Assembly: GCF_021134715.1 (NCBI RefSeq)
Contig: NC_060026.1
Coordinates: forward strand, 3,782,001-3,846,000
Length of the DNA: 64,000 nt
From: Daphnia pulex
Taxonomy: Eukaryota > Arthropoda > Branchiopoda > Diplostraca > Daphniidae
Direction: 5' to 3'
Positions 1 to 64,000 of the stretch are shown here, in pieces; within the stretch, counting starts at the first letter, position 1, and each line of letters starts with the position of its first letter. The position numbers and the translations under genes are program-made. The notes beneath the pieces were generated by a model. The model was not told the DNA's origin. It was given only the letters and a program-made list of their open reading frames with translations, and made no database searches.

Positions 1-3000
1 CGTCAGAAACGTACCAGCAGTGGAAGGATTTTGTGAATTGGAAAGAGGTGGGCACGTCTTCAACAGTGATATGGGTCTCTTGATGGCGGCCGACTGATTA
101 GTGCCGTGATTCTTATCGGCAAAAGGAACGATGACAAAGTTGGATACTCCTCCGGCTAGACATGGAACTTTGGGGGCGATGGGGACAAATTTGCCGACCT
201 GTGAATTCATAGGAGCCGATGACGGTGGAGTTAAATTCTTCAATCCTTGATTTCCCATCGTTAACTTGGGCATGGCAGGCAGCGGAGTTGTGGCTGTTGA
301 GGGAGACGACGCGTTATTAGGAGCGATGGCCAACTTGGGAGTCGTGATAGGAGACGAGAGTTTAGGTGCTGGAGCTATAACAACTGGCTTAGGAGGTACG
401 ACTGTCGTCACTGTTGAATTTGCGGATCCTGACCAATTGGATGATGCCACAGTCGCGTTCACAGACGGAAACGTGCGATAGAATTTGAAATGTGGAGCTC
501 CCATCCAGCTGCCGCACTTCTCAATGCATCGACCCATCTCTTCTTTGTTGCCACTTTCGTCCGCTTTAGTTGCCGCTGGATTGGGCATCGTTTCTGCGTT
601 TGACGGTCCTGCCTTGATAGGTGTTGTAGACGGACTGAAACCCTGGTGCGATAAACGAGGTCTCTTGATGGGTTTCGACGACGGTTTAATCTTCCTCTCT
701 GGCGTAATACGAGGGCTGCTGCCATTCTCCGTAGAAGTTTGAGACTGTATGATTTCGATATCACTTTCTACGATGGAAGCGCGAGGTGAAGAAAAAGACG
801 GTGATCCATTAACAGCCGCCTTAGGGACACCGCCAGCTGCTGGGCTAGTTATGGAGTCTTTGGACGAAGGGAAAAATACTTTGAAATGAGGCACACCATC
901 AACAACCGTGTAGGTGACGCAGGGTTCTAGAGCTCGACTTCCATTTTTGCTATTAGAATCCACAGTCTCTGATTTGTTCGACGGACTCGAGGTGGACGTT
1001 GCAGTTTTACTTGACGGACTTGATTTGTTTTGTTGATTATTGTTATTGTTGTTAGTCTTGCTAGGTGTTGGAGGCGGCGCTTTCTTGGCTTTGGCACGAG
1101 ACTTGGTACTTCTTAAGTGTTTGGTGTTTGAGCCGGAAGTGTAACTATCTTTGCCATTGTAACTATCCGTCTGAGAGAAAATGGGAGATGAGGCTCGGGA
1201 AGAAGCTCGAGACGATCCTCGCGAGTCGTGATGACGAGTTTTAACTCCGCTGAATTCCATAGAATTTGTCGCCAAAACTGATCGTTTGGGATCTTTCTGC
1301 CTAATGGTTACGTGCAGGCCAGTTAAGTAGTTGCATCTCCGGTTAGAAACCTGGAATTTATACAAATAAATCATGTGTTAATTCATTGAACAATGTTTTT
1401 TTCTTATAAAGAAGGGTTAATCAAAAAAATGTTTACCTTGGTTGGAATATCAATGATTTGCCAAGGACCAGTTGTAATAACTTTTTTACCCTGAACAGCC
1501 TTTGCTTTTCTCTGGTTCAATAATTCCTCTGATTTCTTGTACTGACTTACATGGACCAATTCTGAAAGAAAAGAAAGATTAGCCAACTTCAATTCCGGTA
1601 AGTTACAAGTTAATAAATGAACTCACCAACAGCAGACATAAAGTCACGTTGAAGAACTTTTGACCCTACTTTCTCTACTTTCTGCAGCAGTCTGTCAGAC
1701 TCTGACCATTGTTCTCTGGTCAAATCTTCCCAATCCATTGGTGTTTCTTCCAACGGTTGTTCAAGTTCTTCCTCAATCTCTTCAACAACAGCCATTTCAT
1801 TTGGTTCTTTGAAGTTGTCAGCTGAAGCCAACGATGAGACAGGACTTGATGAAATGTCTTGACCAGTGTTTGTTAGTTCCTGAGGAGATGATGGGAATTC
1901 ATCTTCGGTTTCGCTAAATTCCCCGGTTTGAGCAGGTAGTCCAGGTTCGCTCAATGTCTCAGAACGGAACAAATCATTCTGAATTTCTTGAGAGATGCAT
2001 TTCAACTCGGCTTCTCTAACAAGGTTGAGCTCTTCGCGCTGAGACTTGTCGAGGATGGCTATTTCTTGTAATAATTCTTCAAGAATCGCTTCATCTTTAT
2101 CTGGCCTTTCGTTCAATTCCTGTTTAACAAAACCAAATAAAAGAAAATTTTATCAAATTAGATCAAATTTTAAAAAATAAAAGTATCTCGAGCGGAAGTC
2201 TTGGCCACCTAGCGGAAAAGCGCTAAAGCTGCAGCGAAAGTTTTATCTGACACTCAAGGAAACCGAACATTTGACGACTTTTCTCGCTTAATTTCATTTA
2301 ATAGGATGCAAAAACCCAAAGAAAAGATGTTGAATAATGTCGAGCATGAATTGCGGTAGACGAAAACAACAACTTTTAGGGATGCGTTCGACTTTTAAGC
2401 AATGATAGATGAAGAAATACAGAGGTTTGATAGCGTGGGTTCCTGCTGGTTGAGGGTGGCAGCAACGATGACGAAAACAATCTTTCGCAGTTGTATCATC
2501 TCTTTTTCTATCCAGCCATTAGTTTCCACTGAGAAAACCGAGCCGAAATGACAGATCATGAATTGTGAAATACATTCAACAATATATCAGTCAAGTCTGG
2601 ATGCTCATTGTTGTTCTTTAGACCTGATCTAGTTAGTTTTGCAATCTACCTCAAACACACACACACCTTGGGGTGTTTTCGGATTCTTAGGTATACGTGT
2701 CCGTATACCCGGCGACTCTCAGTTTAACAATTGACACTTTAATATCGTAAATATAAGCAATCGACTGTGTGCTAGGTGATAAATAGCTGATATCTCTGAG
2801 AAACGTAAAGTAAATCTTCAAGGCTGAACTCACTATGAGTCAGTGAAAAATGTTGGGCAGAGCGCGGACGCTGTTTATTGTCATTTCAAGAAGCTCACAT
2901 TGGTAAACAGTTGTTTACCGTGTTCATTCTTAACATGACTGTATAACGTCGATGAGAAATATAAGGAAAATAATGTGCTTGAGCACTGTTAAACATGACT

Positions 3001-3274
3001 AAACCAAAAGAGCAGATGTACACATAGGGAGAGAGGAGGGGAAAGAAAATACGTCGGACGGCCGAGTTGCACACACACACACACGGCCACCCAACATACA
3101 TACATGCAGACCTGAGCACCGAAAGTAATTGAAATAAAAACAAATCAAAGATAAACTAACCTGATATCGCTGTACAGCTTCGATAAACTGTTTTTGCAAG
3201 CGAATAACTTTGGCGGTGTTGGGCGGGATTCTACGCAAGTTTTTCAAAACGATCGGTTGTCCCGAGAAAGACAT
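1..3274 (-). CDS. Unidentified low-complexity, probably nuclear protein (3' end outside window)
   Basis: Four exons join in frame on the minus strand: 3274-3161, 2119-1627, 1561-1437 and 1350 down to the window edge. At least 694 residues are visible. The first exon starts MSFSGQPIVLKNLRR and enters a charged helical segment, suggesting a coiled coil, that runs on through exon 2 (EELLQEIAILDKSQREEL). Exon 2 then turns acidic. Exon 3 and the start of exon 4 hold the most conserved-looking part, KKVITTGPWQIIDIPTK followed by NRRCNYLTGLHVTIRQKD. The rest of exon 4 is Ser/Pro/Thr/Asn-rich and disordered, with a short Asn run. I do not recognise the family. Basic patches and disorder suggest a nuclear regulator, but that is inference. 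Exon boundaries all have GT/AG ends and matching phases, so the gene is real even though its function is unknown. Confidence 0.75.
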
Positions 3275-6035
3275 TTTTTACCGTGCGGCCAACAGCCACG
3301 GAATAGCAGAAAGCGAGCCAGCCAGCGCAGAACACTGCACGCCTCCTAGCGGGTAGTATAGGTAACCATTATTTTCTCTATGGCTCGTGCCTCAGGCTAT
3401 GTATTCTCTCTCTTTCACTGGAAAAATACCGCCCTAATCATGTCGCCGGAACTCGTTTACCCAAAAAACTTATCGTTTGCGACGGTCTGCAAATTAACAG
3501 GCAATAGATGAAACAAAAAATAATTTACAAAATATTACAAAGCTATTTGAAATGGGGGTTATTCGACAACTATTTCGTGGCAATCTCTAATCGGAAGTGA
3601 GGATTTTATCGAGCCGGGCGGAGGCTCCCATCAGAAAATCAAGGCTTGAATAAGGCAACACTGCAATTCCCTCTGTTGCTCTCTTAACTGTATTTTCTCT
3701 TTTGATTTCATCAATAATAAATCTGAAGCAAAATTGATTACGTATACAAGGTCACACACGGCCAGCAAAAATTACCGTCATTCGACTTGTTAATCAATAG
3801 TTTTCTGTCATGTCAAAGTAAGGCATTCTCCAGTGGGATCAACAGCGCGCCGCGTCTTACTCGCCCTAGGTATAATAAACGAAGTTGAACGCACTAGCCA
3901 TAGATAGCGTTGCCTCTTTCCCGTCCTTCATTATTATTAGAGAAAAACGTGAAATAATTCATTGCTGATCATAACAGTGATTTAAAAATTCATCAACTCG
4001 TTACTCAATATTTTCAATCGACACACTTATGGCCCGTGATGCTATTCTTATATTTATATGTCGTACTAACGTCTTGAAAAAGTAATAATGCAAGAATATG
4101 CGCAGTGTGCGGTGTCGTCGATACAAGCATACGACGCACAAACGTGTTTGATAATCCTGCATCTAATCGATACTTTGATGAAAGTACTGTACGTACTTGA
4201 AAGAATTAATAGACGGGAAACAAAATACTGCATTGAGACTGAACTGGAAAAGATGCGAAGCAAAATTTTTAAGTTGAATCGGTTCAACAAAGGTCAATAA
4301 TAAATCCAGAATTCTTCGATTCCATTTCGGATAGATAACATGCAACGAATTTACCTATTTAAATTTTCCCCCTTAATCCATTTCACATTTCGTTCAGAAG
4401 TGGTGAGTCAGACCCTGTGAAGTTCGGTAAAGATTGATACAAAGCATAAAAACATTCGAGTGAATTCTAAGTATTTTATTGTTTCATAACATTGTTCTCA
4501 GAAGTTATAATTATATTTTAAAAAACCTATAGAATAGAAAAACAGCAATATAACTGAAGCTAAAAGCAAATTGCTACTATTCAAATCCAAGCTTAGAGAA
4601 ACATTTAGTTGAAAATATTCAGCAAGTTAAATTAACTTGATGAGCAATTGAGCACTGATTTCCCCGCTATTTTTAGGTCCTGAATTGAATTGTCTTATTC
4701 ACCACTCCACTTTTTGATACTAGCTAGGAAAAAAGTTAGTTTCTAAAACAATTTGGGCTCTGGGAATATGTGCGGAAACTTTGCGCACTCGTAAAAAACT
4801 AACATAAAGAAAAAGTCCTTATAGTTTGTGATAGATTACTCAAATTAATTCCTTCAACAGGTAACCTACTAGATAAACTGTTTGAGGTTTCTGAACTGTC
4901 TCCAATAAAATTATTTACTTACAAGATACCTGGATAGAAACATTCCAAGTCTTTGGATCCTATATAATTTCATGCTGTCACTAATTTAAAAAAAATCAGA
5001 CTGAAATCTTCAAGAGACCTGTTGACACTGAATTGGATAAAAATTTTGATTAAATTGGATTAAAAGAAACACAATTTCAGCTGAACCACTTACGGAAGTG
5101 AATAAACAGAACCTTTAACAGTTGTTTAGGCCTATTTCCTAATGTTTCAAGTGGGTAATGAGCCACTGCCATGAAGTTTGATGACAACTCAAATCAAGTA
5201 CCAAGTGAAGATAGGATATCTACCAATAATTTGATGGATAACTAGAAAATAAATAATCCAAAGACATATTTCAAAATGGTAAAAGGTGTACACCACAAAA
5301 TTGGCCTTGTTCCTGTCAAATGGTCCTCATTAATCTGCAGTATGCTAATACAAAAATTATCCTATTTTTGTTTTAATGTGGACACAATGTACACATATAC
5401 ATGTATGAATTTCTTAAGGACACATTTTTACATTATAAGCAATCTAGGTAGATGACTGATTAAGTCTAAAATTTTCCCATTTGGATGTGAATGATGCAAC
5501 CAACATTAGAATGATTAAGATGATTAAACTGATAATAATAACAACAAATTTTATAGTTCTAAAAACAATTGATGAAAAATGACAGGACAACTTGTGAACT
5601 TGACAAGGTTACGACGAAAAAGATTGTCTGCTTTCTATCAGGAAATTTCATGCAGTGAAAACATAACGATAAAGAATTTGTGATAGCCTAGTTCCTATTT
5701 TGAGTACAAAAATATATTTAATTAAATAAATTAAATTTTAGGCTATTAATTTAAATTCAAAAGAATTTCAATAATTTAAATTCAAATGAGAACCCAACAA
5801 GGCACCGGTGGAGTTACAGTCGACATTAAAACGGCAACATAGGGCAAGATCCTAGTGTTGGAATTTGGAAATAGTTACTGCGAGCAGCCGGATACCACTA
5901 CTTGTTTGAAATGCGATTCATTTATTTCATACAAAAGAATGAAAAGATAATATTCTTATCATTTGAGAACTATTTAGCACGCATACAAAAAATAGTTTTG
6001 TCAAAAATAAATTGCTATATCCTTGTAAAATATTT
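3275..6035. other. Intergenic, promoter side of the first gene
   Basis: No supportable gene. The first few hundred bases are GC-richer and are the likely 5' UTR and promoter of the minus-strand gene. They include a CA-rich tract inside its first intron nearby and a GGCAACACTG motif near 3655. From about 4.3 kb the DNA is AT-rich with stops in all frames. A 70-codon ORF at 4088-4300 has no splice context or recognisable motif. Confidence 0.5.
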
Positions 6036-6781
6036 AGGATTATCGTTGTTTAGAACATTCTGCTTTTTATAGAGTAATTTGAAATGTATAATTCAGCTTA
6101 GTTTACCCATTAAAATTAAAGAAAGTCCAAGCCTGGGATGCTGTTTAGTCTTTTCTTGTGTTTTTTGACAGATCTGCCATAGACAAAGACCACTGGTTTA
6201 TTCTCTCCATAAGAAAATTAACATGGCCAACTGTCGCCAGAATTCTTGCTACCCTTCCTCCGATTTCTCCAACCCCGTATTACTTGCCCTCTAGTGTACG
6301 TTTTCATCTCTACACTCTGCTTACTTCTATTCAATTGCAATGATTCAATTGATTTCTCTGCTTTTGTAATTAGCTAATGTCAAAATTTAATACAATTTGA
6401 CTTCTTAATAAAAATTTTTAAGGCAAAATTACCTAAAACTATTAAACGCCAGCAAAGAATTTTACCAAGACAGAAGGAAAACAATCTTCGTCTGCAAAAC
6501 CCTTCGTAGCCTCGGTGCAGTACAGTACTTTGTCCGCTAGAGGCACTACAATCGATACGGGAGCTCGGGGTCAGTAGGGATAGGGCTAAAAGGATAGCAC
6601 AGCATCAACCAGTGGTCTTTGTCTATGGATCTGCTGACAAGTGACAAGCTCAAACACACAAGAAAAGACTAAACAGCATCCCAGGCTTGGACTTTCTTTA
6701 ATTTTAATGGGTAAACTAAGCTGAATTATACATTTCAAATTACTCTATAAAAAGCAGAATGTTCTAAACAACGATAATCCT
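6036..6781. mobile_element. Foldback/MITE-like inverted-repeat element, about 746 bp
   Basis: The left arm, about 6036-6198, reappears reverse-complemented at about 6607-6781. Both outer ends read AGGATTATCGTTG. The arms match nearly base for base over about 110 bases, then differ by a small indel near the inner end (right arm 6640-6670). The loop, about 400 bases, has no coding signal. Long arms with a short non-coding loop fit a non-autonomous foldback or MITE-like element. I found no convincing target-site duplication next to the ends, so the class is unassigned. Confidence 0.75.
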
Positions 6782-7550
6782 GAACATTTCTAAGATTAGA
6801 TAAGTAATTCTATGCTTAAATAATAAAAAACCCGCTTTCTACTATCCCCACAACGTTAAAAGGACCCGTTGGCGCACGATCCTAATTTAGCGGTTGTGCA
6901 ACTCAGCATCCCGAACTTGTCTATATGTGTGGTGCGGTTCAAAACCAATGGTGTTGATAAACGACATCTATTTGTCGCCCAAAAAAAAGGGCGCCACCCA
7001 GTACCGCCAGTACTGAAATGGCCGCCAAAAAGATGACCACTCCCACACTACTTCAATTGCCCTCGCCTTTGTTCACTAGTGTGCTTTTTTTTTTTTTTGG
7101 TTGGTAGGCACTGGTGAGGGGATCTGGTGGCCAGATTTATCACCAGGTGATGGGCGCGGTTTACCCTTTCGGCTTTCGCCTCGACGATCCTGTAGCGTTC
7201 ATTGTTTGGCTTGTGTTGTCTTCTTGGTTGATTGAGGTTTTCGAGTTGATTGATAAGTTGAGTTCTTTTGGCTGGATCTTGGTCGTTCTTCTTGTTTCTT
7301 GGAGGTGTTTTGAGTAGGTGTTTTTAGTAGGTAAGAGGGAGAGTAAGTTTGTTAAGTTTTTATTTAGATTGTGTTGATGAGTTTTGTTGCTTTTAGGAAC
7401 TCGCTTATTTCTCGTAAAGAATATCAAATAATATAGTGTTTACAGTTAACCACATATTGTTGAATCTCTCCTTCTTGCAATACGGTAAATCAACAACTAC
7501 ATGTGTTTCTTTTTTTTAAATTTTACATGTGTTTCTTTTTTTAACTGTAG
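6782..7550. other. Spacer between inverted-repeat element and repeat-protein gene
   Basis: No gene recognised. The stretch holds a GT-rich tract around 7080-7330 and a poly-pyrimidine acceptor-like tract that ends in TAG directly before the ATG at 7551. An untraced upstream exon of the next gene may therefore lie here. Confidence 0.4.
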
Positions 7551-8906
7551 ATGACAGATGCCCATTTTTTCATCCCAGCGATCAAAATCGAAAAAGAGTT
7601 GATTGATGATTTTAGAATATCATCATCAGTCATTGATATTTTTAAAGAACTTGAAATTAAACATGAGAGTAAAATAGCGAGAGAAAAAGAAGAAGCGAAA
7701 GAAAGAAAGAGATTAAGACAGAAGAAATACAGTTCAAGAGAAGATGTTAAAGAAAGAGCCAAGAAATACCGTGAAAGAGAAGACGTTAAAGAAAGAGCCA
7801 AGAAATACCGTGAAAGAGAAGACGTTAAAGAAAAAAATAGAATTACAGAGAAGAAATACCGTGATAGAGAAGACGTTAAAGAAAAAAAGAGAATTGCAGA
7901 CAAGGAACGATATGCAAGAGAAGAAGTTAAAGAAAAAATGAGAACTGCAGAGAAGGAACGATATGCAAGAGAAGACGTTAAAGAAAGAGCCAAGAAATAC
8001 CGTGAAAGAGAAGATGTTAAAGAAAAAAATAGAATTACAGAGAAGAAATACCGTGATAGAGAAGACGTTAAAGAAAAAAAGAGAATTGCAGACAAGGAAC
8101 GATATGCAAGAGAAGACATTAAAGAAAGAGCCAAGAAATACCGTGAAAGAGAAGACGTTAAAGAAAAAAGGAGAATTGCAGACAAGGAACGATATGCAAG
8201 AGAAGGAAAAAAAGCAAAAATCATGCGAATGCGAAATGCAAGAGAAGACGTTAAAGAAACAAATGTAATAGTAGCCAAGGAACGAAACGCAAGTGAAAAG
8301 AAAGGAGAGAGCAAGAAAGCACCACCGACTTCTATTATTCCCAAACCGGGAACTAAACCAACTTCCACTCTTACACGGTTTCGCTGTATACTGCCAGCAC
8401 CTGTGCCCACTACACCTCTACCAGTGACGTGTCTTCCGGTGATTGAAATCCCATTCGTTGAGCGGCCAACTGAACCAGAAAAACGGCCACCGCCCAACGC
8501 CAGTATGAATTTAATTTATGTCGCGAATGTTTTAATTCTTTTGGCTATGACGATGCTATTGACGTTATCCGTTACGACTGTCTTTTGTCATTCAGGTCAT
8601 CGTAGTGTTACATGTGAGGATGAGATTGACGTCGAGTTTGATGACGGCGACAACAGCCGGATTCCCGTCAGTCAAATTATACTTCTACCGCCAGATTATC
8701 CCGTGTTGGGCAAGTGACCAATTCTATTTCATTTTAGAAAGCACTAGCTATATTCTCTTCGTATGGTATTTTTTCCCGATTTACTAAATCTTGTTTTCGT
8801 TTGACATTACAGAAAGGGATACCGAACCACTGCTGCAGTTAGAAGACCTATACGATTTATTGACGAAATCCAGCGTATAGCGGTGAACCATATCAACCGT
8901 ATTTAA
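7551..8906 (+). CDS. Charged helical-repeat protein with Tudor-like C-terminal segment
   Basis: Three exons join in frame: 7551-8502, 8596-8713 and 8813-8906, giving 387 residues. Residues about 45-240 are highly charged and repeat variants of REDVKERAKKYRE and KEKKRIADKERYA. They should form a long single or coiled-coil alpha helix. A Pro/Thr-rich linker follows. Exon 2 encodes DEIDVEFDDGDNSRIPVSQI and then LLPPDYPV, which resembles the Tudor-like segment of the BAHCC1/TNRC18/winged-eye chromatin proteins; I know that resemblance from the family pattern only. Reading through intron 1 would create a false membrane segment. An acceptor-like tract ends directly at the ATG, so an upstream exon may exist. 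No BAH domain is visible downstream. It could be a fusion gene or a fragment captured by a mobile element. Confidence 0.6.
7735..8265 (+). repeat. Coding tandem repeat, about 39-45 bp units
   Basis: The DNA repeats GAAGACGTTAAAGAAA followed by variable A/G-rich sequence more than ten times. The units encode alternating 'ERAKKYRERED' and 'KEKxRIADKERYARED' modules. Higher-order copies (for example 7860-7980 against 8040-8110) are nearly identical, which points to recent unequal exchange. The reverse strand is also open across the array, a by-product of the purine-rich composition. Confidence 0.85.
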
Positions 8907-9499
8907 CCTTGTAGCGTGGTTGCGTTGGCTAAAAAGGAAATGCTTTGACACCTTAATTGTATCTTACTGTGTAGGATCGTATCGGTGCCCGTTTACTCGT
9001 TTAGCCATATGTATCTCTTGAATCGGGCATCATACTATTTAAACTTGGAACATCAATAATACTGGTAAACTCTTAACGCCAAACCTAGTTATCTTTATTC
9101 GGGGGTTGCTGTTTAGAAATCGAGGCCGCAGTTGAGTGAATGCTGTCTTTTTGTAGTCCAGCAGCAACCGCGGTCCGTTTATAAAGAAAGAAGAATAATC
9201 GTGGAATGGAAAGTATAGATTCACAAGTATATGTGTGCGACATACAGTATACGGAAATAAATCATTCGCTAAATGAAACACCGTGGGGTTTTCGTTTGCT
9301 CGTCCGTCGCAGAAGGAGAAATTAGATAATTGTAGATAAATAATACCAGTTCTCGAAAGATGTTAATATAACCGAAATGGTGTTGGTTCAAACTTTTTTT
9401 TTTCCATCGGCGATCTAGTTGGGTTATCTCCTTGTATACATTTTGGCGCTATTCGTCTTCTAGCTCGTTGAGATTTCATCGTAACCTTTTTTTTTTCTT
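8907..9499. other. Spacer, nothing recognised
   Basis: AT-rich sequence with short poly-T tracts. I see no conserved reading frame, RNA gene or repeat. Confidence 0.4.
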
Positions 9500-9919
9500 T
9501 TAGAGTATTTCAGTTGGGCCGTCCTCCAGCGTGTGCAGCCAATTGAAGATCATCATATTCCTCATGTATTTTGACAGTGGCCGGCATTGATCACGTTCGA
9601 CGTCGTTGAGAGTGAGGGCGCTTTTGATCCATGTGGCATCCAGCGGAGATGAATTACCGCCAGATCCGGCTTTGGCACTCAACGACTCCTCACCGCTTCC
9701 GAAAGGCTGACACTGTGACTGCTCCGACTGCATCGTCAGATCCACCTGGCCACTGGCCGCCTCGGCAACGACGGCAATCTGATCGAGATTAAACTGGCTC
9801 TGCGACAGACGCTCCAGCGCCTTGTAAGCTGTCAGGAGCCGGGGAAGTTTTTGTATGTTATACATTATCACTGGGGCACTAGCACTACACAAGCGACACC
9901 AAATGGGATTTGTTGGCAA
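9500..9919 (-). pseudogene. Orphan conserved-looking ORF, possible exon fragment
   Basis: A 139-codon minus-strand frame has protein-like composition unlike the AT-rich surroundings. It contains IQKLPRLLTAYKALERLSQS, a Gly/Ser linker, and LSKYMRNMMIFNWLHTLED close to its end. A splice acceptor-like TTGTGTAG on the minus strand near 9893 could open an exon just before the Met of IMYNIQKLP. No partner exons are evident either side. I cannot name the family. It may be a last exon, a gene fragment or a single-exon gene. Confidence 0.4.
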
Positions 9920-10343
9920 CTTATCAACGATAAGTTATTATCTTTGTAAGGACCATTGTGAGTGACTGACACAGGCCGGTGCGATTTTTTATTTGAAAGT
10001 CGTTTGGATTTAATTGACTTGTATTGTGTAGTAGGGTGATACACACCCGGACATTTTTTTGCGGTAAACCAATTTTACGAAATTCAATTTTTGCTTGCGA
10101 TTTCTTTCTTTCTTTTTGGGCTGTTGTTGTTTTCTTTTTGTATTTATTTTTTAAATTGCGTACTAGTTATGGATATTGACATAATTCAAGTACTCCCGTT
10201 ATTTGAAGATTTTGCCCTTTCTATCTTTTCTCATGTAAAATCCAAATCCGTGCCTTTCAGTCAAATTTATGTTCTTATTTGATTCGAGTGCACTGTTCTT
10301 TGTGATTCTTGTTCGGCTCATGTTAGACTATGCGTTCCTCTAG
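9920..10343. other. Spacer, nothing recognised
   Basis: T-rich sequence. The 63-codon plus-strand frame around 10091-10282 is hydrophobic because of T-richness and is not convincing as a gene. Confidence 0.4.
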
Positions 10344-10492
10344 AAGGTTTCTTCATTTATTACCATTCGACGACAAGTGCTGGAGATTACACCAAGGTGA
10401 CGGTCTTGGGCGGCAACACCCGCACTCATATTGTCACTCATTTACTGCCCGAGACGCACTACGATCTGAAGATGCAGTCCTTCAACATGCAG
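10344..10492 (+). pseudogene. Solitary fibronectin type III exon, CDON/BOC/Ihog-like
   Basis: The acceptor CTCTAG and donor CAG|GTACCC bracket an open exon (phase 2 in, phase 0 out). It encodes GFFIYYHSTTSAGDY, then TRTHIVTHLLPETHYDLKMQSFNMQ split over the rest. The 'L-P-x-T-x-Y-x-x-K-M-Q-S-F-N' ending is the F and G strands of a fibronectin type III domain and closely matches the hedgehog co-receptors CDON/BOC and insect Ihog/Boi. Those proteins are about 800-1,200 residues long with Ig and FN3 domains and a membrane segment. None of the other exons is found on this strand within several kb, so this is most likely an orphan copy of one exon. Confidence 0.6.
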
Positions 10493-10715
10493 GTACCCGT
10501 TCAGCAGCAAACTTTCGTTTACATTTCTATCCCACCCATGGAATGTCGTGAAGTATAATTTCTCTTCCACTTTGACTTTGCCGTGAGCTGGGTACGTCTG
10601 AATTCTTCTTAGGTAAATTATCGGCAATTTTTAGGCTATTCACTCATTGAATGGAATTTTATTTATATTCTCGAAAGATGGGTACGACCTCGAGTAAACG
10701 ATGTTTAAAAAAAAT

Positions 10716-10738
10716 GTCTGGCAACATTGTTGCCAGAC
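10716..10738. promoter_or_regulatory. Perfect 23-bp palindrome upstream of NUP50
   Basis: GTCTGGCAACA, one central T, then TGTTGCCAGAC. A third half-site, GTGTTGCCAGA, follows directly at 10740-10750. It lies about 150 bases before the NUP50 start codon. It could be a dimer-binding site or core-promoter element; the binding factor is unknown. Confidence 0.5.
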
Positions 10739-10877
10739 AGTGTTGCCAGAATTTTTTTTCACTGGCTCGAATCGTGTGAAAATCGTGTGAAACCGGAAAT
10801 TGTAATTTACTTTCAGTTTTAAATTGTAAGAGTAAGACTCCGTTCAGTTGACTTATTAACCCAACAGGTAACTTCAA

Positions 10878-12517
10878 ATGGCTAAGCGTACGGCGACTCG
10901 AGAATTAAATCACGACAACTGGAATGACGAAGAAGAGGAGGAGGAGGCGGGAAGCTTCCAACAGGCTTCGGACGAGGCATTAAAGGGCCGTGTGATTAGA
11001 CAAGCAAAAAGAAGGATTGCAGGCAATGATGGAGAGGTAATTTATTGTGCTAAGTAACAATCTAGTCAATTGGTTAACTAGTATTTAAGTGTGTCAGATG
11101 TTTTCCACATATTTCTCAGGTTTTTTTGTAACCAGGTTTGAATGAATGACAGAACTACAACCGTGTTCCCAATTCCAGAATATTTTTTTACAGCGTGTTT
11201 TATTTTATTCCCTTACAGGCGAAGAAGGGTTTTTCTGGGTTTGCTGGTTTTGGAGTTCGCACAGGTTCTGAACCCAGTAAAGCATTCTCCAACTTTGCTA
11301 TCAAAGTACCAACTACTGTAGAAACAGGCAAGACAGAAAATGGAGAAAAGACACCAACTGATAATGGGGCTAATGAAAAAGAGTACCTTGCCAACCTAAA
11401 GTCTCTGAATGAGACTGTTACAACATGGATTACAGACCATGTAAAAAAGAACCCATGCTGTGTACTCACTCCCATCTTTCGAGATTATGAAAAGCATTTG
11501 AAAGATCTAGAATCCAAACGAGCTTCACCATCTTCAAAAGAAAACATGACTACTGAACCTGGCAAGATTGACAGTGAGAAGCTTGAAGACAAGAAATTCC
11601 AATTTGGTTCTGCATCAGCAGAAGCTCCAAAACCCTCTTTCAGTTTCTTCGGCAATGGGTCGACAGTTTCTACACCGGCCAAACCACCCTCAACATTTTC
11701 ATTCGCTAGCTCAACGCCGACAACAGCACCATCGATTTCAACTTTTTCCTTTGGCGCCCCTGCTAAAAGTGATCAAGAATCAAAGACTCCGTTATCGACA
11801 TTTTCGTTCAAGGCATCCAGCACTAGTTCAACCACTAGTCCACCTTCTACCGGCGGGTTGTTTGCCTTTTCCGGCACTAAACCTGCTGCTACTACTACTA
11901 CCGCACCAGCCTTTTCGTTCGGGTTTTCTAGGTAGTAATCCAACAAATCAATTTTTCATTTTAATGTCTTTAATTCGTATTATTATCTTTGTGTTTCTAG
12001 TACTAAGCCGGCAACAGAAGTGAAAAAGGAAGAAGCGGAAGGTGGTAAAGACGGCGAGGAAGGAGAAGATGAAGACGTTCCACCTAAAGTGGAAGTTAAA
12101 GAAGTCAAAGAGGAAGACGCCTTCTATTCTATAAGGTACAAATTTTACTTTTATTGGCTTATTTTTTGTGTTTTAACGCTAACATTTTTCCCGCTCAGAT
12201 GTAAACTGTTTTACAAAAAGGATGCCAATTACACGGAAAAAGGTGTTGGCACAATCCATCTAAAGAAAGTCAAGGACGATAAAACGCAACTGGTGATCCG
12301 TGCCGATACCTCGCTGGGCAACATTCTTCTAAACATCATTTTAAACCCACAAATAACGACCCAGCGAATCGGCAAGAATAATGTCATGCTGGTTTGCATT
12401 CCCAACCCGCCTATTGATCCAAAAACGCCGCCTGTCCCGACACCCATGCTCCTTCGTGTGAAGACGGACACTGAAGCCGATGAACTCTTGGCCAAATTGA
12501 ACGAAGCAAAAAAATGA
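10878..12517 (+). CDS. Nup50: Nuclear pore complex protein Nup50
   Basis: Four exons (10878-11036, 11219-11931, 12001-12135, 12199-12517) give 441 residues, close to the usual 400-470. The N-terminus [15 protein letters not shown] is the NUP50 importin-alpha-binding motif, basic residues followed by an acidic run. The middle carries scattered FG motifs (FSFG, TFSF, FAFSG) in a Ser/Thr/Pro-rich region. The C-terminus from about residue 335 is a RanBP1-type Ran-binding domain: [20 protein letters not shown], later [20 protein letters not shown]50 sits on the nuclear basket and promotes importin-alpha/beta cargo release and recycling. All splice sites are GT/AG and phases agree. Confidence 0.95.
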
Positions 12518-15500
12518 TCGACTTGGGTCAGTCATGCATAATTTGAGTTCTTTTTGTTTCTTCCATTTTCTTGTGATCCCCCATTTCACTATTTTATTCA
12601 TTCAATTATTTTTTTACGATCTGTACAATAACAATCCCCGTTTGAGACGACCGTGATTTCACCACAGGCAAATTTCAAATCAAATTCAATACAAGTAAGA
12701 ACCTAATATGTAGTTTCTTTTCTTTTTATTGTACGGTTGATTCAAAAGAGTGTGGAGTATGCCGTCATCACGAATCACGATGGAATGTCGTATTTATTCC
12801 GGACTGACTGGATGGTAACATTCTTGGATGTGAGCCGTGAGCCGACCGAGATTTAATATGTGATCTGGTTTCAGCATTTAGAACTCGAAAGGAGATGACA
12901 GACGAGCTCTGCGGAATGGGAAACCATCACGTATTGAGTTATCATAATTTTTTCGTATCAATATTTTCCTGTCCAGTATGTCACTCATCGATCATTTCCA
13001 ACTTTAGGAGGAAAAAATAGTCAAACCGACTACGCTACGGTTAAGCCCCTTTCACTTGGTATTTTTTTTATTTCTCAAGATTTTTTATGGCTTTACGTCA
13101 TGGCGTATCAGCGTTCAACTACATGTCTTTATAATCGACTAGTCCCACGAGGGAGAAATAGTATCCAACTGTGTTTGATGTCGTGTTAAGTAAGTCAGTG
13201 ATGAAGCCATCACGGTAGAATCGGGTTGTAACCGTAGAGGCTAGTAAGCAAACATTGTTATAATTGGTTGATGACTTCTGAATTAATTGCTGATTGTTTT
13301 TATTTTGCATTTCTTATAAGAAACAGTATTATCAATCGGTTAAAAAAATAGCCTGGCTGCACTCGTTACAAAGATTAGTGGTGTCTTACTCGTCGGTCTC
13401 TTTTTAGACAACCGAACTTTTCTGATCAACAATTTTTATGTTACACATATCTGACGGTGTTGTTGCATACTAAACCTTTCTAAACCCCCAATAGTTATTT
13501 TATCTCTTTTGAATAAAAGTACCGACGATACCGACTGCAATATTCTTGATTGGGAAATTGGATATTCCTGTATGCAAAAGCAATTATTGATAAGATTCAT
13601 CTACTTCAAGACATCATGGCGCTGGTTTCTCGAATAAATTTGATAAAAATGCTTAGGGCGGACTTTTTGGTAACGTGATCGGCAAAAGTCTTTTGAATGA
13701 AACAAAAATATGGAAAAGTGAACCGATAGGCGTAATTGACATAATGACGCACAACGGACTCGAAATGTCTATATTCACAAAAGAAAAAGTGGTAGAGCGA
13801 ACGGGGCTTTATACTATTCAACTCGCGGATGAAAATGTCGGACCGTTATCTTTCTGACTCACTGCAAAGATGAAACATGAAAAGTCGTGATAGCTACAAG
13901 GAACTTTTTCCAGTTTCCTAAAACTTATTTCTCGAGAAAATTGGCGCAAATCAATTCGTTCGGAGTGAGTGAAGAAAAAATTCCCGCACTAAGTTAAGGT
14001 TTTTTTTTGTATGTTACTTAAAGTCGGTCAAGAAAAGAAAAAAAGTTATGATTTGGTCTAGTGCATATTTCAATTTAATCCGTCGCTCCCGCTGTTTACT
14101 CGAACGGAATCATGCATGAAAGACTGCGGAATACTTGTATACAAGATAATCATTAACCGCAGTGTACAAGGACACATTTTCTTGTAGAAATAGCGATGAC
14201 TAGTTGTAGTATACGCAGTGACGAATCCAGCAGCTAGAGACAAAGATGTTACCTAATACGGTTCGTGTGTTGTGCTGTAGTTGTTATCTAGGTAATAAAT
14301 TTACCGGGCACTCGTCGTCGTTCTATTCATGAAGTCAAAAATATAAGCCCCCAGAAAATTTCAAGGCATGATAATAATTGACCCGATCATGTCTTGTCGT
14401 TAGGATATCTGCTCTTAGACGTCTCATCTCCAATTATCTCCAATGCGATGCTGCAAATTTGATTTACATGTTAACGAACTTTGTCATTTATCTTAACATC
14501 TAATTAGCGCAATTGGTTTTGCCGTAATATTATCGAGTTGAAGTAATGAATTAATTAATTTCATACTAGCAGTTTCGCCAGCTTGATTTTATCACTGGCG
14601 TATGTTATGTGTGTTCCTTATTTTTAAATTCAAGCCATGATTCGAAAACTGGAGCAAGGAACCCTGGTACCATACCATCGTTATTAAGAGAGGTAAATCC
14701 CTCGTAAAGATTTACCTTTAGATAAAGAACAATGGCTTCCTTGGACATCTGCAGCTTTCCAGATTCTCCACTCTTCACTAAAGGATAATTAAAAATCCAA
14801 GTATATATATATATACTCGACGAAGTAATCGCACTCGGAAATAGTGTAACGACGTAGCTTGTCGCGTATAATGTTTTCATTGTTCGATAGAAAAGGTGAT
14901 GAATAAAATTGATAGTTTGCTGACCAAAGTGTGATGCTCTTTGATCAGAATTTAATTATTACGTTGCCTTCCATACTGAAAACGAAAAATCCACAATTTT
15001 CATCCAGTGTATATATAACTAAACGGCCTTTTAAACATGTTAGCCTCAGGGGAATATCTGTTGTGTGCTCGCATATTTTCCCTTGCCTGCTTTTACGTAT
15101 GGTTGGCGTGGCCCATACCATGCTTCATGTTTAGGGGCTTCAGAAACGCACAAAGTTGCCCGTAGTCGCAACTTCCCCTCCCTCCAATGGGCATGAAGAA
15201 TATTCACGAGCGACCAAGCGTCAGTCCAAACAAGTCGTCCGAGTAGTGCGGGCAAGTTTTTCTTTCCATAGGTGCACCTCAGTGGATATATAACAAGTCC
15301 CTTCGACAGTATGGTGTGACTCTGTCGTCTCTCAACACACACACACAGCCAGCCCACCAGTTTATACAATAGCCATTTTCTTTACCGTGAGTACTACAAG
15401 GTTTCATATCCTTTACACCTGTTGACAGTTGTTTTCTTGTTGTGTCGTGAACCGTCACATGCTTTTTGTGCTGTTTAGCACACAGGTATCAAGTCTGAAT

Positions 15501-16858
15501 GACACAGGGTTCGTGTGACGGGGTTTTGTCATAGGTTTGAGTGTGTGTGCGATATCTTGAGTTGACTGGGGAGACGAGTAATAATTATGGCAGAGGGGGG
15601 AAAGTCACGCTCTGTTAGATGGAAGATGGTCTATGCCGTGGGCCTTTCCGCCCACCTGCCACACCACTCAGACTCGGTCAAGGGAGAAATAATTTGAGTA
15701 AAAAAAACAAGTAACAGGCAGAGAGAGAAGGGAGGAAGTGTAAGCCTACTATATATTGTCCAGGTATAATTAGTTATCCCCCGGTTTTTTTTGTTGGTTA
15801 CCATTTCCTGTGGAACCGCCAGTTGACAGAACATGAAAGCAGTTCTATGCTCGGTTAATTTTGACGCTGGCTACATGTATACCGTAATCCAGGCTGCTGG
15901 GATTACCAATGTTTTTACGAGGAGGAAAATGTGGAAGTTGGAAGATTTCTCTTTGTTTGCATCCATTTCTTAATCTCAGAATAATACCGAAACCAAAGTA
16001 ATGCTGATCCAATTTGTCCAGAGTTAAGAGGGCGTAACTTTTTCCTTTCCGATAGGTATATTATACAACAAACAACATTTTGAGATCAGTCTCACAGCTT
16101 TTTAAAAAAAGTTGTTTACGAAAAGCTTAAAGTTAAAAGAACGAGCATATAAAAATATACGAAGCTCCAAAAAGATGACTATACTACTCTCACTCTCTTC
16201 TCTTCCCTTTCGGCTATTTCCAGTTTGGGAGTCACGCGGTACTCCCCGAGAAAAAAAAAAAAACAGTTAGACGAACGAACGAGCGGTTTATTTTGTTTTC
16301 ACTTTCACTTCGCCTTTCGGTCTATTTGGTTTTAACTTCAACAGAAAAATATGAACAACAAAAAAACGACATGAAATAGAACCAAAACTATACACAAGAT
16401 TTGAAGAATGGGACTTTTCTATTTTTGTGTGTATGCCTTTCATTTTGTTGTCCATTAGTTAGGTTAACAATAGACAATCCATGTTGCAGTTGCTGCACAG
16501 CAGGTGAAAACACATACCCCGTTTTTTTTTTAAGCCCCTCTCCAAATTTTAGTTCGAGCCATAGTTAAAAAGATAAAAATGAGCATCCACACAAGAGGGA
16601 GTTTTTTTTCTTCTCTTCTTTGTCGCTGTTTATCTTGTCTAAATTTAGTTCGAGTTATAGATAATAACCAACCAATGGAAACGCATCCATATGCCCTTTC
16701 ATGGTTGTTTTTCAATGAACTGCTATGGGGACGAGAGAAGTGTAAGGGACTAATTTGTATGGATGAGATTGAGGAGAGAAAGAAACAGTTGGTCAAGTGG
16801 CGGGAATATTTCTGTTATCTTGATTTCTTGTTCCGTTTTCTCTTTTTTCCTATTTTAG
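12518..16858. other. Long spacer between Nup50 and the LRR gene
   Basis: No protein gene is supported. The last part probably contains the leader exons and promoter of the LRR gene: a transcript-like stretch with CA repeats near 15340 ends in a good donor, TTTACC|GTGAGTAC, at 15386. An exon-like 62-base piece with acceptor and donor lies on the minus strand near 14720-14785. The rest is AT-rich and without recognisable structure. Confidence 0.4.
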
Positions 16859-16923
16859 GATTCACAGCAGGAGACATCGAAAAAACCAGAAAAAAAAGTC
16901 GTCTGCATTTGCATATTAGAGAT

Positions 16924-19900
16924 ATGGATGGAAACGACGACCGAGGAGCTGGTGAAGCCATGCTTAAAGGATCAGCATCCAGGCGAGTCTCTAGCTCGTC
17001 TTCCGGATGGAGGAAGATGCTGATGTGTTGCTTGAAACCAGAAGAAGACGACGTTCAAGTCTTGGATTATGAGCATTCGAGCTTGAGCGATGTCCCAGCT
17101 GAAGTATTCAACCACGAAAGGACGTTGGAGATCCTTCGACTCGACTGCAATCAAATCGCTGATTTGCCCCGGCCACTTTTTCATTGCCATGGCCTCAAAG
17201 AGCTCTGGCTCTCTGATAATGAGATTGCCCTTTTACCCCCCGCGTTGGCGTCTCTCATCCATTTACAGGTATGTAATTTTTTCTATTCTCAAGGAAGAAA
17301 ATCGCCTAGCTTAAATAAAAACGTTTTCTCTTTCTCAGGTGTTGGATATCTCGAAAAACTCCTTGACCGAAGTGCCCGACGCCATTAGCGGACTGAAAGC
17401 GCTGATTATTCTGGACCTCAGCGTCAATCCGCTCGGTATATACGTCAACTCGTTTACACAATGCCCCACTTTCCCTTTAGTCAATTGAGTTGGACTTGTC
17501 GTTGTTATACGCGTATATATGTGTGTGGTTCTATAACCTTATTTGGACAACAGGTAAACTGCCCGAAGGCGCAACTAAATTACTCTCCCTCGAGTCGCTC
17601 AACCTCTCCGACACGTTCCTCGAATTCCTCCCGGCCAACTTTGGTCGGCTGACCAAATTGCGACTCCTCGAACTGAGAGAAAATCAACTGGCCGCTCTTC
17701 CCAAATCCATGGCTCGTTTGACGGCATTGAAGCGACTCGACATGGGCCAAAACGACTTGTGTGACCTGCCCGAAGTCGTCGGAAGCATTCCGTCGCTCAC
17801 TGAGCTCTGGGTCGATGGCAACAAGTTGGACGTGCTTCCTGAATTTGTGGGTCATTTGCAGGTGGGTTTTCAACTTGCTTTCTTAACCGCGCTTTCTTTT
17901 CCATCATGTCACATCATGCGTTAATATAATGATCTGAATATTTTTCTTGTTGACAGAATCTGGTTCATCTGGATGCATCGAGAAATTGTCTTCACGGAAT
18001 AGCTCCAACTATCGGGTTGTGCAAGTAAGAAATGAAAACAAGGATTTCCCGATTTCTCTTGATTTTATTAACAACTTGTTTTATTTTAAATAATTAGATC
18101 GCTCACTGATTTGTCTTTAACGTCCAATAATTTGGCCAATTTACCGGAAGAAATTGGCGATTTGACTCTGTTGACTGTACTCCGCGTCGATGACAACCGT
18201 TTGACTTGCCTGCCGGACTCGGTTGGCCGTCTCTCCAATTTGGAAGAATTGCAAGCCGGTCAGAATCGATTGTCGAAACTTCCGGCCTCAATTGGATTAC
18301 TTCGCAAACTGGAAACGCTGATGCTGAACGAGAATCTGCTGGAAGAATTACCGGTCGAGCTGGGCTCGTGCCAACGTCTGACCGTTTTGTCGCTGCGCAA
18401 GAATCGACTGGAACATCTTCCACCGGAGATGGGCCATCTCTCACGACTTCGTGTCGTCAATCTGAGCTGCAATCGCCTACTTCATTTGCCCGTCTCGTTT
18501 CTCAAGTTGCCTTCGTTATCGGCACTTTGGCTCTCCGAGGCTCAGACGAAACCGGTTGTGCCGCTGCAGACGGATGTCGATTCCGCCACTGGCCACAAAG
18601 TCCTGACTTGCTTCCTATTGCCACAGTCAACCGATCCGGAGCCTGAGGAGGAACAGACACCGACAGATAAGGGCAGCCCCAACGTCGTGACGGCCCGTTC
18701 GCCCACTCACATCAAATTTGCCTTTGACGGTGAAACCGATCCAAAGGCTGGAAAACTCATGAGGAATCCAACTCCTTATCCGAAAGAGTTGAAAGCCTTG
18801 GCCAAACACGCCCAACACATCCAGCAGCATCACCCGGTTTCTCCCACATCTCGCAACAGTGTGGAAGCAACCACTATTGCGGCTTCTTCGGCTACCACCC
18901 CAACAACAACAACAACACCTGCTGTCATTACTAGCAGCTCCCCGCCATCCAGCGAAATTAAGAAACAACCGGAACCCTCTCCAGTGGTTGTCGTGTCTAC
19001 TCCGCTGACAGCTCCCGTTCATATTCACGTTGAGCCGTTAGTGTCTGTCGTTACGAAATCTCCGAATGAATCCAGCAGCCCACCCACCCAGACTGAACCG
19101 AGAGCCGAGAGCATCAGCGTCTCGGTGCGTCCCAAATCGGAAATAATGTCGGAACCTCCGCAACTCCTTGCCACGCTCTCGAGCGAATCTCAGCCTCCTC
19201 AAGTTCCGCCATTATTGCCTCCGGCTACTCATTCTGCCTCCCCATTGCCGCTCAAACGCAACGCCTCCACCGAAATTCTAGCCAATCCGGAAGCGGATCC
19301 GCCCAAGCAGAACGGCATTCCACCGGAGCTTTCGCCCAGATCGGCCGAAATCGAAATTAAAGAAGCCAGAGTGCTTCGACCCTTGATGTCTGCAACAGAT
19401 GGAGCCCTGGACAAGGTGAAGAACCCCAACGCCGTTGATGTTGTTGACCACCGGTCCAGCCAACTGGATTTGACTGAGACAAAGCAACAGCAGCAGCAGC
19501 AACCTCCGCCTTATCACGTTGCGGCCGCTTACTCGAAACGGGCAGCCGAATTCAATCACGCGACTAGTCTACCGCGGACCCAGTCGACTGACAGTGGATT
19601 CACGGTTGACGGGACATCCGGCGAGAGGAGGGATAGCAGTCCGAGTCGTGACAGCGGGCGTGGGCCATCCATCGAACCTCTTGAAGACAATGGCCAACCA
19701 TCTGGAAGCAGCCCCGTTCAGCCTGTCGTGGCGGCAGCCAAACGTCCAATCGATTTGCCCTTGAGTGGCAATCTTTTGGAAAAAGACAAGATGACACCGC
19801 TGGCCCTCAAGAGAGCCACTTACATTGTCGAAAACAGCAGTTTGAGTCCTGGCAACGATGCGGAAGAAGCGGAAGGAGACCTCCAATCAGTGGCAGCATT

Positions 19901-20783
19901 GAGACAAGCGGCACGCGAAGTTTTTCTGTCCGCGTCGCCCAGGGAAAGTCCTCTGCCGACTCACAAACCCACCTCGTGGGATGTTCCACTTTCCGTCCAC
20001 ACTTCAAATGGGCCATCAAGTAGTAGTCCTTTAAGCGCGGCTCATGTTGTCGGACTCCCGCCGCCTACTGGCAACGCCGAGAATGGTGGCGGCCAGCAAC
20101 AACAGGCGAGCAAAATTCAAGGCCGTCTTCCTCCGCCCAAATATCACGTCGCCAGCAATAATACTAACGGATTCCGTGATACGCCAACCGAGTTGAAATC
20201 GCCTCCGCCGGCCAATGCTTCCTCTCGCATTCCCCTGTCATCGCACAACCGCCTGCCCAGCGGACTTCCGCGTCAACTCTCCAACTTGTCCGTCAACGGC
20301 TCACAACTGGACGGGCCGATTGTAAATAAACCTGCGCCTCTCTTGCCACCCAAACAGCGGGACACTCCACCGACCCTTCAGCCGAAATTGTCCAGCTCTC
20401 GGATTCCTCCTCCTCAAGTTCACACGCCCGTCATGGCCAGCACTCCGCTGGCACCTCTGACTCTCAAGACCAACTTCTCACCTTTGCCAGTTCACAGTGC
20501 CAGGATGGTCACGCCAACAACAACAATGCCAACGACCAACAACAACGACTTTGAAGCTAATCAGACCAATAAAAGCTCTTCCGGCCAGTCTTTGAGCACG
20601 CGCATTCCTCTGCCCAAATACTCTGTGACTGATTTGAAGAATGCCGGAATTTCACCTGGATCTCGAATTCCGACGCGGTTGCCTACACCCACTTTGGCGG
20701 CTACATCCATTTCCAAGAGCAAGCTATCGGTGGAATTGTCGGCCAGCCCTTCGCTGGCAGCTTACACGCCACGCATCCAGTGA
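16924..20783 (+). CDS. LAP-type leucine-rich-repeat scaffold (Erbin/Densin/Lap1-like), no PDZ
   Basis: Exons 16924-17268, 17339-17435, 17554-17861, 17957-18024 and 18098-20783 give 1,167 residues. A 5' UTR exon begins at about 16859 after an AG acceptor. After a Ser-rich leader, [20 protein letters not shown] matches the start of LAP-family proteins; the paired Cys could be palmitoylated. About 16 LRRs follow, including [16 protein letters not shown], almost identical to the Erbin/Densin signature, and the LAP-specific end ([15 protein letters not shown], then VLTCFLLPQ). These proteins organise basolateral junctions and receptor signalling. The remaining 700 residues are Ser/Pro/Thr-rich and disordered, with repeated SRIPxP-like motifs, and end in AAYTPRIQ without a PDZ domain. 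Start choice at 16924 is the best-context ATG; the frame is open upstream within the exon. Confidence 0.9.
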
Positions 20784-23700
20784 GCCGTTTGACGACGAGC
20801 AACTATAGAAATGAGTCAGTGAGTGAAGGAAATAATCGTTTAAAAGATAAGAGGTTGTAAACATATATATTTTTCTTTTCTTTTGTTTTTTCTAAACACA
20901 ATTTGCTGCAATAGTTTATGTACAGTCGATATTCGAATCAAGTTGTGTATCCAAATTTATGCTGGAGTTTTTTTTTATTATTATTTGGATTTTTATCCCC
21001 CCCCCCCTCTCTTACAATATGTGCCCTTATATACATTCGTGTTGATGATATTCTCCGACCGATAGAACTTGAAAATTAATCGTATTGACTATATCAGAAG
21101 TAAAAAAAAAAAACGAAAGTTTCGTGCTGGATCATTCATCAAGTGACCTGCCAAAATTTGCCTTTTCGTGTATTTCAGACAGAGAATCTTTTTTTATGTA
21201 AAAGGTCAACTTCATTGTGTTAACACAAAAAAAAGAAGAGTTTTAGTTTTATCATTTTCGAACCACCGATCTTATAATTCCGCTGTAATCTGATCTAAGA
21301 ATTTTGACGAAATTATGATTTTTTTTCCCTTCATATTGTCTCCCCTATGAATTAGAAGAAGTAAGCTGTATAAATTTGCTATATAACGTTTACGGACTTT
21401 CTTGGGTTCTTTTCATATTTTTATGCAAGTGACAATAATACGTGTATAAAGGGAAGCGTGTGTTTTTTTTTAGTTTACCATGAAACGAAAAATAGACCCG
21501 AATACACTGTTCTAAAAATCGAAAGTTTCGAATTTCAATATCGTTTTTGGGCGTGTTACTTTCAGTAATGAATGTAATTTATGTTTTATAAGAAAAAAAA
21601 AAACACCGGGATTTATAGAGCGTGAGAAAAGCACTCCACCCAATTTCTTACTGCGTGCGGTCATTCGCGTGACGGTATAGATTTTCAGCCCAAACTCCCT
21701 TGAACAGTATTCTTGACTAAAGCTATGGAATGATCTCTTTGTTATGGAAATTTGATTTTTATGTTAGGTAGAACATTTAATGTTGCTTTGCTTTCTTATT
21801 TTTTTTACAACATAATTTTTATGGGGTTGCGATTACTTAGTGATTGCTTCGTAAAATAACGCAACAGCGGGTTATTTAAAGATCGTTTCAAGTCTATAGA
21901 AGTGGTAGACCCTGTATAGACTAAGTGGTCTAACGGAATTATTCACTGTGTGATGTATTCAAATTAGTATAGATTTGGTGTTGCTTAATATTCCCTGAAA
22001 CGTCGTTCACTATTTGGACGAGGAACTTCCCGTCCCGAAATACATGCAGCGGAATTCAACATGGGTTAGTGTCTTGTGTCAAATATCCTTGAAAAATGTT
22101 TCTGCTTTTATCACGTGTCTACGTTATCTGTTACGCTGAAGTATACTGTTGCTGCGGGAGTTACTAAATTTCATTCAACTCTATACAGCAGGGGTATTCG
22201 ATTGCAACTCTATACAGCAGTGTCGAATAGACCATTATATTTCTATCCAGCTTGGGTGGTTCTCAATCAACGTTCAGATCAGATAACAATTTTTTTAAGT
22301 TGATCGAATTTGGGTGTTGATTCACTGATAAACGATACACCGTGACCGGAAATTACGATTTTTTTTTCTTACTAATTTAACGTTTTTAAGAAAATGCGTT
22401 GTCCGAGCAATCATGCGTACGAAGCAAAAAATTAGATTTTGAACAAGAGATGGCACCAAAAAGTCGGTTTGCATTCTCTAACCTTTTTAGATTATATACA
22501 GGCTATAGATTAACGCTCCGGGAATTTCCGCAAAACCTCATAACTTTTGGGTTCGCTTCGGACTTGGTGCTCAGCTTTGCGAGCGTGAAAATGTCATAAA
22601 TTCCAATTAGGATTTTTTTATCGTTAACGGCTATTCCGAAGGGCAAAAAACGAATTATTGAAGCGACTACTATATACAATCACAATGAAAAATATTTTTA
22701 AAAATATACGATGACCAGTAATCTAGATGTTAAGTGTGATCCGCCCGCGCCCTTATTGGTTTGGTTAAAAACATACTGTTACTCACGTTCATCAATTAAT
22801 GTCTCATGGGCCTACTAATTTTTATAAGACTCCTGAAATCATACGAGTGAGCACTTTGAGCAGCTTTTTACTTGGTCTATTATTAGACAGTTGGCATTGT
22901 ATATAGACCTAGGGCCTAATGGTCAGCAGAAGCCTGTTAAATGAAACCATGCATCAGCAGTTTGACGAAAAGTTCATGTCAAACTGTAGCTTCATTGTCA
23001 CCTTATATTGTCACACTGTCTACATCTTTTTTTAGCTTTTGATTGAAGCGAACCAAATTCGTGTCGACGGCTGAATAAGGTTTCGCGAGATTTCTAGAAT
23101 AACTGCCATTTAACTTCGCCGAACAAAAATCTGGCGTTACCAGCCAATGTTACATAACCTTCACGTTTCATTTCATTTGCTTCAATTTAGTCTGTCCCTG
23201 GGGAGGGAAAAAAATAAATAATTCGAAACAATTTCAACACTGTGATGGTTTCGCAGTTCCACTTGCAAAAATCTCAGCACAGCTGAATAATTCGTGTCAC
23301 GGACCCTGCATTAAAAAAAATGCCAATTTTAGTTGGAAAGTCAAATGTAAAATAATATCATTTTTACCGGTGCAACAGTCCATAGAGCATTTGTAATCAA
23401 CGAATGACCCTTAGATGAGAAAACTAAAAAAATAAGACGAGATAACTACCATGAGATAACAGCCATGGTTATAACGGGGATTACCAAACGAACCTAAATG
23501 AAATCGGAATAAAGTATATCGGATTAACATGAAACCGACACATAAAATAATTTGCGCTAATAAAAGAATGTGTCACACGAAAAAGGTCCATTAGCATTGG
23601 GTCTGGTATTGCGCAATATTCAACCAATAGCATAGCCAGAACGATGTATATAAATATCCACACGGTGAAACTGATGAAATGTGGTCACATCATTCATTCA

Positions 23701-24079
23701 TCATGATCACTATATGAAGGACATTATACACCCTAGATATGGCAAAAGAGCAATTGATTTATTCATTTATAATTATTAGTTTCAGTTGATTAAGTCAGAC
23801 CGTGAATAGTGTAGTGCTGGAAACGGTGTTCTCCCACCGATGCAAAACATAACCTAGATTAAATTCGATTTTTAATTATAGGACGATGGTTTCCATTATA
23901 TTTTTTTAATGCCAGTGAAAAACCGGCCAACGCTCTTCGGTACTAGACACGCCCAGTTAGGTTACACGTTGACGGACAGGTAAACAACACGTCACTAATG
24001 AGAGACCCAAAATAATTGCTCTCGGCAAATTGACGTGAGTATCTTTCAACTCTTCATTGGTGTCAATCCTGCTGTGCTA
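20784..24079. other. 3' UTR and spacer after the LRR gene
   Basis: The first several hundred bases are likely 3' UTR (AT-rich, poly-T tracts). A short imperfect tandem repeat of ACTCTATACAGCAG lies at about 22178-22220. Nothing else recognisable on either strand. Confidence 0.4.
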
Positions 24080-24890
24080 AAGTTATCATTCTTGAGCCAC
24101 AATCCACCGCGACGGAACTGAAATTCGTCGTAGAATCGGCAAATCCTTCGCCTAAATTACCCGTGGAAAGTTGAAATATTCCGCAGCCCATCATCAGCAC
24201 GATGGCTGTCAAGTCATTGTGTGCTCGAACGGTCCAGTTGACGCTAAAACAATTGAGGACTACTACGATTGCAAACCTGTAATTTAAATAACGGATGCGT
24301 TTTTAAATTAGCTGTTGGCGTTGTATAAGATCTAGACTCTGTATATAATTAAAGCCGTCACGTAGCCTAGCCAAGGTAAAAAGCAGAGCGGTTAATTTCA
24401 GCAGAATTTTCATTGCCGTTTGGGCAAAGGCCAAACGATTCCAAAATTGGGTAGATGGTGCTGTAACCGGAACAACTCAAACAACCGACGGCGATATGCT
24501 CGCCGAGTTCATCAAAAGGACACTGACCCACGATGAGTATAAAGGAAGGCCGGCATCAATGGACCCCAGAACCGGTGTAAGGCATCGTCCCAGTCCGTCT
24601 AAAAGAAATATATAAAAATTTATTCACCACCTGATTTCGGTGTATGAGGGCTCCCAGTTTGGCGGACGATAATGCACCTGGGCACAATAATTAGCCTACA
24701 ATTGTTACAGAAATAATCACATATCCTGGGCTGGCAATTCGGGGGAGGTTTTTGTGCGACGGACCGAAAATGGAGAGGAGACCGCACGCGGCCCACATAA
24801 TAATAAGTGCCGATCCCACTGAACCAGATCTCTGTTTAAAAACGCCACCGGGATTGATGAAGATACAGCTGATCCTCCACACCCAAATGA
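24080..24890 (-). pseudogene. Decayed SLC7-family transporter copy
   Basis: Blocks on the minus strand match consecutive exons of the intact SLC7 gene at 30-32 kb, in the same order. About 24740-24860 gives IFINPGGVFKQRSGSVGSA and WAACGLLSIFG, about 24520-24600 matches the next exon, about 24400-24500 the following one, and about 24170-24300 the exon containing the VDWTVRA-like segment. Frames shift between blocks, one residue is inserted, parts of the exon 4 homolog are missing and splice sites are poor. Retained exon order with intron-like gaps points to a duplicated, not retroposed, copy. A diverged working paralog is less likely. Confidence 0.75.
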
Positions 24891-26237
24891 GATTTTTTGA
24901 TTAGAACACATATTATGCACGCACATTATAATTATTTACAAGGATGTAGGTTGAATAGCTGGAAGCGCACTTACCGAACCTAAGGCCAATTCTTTTGGCT
25001 TCAGTTTCAAGCTTAAGTGAATTTTCTTTGAAATCTATTGGAGTATATATTTAAATATGTAATTTATTTTCTTGGAATTTCTTTATCCATCATCTTGTTC
25101 CTCTGGTGCACTACCGTATGATTCCATAGACACGGAATGTTTCTTTGTGTTCTGTCGTATTGCCCAGTCACGATTTTCAAGTGAACCAAACAGCACGCAA
25201 CACAAATGCATCCGGCCCATTGTCTTTTTTTTTTATTATTATTTAAAAAAAGACGAACACGCACTGCGCATCTCGATCGTGAATAGAGTCTTGAAAGTCA
25301 TACAATAACCAACTACTTGTTGATCGAGAGTGATTATTAGAATTTTCACGCCTTTTATTCATTTTGACATACAACGTAAATATCTCACAGTTTGGTTACA
25401 AAAATCGGTGTGAAACATTTTCGGGGGTTTTTCAGTTTCCATTTCCTTCTTAGATTAGTTTAAAAAAAAACTCAGATAATCCAACCAGCGTAAACACAAA
25501 CAAAAAACAAAATGTTGAAGTCATCAAATACGGTTTTTCAAAAAACACCAGACACTCGGAACCACAGGTAAACAAAGAGAGACGATGAGAGATATAACGG
25601 CCATGTATATAAATGTGGAGCAATGCGCGCGCTACCGTATCTTTGGATATTATAAAACCCAGCTGATTTTTTTGCGAGATAATGTAATACAAAAACACAC
25701 TGATGACGAGGTTGACAGAGTGAGGTTTTCGTTTGATTATGTCATGAATTTCGGTCGTTTTTTCTTTTGTATCCAGGTAATCATAATTATTTGCTACTAT
25801 TATTTGTGAATCTAGATCGGGAACAAATGTACACCAGACAGTATATGTATATAACGGGTGTGGTTGATCGGCACGACGATAGCAATTGGACTGGAAAGCT
25901 AAATAAGCACCTGTTGCCATTGTCGCTGACCTTCGACATATGGTCCAAGCGTCTAAAATTAATCCGCGGAATATGTCACGCAAAAATGCGGAATGAGTAG
26001 AGTAAAAAAACAAACAAAAAAGATTTGTTCGTGAACAATTCATTATGTATATGGACAAAATCTCCTGTCACTTTAATTCTTCAATTTACCTTTTTTTATC
26101 CAATAGTAATTTTCTAAACTGGAAAGGCAATTTGGAAAATAAAATGCACAAATCACGCGAAAATGGGCGGGAGCAAATAATAATAATTCAAAAAAATTTT
26201 TGATGAGAAATGGAGCCTGTGGGGGGGGGGATGTTGT
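24891..26237. other. Spacer, nothing recognised
   Basis: AT-rich. A 202-codon minus-strand frame at 25450-26058 lacks recognisable motifs, has AT-driven composition and low-complexity hydrophobic runs, and I do not accept it as a gene. A poly-G run sits just after the stop of the next gene, at 26221-26230. Confidence 0.4.
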
Positions 26238-28086
26238 TCACGCTTCTGTTTCTTGATCCTCGTATTCGGCTGCCATTTGTTCGGGAGTGCGCAAATCGAT
26301 GGCGATGCGTTTGTGCTTGGTCTTTTGGTTCTTGACCGTCTTGCTGAATTCCTGGAAGGCCGTGGCCAGGGCGATGGTCAACGTTCTGGCACTCTGGCGG
26401 CTGTCGCAGACGTAAGCGTAGCACTCGAACGGAGCTGTCGAGTCGCCCATCAGGGCCGACGGAGTGATGGTCGTGTCACGAACGACAATCATCGAAAACA
26501 CCCGCGTGTAGACGACATCCTGAACGATTACAAAAGATTATAAATTTGTTATAACAAAAAGGTTAAACAAATAATGATGGGCCAGCGTTATTTGATTTCG
26601 AAAATGATTTGTCTATATTTTATTATAAGGACCTGAACGCCGTAGGAGATGATATCGACGGGATAGAAACCCGTTTCGAAATCGCGTGAGCGGTTGTCGG
26701 GCATTTCGCTGATTGTGACGCCCGTCGAGTCGACTTTGAAGTGAAGGTGAGGCAGCGAAGTGCCCGGTTTGAGGTTTTTAGCCAGGGCCACCATCTCGTC
26801 GACGGGTTTACGGGTGTACTTGATGCCCCAAAGACCCCGAGCTTCCCGCTTGCCCAGGAACTTGACGCCGAAAGTGGCCGGAAGTCGAACCGTCTCTTGA
26901 CCGCCTTCAATCGACATGGAGGTGGGCGAAGATCCTTCGTCGCCGATCTTGTTGGTATCTTCGTTCAACTGTTTGAAATTTAATTGCAATTAGTAACATA
27001 GTATAAAATTTCAAGGGAAAAATCTTTCGACTCCATTTAGAAAACCAAAAGGATTTCCGTTCAAATAAGTTCCGGGACATTAATTTTTTATGACCTATCG
27101 TTTCACACGGCAACTAAAAATACACAAAACTATCAGATAAATTTTTTCTCAACTTTCGTTTTATGTTATACGCCAATATCGAAAGAAGAAGAAGAAGAAA
27201 AAAAGTAATAGTTTTGTTTATGGAATTGTTACTAGTGAATCAATTGATTAAAGCTTTTTGTATCCGATCGTTACCATTTATGTGGGTAGAAATTTTTTCT
27301 TGTTCAGGGAAAAATAATGATTATTCCCACGGCCAAAAAAGTCCCTGATATACACACTCCAACGTATGTACAAACGCCGGGGTCTGTTACACACTCACGC
27401 AGAGCGAAACGGGCAAACAAAATAAAAAGGAGAGACGGTCCCCGAAGCGGAACGGTACTGCTGGGGCAGATGGTAGAGCGCCGGAAGGGGCTACACACAC
27501 ACGGCACAGAAACACACACGGGCGTCTCTATTTATTGGTGGAAATGCAGACACGTCCAGCAAAACGGACGCACCTGAAACGCAGTAGATTCTCCGTCGAC
27601 TAACAGACTCGTCGTTTCTTTTTTTCAAAAAGTCTTAAAGTCACGATAAAGAATTAGTAACTAGGAAGGAGGAGTTGACCGAGCTGTTATAAAACCAGGT
27701 ACACACACGCGCGTTCCTATCGGGCAAAACGAGTTAGATAATTTCGACAATCTCATTTTTCAAACTGTTTGTAACGTCATCACTTTAGACACACACACAG
27801 ACACACACCGGAGAGATAACGAATGAGTGTTGGAAACTGGGACACCAAAAGACCAAAACCAACTAACAAAAGCGGCTACGATAATAAGGAAAATAAAGAA
27901 ATGTATGAGATTTAATACCTTTAAATTTAAATCGTTCTGAGGTAGCGTTAGAGGATCGTTGTTGATCCGTCCCTTGACGGGGGCTTTGTGTTGAACCGTG
28001 GACGCATCGAGCGACGTCGTTTCGTCACGTTTCCGGTCGTTGTTATCCATTTCGCTCAGTTGCTGATGATGCTCTTGCTGCCGCAT
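26238..28086 (-). CDS. PTB/PID-domain adaptor-like protein
   Basis: Exons 28086-27919, 26968-26633 and 26519-26238 give 261 residues. The start is the first ATG in frame (MRQQEHHQQLSEMDNND); upstream the frame soon hits a stop. From about residue 75 the protein reads as a phosphotyrosine-binding fold: FGVKFLGKREARGLWGIKY (first strand and helix), later FYPVDIISYGVQD and TRVFSMIVVRD (central strands), then FECYAYVCDSRQSARTLTIA leading into the final helix. PTB domains bind NPxY-type tails or phospholipids in membrane signalling and endocytic adaptors. The nearest named subfamily is uncertain to me. There is no second domain, so it is probably a small adaptor. Intron 1 is about 950 bases and may hold regulatory sequence. 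Confidence 0.75.
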
Positions 28087-29997
28087 TTTCTCTATCTGCG
28101 TCCCATCAAACAATTCCACCCCACTACTTCCGCACCCACTCCCCTGTCGTTATTATAGACCGGCGAATGAACTTTGTTCACCAACACGTTGCCGGAAACG
28201 CGCACTGACTAGTAGAGAAAGCAGGTGTGACCTTTATTTTTTGTTTAGTCAAATTGTCAATCGATAGTCTAAATCGAAGGCCCCCCAAAACACTGATGGA
28301 AAAAGTCAAACCGAAATAACCGACAGGTGAGAGAGAGAACGTCCAAACTCGACGGCACTCGACAACCGACTGGCCACAGTCAAAGAAGACGCTAAAGAAC
28401 ATATATAGGGAAACACTGGCTACTGCCAGATGTCACACATGGCTAGTAATAACACACAGTACACGCTATGTGTGTGCCCTGTAACTTCTTCCAGTTTACG
28501 GACACACACAAACGCCATTCATTTTTTTTTTATCTCTTCTTAATGAAAAATTGATCATTTCATTCAACTTGAAGGGATTTGGAGAGTTCGTTTATTCCAT
28601 TTGTCCTTTTACAGCAGACGCCGAGTCCATTAAAATTCTCCTGTATTTTTATTATTGAGTGTATTCAATAGATGTATGTCAAACAGATGTTCTTCTAGCA
28701 AAGGAGTATGATACCCCAAAAGAATTCACATATCTATCTATCTATATATGTGTGTATGAGTCAGGTAGGTTTCGGTTGGAACAACTAACTGATCGAGGTT
28801 TTTTTTTTTTTTTTTTCATTTGATTTTCCTTGCGAAACGAGGCTGGTTGCTTGTGTACTGAATTAGTGTACCGTTACGCAATGAAAATTGTTGGCCAAAC
28901 CCAGCAGGTATAGGTTATTGCTCACACTATGTCTCGTCCCCCCCCTCCGGAAATTTGAGTGCTACAGGAAAAGTGAGTTGCGTTACACTTTCAAGTTCTA
29001 AATTATTTTACCCAAGTCTATCTCGGTCTATCTATAATATAAGCTGGATGCGCTCCAAATATCGATAATAATTTCTATAAGCCGCCGCTGCGTATCTGGT
29101 TTTACGTCAATTAGCAAGCTGCGTTTTATGAAAAGACGTCAAGGGGGGAGTGTGCAATGAACCCCGCCCAGGGAGGGGTGGAAGTCGAAGAAAAGGAAAT
29201 CCGTTTATTGAATTGAGGTAAGTATATAATAAATGTAGACCGAATTAGTTTGCGAGGGACGACAGAATAAATCAAAGAAAAAGGCTTAACTGGATTATTT
29301 CACGTGATATTTCCCCCCAGCTTTTTGCAGTGCTTCCTTACAAGTGAAAGGTTGGCTCTCCTAGCAGAACAATAACGTCACGAAACGTGTTCCCCCCTCT
29401 TGCGTGTAGGGGAATTTCACGCGACGTTTTGCTGCTCATTCAAACACAATTCGAATTTCTTTTGTAGAAAAGGGGAAACACAAAATTCTATCGTCGACTA
29501 TTTTTGTTTTTAAATAGGCTTTTGTAACAGGCGATCCGTAAGAAATATAAACACGGGATTTCTCTGTATAATTGGCTCGTTGACGCCAAAAAGCCCGCCC
29601 CCTATAACTATATTCCGGCGAAAGAGGATTTAAAAAAGAAATGGTTCGCTGAATAGGAAAAGAAATAAATATTTTGTTTGGCGTCTTATTTATTTTTGTT
29701 TTTCGTGACGATCAAATCCATCGGCCGTGTCGTTCCTCGTGCGGTTTCGCATGTCTCAGAACATCAAAAACTCCTGATAGGAAGACGTAGACATGTTAGT
29801 CAGCAATCTCAGCATGTAGCACTATAGACAGACGAATAAACGAGTAGACGGATATATATAATCCAATAGTTTCAATCTGCCATCGGCTTCAGGGTTGGAC
29901 CCACGTTCAATGCTATCTGAATAGACCTAGTAATGGGCCCTGTTCAAACCACAGAATCACGATCGATTATTTTATTTTAAGTAAAAAATCGATTGAA
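28087..29997. other. Spacer between PTB gene promoter and SLC7 gene end
   Basis: The left third is the leader and promoter side of the PTB gene (GC-richer, ACAC-rich patches). The right end is the SLC7 3' UTR side. In between are poly-T and poly-C tracts and no reading frame I can support. Confidence 0.4.
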
Positions 29998-32185
29998 TTA
30001 ATTACCCATGAAACCCAATGAGCATTTGTAAAAAACAAAGGGAATGTAAAATAGAACACCGATGATCAAGGCGCCCAAGACGTAAAGGTATTCAATGGCA
30101 GGGTCAGTCACGATCGGCGCCACGACAAGGTACGATCCAATAATGATCGTCAGGATTGGGACGAACAACGGAACCTATTAAATAAAAGATAAATTTAATT
30201 ATTTTTTGAAATGAAACTATAGCATTTTTAATTTTTTTACTTTGTAGGGTCTGCGGGCATCGGGTCTTGTCTTGCGTAAAATGAGCAGGACGATCATAGT
30301 TAGGACGTAAAAGATCCAGACGGCGAACGTGAAAAAATCAATTAAACTGCTAACATTTTTAGAGATCACCAGAACGAGAGCGATAATTGCCTGTTGGTTA
30401 AAATTCAGTGAAATTTCAGTTCAACATTTAAAATCAATTGAAATAGAATTTACAGTAAACATGAGAGCTGGTGATGGAATCCGACTATCTACGTGAATAT
30501 AAGACAATACGTCTACCATATGACCTTCTCTAGCTGTTGCGAAACACAACCTGCAAAATACTATTTTTATAAGACGGAATGTTTAACGAGAGATGGAGAA
30601 TAGAACCTTCCGGTGGCAAATGCGCTGGATAACACTCCTCCGAAAGTGGACATGGCCACGGCTAAAGGTATCGTGAAGGCCAAAGGACCCAGGAGATAAT
30701 TACCAATATCCTAGACAGAATATTAGATACCTAGGTCGAAGGATAAATGAGTTATATAGCATTTATATAGCATACGAACCACAGCCACAGCATCGGAATT
30801 GATTAAGGCCTGGGGACTCAGCACGGTCAGGTAGGCAACGTTAACGGCCAGGTAGCAGACGGTCACCAAGGGGATGCCAATCATGATAGCTCGCGGTAGG
30901 TTGACGTAAGGATTTTTGATCTCCTCGGTGATGAAGTTGAGATTGTTCCTATTTTAGGAAGCGATTCATTCTCCGAAGACACGTGTCTATTTAAAGCACC
31001 TCGATCTTGATACCATCCATCGTAAGACCACAATCCTCCGTAAAAGGCCGTAGCTATGGTTCCGAATTCCGTCGTCGATCCCTTGAATCCTTGAGCTAAA
31101 TATTGGGTTTCTCCTGTGATTGATTACAAATTTAAATATGTATTCTTAATTTGAAAATAATGGAACAATTCCGACACACCAGTAGACAGTTGATAGATCC
31201 CGCAACCGACCAGCACAGCGATGGCTGCAAGTTTGGCTACCGTGAAAAAATTCTGCACTCGAATTGTCCAATCAACGCTGTAGACGTTTAGCGCAGAAAT
31301 CAAACCTGATTGCTAGAAAAATCAGATTATCTAAAAACTTGGATGTCAAATTTGAATTCGCTACCGATGTATAAAACGGCTGTCAATTTGATGAGCAATT
31401 CTTCTGTCTCAGTTTCCAGACATAAACCCATTGATGCCAGAATGGGGTAAACGGTGTAGCTGGCGCAACTCAAACAGCCTAAAATGCCCAGGCTTTAAAT
31501 AAGCTTACATGGCGTGTTAACTTATTAAGCTATAGGGCGTATTATACCGACGGCGAATGTAGTAGGTCTAAGTAACAAGACACTAATCCATGAATAGAGG
31601 AAGGCCGGCAGTGGGCCCCAAAACGGATGTAAAGGCGTTAACCCGTCGAGGAGGTAGGAATATTCTCCGCCCGATTTGGGGATTAAAGTGCCCAATTCCG
31701 CGTACGATAACGAACCTATTTTCGACCGATTATCATTTGATATTGACTTTGACAAACGAGTTTAACACATTTGGTATTACCTAAGATGGCCAAAAGGCCG
31801 CAAGCCGCCCACATAACTAAAGACAATCCAACGGAACCAGAACGCTCCAATACTCCGCCGGGACTTATGAAGATTCCCGATCCTTATCCAAAAATATAAA
31901 ATAAATTTTTATTCTAGAATTTGTATGATCTTATTTGTCTATTAATACCTATCATGTTGCCAACTATAAGTGCCACTCCACTGAACAGTCCTACTTTACG
32001 TTTCAATTCTAAACCTTCCTGCGCTTCCGGATTGGGCTTTCCTTCCACTGACAATTCGCCTACACACAATATAATTTTTAGTCGATATGAAAATCAATTG
32101 ATAATTCCTAAATTGGATTTTCTAATATTGGTTTACCTTTATTATTAACCTCACTGGCACAAGAATCGAACGCAGCATTTTCCAT
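29998..32185 (-). CDS. SLC7 (LAT / b(0,+)-type) amino-acid transporter light chain
   Basis: Twelve exons (32185-32137, 32059-31949, 31882-31781, 31715-31548, 31478-31365, 31305-31180, 31113-31014, 30948-30780, 30710-30607, 30550-30454, 30390-30241, 30174-29998) give 488 residues, the normal size for a 12-helix light chain. TM1 carries the family signature [16 protein letters not shown], where substrate and the unwound helix meet. [18 protein letters not shown] and [17 protein letters not shown] are also diagnostic. These antiporters exchange neutral and/or cationic amino acids and normally pair by disulfide with an SLC3 heavy chain. A Cys in GCLSCASY, between TM3 and TM4, is a candidate for that link. 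Exact substrate class cannot be read from sequence. A dead relative lies at 24 kb. Confidence 0.93.
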
Positions 32186-32603
32186 CTTAACTGAAAGCTA
32201 CCCAGAACGTTTAGATTTCGGAAACCTACTGAATGCTTTTTCTCCATGGCTCGCTTTTCCTCTGTGGCTGTATATAGAACACAATTTATGTATTCCCGTC
32301 TGACCCTTGTGTAAACATTGAATTTCGATTATGATCCGTCACGGTTCATTTCTATAACGAATGCATGGGCCATTGTATTTATTGAGTTCAAATTGTTTCC
32401 TGGATTTAGTTTGTCCTAAACAAATTTTGATAGAAAAATCTAGGCGTGATGACGGTAAGCACAGGTAATTGCAGTCGAGAATGTGCGTGCTGTATTGAAA
32501 GCTCTACAATTTTCCATGACACGGATAAAATCAAACAATGACCGAAAGGTATTGCCAATACTGTTGTGCTGCTTGTTACGATACGATACTGATTATTTAT
32601 AGA
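32186..32603. other. SLC7 promoter / GDPD 3' end
   Basis: Short spacer between two minus-strand genes. It must contain the SLC7 leader and promoter and the GDPD polyadenylation region; no distinct motif stands out. Confidence 0.4.
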
Positions 32604-33807
32604 TTAACCACATTGATTGAGAAAGAAGTTGCGTAGCTTGCTTGGATAGTCAGTCATAATTCCATTGACTCCGGCATCAAGAGCCAATTGGAACTCACTT
32701 TCCGTGTTTAGCACCCAAGCGTAAGTCTATTTAAGACAAAAACGTGACTTTATTAGAAACCCATATAAAAGACAAAAGGATAAATTTACATTACCGGAAT
32801 TCCTCGCTTGTTGAGATGCCGAAAAAGTGCAGGTCGGATTATTAGAAACTTTGCAAGCCGCAGAATTAATTGTTGACGCCGAGACAAGTGACTAGTTTCT
32901 TTGGACGTGTAGAGAGGAATTTCAAGATGCGTTTCTTTCAGTGAAATAAATGGAAGAAGACCCGTAAAGAAGTACAAATAAAGTTTGAGAACTCCCGTCA
33001 ACGAAAAATAGCGCCCGACTTCCGGATTCTGCGACAAATTTGTTTCGTTATTAAACGCAAATGATGAAAGTCACACGGTTATTACGAAACTTGCCTGATA
33101 GTAGCACTTTAGGCTAGATTCTTCTTTGAAGCTTCCCCATATGGTTGACTTTTCTCTGTTGTGCGCAGTGATAAGCTTGTCAATTTCTTCAATCAACTCA
33201 TCACCGCCTTGTTTAACATCAATGTTCACTACCACACCGGGGAATGACTCAAAAACATGTTTCAAAAGCGGAATTTTGCGATGGGTTTCATCCTCTTCTC
33301 CAGTAAAATATTTGCCTGCAATAAGTGAAATCCTATGTTATGAATATTACCATTAAAAAACAAAGTTTGAGTAAATAATTACCAGGTTCAAAATCAATAT
33401 TCAGGCTTGTTTTAATGAGTGGAAGTTGATGATAATTAAGATCTTCAATAAGTGCATCAATTCCAGCAATTCTCAACAATGATGGATCATGAGCTACTAC
33501 AACTTGCTTATCCTTTGTTATGTGGCAATCAAGTTCTAGCATGTCCGTTCCAAGTTTAACAGCACTGAAATGAAACACACACTGTCACAAAAGTATTTAT
33601 TTAAATGCAAATATAAAAGTTAATAAGTTACTGAGCAAAAGCGGTCAAGGTGTTTTCATAGTTTTCACCTGCACCCCCTCGGTGACTAATGTGTTTGATT
33701 TTTCTGGACGTTTTTGGCTTGTGAAGTAGTTGGGGGTAGTGAAGCAATACTAAAGACGTAATGGCGTAGGAACTAAAACTCGCAAGTAAAACGGAGAGAA
33801 ACGCCAT
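32604..33807 (-). CDS. Glycerophosphodiester phosphodiesterase, GDPD1/3-like
   Basis: Exons 33807-33632, 33564-33383, 33315-33095, 33028-32795 and 32726-32604 give 311 residues, matching GDPD1 (about 314). A hydrophobic N-terminal helix anchors it in a membrane. The catalytic TIM barrel has HRGG at His42-Arg43, the metal pair Glu69 and Asp71 in DMLELDCHITKD, and the second His at His84 in VVAHDP. A hydrophobic insertion typical of GDPD1 follows (LYLYFFTGLLPFI). The end reads YAWVLNTESEFQLALDAGV and GIMTDYP. Members act as lysophospholipase D on lysophosphatidylcholine or N-acyl-ethanolamine precursors. Exon 3 is followed by a GC-AG intron (CAG|GCAAGT), required to keep the frame. Confidence 0.93.
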
Positions 33808-34228
33808 TGTATGGGAATAACTTAAACAGGGGAATGATCCTTAGTTGGGGGACAGAATGCAAAGAAACATGCAAAGGTTGGACTTTGATATTTAATTTCC
33901 CATATCAAGAATGATACGACAAAATCGAGTATGCGCTATGAGAGCTGAAACATAGTAAAAAGATTTGCTGCAGTGTCTGTTATTTACCGCAAAATTCTAA
34001 ACAAATCAATGCTGCAGTCTGCTGCACCAGAGGGGGGTTGTCATTATACTTTAAAACATTTTCACATACAAAATATAATTCTAAATCTATTTTCAAAAAA
34101 CGAACTTATTAAATTCTAGTTGAAATTATACAAAAATATGTGGTATTAAAATATAAAATTTTAATCAACTCCGAAGTTGCAGCTCAGCATTACAACCATG
34201 AACTGAAGCGCCCTCTCGTTTACTTAGG
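33808..34228. other. Divergent promoter region between GDPD and RPLP2 genes
   Basis: About 420 bases separate the GDPD start codon (minus) and the likely RPLP2 transcription start (plus), so the two genes may share a bidirectional promoter. The sequence is AT-rich and shows no TATA box at a suitable place. Confidence 0.45.
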
Positions 34229-34300
34229 CTCTTTTTTACCAAGCTACACTATCACCTATCTTCATTACAGCGGATAGCACGTTTCGTGTCTTCAAGACTT
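34229..34300 (+). promoter_or_regulatory. RPLP2 transcription start with TOP-like pyrimidine tract and leader exon
   Basis: CTCTTTTTTACC at 34229-34240 looks like the 5' terminal oligopyrimidine start of ribosomal-protein mRNAs, which confers growth-dependent translation. The leader ends at a good donor, GACTT|GTGAGT, after 34300. The coding part begins in the next exon. Confidence 0.6.
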
Positions 34301-34590
34301 GTGAGTATTTTACGTCTTTAAGTAATATAAGTGTTAATTTCTGGTTATTTAGTTTTAAAAATTCTGTCAACAGTCACTAGAATAACGTAAAAATTTCGAC
34401 ATTTTGTGCATTTCCATTCAACTTCTGGCACATTGTCAATGAGTGAAAGGCGGCAAATGCCGGACTTGGGTAACTCATGAGTAGAGCTTTCATCTGTAAA
34501 AATCTCAAACATCCTAAGATATTAGACTTTGCGAACTGAAGCTAGTTGTTCTTTACTTTCAAGTAATTCAAATTAGCTGTGCAGTCAACT

Positions 34591-34663
34591 CGTGACGATG
34601 ATGAGAAAAAGTATTTCATCTGACTTTGATGATGAAAGACACGGATCCAATTCCTGAGTCACG
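34591..34663 (+). ncRNA. C/D box snoRNA in the RPLP2 leader intron
   Basis: A perfect six-base terminal stem, CGTGAC with GTCACG, encloses all four boxes in order: C ATGATGA (34598-34604), D' CTGA (34620-34623), C' TGATGATGA (34627-34635) and D CTGA (34654-34657). Two guide regions lie before D' (AAAGTATTTCAT) and before D (ACACGGATCCAATTC). I cannot assign the targets from memory. Intronic location in a ribosomal-protein gene is typical of animal snoRNAs, which are released from the spliced intron and guide 2'-O-methylation. Confidence 0.82.
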
Positions 34664-34889
34664 CTTTTGTACTGCATATGCTGTAGATTCTTGTTTAAGT
34701 TAGTAATAAATAGTTGTTAAGATATTTCTTGTGTTAGTTCATTTATTTAATGATGATAGTATATGACTTGAGGATTACGATCCGCTGGAAGTACATGTAT
34801 TCGTACTGTCTGATGTGTCATTTAAGATTTTAGACATAGTTTTTGTTTTTACAGACTTGAATTTAATTGAGTTTATTTGCATACAGAAA

Positions 34890-35350
34890 ATGCGTTACGT
34901 CGCCGCTTACCTACTTGCTGCTTTGGGAGGCAATGAAAACCCAAATGCTGAGAACATCGAGAAGATCTTGAGCTCTGTTGGTATCGAAGCTGAGTCCGAC
35001 AAGCTCAGCAAAGTTATCGCCGAGCTCAAGGGCAAGAGCCTCCAGACTTTGATCGCTGAAGGTAATCACTACTAACACTTCTGTCATGTTTCACTGACTT
35101 AACATGTTTCTTGATTAGGACAAGCCAAACTTGCCTCCATGCCTGCTGGTGGTGGTGCTGCCCCTGTTGCTGCCGCTGCTGCTCCAGCTGGTGGAGCTGC
35201 CCCAGCCAAGGGTAAGATTAAATTTTTCATATTTCGATGGACAATTTTAACCATTTTGTAAATTATATAGCTGAGGAAAAGAAAAAGGAGGAGAAGAAGG
35301 AAGAATCCGAAGAGGAGGATGATGACATGGGTTTCGGTCTCTTTGACTAA
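34890..35350 (+). CDS. RpLP2: 60S acidic ribosomal protein P2
   Basis: Exons 34890-35061, 35119-35211 and 35271-35350 give 114 residues, the standard length. The N-terminus MRYVAAYLLAALGGNENP, the Ala/Gly/Pro hinge and the conserved C-terminal tail EEEDDDMGFGLFD are diagnostic. P2 pairs with P1 on P0 to form the ribosomal stalk, which recruits elongation factors and stimulates their GTPase. The ATG follows an AG acceptor by three bases. The leader intron upstream carries a snoRNA. No AATAAA is seen until 36189, beyond the snoRNA array, which raises the possibility of a long spliced 3' UTR. Confidence 0.97.
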
Positions 35351-35539
35351 ACCCTTCATTTCAGTATTTCTGACTGTTGACAGCTGTGGGAAATACATTT
35401 TGAAATGTCAAATTGAATCTTATTTGTTGTTACTAGTTAGGTTTACTTTGAAGCTTAATGATTTTTTAGGTCTGGTATGAGCAGACCTTGCTCTGCTGAA
35501 GAACACAGGTATGTCATGTTTTAATTTGCTTCTTTGATA

Positions 35540-35612
35540 TTGTAATGATGAATCACTATTCACCATCTTTCGACTGAAACTTTGTGATGGTATATTTTTT
35601 ACCTGATGCATG
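35540..35612 (+). ncRNA. C/D box snoRNA, array copy 1
   Basis: C box ATGATGA (35545-35551), D' CTGA (35574-35577), C' TGTGATG (35583-35589) and D CTGA (35603-35606), with a short TGTA/TGCA terminal pairing. The guide before D', TTCACCATCTTTCG (35559-35572), is complementary to CGAAAGATGGTGAA, which I recall as conserved in eukaryotic large-subunit rRNA. Confidence 0.8.
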
Positions 35613-35754
35613 ATTTCAGTAAGAAAAATAGCGCCGCATAATTCGTCTATCTAAAGATTACTACTTTTGTTTAGGTTTTCGGTCGCTGCGGTCATTGACT
35701 ATAAATGCTGTGCAATGCAGGTAACAATAAATTCCTCTTTTACATGCTTTTTTC

Positions 35755-35822
35755 ACAATGATGAAACATTTTTCACCATCTTTCGACTGAGACTTTGTGA
35801 TGCATTCCTTTTGCCTGATACT
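35755..35822 (+). ncRNA. C/D box snoRNA, array copy 2
   Basis: C box ATGATGA (35758-35764), the same 14-base guide at 35772-35785, D' CTGA (35787-35790), C' TGTGATG (35796-35802) and D CTGA (35815-35818). It shares the D' guide with copies 1 and 3 but differs before the D box. Confidence 0.8.
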
Positions 35823-35963
35823 AAAATTTTGGTTTAAATGCGAAGTTATCTTCTTAAATAAACGACTGTTCTTTCTGATAGGTTTTCCCGTTCGCCGAGG
35901 TCAATGGGGAAGAAAGTTGTGAATTACAGGTAGCTATTTAATAAATTTTATTTTACACCGTTA

Positions 35964-36032
35964 TTCAATGATGAAACATTTTTCACCATCTTTCGACTGA
36001 TAGTAATGATCGATTAAATTTTTACTGAAGTA
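35964..36032 (+). ncRNA. C/D box snoRNA, array copy 3 (more diverged)
   Basis: C box ATGATGA (35968-35974), the same guide at 35982-35995, D' CTGA (35997-36000), a weaker C'-like TAATGAT and D CTGA (36025-36028). The 3' half has drifted; it may be functional only through its D' guide. Confidence 0.65.
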
Positions 36033-36477
36033 AATTTACATCGCGTAGTCGTTTATACAATGAATGTTACTAATTCTAAAATTTATTTTCAGGTATGCAA
36101 AAGTAGGAAAACTCCGGGAATGTCATTTTCGTTTCAGTTCTTACTACGAAGATATTGTTCATAAAGTTTAAGAATTTGATGTGATGACAATAAATAGGTT
36201 TTGCAAAATAATCTTTATACATCTCAACTCTTTTTAAATTAATAAAATGCTTCATCAATAATTAATATTACTAATTAAATCTCAAATTTTATCAATTATT
36301 CAACGTTAGTAAAGCAAATTAATTTAACAAATTTGAATTAAAAAAAAATTAATACATAATTGAATGGTAATGTGTAATAAACACCAAATATCCAACAAGT
36401 TTCATTCCCAAACGCTCTGTACAAAGCACAGCACGAGAAAGGACTAGCATTGAAAGCAATAAAACAAATAGGTGCAA

Positions 36478-40184
<3,707 letters not shown>

Positions 40185-40949
40185 GTCTGTTATGAAAGCA
40201 AAAATGAGCTTTAAAAATTGCAGAATCTATTTTAATCTAATCAATTTTAAAAATTCAGATGTCATCTACTCTTGGGCACCATGTGTAACATATCGTGTAC
40301 AAATCAAATTTCGTGAACACGAGCACATTGAAATGTTAACAACAAAATACAGTAGCGACTACTTAATGACGGGCTCAATGCATTTCGGGACCGATTCTTC
40401 CGAGGCACTGATTTCCACACGTAACCTCTATGTGCCTAGTTACCTACCAACCAATTTTGTTGAGTAACACAGCTGAACGCTGAACGGTATCCAATCACAA
40501 CCTTATTAGAGATAACGCGATGTCAGAAACGTTGTTTCTTATGTGAATATAAGACTGTGTTAATTGACAAACTAACCACTAACCGGTGTTTAACCTTATT
40601 CTCGCCAGAAAAGAAATCCGTTATCACAGGCATAGTCATCGCCATCTATCAGGTTGTTCATTAAATAGTTCGTACTCATCCAGTAGATGGCACCAACGGC
40701 AGAAGTTCCGTGTTTGACAACGTGAATTTTCTTTTAAGATCTTTTCAAGATTTAAAAAAATCTTATAAATACCGTATAATATACGGTAGTGAATTTTAGT
40801 TTCTGTGTCTTTTTTTAAATAGTGTTATCAATATTAAATTAGTAATTTTTTTATTTCGACAGCTAACGAAACTATTTAAAGATCTTTAATTTGGCGCAAC
40901 TAACGAAGCAACTAAATGCGGAATAATTCAGGACAGTTTTTGTTTTATT
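40185..40949. other. USP promoter side and spacer
   Basis: The first part is the likely USP promoter. A 94-codon frame at 40183-40467 overlaps the USP leader and is not credible. Nothing else recognised. The duplicated cuticle unit begins near 40950. Confidence 0.4.
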
Positions 40950-41211
40950 GCCCAATCTCCCGAACTTTCACTAAATCACAAGAACTTGAAATACATAATA
41001 CAAAAACTAACAAATGTGGAACGTCGTTCAACCTAGAAATTGTTTAGGGTCCATTCCGAAAGACTATATTCGTAATTTCCGTCGCCCCTTCGCCCTTCTC
41101 CAGCATTCACTTTCACAAGAAGAAATCTCCACCGAGCAGCGAAGCTCCACCCGATTCGCCCACGACTTTACACATGTCTAGCCTAGTCGACAGGAACGCT
41201 AGAGATTTTGG

Positions 41212-41249
41212 TATAAAACGCTTGAACGGCCAGCAGAAATGCATCAGTT
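41212..41249 (+). promoter_or_regulatory. TATA box and initiator of cuticle gene A
   Basis: TATAAAA at 41212-41218 with an arthropod initiator ATCAGTT at 41243-41249, spaced about 30 bases. Identical elements precede the other two cuticle genes. Confidence 0.75.
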
Positions 41250-41282
41250 CTCTAGCTGCCTCAACCACCTCACATCTCCAAC

Positions 41283-42038
41283 ATGAAGGTAAGAAAATTA
41301 GAAAACAAAAAATGTTATTCAATATTCTTGATACATTTAGAGAAAAATAAATGTATACCTTTGTATTCTATTAGTTCTTCGTTCTCGCTGCCGTTTTCGC
41401 CGTTGCTGCCGCCAGTTCTTACAAGGCTGCCGAATACGCACCCAAATACGAAGCTAAATACGAGGAAGTCACTTATGTGAGTCTGCTAATGATGATTCAA
41501 GAAAATAATTATCACATAAACTAAATCTTCAACTGGATTACGACATTTTCAGGCCCCCCAGCCATACAGCTTCGAATACGACGTCCAGGATAAGGAATCT
41601 TACAACGACTTTGTCCACTCCGAGAAATCCGACTACAACGTCGTCACCGGATCTTACCGTGTTGCTCTTCCCGATGGCCGCACCCAAATCGTCTCCTACA
41701 AGGCTGACGCTTCCGGATACAACGCCGATGTGAAATACGAAGGCGAAGCTCAGTACCCCGAAGAGCCCAAATACAAGGCTGCTTCCTACCCTGCCCCAGC
41801 CTACTCTGCCCCGGCCTACAAAGCCCCAGCTTACCCTGCTGCCCCAGCCTACCCCGCCCCAGCTTACAAAGCCCCAGCCTACCCCGCTCCCGCCTACAAG
41901 GCTCCCGAATACAAAGCCCCAGCTCCCGCCTACAAGGCTCCTACTTACTCCGCTCCCGCATACAAAGCTCCCACTTACTCCGCTTCTGCCTACAAAGCCC
42001 CAGCCTACAAGCCCGCTCCTGCCTACCCTAAATACTAG
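41283..42038 (+). CDS. Cuticular protein with Rebers-Riddiford domain, copy A
   Basis: Three exons (41283-41288, 41375-41476, 41553-42038) give 197 residues. Exon 1 encodes only Met-Lys, a classic cuticle-gene layout. Exon 2 completes a signal peptide (FFVLAAVFAVAAASSY). Exon 3 opens with the chitin-binding R&R consensus, PYSFEYDVQDKESYNDF, then GSYRVALPDGRTQIVSYKAD and SGYNADVKYEG, closest to RR-2/pro-resilin types. The C-terminal half is a run of PAYKAPAYS-type repeats that gives an elastic, disordered tail. It is secreted from epidermis into the exoskeleton, where it binds chitin. A TATA promoter fits strong moult-cycle expression. The minus strand is also open through the repeat but is only a shadow. 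Confidence 0.95.
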
Positions 42039-42410
42039 GTCCCCTTTATTCTCAAACATATTTTCCACCGTGAATAATTTAACAGAAGTAACTTAATGCG
42101 GAACAATTCAGTACATTTTTTCTTAAATTGTGCATAAATCAAATAGTGTTGATATTGAAATGAGAGAAAATACAATTGTTATTTTATACAGTTCAATTGG
42201 TTGCATAATCTTTGGCATAATCGCGATGTATATCGTATATCGCGATGGATCGCCTTGTGCCGGGTCGACGGAGAAATAGTTTTAAAGTAATCAATTGAAG
42301 AGAAACCATTTTCATTAAAATTTAATTACCAAGTTAATGAAAAAAAAATCCGAAATGTATATTTCAATTCACAGAAACTGTAGAATATGGGTTTTATTTG
42401 GACAGGTGAG
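42039..42410. other. Spacer between convergent genes
   Basis: AT-rich 3' sequence of both neighbours. It contains a small symmetrical patch, ATCGCGAT twice around TATATCGTATAT at about 42220-42250, of unknown meaning. Confidence 0.4.
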
Positions 42411-44906
42411 TTAAATTTCCATTTTTAGCAACTTGGAGATAACTTCCGAAACGAAATTTCTACTTTTCTCAGAAATTTCGTAGACAAACATGCTGTTATC
42501 AAAAAAAGATTTCATCTCCGAAGAGTTCATTGGGAACTGCTTCAATACACCGATAGCGTGTCGAATGGTATCTTTTGATTCCCAAGGTGGCGGGCTGTGG
42601 AAAACTAAATACTCAATCAAACAAGTCTTGATAGCGTAAGAAGACGGACAAATTTTTCTCGGAATATCTAACTTTCTGTCCTGCTTCGCCTTATGGGCTT
42701 GAAGCGAAAATAAAAGCTTGAGGAGCTGATAGACCCTGGCCACACATTCTCCAGCGCTTAGCAACAAATCCCTTTCCACGGTTGGATAAGTTATCTGCCA
42801 ATGGCTGCCTGCAGTGCGACGGTAAGGAACGAGAAAGGCGGGCATGTGACGAGGGATTGAGCACCATTTGGGAAATATGGCCGTTACATTATTGGATTGC
42901 TCTTTGCAGAAGTCGACGGCCACGGTGATATCGACGCTGGCTTTCATGGCTGGTGGATATCGACCTCTGTACAGGAAATGGATAGTCACGCAGGTTTCAC
43001 CGTACCCGACTATTGGCCCAAAGACGTGGACACTAGAAACACTATCTTTAGCCGTGTCCACTAATTGGGTAAAGTGGCGAAGTAAACTACTGGAATTAAT
43101 CGGTTCGTCAGCCTCTAGTGAAGAATCCGCTTCACGACACGTTCCAGCGTAGACGACTTGTTTACAGTTTGGGGCTGACTGGCGGAAATGTTTAAGAACG
43201 ACAACCTTATCGAATTCACAAGGCAGAAAAACGTCCGTCTTTTCAGAAGAACTTCCGCACATGTAATACCGTTCGATCTCGAAAAGTGGGTCGATTTCTT
43301 TGATTTTATGCAGGAGCCTTATCAGATAAGCGTCAACATCTCGGCTTACTTGACACCATTTACAAAAGTTATGGTTATGGTGGTCGTAGTTCGGGTGAGA
43401 ATGTTTGTCCAGGTAGTCGTTGATTTTCTTCATCGAGATGGTGTTGCTGTCGTGCCAAGCAGACAAGAGACTGAGCCACTTTTGATAAGACGGAACCCAA
43501 ATGTGCCTGGGTCGACTTTCGTACCGATAAGTGCAAATGTCGTTATAAGTAACTTTATTATAAAAAATCCCTTTTTTCTTATGAGGCGATTGGACGAAAA
43601 ACCGAGGCACAAATTCTAACATGTCTCGAAGTTCGATTATATAATCTTGACTAAGATCCTCGTCGTCTTGACAACACTCTTTGCACAGGCTGAACGATTG
43701 GGTAGCTACTTCTTCCATGTAATCGAATGGGGTTTTATAATTAACGTCAACGGGAACAGCTGGCAAATAGAGCATCAACTTCTTGACGGAATGAGGACAA
43801 CCTAACAACGATGCATTCAGAATTATTCGTCCCATTGACTGCATGTCTAAACGTAAGCGGATACCGGACGAGAGCTCGCCCAATAAAGAGTGGAGCCTCC
43901 CGCTCCAGTTTCGTGAAAATGCTTCCAACGTCGTAATTCCGCTTTTGGTTCTCCAGCCGATAATCTTTGCATTGGAAGGAACGGCCGAGAGACAGCGAAC
44001 GATTTCGATCACGTTTTCTCTGCAATAGTTGCTGCAGATGAATTGCAGGGCGTTCCAGCCCCCGCTGTCTGCACAATTGACGTCCGCTCTGTTCTCGATC
44101 AAGAGCCGGACGCAGTCGATGAGGTCTTTAGACCCGCGGAAGCAGCACAGGATAATCAAGGGGGTGCGCATATTGTTGTTTTTCGAATTGACGTTGATCC
44201 CGTGGGAAATGAGCAAGCGGATAACGTCTGGCAAATTCTCGTGACTGTAATAGCGGACCAATAAACTCAGAGAATTGCTTCCGAAATCGGTCCGGCAGTT
44301 GACATCGAAATTGATACTATGCTGGAACAACAAGCTCAAGATTTCAAGTAAATTCTCGTTGTTATAGTAGCGACTCAGAAGCAACAAGGCATTGCATCCG
44401 TCGTCGTTCTTGGCATTTAAATCAATTCCGTGCTGAATCAACAAGCGGAAGAGGTCAAGAAGATTCTCGTCGGCGTGATAGCGACAGAGTAGCAAGAGAG
44501 CGTTCCATCCCTTCAGATTTCGATGGTTAATGTTGATTTGTCGTTGACACAATAATAGCAGAGACTGAATGCAAGGGAAAAGATCGTTGCATCGATTCGT
44601 CCGACACAGCAGCAGTAACGGATTGTTTCCATCGACGTCGACGCAGTTAATGTCAACGTCGAGGTCCTGGACGAGGTGAATCAGTCGCTCTATTCTGCCT
44701 CTGGTGGCTACTGGGTTGGCGCATAGTGCCAACAGTTCTTCTTCTTTCTGAAATTATATTACACATCAGATATGAATACCAGTGAGAATGTTAGGATAGA
44801 ATTAGTGCTAAACTGTGAACTTTAGTTACTATACCTTATTTTTAAAATATGATAGATGCACCGAGTTGGTGGTGATGTTTGGAAAAGCTACGAAGCTTAT
44901 TTCCAT
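42411..44906 (-). CDS. Ankyrin-repeat / Mab-21 (cGAS-like receptor) fusion protein
   Basis: Two exons (44906-44835 and 44747-42411) give 802 residues. Residues about 40-285 hold at least six ankyrin repeats with an unusual LLLLCR/LLLLSR core (for example GWNALLLLCRYHADENLLD). The C-terminal half is a Mab-21/cGAS-type nucleotidyltransferase: Gly522-Ser523 of the GS motif, then after exactly 11 residues Glu535-Phe-Asp537 (CEFDKVVVL), and the third acid Asp630 in ASVDITVAVDF. The helical half follows (WQITYPTVERDLLLSAGE, SSYAIKTCLIEYLVF). Spacing and triad match active cGAS, while MAB21L proteins typically have a changed triad. No cGAS zinc ribbon is seen, as in insect cGLRs. It probably senses a ligand and makes a cyclic dinucleotide for STING. 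Ligand and product are unknown. Next upstream is another ankyrin gene. Confidence 0.85.
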
Positions 44907-45426
44907 GTTGGGTAACTTATATTTTGACTTTTGTCCTGGGGAAGTGGATGAGTGTCGTTAACGTAGCCATTGTGTCAGAAACGCAGGAAACGAACTGACG
45001 CCAACCTAATTACCAACAATGTAATATATCACAATAAAATATTATCTTTTGGCGTGGGACCTTGATCACACCTTTATCACAATGTAGCCGTAGCCTAAAA
45101 GTTTAATATTAAAAAAAAAAAAAAAAAACGCAGATAAAACCAGAACTTGCTACACCTTTAAAATATTTTATGATTGATTTTCGTATTAGTCAGGATGGTA
45201 CTACGTGATGACGATTGAAGCTGACCAAAGATGAGATAATGATTTTTAAGTCGATTGTTGTCACAGATGATAACAAAAAATACCCCGGGGAAATTTATTA
45301 ATTTGAAGAAAGAATGTTGAGTTAATCTATCACGAATTACGTGCGCACTCTCATTTCGCAATTCAGCGTACACTATAAGGATGGATAAAAGTTTGAAATT
45401 TGAAATTTAGTATTTTTTATTTTGTT
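44907..45426. other. Spacer between the two ankyrin genes
   Basis: About 520 bases, AT-rich with a poly-A run near 45112. It holds the promoter of the cGLR gene and the 3' end of the next gene; nothing distinct. Confidence 0.4.
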
Positions 45427-47800
45427 CTACATCTGCTGTGCTCGCTGTGCTCTTCTTAATCTGCTCTCTGCATTCTTCGATTTGAAATCTAATGCTATGT
45501 CGAGAGCAGTTTTCCCGTCAACGTCCATTTCATTGACGACATCAATAAATTTGTCAATAATAAAATCCAACAAATCGACTGGAATTTCTGGCCAAGAAGC
45601 GGCAATGTGGAGTTGTGTCTGGTTGCTTCTATTCCGGATGCGTACGTCAACAAAATAGTCACTCTCCTTTAGCAACTTTGTGGTTGCTATCTTTGATTTT
45701 GAATTCAGCGCGCAGAATAGAGCAGTGCGATTGTGCTCATTGTCGCGCGATGTCTTATCTAGAATCAGATTGAATAGATCAACTGGTATATTTGGCCACC
45801 TGCAGGCGCAGTGTAAGGCTGTAAAATGGATTTCATTCGCGATGTTGACGTTCACAGGCTCACGATTTCCATCTTCACGATTTTCCAGATAACTCAGCAG
45901 GATCTTGGTTGCTTTCTTTGATTTTCTCAACAACGCAAATTGGAGAGCAGTATTTCCGTGGTTATCTGTTGCGTTGACATCGGTGGTTTTTTGTAGAATT
46001 CGCGTGAAAATGTCATCGGTGAAATCGGACCAACAGGCTATGTAGTGTAGTGCAATTTCTCCACTGTTGCCCTTTATGTTGACATCAACAGCATCATGAT
46101 TCAGCAGTAGTTGAATTGCGGTTTCTGATTTTTTGGCTAATGCGAAGTGAAGGGCGGTACTATTCGAAACGGTCGTTGCGTTGACATCGTTGGATTTTTT
46201 CAGAATGAACTCGAATAGTTCAACTGGAATACTCGGCCAATTGGCGGCATAATGCAGTGCTGTCATTCCGCCGGCACCCACGCTGTTGACATCCAACGAA
46301 TTTTCCATATTCTTCCTTTTTATGTGTTTCAACAGCATCTTTGCAATAGATTTGAATTCGGAACTCAGTATGTAGTGGAGAGGAGTATTTCCATTCGAGT
46401 CTGTTTGATTCAGGTTTTCACTCTTTTCCAATAACATTTTGATTTTAAATTTCGACGGTGATCTTTCGGATAGTGCCCAGTGTAAAGGAGTTGAACCGCG
46501 CACATCCACTAGATCAACTCCTATTTCTGAGTTTGCCTTACTTAGAAGTTGTGCTAAATAGTTTATTTCGACATTTAAGTTTAGTAGCTAAATGAAGTGG
46601 GGTCTCACCAAGAGAATTGGTGGTATTGATGTCACCATCCCATTCATCTAGAATCTTCTCAACGACTGCCCATTTTTCTCCGTACAAAGCCAAATGCAGA
46701 ACCGTGCCGTTCGTTGGATTCACCACCCCGCTGCCATTAATAGTTCCACTAAAATCAAATTCTTCGTTTGAATTGAGATACTGTAAAATAATGTAGCGAA
46801 CATTTTGATCCGACAAATTATTACTGGTGGCATTTTTCTCCTCCGTCAAGTAGTCTTCCATATCTTTTCTAGAAAAAGCTTGGACCCATTCGAGGAGGGT
46901 ATAGCCTTGAGAGTCGGCACTGTTAAAGTCTGTTGTAAATTTCTCCACTAGACGTGTGAATTCCGCGAAATCATTATCGATGATCGCTTTATAACAATCC
47001 ATTTTATCGCAATTTAGAATGTGACTGTACTTGATTGCATCTGGGTCGAATGCGGAGCCAGCAGCTTTCTGGATGGTGTGTTTAAATTTATCAACTAGAC
47101 CACTTGTTACAGTCGACCACATTTTCCCTTCTCCATTAGCCCTTTCGAATACGAACGATGCGAAATTTTGACAGTTTGCAGTAAGGAGATTGTACGGTTT
47201 GCTCACTTGACTCGTATAGAATAGAGCCGCCAATAAAGTGGAGAGCGCTGCGTGATTGCCTACAGCACTTGCCAAGGCTTTCGTCGGCTCGAGTCTGAGC
47301 ACGAGACTTTTCTTGTGCACGTCGTACACGTATTTAATCATTTCAGATCCTTCAGAGTCGGTAAATTGATTCAACACATTCGATTCAGTCGGTTGTTTTG
47401 GCGACGATTGACGCAGAATAATGTAAATGCCATTTTTTTCGAGAGACCACCACGTACGGCTACCGTCAGTCGAGTTTTCCGTTCTGAAAATGACGAAAGC
47501 ATGAATGGCGATGTTGTTTGATTGCACACTAGATGTAAGAGGATTGGAGTAGACCCAAACCCATCTGACAATGTCTTGCAACAACGGTTTCAGAATTTGC
47601 ACATTGGACTTTGAACTCTTTAAATACTGGGCGAAATTCAAATCATACACTTTTCCGTCGTCATCTTGGTGACCGAAATATTGAAGAAATAATTCCGGTA
47701 TTTCACTGACGATGTCGACTTCCGTACTCACATCCTGTACGTAGAGCAGTTTTTTAATGAACTTTTTTCCCATGGCAAGGTCGCCTGAAGCAGAAGACAT
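45427..47800 (-). CDS. Papain-like-fold / ankyrin-repeat protein, frameshifted
   Basis: A 420-codon frame from the ATG at 47800 and a second frame ending at 45427-45429 overlap in different phases near 46538-46587. Together they would give about 790 residues. The N-terminal domain has His100 in IAIHAFVIFRT, a WWSLEKNG strand and Cys210 in LLTANCQNFASFVFE. That His...Asn-Cys-Gln order fits circularly permuted papain-like (LRAT/NlpC-P60/PPPDE-type) folds; this is inference. From about residue 345 ankyrin repeats run to the end (TVLHLALYGEKWAVVEKIL, TPLHLATK, STPLHWALSE, ALHYAANWPSIPVELFEFI). The break lies inside a repeat, in TPLHLATK, where one extra A in an AAA run shifts the frame. It is either a true indel (truncated protein of 420 residues), a sequencing error, or unlikely programmed shifting. 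No intron fits. Confidence 0.7.
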
Positions 47801-48908
47801 TTTTATTTCTTTGATTATTCTTATATTGGTCGCTTCGATGTGATTTCATCAAAATGCGCGTTCGACGGAATGTGAGCCGCCCAACGGGGAAAACTATCTG
47901 TTTTAGGAAATAATACGATTATTAGAATATGAAAGATAATTTTTTAGGTCTCATCAGGAAAAAAACAAACAAACAGATTCACATTTCGCAACCAGCACCT
48001 AACATGCTGATCGCATTATATTTAATAAAATAAAGTCGAGAATTTTCAAATGCGCTTATAGACGAGTCAATACTGAAATGATTATTAAGAAAGGAATGTT
48101 AAAAATTATGCAGAAAAGTCAAGTAATATCATACAGACCACATATATAATATACGTAGTTCAGAAAATGTACTTTTCACTCACCAATGCAATTATTTGCT
48201 TGTTTTAAAGTCAGGATTTGTAAAGAGGCGGATATATGGCGATGTCCCCACTCAACCGTTTTCTATAATCTGAACTTTTTGTTGTCAACGCAGAGACTGT
48301 GCGACTTCCTTTCGTTCTAGTTTTTGAGATACAACAACCAAATAATGCAACAGCATGAAACTGATTTGGTAGCTGCGGTCAGCGGATGTTGCCTGCTGTG
48401 CGTGTTGTGTCTGATATCGCCACGTCAACACATTATTTGGTTACGTGTATTGAAACTGAACGCTCAAGACTGGACAAACTGGAAATTGAATATACGCTTG
48501 GTCGGTCATCGAAACTATGTAGGCTATATAATGAGATGCTGCTGTAGCGACAAGCGCTATACATACGCTCCAAGTTCTAGACAGATTAGACAAAACAGCT
48601 CATGTCACTCGTTTCCAACAAGGGTCAGAAAGTGAAAAATTATATTTTAAAAAACCGTGTGTGACTCTTATAGTTATATATGAGACCTAACAAATGAATT
48701 TTAATATAATAGCATCAGCATATTATAGTTCAATAATGAAAAAACACGGATTTTGAACGTTATATGATGATTTATTACTATAATACTGACAGAACAGTAT
48801 ATAGATCAGAAAGTTTCAGAAAAGAAGATGACAATTTTTGATTAACACGAAAATTGCCAAAAATTTTAAATTATTTGCTCAGTCAATATTCCAATTCATT
48901 GCAATGCA
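47801..48908. other. Spacer with no supported gene
   Basis: Promoter side of the papain-like/ankyrin gene, then AT-rich sequence. The 103-codon plus-strand frame at 48324-48635 has no recognisable motif or splice context. Confidence 0.4.
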
Positions 48909-49388
48909 TCATTGAAAGTCCTGTTGATTAGGCATTGGACAACGAAACGGACGGTACAATCTTGGGTCAATGCTAAGGTTGTATGTAGATTCCTGCTCGT
49001 GAGGTTCGATCCTGTCCCAGAGAAAGAGCAGGTAATCTTGAAGAATTCGAAAAGTGGTGAACCGTCGAAAGGGTTTGATTAAACCTAGCGCTGTTAGATC
49101 AGCAGGCAACTCCTTTACAACGTATACCTGCAGTATGGCTCTGAGTATGGAGATCACAAAAAAGGTGTCTCTCGTGAAAACATCCATTAAAAGCGCTGCT
49201 GCCAGTGACCAGAACAACAAAACCCTGCCAAGTATTTTCATCTTTTTACAAACCTCATCGAACAGATTGTCCCTATCAATCCGAATTACGGGACTTTCCA
49301 CAGCGAAAAAAATTTCGTGGACAATTAAGAAAAGTAAAAAGAGGGGAACGTTTGAAAACAGGGCTAATACTTTCGAAATGAACTGCAT
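48909..49388 (-). CDS. Small three-helix membrane protein, uncharacterised
   Basis: A single-exon frame of 159 residues starting MQFISKVLALFSNVPLFLLF. It shows three hydrophobic stretches: about residues 8-30 (signal-anchor-like), 52-70 (ILGRVLLFWSLAAALLMDVF) and 75-92 (FFVISILRAILQVYVV). A polar tail with Pro/Tyr-rich end (PRLYRPFRCPMPNQ) follows. A TATATA box at 49471-49476 on the minus strand lies about 85 bases before the ATG, with a TCAATT initiator-like site about 20-30 bases further on. I do not recognise the family. It may be a lineage-specific gene. Confidence 0.5.
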   Translation of the reverse strand: MQFISKVLALFSNVPLFLLFLIVHEIFFAVESPVIRIDRDNLFDEVCKKMKILGRVLLFWSLAAALLMDVFTRDTFFVISILRAILQVYVVKELPADLTALGLIKPFRRFTTFRILQDYLLFLWDRIEPHEQESTYNLSIDPRLYRPFRCPMPNQQDFQ

Positions 49389-50246
49389 TGTGGAATTGAG
49401 TTACTTTGAGAGTTCAGAAGATTAACTTAATAAAGTTCTGTATAAAATCCTAATTGAGGAATGGCTTCTCTATATATGCATTCCGTCTCGGTGTGAGGTA
49501 CTGCAACATGCGGATCGCACATTCTATCCAGCTAATATTACAATTTCTATTAACGTGAAGGTAACATAGTTTACAAATTTGGAAAGACGAATGTATTTCG
49601 CAGATTATTCAAATTAACACGAGATTATTAATTATGAATAGATACGAGATATTTTGAAATATTATCCGGTTAATTAACAAGTCGAAAGGTGTTGTGGCTG
49701 ATTGCTCAATCACTTTGATCGCCTAGCGGTATAAAACGCAACTACATTGCGCAACTGACGGCAGTTTAATATTAGGGCGGATACCACCGCTCGAAGATCA
49801 ATGTCTGAATCAACTATGTCTGGTCGCGAACTTGACGGTAAAAGATTTCGACATGACATTTCTTTTAAAACATGAGTCGGCCATCGTTATTTATAATGGT
49901 TATGCATCAAATTATTTTTATTAGTATAAATTCTTCCCAGTTCGATTCCAGGGACTATGGTTCCTTGAATAACAGTCATATAGGTTCCTCCAGATTCTAG
50001 GAATATCCGTAATTAGTTACCCGGTACGATTTCTTCCTTATAACAACAAGATCACTTTCTTGTTGTTTGTCGTTATGCGACGCAAATGTCGTTATATCTA
50101 CAATACGACTAAAATGATTCATTGCAGTTTTATCTGCCGTAGCGTAATCCATAACATAATATGAAAACGATGAAGCCCAAAGTCTAACAAATCTTCTGTC
50201 TACAAATTAACATCAGCTTTCGTAAAATCTAGTGAAAAAATTGGTT
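49389..50246. other. Spacer, nothing beyond a candidate promoter
   Basis: Apart from the TATA-like site just after the membrane-protein gene, I see no gene, RNA or repeat here. Confidence 0.4.
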
Positions 50247-50364
50247 TGTCAGAAGTGGGATTTGAACCCACGCCTTCTATCGAAGACCAGAATTCTATTC
50301 AACCGGACGTCCCGGCAAGCTGTTGGCTTGAGTCTGGCGCCTTAGACCGCTCGGCCATCCTGAC
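50247..50364 (-). tRNA. tRNA-Leu (CAA) with a 34-nt intron
   Basis: The minus strand reads GTCAGGATGGCCGAGCGGTC at the 5' end and closes with GGTTCAAATCC (T arm) and CTTCTGAC plus discriminator A. All seven acceptor pairs form (with G-U allowed). The long variable arm TCTTCGATAGAAGGC marks a class II leucine tRNA. The anticodon stem CCAGA/TCTGG encloses CTCAAG plus T, giving anticodon CAA. The intron, 50293-50326, sits after position 37, the canonical place, as usual for eukaryotic tRNA-Leu(CAA). Confidence 0.95.
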
Positions 50365-50989
50365 ATGTCTGTCCCGAATCCAGAATTATTCAAATGATAC
50401 TTAACAACGGGATAATCATGCCATTACCGTTTTTAACCGTGATGGTTGTGCTTGCAGATGATTGGTTTTGATGGATATTACTTGCAAACGACAAGTTTAA
50501 TGTCTTTATATAGTTTCTATATAATCCCAACCGAATTAATTATTAGACGTTAGTAATTTGTTTAGTCTGATAAACATATAAAAATCTATCTTATTTAATA
50601 TTCTGATGATTAACAGTCAGTCAAGATGGTTGCTTGCCCACTTTTCGGTTTGGAGATTCTGTCCATCATCAAGCTTTTATTCAGAAAAAGGACTGAATTG
50701 AAAAGACGCGCATAGTTTGGTTATTATTGGGTATGCTCTTTCTGCTATGCATATCTTACGCTTCTTAGAGATTGAGAGGGGTTGCTGATAATATAGAGCT
50801 ATATATATGATTGCCTCGTTTGATAAAGTATGTGACAAGAAGCCAAAGTCGAAGTGAGTAAATCAATCTGGCGCAATCTGGGTATCAAGTACGATAGTTC
50901 CTCCGTCCAGTATACGAAAAACCTTGAAAGTCTTCGGTTTGTACTTTTCCGTTAACGCTATCCATTTTGATTCCCGGACACCATACAAA
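50365..50989. other. Promoter side of the acyl-CoA-binding protein gene
   Basis: AT-rich. No distinct promoter box was assigned and no other gene is visible. Confidence 0.4.
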
Positions 50990-51416
50990 ATGTCTCTCGA
51001 TGAAGTAAGTATAGCCTTTTTTGCCTGCGCATCAACATTTTCGAAAATTTTACTTTTCTTCATTACAGAAATTTAACAAAGCTGCCGAGGATATTAAGGC
51101 TTTGAAAGCAACGCCAACGACCGACGAATTCAAAGAAATCTATGCCTTGTTTAAACAAGCTACTGTTGGAGATGTGAATGTCGGTTAGTAATAATACTAT
51201 CATAATTTTTGAAACCTTCAGTTGTTCATTTCACAGACATTTTATACCTACATGTGAAATCTCGATATTTGTTTTACAGCTCGCCCCGGCATGTTGGATT
51301 TAAAAGGTAAAGCTAAATGGGATTCTTGGGAATCGAAGAAAGGCATGTCCAGTGAAGCTGCCAAGGACGCCTATGTTGCTAAGGCTGCAGAGTTGGTGGC
51401 AAAGTATGGTGCATGA
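50990..51416 (+). CDS. Acyl-CoA-binding protein (diazepam-binding-inhibitor family)
   Basis: Exons 50990-51004, 51069-51183 and 51280-51416 give 88 residues, the normal ACBP size. The four-helix fold is recognised from [36 protein letters not shown], the near-invariant [20 protein letters not shown] and the final [13 protein letters not shown]. The protein binds medium- and long-chain acyl-CoA esters in the cytosol and supplies them for lipid synthesis and oxidation. Its 3' UTR is short: cuticle unit B starts about 130 bases after the stop. Confidence 0.97.
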
Positions 51417-51816
51417 TGAGAGGACAAGGACATATGCTCTGTGCTATTCTGTAATTGGATCATATTACACGGTCGTGAACTCATGATATCTGTTTTTGGA
51501 GTAAAAGTAGTAACGGAGCTGAAAATGGAGTTTAGCTCTTCTTCCACTTGCCCAATCTCCCGAACTTTCACTAAATCACATGAACTTGAAATACATAAAA
51601 TACAAAAACTAACAAAATGTGGAACAAGTCGTTCAACCTAGAAATTGTTTAGGGTCCATTCCGAAAGACTATATTCGTAATTTCCGTCGCCCCTTCGCCC
51701 TTCTCCAGCATTCACTTTCACAAGAAGAAATCTCCACCGAGCAGCGAAGCTCCACCCGATTCGCCCACGACTTTACACATGTCTAGCCTAGTCGACAGGA
51801 ACGCTAGAGATTTTGG

Positions 51817-51854
51817 TATAAAACGCTTGAACGGCCAGCAGAAATGCACCAGTT
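51817..51854 (+). promoter_or_regulatory. TATA box and initiator of cuticle gene B
   Basis: TATAAAA at 51817-51823, same spacing as copy A, but the initiator reads ACCAGTT instead of ATCAGTT, a one-base change at the presumed start site. Confidence 0.7.
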
Positions 51855-51890
51855 CTTTAGCTGCCTCAACCACCTCCTCACATCTCCAAC

Positions 51891-52649
51891 ATGAAGGTAA
51901 GAAAACAAAGAATGTTATTCAATATTCTTTACGATTCTTTATACATTTAATAGGAAAATAAATGTAATATATTGTATTCTATTAGTTCTTCGTTCTCGCT
52001 GCCGTCTTCGCCGTTGCTGCCGCCAGCTCTTACAAGGCTGCCGAATACGCACCCAAATACGAAGCTAAATACGAGGAAGTCACTTATGTGAGTGTGCTGA
52101 TGATGATTCAAGAAAATAATTATCACATAAACTAAATCTTCAACTGGATTACGACATTTTCAGGCCCCCCAGCCATACAGCTTCGAATACGACGTCCAGG
52201 ATAAGGAATCTTACAACGACTTTGTCCACTCCGAGAAATCCGACTACAACGTCGTCACCGGATCTTACCGTGTTGCTCTTCCCGATGGCCGCACCCAAAT
52301 CGTCTCCTACAAGGCTGACGCTTCCGGATACAACGCCGATGTGAAATACGAAGGCGAAGCTCAGTACCCCGAAGAGCCCAAATACAAGGCTGCTTCCTAC
52401 CCTGCCCCAGCCTACTCTGCCCCGGCCTACAAAGCCCCAGCTTACCCTGCTGCCCCAGCCTACCCCGCCCCAGCTTACAAAGCCCCAGCCTACCCCGCTC
52501 CCACATACAAGGCTCCCGAATACAAAGCCCCCGCCCCTGCCTACAAGGCTCCCACTTACTCCGCTCCCGCATACAAAGCTCCCGTTTACACCGCTCCTGC
52601 CTACAAAGCCCCAGCCTACAAGCCCGCTCCTGCCTACCCTAAATACTAG
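51891..52649 (+). CDS. Cuticular protein with Rebers-Riddiford domain, copy B
   Basis: Exons 51891-51896, 51986-52087 and 52164-52649 give 197 residues. Same Met-Lys first exon, signal peptide and R&R domain as copy A; the R&R part is unchanged. Differences lie in the tail, where several repeat residues change (for example PTYKAPEYK and PVYTAPAYK). Near-identity in introns too implies recent duplication or gene conversion. Confidence 0.95.
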
Positions 52650-54164
52650 GTTCACTTTATTCCTTCAAACAATTGTCAACACGAATAATTTAATGTAAAA
52701 TTGGGAGTCAAAGATATATGAGGGCATCTATAGGTAATCTATAGAAGTCCAAATTATTTATCAAATAAAATTTTACAATAAAAAAATCATTCTTATTCTT
52801 GTTTTAATATAGTCTATTACTTCAACACATCAAAAAGTTTAGCATTTGTAATTGCCCCAACCTAACTTCTCAATAATTCGACGAAATCTCTGCTTATAGT
52901 TATAGTCATAGTAAACCTTCCTGGTCCGATTAAGCTTGTATCGTCGCTTGTATTGATCTTATTAGCTAATTTCTTTAATCTCCCTTTTAAAGTTTACAGT
53001 TTGTCTGTGTGCCGTAGTCGAGGATAGTATATGGACGTCTTTTGACATGATACGCCCAAATTGGCGTCTTCGAAAAGACCTAGCTCATTTTCAAGCACAC
53101 CATGCAATTGACTTGTCAACATTTCTACTGTTCACCGCTATGGGACTTATTTGCCATCACTTTAATTTAGATGGTGTGCAAGACCATTGTCGCTTTCCGT
53201 CAACGTAATCTATGTCCTCTAACGTAAGGATATTTATCCATTTTAAATAACGGTCTATGAAGGCCGTGTGCTGTATTGGTCGTTTGTAAATGTTAACGAT
53301 TAGCTTCAGATGATGAGCGTTAATTTATTTATAGCTGTATAAGAATTCGGATCATGTGTAGTACTGCATCATTCGAGGCATCATTCTATATATAGTCTAG
53401 AAATAATCAAGAAGAAAATTTATGATGATGTCATTCTTAAGTGAATATCTTCATAGAATTCAAGAACTGTTGTTTTCAGACTGCTGCAGCATGTATATAT
53501 GATTATAATCTATGAAACCCTGACCCAGTTCAAGGAAATTGCACCTTCTCCATGAGGAGCTGCCAACTTGCCAATCCCTTCGTATAATGGTTGCATTAGC
53601 TCACATATGCGAGATCTATAATTGCTCTTAGACTATAGTGATACGCATTTATGTTACACCACTATACACTCATAGAGCGATTTACTATAGAAAAGGCGTT
53701 TGATCGCTTAACTTCTTAGTCACATATAGGAATGCGATGTGAGAATGTAGCTAATGTGGGGAAAGTAGTTCAAAGTCTTCACGAGTGAGACGATCATCCA
53801 TCAAGATAAAAGGTTAGAACATTTTTTTTTGTATCCACCGAAACAATTCTTTGTGAGTTAACACATCGCCACGAGGAATAAAGAATAGAAAATTCAATTT
53901 TACTGTCACTTGGGAAGCTTAATATATTTTTAATAATAGTTATATGGGACTGTAATAAACATTTAAATACTACTCGCCCGGTTACAACAGAAAACAAATA
54001 CAATTTGAATAATATTTTATGAGACATGTGCTAGAAATGTGGCAAAAATGTTTGGGGGCGAATAAAACCTCAAATGGTTTTCGCTCTCGTTGACCGAGAT
54101 ATTGGCCTGGAGAGATAATCGGGTTGTGCCGTGTTTTGCACGTTCTCTTCTTTACGGCAAGGGG
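52650..54164. other. Spacer between cuticle genes B and C
   Basis: AT-rich, with AATAAA-like signals just after gene B. No reading frame, RNA gene or clear repeat recognised. Confidence 0.4.
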
Positions 54165-54411
54165 TCTCCCGAACCTTCACTAAATCGCAAGGACTTGGAC
54201 TACATAATACAAAAACTTCCAAATGTGGAACAATTCCTCTTTCAACCTAGAAATTGTTAGAGTCTACTTAGAGAGGCTATTCATAATTTCCGTCGCCCTT
54301 CTCCATTCACTTTCACAAGAAGAAATCTCCACCGAGCTGTGCGGCTCCACCCGATTCGCCCACGACTTTACACATGTCTAGCCTAGTCGACAGGAACGCT
54401 AGAGATTTTGG

Positions 54412-54449
54412 TATAAAACGCTTGAACGGCCAACAGAAATGCATCAGTT
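54412..54449 (+). promoter_or_regulatory. TATA box and initiator of cuticle gene C
   Basis: TATAAAA at 54412-54418 and ATCAGTT at 54443-54449, as in copy A. Confidence 0.75.
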
Positions 54450-54485
54450 CTCTAGCTGCCTCAACCACCTCCTCACATCTCCAAC

Positions 54486-55142
54486 ATGAAGGTAAGAAAA
54501 CAAAGAATGTTATTAAATCAACTTTAATAATTTTAATAGATAAATGCCTTGTATTCTATTAGTTCTTCGTTCTCGCTGCCGTTTTCGCCGTTGCTGCCGC
54601 CAGTTCTTACAAGGCTGCCGAATACGCACCCAAATACGAAGCTAAATACGAGGAAGTCACTTATGTGAGTCTGCTAATGATGATTCAAGAAAATAATTAT
54701 CACATAAACTAAATCTTCAACTGGATTACGACATTTTCAGGCCCCCCAGCCATACAGCTTCGAATACGACGTCCAGGATAAGGAATCTTACAACGACTTT
54801 GTCCACTCTGAGAAATCCGACTACAATGTCGTCACCGGATCTTACCGTGTTGCTCTTCCCGATGGCCGCACCCAAATCGTCTCCTACAAGGCTGACGCTT
54901 CTGGATACAACGCCGATGTGAAATACGAAGGCGAAGCTCAGTACCCCGAAGAGCCCAAATACAAGGCTGCTTCCTACCCTGCCCCAGCCTACTCTGCCCC
55001 GGCCTACAAAGCCCCAGCCTACCCCGCTCCCGCATACAAAGCTCCCGTTTACACCGCCCCTGCCTACAAAGCTCCCACTTACTCCGCTCCCGCCTACAAA
55101 GCCCCAGCCTACAAGCCCGCTCCTGCCTACCCTAAATACTAG
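54486..55142 (+). CDS. Cuticular protein with Rebers-Riddiford domain, copy C (short tail)
   Basis: Exons 54486-54491, 54563-54664 and 54741-55142 give 169 residues. Signal peptide and R&R domain match copies A and B. The Ala/Pro/Tyr-Lys tail has lost 28 residues, an in-frame loss of several PAYKA-type units, consistent with slippage in the repeat. Function as a chitin-binding exoskeleton protein is expected to be the same, with altered tail elasticity. Confidence 0.95.
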
Positions 55143-55713
55143 GTTCTCTTAATTCTCTCAAAAATTTTCCAACATGAATAATTTTAATTCAAAATCGTGA
55201 GTCAAAGATAGATGAAGGCGACTATAGGTAATCTATTGAAGTCCGAAATTATTTATCAAAAAATACAATTTTACAATTAAAGATCATTATTTTTCTTTGA
55301 TATCTACTTTCTTCTACTATATATCTATTACTTAAATACATAAAAATGTATAGTATTTTTAATTGAAAGATTTAACATGGGATGGCCCTTTTTTGAGTTT
55401 TTTCAGAGCAGAAAATTTGTTGGCCCAAAATTGCTCGAATTCGTCGAAAGCAGAGCAATAGATGCCTGTCGAAAGCTTTTTTCACTTTTTCCGGGTTTTT
55501 TCCTTTTTTTAGCTGGTTTTACTATTACAATTGAGCTAGTACAACTGCAATATCTTCTCGCAGTCGTTTCCAAAATGTCAGCGGTCTGTCTGCTCTCAAC
55601 GTGTTTATAACGTGTTTACATTCAAACCTGAACCTCAAACCTGCCACTCTAAAGTGAAGTCACAATTTATATTACCTGTACTTTTTTTGTTCTAAGTTTT
55701 ACCGATATTCATC
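55143..55713. other. Spacer upstream of the G-patch gene
   Basis: 3' sequence of cuticle gene C, then promoter side of the next gene. The 77-codon frame at 55377-55610 is T-rich and unconvincing. Confidence 0.4.
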
Positions 55714-56904
55714 ATGGATTCTCAAGGAATGAAGAATGCAAAAAAAATACTAGAGAAACTTGGTTGGGCAGAAGGTATTATTTTCTTTGAAAAATTGTAT
55801 CATGGTTCTGCATTGTTTCATACTAAATTTGTGCAATATTGTTTAAGGCAGTGGACTGGGTTTGAACAAAGATGGTATTACTGAAGCCATCAAACCATCG
55901 AAAAAATTTGACCTGTCAGGCATTGGTCACAAAAATTTCAACGACTTTCAATGGTGGGATCATGCGTTTAACAAAGCTGCTCAAGCTTTTGACATCAAAG
56001 TAACAGATGATCAAGGAGTTGTTGTTGAAAAGACAGAGACAATTGGAAAAATCAAAACAAAAAAAGGCAGCTCAAATTTAGACCAGAATAACTTAGCTTA
56101 TGGGGTCTTTCACAAGACTGGAACCTTACACAATGGCATAGTCGAATCCACAGAAAGTACATTTAAACTCAAAGAAGAAACTGATTACTCCTTAAAATTG
56201 AGTGATGAAGAACTCTTTAAACTCTGCAATGGATTAACAGCCCACAAGTAACATTTACATTTTTATTCAATCAAAATTTACTTACTAATAAAATTGTTTT
56301 TCCTTGTAGAGGAGCTAGACACGGACTGACAGCTAGTGGAAAACTAGCGCGAATCGCCAAACAAGAAGCTGCGATGCTGGCGAGCATGAATGTCGATTCC
56401 ACTACAATTTCAGTAAAATCAGAAGAAAGAAAGAAAAAGAAGAAAAAGTCTGTTGAAATTAACAGTAATGAGAAAATTGAACAGACCACCTGCATAGCTA
56501 ATGAAATTGTTTCTGTGCCTCATTCTGATGACATGATAACTTCGAATGAGAGATCAACAAAATCCAAGAAAAAGAAGAAATCAAGAAAAGAAATAGATTG
56601 TGCAACTGATGAGATGAACAGTCATGCAGATATTCAGGATGCCGCTGAAACCAGCTGTCTCATCAGCAAAAAAGATGAGAAAAGGAAAAAAAAGAAAGAA
56701 GCCAAAAATAGTGAAAACCAAACTGAGCTTTTGGTGCCAAAGCCAGTTGAAGAACCCATTGAAGAACCTCGCAAGAAAAGGAAGAAAGTGAAAACTATTG
56801 AAAATGAGACTGAACAACCTTTGTTAGAGGAGTCCATCCAACAAACATGCGAAGAACCTAAAAAGAAGAAGAAAAAGAAAAATCGCGATAAATTTGACTG
56901 TTAA
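55714..56904 (+). CDS. G-patch domain-containing protein 4
   Basis: Exons 55714-55774, 55848-56247 and 56310-56904 give 351 residues. A G-patch lies at the N-terminus: KKILEKLGWAEGSGLGLNKD, continuing to KFDLSGIGHKN. It is followed by the GPATCH4 signature FQWWDHAFNKAAQ. The C-terminal half has several Lys-rich blocks (KKKKKK, KKKRK) separated by acidic stretches, as in nucleolar proteins. G-patches activate DEAH-box helicases; human GPATCH4 is nucleolar and linked to rRNA and snRNA modification through DHX15. The exon 2 acceptor is TTTAAG|GC; the later CAG would break the frame. Confidence 0.93.
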
Positions 56905-57761
56905 TGACATTTATTAGGATCTTGAAAAAGACTATTTCAACATACAATTTCCCTGCAACCTTTGCCTACAACTTGTTTTAAGTGGCATTCGTTAAAACTG
57001 TGAGTTTCTTGTAACGAATATACCCGTTTGCGTTTCAACGCTCCACTCCACGCAAATAGATGATCGATTGTTTATTATTTTATTTTTCATTGATGAAAAC
57101 TTTGCATAGCTTCTTTTTTTAAAATTATACCGTAAGGCAGAGCTTTAGTTTAGGTAGAACCCGTGGAATAATCATTTATGCAGCAGCATTGCAACGGTAA
57201 TTTACTTTTAGATAGAAACTCAGATAATTTTTAGTTTGCATTTCAAGACTTCACTAGGTTTTAAGGGCTTTGTAAAATGCACTGTGTAAAACTCCTAGGC
57301 CCTAGCTTAGTTTCATTGTTGGTTTTTTAAACATTTAGTTAAGACCAACAAACATGTTAATGAAGCTTATATTCTTATAAATTGGAATGATTCGGCTTAA
57401 AATTAAAATTTTTCATCATTGAAATTGAATGTAACAATGAAAACTAGCAGGATTCGGATGAGGTTAGCTAACAGCTCGTGAAGCTCATAAACAAAACATT
57501 TGGTTTACAAAATCTAGTTTAATTTATAAATCTGAATCATACACAAGTACACATTACATAGTGGACAAATTTTGCATTGCATAATAAAATATCTGAGTTA
57601 ATGAGACCTTCCAATTAAAGTTGAGATAGAGACAGTTTTCTAGTTCAACATGTCCCCTGTATTTATATTTCAATCCTCTCGAATCCTCTATATCTAAGAT
57701 GGCTTCTTTCTGGCTTGGTATCACATAAAATCACTATGATAAATAAACAAATTACACTGAA
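56905..57761. other. Convergent 3' region
   Basis: 3' sequence of the G-patch and FLYWCH genes, AT-rich. No further gene seen. Confidence 0.4.
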
Positions 57762-58636
57762 TTAATGAAACGTTTCACCATCTGTTGGTGTTGCAATAAT
57801 TTGGTGTAGGTGTTCCAATTCTTTTTTAGGGGATGGGTTCCTGGCTGAAGCCCTTTTTACATGGCTGTTAATTTCCTCAATTAAGAGATCAACTTCCCGT
57901 CCAACACGTTCGTCTGAGTTATTTCCTTCATCAGCATGGTGAGCGACCATCATTCGTTTTCCAAAAATGGCTTCCGGATGTTCAATGGCAGTCCGGAATG
58001 GAATAGGAGTCGCCTCGCGCATAGGAGAAGTTTCTTGCCACCTCGGATGTGCTTGCGGATATTCTGCCTGTAGTGGAGGTGTTTCCAGAGTTTGTGGCTG
58101 TACTGGAGGTGTTTCAGGAGTTCGAGGGCGCTCAGGTGAACGACGAGCAGCATGCTCACGCGCTCGTTGGATTCTTCTTTCCACCGCCGAATTCAACACA
58201 ATTTTAGCTTTCGGATGCCTACTTTGAGCTTCAGCCACGATTGCTTTAGGTCCCAATCGACCCATTCGGGGATCACCGGCTATAATTTCACACTCACGTA
58301 TCATTGCCGCTCGTCTCTGTTCCATGATTTCGGTATCGTGGTTGTGTTCACCGGTTTGCACGTATATGCCGTCACGCGATGCGATTGTACATGGGCAGCC
58401 CAGTTTACGTTTATAACACTCTAATCTGAGGACATTCCCTCTGAAACATGTAAGTAAATAATTGGTAAACATAACGCATATGTGTGACTGAGCACTTTAT
58501 TCAAAACTAACCTTTGTTCCTTTTTATAGAATATGTAGCCACATGCGGTGTTGTAACGAAGACTATTAATCCGGGTGCCACGAACCACCGTGACTTCGAC
58601 CACTCGGCGTTTTTCGTTTGTTTCCGCCATCGTCAC
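57762..58636 (-). CDS. FLYWCH-type zinc-finger protein
   Basis: Two exons (58636-58512 and 58440-57762) give 267 residues, or 265 if the second ATG at 58630 is used. The joined N-terminus forms one FLYWCH finger: VVRGTRINSLRYNTACGYIF, then LECYKRKLGCPCTIASRDG and GEHNHD, supplying the Cys-Cys-His-His zinc ligands. After a helical stretch (RRIQRAREHAARRS) comes a Pro-rich linker with repeated TPETPPVQPQ-like units, and a final predicted helix (VDLLIEEINSHVKRA). FLYWCH fingers bind DNA and are common in insect transcription factors and in proteins derived from Mutator-like transposases. There is no transposase domain here. Target unknown. Confidence 0.85.
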
Positions 58637-58650
58637 TCAAGACATCAAAA

Positions 58651-58893
58651 ATGTTCACCACGAGGAGACATGAGACAACTGCTCAGTATGAAATGCATGG
58701 ACCAACTGAATGGGAATGGGGTTGGGGTCCGGCAGAAATTTCGTCCAATGGGATCATTACCTTACCCCTCTACCCCTTCAAAGATCTGCTGACCTTCACC
58801 AGAGCCAAGCAGTCGCTTATACATTTTCTGACTCATCATCGCGTCGACCACGTGTTTGACTACATAAATTGGACGAAGAAATTGAGAATATAA
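58651..58893 (+). CDS. Possible small protein, head-to-head with the FLYWCH gene
   Basis: An 80-residue frame starting MFTTRRHETTAQYEMHGP, rich in Trp near the start (EWEWGWGP), ending TKKLRI. Its ATG lies only 15 bases from the FLYWCH ATG on the other strand, so the genes would share a promoter and overlapping leaders. Composition is protein-like but I know no family. It may be spurious. Confidence 0.35.
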   Translation: MFTTRRHETTAQYEMHGPTEWEWGWGPAEISSNGIITLPLYPFKDLLTFTRAKQSLIHFLTHHRVDHVFDYINWTKKLRI

Positions 58894-59421
58894 TCGGATT
58901 TCATTTACATCACCTCACGTCTCGCACATATCCACCTGGATGGAATAACTTGATAATGCTGTCAACAATAAAGGCTTCCTCATTTAATTTAAGTAAGATA
59001 GGGGTGACTTTTAGTTCTATTACAGTGAAAATGCCGCTACAGCAAAAATATTTTCAACCTTAATCATATCATGGTGATCATATCATCATATGGTGGACTC
59101 GTAATCTCATTCTCATCTACGGAAAAGAACAAACCAACTACGCGTATCGGCCGTATCCTAGCCATGGCAACCTCGCGGCGACCATAATTGAATTTAAATA
59201 TTGAAACGTCCTTTTTTAGTTTTTTTAGTCTGTGCATTTCTGTGTCGATGTTTGAGGATCTCTATTCTCTAGTATAGTTTTATTCCACTTTACACTGGGG
59301 AAAATCTGTAGTAGTATTAAAATAGGTAATTGAACAATGAATTTTTAAAGGTTTCTTTTAAATTTTTTTGAATTCAAGTTTTTTTATTACGAATTAATGA
59401 AAATGTTGTTTACGTTTTTAG
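58894..59421. other. Left flank of the DDE transposon
   Basis: AT-rich, no gene. The last two bases, TA at 59420-59421, are the target-site copy. Confidence 0.5.
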
Positions 59422-59440
59422 GGTGTTTTGGTTGTCAACA

Positions 59441-61211
59441 TATGGGGTGCGGATTGAACACTTTTTCCAAAAAAACTTTTCAAAAATCGATTACCATATT
59501 TGATTTGAAAACAAATTGATAATCGATTTGAATATTGAAACCAAGTTGAAAATATATTCAAAAATTGAAAATGTTTTGAAATTGATTTCATAAATTGAAA
59601 ATGATTTTGAAAAATGAAAATGATTTCGAAAAACTAAAATGAATTTGAAAAACTAAAATGATTTCGAAAAATGAAAACGAATTTGAAAAATGAAAATGAA
59701 CTTGAAAAATGCAAATGAACTTGAATATCCATACAATTTCGGGAGTGCGATATGACACCACCCTACTCTATCCCCAGCTCTCTCCGGATGCTATAGCCAC
59801 CCCGAGACAACCGACTAGCCATTGATGGCTATGTCGCTGATTCCAGCCAGCTAGGCCGTCAGCGATACTGTCAGCCCTTGCCGGGCGGTGCTGGCCACCG
59901 CTGCCGCCACAACGGCAGCCGCTAAAGTATCTCTCGACCGCAGGCCGAGTATTACCCTACACAAAAATAGATTACACGATCCAACGTGAAAAGTTTCATG
60001 TTCCTATACGACTACTTTTATTTGAGGCCGGCCATGAAAAAAAAAGCTTTTCTGTTGAAACGGACATGAGCAACATGACCATTTGGATCCTCTTCTTTGG
60101 CCTCCACCGCCATGTCCGCTGCCTCCATGATGGTAGAAAAGATAGACGTTGCGCCAATTTTTGGTGTTCAATCCGTCGCTGCAGCTGAGACAGAGCCATC
60201 CTTCCAATGAACTCTTCCTTGAAATGGCCCAATTTTATATAAATGCCGTAGAGTATCGGGTAGGTAACACTTCCGGCGCACGTGGACCACATGGCAAATT
60301 GACGTAGAGACAATAGAGAAGCCCAGCTCCCCAATCCGCTTAGATAGCGGATAATTTCCAGCAGGGCCAGCACCAACATGAGGATCCACGTCAGCAAGAA
60401 GGCGTGTCCGCCTTCTTCTTCTCGTCGGATTGAACGGCAGAGTATCGCAGCAGTACAGGACGCATAGGCCTATCCAGCGAAACGTACCAGAACACTTCTT
60501 TCCGGGCAGTTGGCTGTTAGTGGAATGACGAGAACTTCGCGAGAACGTCATACCGAGGCGTGACTGGAACTTTTCTCAGGTGAAAGCCACCCGTTTGGCC
60601 GTTCCGTCTTCATCGTTGCTGGGTAGGCTGTGTGTCATTTACTGCAGGAACATGAAACTTTTCACGTTGGATCGTGTAATCTATTTTTGTGTAGGGTAAT
60701 ACTCGGCCTGCGGTCGAGAGAGACTTTAGCGGCGGCCGTTGTGGCGGCAGCGGTGGCCAGCACCGCCCGGCAAGGGCTGACAGTATCGCTGACGGCCTAG
60801 CTGGCTGGAATCAGCGACATAGCCATCAATGGCTAGTCGGTTGTCTCGGGGTGGCTATAGCATCCGGAGAGAGCTGGGGATAGAGTAGGGTGGTGTCATA
60901 TCGCACTCCCGAAATTGTATGGATATTCAAGTTCATTTGCATTTTTCAAGTTCATTTTCATTTTTCAAATTCGTTTTCATTTTTCGAAATCATTTTAGTT
61001 TTTCAAATTCATTTTAGTTTTTCGAAATCATTTTCATTTTTCAAAATCATTTTCAATTTATGAAATCGTTTTCAAAAGATTTTCAATTTTTGAATTTATT
61101 TTCAACTTGGTTTCAATATTCAAATCGATTATCAATTTGTTTTCACATCAAATATGGTAATCGATTATTGAACATTTTTTTTGGAAAAAGTGTTCATTCC
61201 GCACCCCATAT
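59441..61211. mobile_element. Foldback element with 565-bp arms, inserted in the transposon
   Basis: Arms 59441-60005 and 60646-61211 are near-perfect inverted copies starting ATATGGGGTGCGG. Each has an outer AT-rich part built from degenerate 12-18 base units (GAAAATGATTTTGAAAAA type, about 59560-59730 and 60930-61080) and an inner GC-rich part. CAAC flanks both ends (59437-59440 and 61212-61215), a likely 4-base duplication. The loop of 640 bases is not repetitive and carries gene-derived sequence. Long arms with internal tandem units are the hallmark of Foldback elements. Confidence 0.85.
60010..60475 (-). pseudogene. Captured class A GPCR gene fragment (TM6-TM7 and tail)
   Basis: On the minus strand of the foldback loop, one frame reads FLLTWILMLVLALLEII (a TM6-like helix), YLSGLGSWASLLSLRQF (loop), then FAMWSTCAGSVTYPILYGIY, which has the shape of TM7 with the NPxxY motif changed to TYPILY, and KLGHFKEEFIGRM like helix 8. 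Upstream the frame is broken by a stop and shifted; the neighbouring frame gives FWYVSLDRPMRPVLLRY. The enclosing arms show the fragment was picked up by the element. The parent receptor cannot be named. Confidence 0.55.
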
Positions 61212-61212
61212 C

Positions 61213-62830
61213 AACAGCCCAGATTGGGCACCTTGTTTGCTTCTAGAGAAAACATACATAACCAAGTCTGATTGTGATAGGACACGGAGAAGAGTCAAAT
61301 GTTTACCCACATGTAATATTTCTATCAAATTTTACACAATAACTAATTCTTTTAACCAAATCATCTTGTTACACCAGATAAAGGAAACAGGAGGAATCAA
61401 ACTATGTCAACTATTGAAAACAAAGATGTTGTTGCTGTAGAACCAAATGTAGAAGACAATGTAGCTGATGCTGGTGAAAATAGCAGGAATCCAAATATGT
61501 CAACCAATGAAGACAAAGAAGTGGGTTGTGCAGAACCAAATGCAAGTTTAGCAGACCATGTTTATGCTGGTGAAAACAATGAATCTAACATCACATTTCA
61601 TTCAGAAAGTGTCAGTGAGATTCATGATGACACAGGATTGGTTTTAAACCTAGGTAGTCTGATTTTCAAGTTATTCAAATTGAGTTTAGTTTCTTACTTC
61701 ATCTTCTTTATGTAGAAATCCCGTCACATAATTTTCAAGAGTCAGACTTACAAAAACCTGACCTTAATGTTGAATTAAAGAAAGTTATAGTGGAGTTACA
61801 GAACAGAAATTCAGAACTTGCAAGTAAAGTGGAAATACTAAATGCAAACATAGTTGAACTAAAATCTGAACTGGAGTCCTCAAAGGTAGAAATATCACAA
61901 TTACAACTTGAAATCGCCAAAGGGAAAGCCGAAAAACAGAAAGATTTGTACACCCGTTGCATTGAAGACGTAGAGTTAATGGTTTACTATACCCGCTTTA
62001 CCCCAACAGCCTTTGAAGCAATTTTTCAAGGAGTTCTGCCCCTGAAACATAACAACAACTCATGTTTAGATTTTCGTCGTCAGTTTTTCTTAACATTGAC
62101 AAAACTAGTACATAACTTTGGTTTCCAAGATTTGTCTGTTCAGTTTAACGTTTCTAGACAAACTATATCGAACTACTTTCATTTCTGGGTAGGGCTACTC
62201 CACGATCGTTTTTTCTCTAGAGTTGTTTTTTGGCCATCTCAAGAATCACTGAAAAAAACTATGCCAATGTGCTTTAGGATGGATTTTTTTAACACTGCAG
62301 CAATATTGGACTGTTTTGAGTTACAATTCGATACTCCTCATATTCCAACTGACCCAGCCGCTTCTTTTTCCTCGCACAAACAAAGGACAACTGTGAAATA
62401 CTTAATATCTGTTACTCCTCAAGGTTCTTTTAATTTTGTTTCAAATGGTTTTTGTGGGAGAGTGAGTGATAAACAAGTTGTAATTGATAGTGGAATTTTA
62501 AATAACTTGAAACATGGCGACCTAATTTTGGTAGACAGGGGTTTCCCTTTAGAAGAAGTAGTTGCATCGCGAGGCGCTCAATTCATGGTACCTGCGTTTA
62601 TGAAAGAAAGAAATCAACTTCCGGAAATTGAAACTAGGCGCATAGAAAATGTTAGGATTCATGTAGAAAGAATCATTGGGGCAACTAGAGCCAGATTTCA
62701 AATGTTAAAAGGTCCTATCGACAGGAATTTTCTAAATTCAGATAATGAGTCTACGGGTTTTGTCGACAAAATAGTAAAAGTATGTTGCATTCTTTCTAAC
62801 CTCTTACCAAGTGTGGTTCCCCTTGACTAA
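61213..62830 (+). CDS. DDE superfamily transposase (DDE_Tnp_4 type), 5' truncated
   Basis: Exons up to 61312, 61378-61653 and 61716-62830 splice in frame with 65- and 62-base introns. About 496 residues remain. The first exon piece (NSPDWAPCLLLEKTYITKSD) resembles the linker after an N-terminal THAP finger, but no finger is present: the foldback element abuts it. Then come an acidic region, a coiled coil (ELQNRNSELASKVEILNANI), a helix-turn-helix (LSVQFNVSRQTISNYFHFW) and the catalytic core with Asp in AAILDCFELQFD, Asp in LILVDRGFPLEEV and Glu in VRIHVERIIGATR. The DDE triad is complete. It would cut and paste its own element; without the DNA-binding N-terminus it is probably inactive or repressor-like. 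A start at 61404 would leave 454 residues. Confidence 0.85.
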
Positions 62831-62957
62831 ATTCAATCAACATATGTAAAATTCATTGACTGATATCACTGAGTTTGTATTTGTTTTCTGGGTTTATAAC
62901 ATTGTGTAAATTTGTAACATTTGGAAACATTAAACACTGATCTCACAAAACACCCTA

Positions 62958-64000
62958 AAAAAACATTTTCAACAATTTAAAAAAAAAAAGGTGAATTCAT
63001 AAAAATTTAAAAAGAAAATCCGCGGTGTTGCCCTATTTACGAAGCTCAATTAACCCCTTCCTGCTCAGCCGTCCCGAATAATTCCCGATCCCCGGAAGGG
63101 TTTCCGACTTTCCAGTCGACTTCCGAGTGACCGTTGCGGTTTTTAGTTTTGCTTTATTTCACACTAGATGGCTCGACTGTAGAAAACGAGCGAAAAAATT
63201 AAAAATAGAAGGGATTGTTACAGACTTAGTCAACAAGAAAATAGTTTTATAACAACAATTGATTAAAACGTTATCAGTATTCAGTGAAAAGATTTCAGTT
63301 CAAACTAAGAGTTTCTAAAAGCAATAGAGATAATTGATGTAAGATTATTGATTTTAATGATTTAATGCTTCGAGTTGGGAATGATTTGAACGTCATATGC
63401 TATTTTGATTTTTTAAAATTATAATCACAAACAGCCCTTGCTGCCTTTGCTAGCGCAGGTAGTTGACATCCGATCGAGATCCGACAGGCGGGTGATTTTT
63501 GTTTTTAAAATTCTTTGTTTAAATGCGGCAAAATTACAATAATAAATCTGGAAGAATACCTCCATTTTTTTTAGCAACGGTAAACGATCTTAAGTTGTTA
63601 GTTACACACTTACACACTTAATTTTCTAGTACACAATTCAATTTGAAATAAAATGAAAACAAAAGATTTTGAAGTAGACTTGTATTAATCTTTCCCCTAC
63701 TGTAACGCATTATAATCAAGGGAACACAATCTCTAAAGCTTAAACAGACATATTTCGAATTTTAAGAGAAAAAGTAAACTGAAAGAAAAGTCGAGTAGGT
63801 AGTTGGACTCATTCTTTGAATTTCCGCTCTCTGTTGAATTATCCAATACCGTTTAGTTTGCTTATATCGACGAAGGTGAAATCAAGCCCGGTTTGCTTCG
63901 TGAATTGATCTCCTGTAGATTTCCAAAACTATTGGGATTTGACCTTATAAGCTGGCCAGCTTTCGATAAGAGGAGGTTGAAAAGTCTCTGTCTGGCAACC
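62958..64000. other. Right flank of the transposon to window end
   Basis: AT-rich. I find no supportable reading frame, RNA gene or repeat; any gene entering from the right is not evident. Confidence 0.4.

What the first reader, a model, noticed from the sequence alone, without database searches (positions are those of the whole stretch)
42411..44906. Ankyrin-repeat cGAS-like receptor with an intact catalytic triad
The C-terminal half carries the GS motif (Gly522-Ser523) and, at the exact cGAS spacing of 11 residues, Glu535-x-Asp537, plus a third acid (Asp630) in a VDITVAV context. Most Mab-21 proteins have a changed triad, so this one looks enzymatically competent. The N-terminal ankyrin array is a domain pairing not found in vertebrate cGAS and may serve as a ligand- or partner-sensing module. 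That would make it a candidate invertebrate nucleic-acid or pathogen sensor acting through STING.
Basis: partly seen in the sequence, partly recalled or inferred. Interest (0 to 1): 0.88.

Follow-up and report, generated by a model that had tools for sequence, protein, structure and literature searches.

The report
Ankyrin-linked cGAS-like receptor gene
This animal gene encodes a divergent cGAS-like enzyme domain with its catalytic residues kept, joined to ankyrin repeats; it is probably an innate-immune signalling enzyme, but of a kind already described in other invertebrates.

Summary
The gene is real and lies on the minus strand: a proposed 24-codon first exon (44906-44835), an 87-base GT-AG intron, and a long second exon (44747-42411), 802 residues in all. 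Residues about 41-280 are ankyrin repeats. The C-terminal part matches no Pfam model and no PDB chain by phmmer. A profile from four PDB-checked relatives does recognise it and sets its GS, E-x-D and third Asp on the cGAS ones: HMM E 0.0016, best of 2,298 sequences; hhalign E 4e-6, 0 of 300 shuffles as good. Pairwise it is closer to human cGAS and a solved cGLR1 than to Mab21L1. So it is very probably a cGAS-like receptor (cGLR) with a potentially working active site. Ankyrin-cGLR fusions are already reported (PMC9980059), so this is a new member of a known kind. Nucleic-acid sensing and STING signalling are untested. Three shrimp Mab21 proteins neither bound dsDNA or dsRNA nor made detectable cGAMP (PMC12928593).

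The parts
44835..44906 (-). Proposed exon 1: ATG and 24 codons in all
   Evidence: Joins in frame to exon 2 through a GT-AG intron; no transcript data
44748..44834 (-). Proposed intron, 87 bases, GT...AG, phase 0
42411..44747 (-). Exon 2: residues 25-802 and stop codon; AATAAA begins within 20 bases after the stop
43980..44699 (-). Ankyrin-repeat array, about residues 41-280
   Evidence: Pfam Ank_2 E 1.3e-16 and other Ank models; ankyrin-bearing NCBIfam models, far below their cut-offs; self-similarity peak at 37 residues
42414..43352 (-). cGLR/Mab-21-like nucleotidyltransferase domain, residues 490-802
43251..43256 (-). GS motif, Gly522-Ser523
   Evidence: aligns to human cGAS G212-S213
43209..43217 (-). 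Glu535-Phe-Asp537, first two catalytic acids
   Evidence: aligns to human cGAS E225 and D227
42930..42932 (-). Asp630, third catalytic acid (SVDIT)
   Evidence: aligns to human cGAS D319; Mab21L1 has Gln in this column

Best explanation
This is a divergent, probably arthropod cGAS-like receptor. A C-terminal nucleotidyltransferase domain, with the metal-binding acids E535, D537 and D630 kept, makes a cyclic dinucleotide or related nucleotide signal when a ligand is bound. The N-terminal ankyrin array docks a partner protein or helps gate the enzyme. Shown here: the two-part architecture, family-level homology, and conservation of the triad, of the GS loop and of some substrate-pocket positions. 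Inferred: catalysis, the product, the ligand, the role of the ankyrin repeats, the host group, and an immune output through STING or another receptor.
For: The profile of four PDB-checked relatives finds the C-terminal part best among 2,298 sequences (E 0.0016; best shuffle 0.39), with the GS, EFD and VDIT motifs in register. hhalign gives E 4e-6, probability 87, 242 columns and 25% identity, with 0 of 300 shuffles reaching it. Smith-Waterman z is 7.8 to human cGAS, 7.5 to cGLR1 (8gjy), 4.8 to mouse cGAS and 3.3 to Mab21L1. Human K414, S435, Y436 and K439 are kept as K701, S727, Y728 and K731. Foldseek puts cGAS at ranks 1-3 of 350,542 chains with one poor model and at rank 1 with the other, not significantly.
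Against: No Pfam or PADLOC match for the domain and no phmmer match in the PDB. Its C-terminal half alone ranks only sixth of 2,001 in the profile test. Several human cGAS positions differ (R376 to Q675, K362 to Y666, S380 to P679 among them). The strict motif of Li et al. is not matched; a relaxed form is. Both structure models are poor. No STING or downstream gene could be looked for. Three shrimp Mab21 proteins made no detectable cGAMP.
Confidence: 0.6

Rival explanations
1. A Mab21-type scaffold that does not make cyclic nucleotides. It binds and activates a kinase such as IKK-epsilon, as reported for three shrimp Mab21 proteins, with the ankyrin repeats as the docking surface.
For: Shrimp LvMab21-1/2/3 did not bind dsDNA or dsRNA, made no detectable cGAMP and bound IKK-epsilon (PMC12928593, abstract and sections 2.1-2.2). 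Ankyrin repeats are protein-binding modules (recalled). R376 and other positions are changed.
Against: All three acids and the GS loop are kept in an otherwise highly diverged domain, which suggests selection on catalysis. [quoted passage not shown]
Confidence: 0.22
2. An active nucleotidyltransferase with a role outside immunity, or one gated by a non-nucleic-acid ligand sensed through the ankyrin repeats.
For: Domain pI 8.45, no zinc thumb, several basic positions of human cGAS lost. Li et al. report cGLRs active without added ligand, some of them highly acidic, and propose unknown ligands.
Against: No direct evidence; the ankyrin ligand is unknown. The domain is not acidic.
Confidence: 0.14
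3. A decaying or mis-modelled gene: the true transcript may differ from the one proposed, or the gene may not be expressed.
For: Exon 1 is only predicted, and the neighbouring ankyrin gene appears to change frame near 46.55 kb.
Against: Exon 2 is open for 778 codons and is followed closely by AATAAA. The ankyrin and NTase parts lie in one open frame.
Confidence: 0.04

Closest known systems
[quoted passage not shown] Li et al. 2023, PMC9980059)
   Same: A cGLR nucleotidyltransferase core fused to ankyrin repeats
   Different: The domain here is too diverged for Pfam to find
Human cGAS (PDB 5v8o)
   Same: GS loop with the same 11-residue spacing to E-x-D, third Asp, K414/S435/Y436/K439; 25-27% identity over 237-242 aligned positions
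   Different: No zinc thumb; T211, K362, R376, S378, S380, K407, K411, H437 and N482 changed; ankyrin array added
cGAS-like receptor 1 (PDB 8gjy)
   Same: Triad, GS, K414 and Y436 equivalents; 68 of 271 aligned positions identical
   Different: The solved chain has 376 residues, and residues 15-347 match Mab21L1, which leaves no room for an ankyrin array
Mab21L1 (PDB 5eog) and shrimp LvMab21-1/2/3 (PMC12928593)
   Same: Same superfamily
   Different: Mab21L1 has D-N for GS and E/E/Q for the triad in the alignment and scores lowest of the four references (z 3.3). The shrimp proteins were not compared by sequence

Membership tests
cGLR (criteria of Li et al., PMC9980059) | Active-site motif: GS/GG loop, then [E/D]h[E/D], about 50-90 residues, third [E/D] | tested here: met
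   G522-S523, E535-F-D537, D630; 92 residues between second and third acid, human cGAS 91. A relaxed pattern (up to 95) matches. The strict h[QT]GS...[DE]h[DE]h form does not: C521 stands for Q/T and K538 for a hydrophobic residue. The printed human and 8gjy sequences also depart from the strict form before GS (N-T, H-K)
cGLR (criteria of Li et al., PMC9980059) | Sequence homology across both the NTase core and the C-terminal helix bundle | tested here: inconclusive
   Core half alone is best of 2,001 (E 0.00062); C-half alone is sixth of 2,001 (E 1.1). The whole-domain hhalign path (E 4e-6) runs through both halves
cGLR (criteria of Li et al., PMC9980059) | Predicted structure like cGAS/CD-NTases | tested here: inconclusive
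   Single-sequence models have pLDDT 38.1 and 42.5. Foldseek top ranks are cGAS but best E is 0.065 and 0.41, with TM-scores of 0.10-0.17
cGLR | Synthesis of a nucleotide second messenger | not testable with these tools
   needs protein
Ankyrin-repeat protein | Tandem ankyrin repeats above the Pfam cut-off | tested here: met
   Ank_2 61.4 bits against cut-off 27.3; Ank_4 58.6 against 22.7
Vertebrate-type cGAS | Zinc thumb H390/C396/C397/C404 (residues recalled) | tested here: not met
   Ala, gap, gap, gap at these columns
Developmental Mab21L1 group | Closer to Mab21L1 than to cGAS/cGLR1 and with its changed active-site columns | tested here: not met
   z 3.3 against 7.8 (human cGAS), 7.5 (8gjy) and 4.8 (mouse cGAS); D and GS kept where Mab21L1 has Q and DN. 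Pairwise only, not a phylogeny
Pfam Mab-21 family (number PF03281 from PMC10732462) | Match to the Pfam model | tested here: not met
   No match at E up to 10, with HMMER's filters on, for residues 374-802

The most novel reading that the evidence does not exclude
The ankyrin array, not the NTase surface, is the sensor: an arthropod receptor that recognises a host or pathogen protein through ankyrin repeats and converts it into a cyclic-nucleotide signal, which would make it a protein-gated rather than nucleic-acid-gated cGLR.
Probability: 0.12. Interest if true: 0.65.

Novelty: new member of a known kind. Interest (0 to 1): 0.33.

Why it matters
In the papers I saw, ankyrin-bearing cGLRs are noted but the job of their ankyrin part is not tested. 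This one is so diverged that Pfam misses its enzyme domain, so similar receptors may be undercounted (inference). If active, it would be a direct test case for whether cGLRs can be gated by proteins.

Tried and rejected
Relatives: scans of viral contigs with the domain and with a three-sequence alignment, and of genome contigs, gave 2, 67 and 30 pattern matches, none of which encodes a relative by tblastn. In the window, tblastn found no second copy; the only match outside the gene at E below 1 is ankyrin-level similarity to 46527-45937. A PDB search with the three-sequence alignment finds cGAS relatives by construction and is not used as evidence.

Structure: two AlphaFold jobs without relatives gave poor models, so the meeting of the three acids was not tested. 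I did not treat the cGAS top ranks of Foldseek as proof: best E is 0.065 and 0.41 and TM-scores are 0.10-0.17.

Considered and rejected: a zinc cluster at residues 473-489 (7 His/Cys in 17) is reached by 282 of 10,000 shuffles, so it is unremarkable. A fusion transcript with the upstream ankyrin gene: an AATAAA follows the stop at 45427, so I kept the genes apart, but no transcript tests this. NCBIfam matches to bacterial ankyrin effector models are far below their cut-offs and reflect ankyrin repeats only. The host species was not identified; a crustacean such as Daphnia is a recalled impression, not a result. The species of the reference PDB chains and the roles of human cGAS residues are also recalled, save where an output names them. 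Human K173 and R176 lie outside the reference used and were not compared.

Literature: searches for cGAS-like receptor + ankyrin + Daphnia and Daphnia + Mab-21 + ankyrin found 0 papers; broader searches are. Papers seen: PMC9980059 (sections 5, 6 and 19, and passages), PMC12928593 (outline with abstract, sections 2.1 and 2.2), PMC10732462 (passages), PMC13144350 (passages); all others in search listings only.

Full report
What is in the sequence. Proposed exon 1 (44906-44835) gives 24 codons from an ATG, an 87-base intron begins GT and ends AG, and exon 2 (44747-42411) gives residues 25-802 and a stop. Exon 2 has an in-frame stop just upstream of its acceptor, and its first Met is residue 217, so some upstream exon is needed; the one proposed fits in frame but has no transcript support. 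AATAAA follows the stop codon closely. G522, S523, E535, D537 and D630 are all confirmed.

Domains. Pfam finds ankyrin repeats in the N-terminal part (Ank_2 E 1.3e-16, three stretches), and the protein's self-similarity over residues 30-330 peaks at 37 residues. The C-terminal 429 residues match no Pfam model at E up to 10 with HMMER's filters on and no PDB chain by phmmer at E 10; the last 314 residues match no PADLOC model at E 1.

Is the C-terminal domain a cGAS relative? I took four reference sequences checked against PDB chains (human cGAS 5v8o, mouse cGAS 5n6i, cGAS-like receptor 1 8gjy, Mab21L1 5eog) and built a profile. In a set of 2,298 sequences (the full protein, its C-terminal part, 296 other window ORFs, 2,000 shuffles) the C-terminal part ranked first (E 0.0016, 14.9 bits) and the full protein second (E 0.0085); the best shuffle had E 0.39. 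The alignment puts GS on GS, EFD on EFD and VDIT on VDIT. hhalign gave E 4.1e-6 and probability 87 over 242 columns; 0 of 300 shuffles reached its score, the best having E 0.0047. Pairwise Smith-Waterman against 1,000 shuffles gave z 7.8 for human cGAS (0 shuffles as good), 7.5 for 8gjy (0), 4.8 for mouse cGAS (3) and 3.3 for Mab21L1 (8). Split in two, the core half is best of 2,001 (E 0.00062) but the C-terminal half is only sixth of 2,001 (E 1.1), and hhalign of that half alone has E 0.058. The helix bundle therefore rests on the joint alignment and on the SY..KT...W pattern.

Active site. Against human cGAS, E225, D227 and D319 fall on E535, D537 and D630. G212, S213, K414, S435, Y436 and K439 are kept; T211, K362, R376, S378, S380, K407, K411, H437 and N482 are changed, K384 is Arg, and the zinc-thumb residues are missing. 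The roles of these human residues are recalled. Mab21L1 has D-N in place of GS and E/E/Q in place of E/D/D in the same alignment. The calculated pI of residues 490-802 is 8.45; the paper reports above 8.5 for nucleic-acid-sensing cGLRs. I did not check that the two calculations are alike, and 8gjy itself comes out at 8.31 in mine.

Structure. Two AlphaFold runs without relatives reached pLDDT 38.1 (residues 374-802) and 42.5 (the last 314 residues). Foldseek ranked cGAS chains 1-3 for the first (E 0.065 to 0.2) and rank 1 for the second (E 0.41), with TM-scores of 0.10-0.17. This is a hint only, and since Foldseek also uses the letters it is not independent of the sequence match.

What it most likely does. 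The best reading is a ligand-gated nucleotidyltransferase of the cGLR family with an ankyrin docking module. The main rival is a scaffold without catalysis, as for shrimp LvMab21-1/2/3, which did not bind dsDNA or dsRNA, gave no detectable cGAMP and acted through IKK-epsilon (abstract and section 2.2). Conservation of every catalytic acid in a domain that has otherwise drifted beyond Pfam favours catalysis (inference). STING could not be looked for, because no whole genome is held. In one survey, 10 of 19 animal species with a cGLR-like sequence but no detectable STING were arthropods (PMC10732462, passage).

What is known. Li et al. (PMC9980059) report that 87% of cGLRs have no appended domain, that some carry ankyrin or TPR repeats, and that three S. 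[quoted passage not shown] The architecture is therefore a known kind; this gene is a new, strongly divergent member. Whether this particular protein was in their set of 3,020 I could not check.

Surroundings. Upstream on the same strand, 47800-45427 encodes ankyrin repeats behind a weakly PPPDE-like N-terminus (PF05903 E 0.0087, below its cut-off). Elsewhere in the window are two LRR ORFs, a BAHCC1-like Tudor match, a DDE transposase, two snoMe28S-Am982 matches and a tRNA match. With the intron this fits an animal nuclear genome; arthropod is my inference, and the species was not identified.

Noticed in passing
45427-47800, minus strand: Neighbouring gene with a weakly PPPDE-like N-terminus (PF05903 E 0.0087, below cut-off) and ankyrin repeats (Ank_2, 8 stretches in the second ORF). 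Its two ORFs meet inside an ankyrin repeat near 46.55 kb; of 47 frame-keeping GT-AG pairs tried, the 40 printed include no clear intron, so it may be a frameshift.
   Followed up: partly
43830-44732, minus strand: The ankyrin array has a self-similarity peak at 37 residues rather than the usual 33 (recalled).
   Followed up: partly
43353-43403, minus strand: His/Cys-rich stretch, residues 473-489, just before the NTase domain; 282 of 10,000 shuffles have as dense a stretch.
   Followed up: yes
41538-42068: Low-complexity open frames on both strands; the plus-strand one (41730-42038) encodes a Tyr/Pro/Ala/Lys repeat protein with an extensin-like Pfam match far below its cut-off (16.3 against 105 bits).
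   Followed up: no
61790-62830, plus strand: DDE_Tnp_4 transposase ORF with HTH_Tnp_4.
   Followed up: no
35540-35614 and 35963-36036, plus strand: Two copies of a C/D-box snoRNA match, snoMe28S-Am982, about 420 bases apart.
   Followed up: no
50247-50364, minus strand: tRNA match of 118 bases to a 71-position model, so perhaps with an intron; ARAGORN, run with its bacterial settings, reported none.
   Followed up: no
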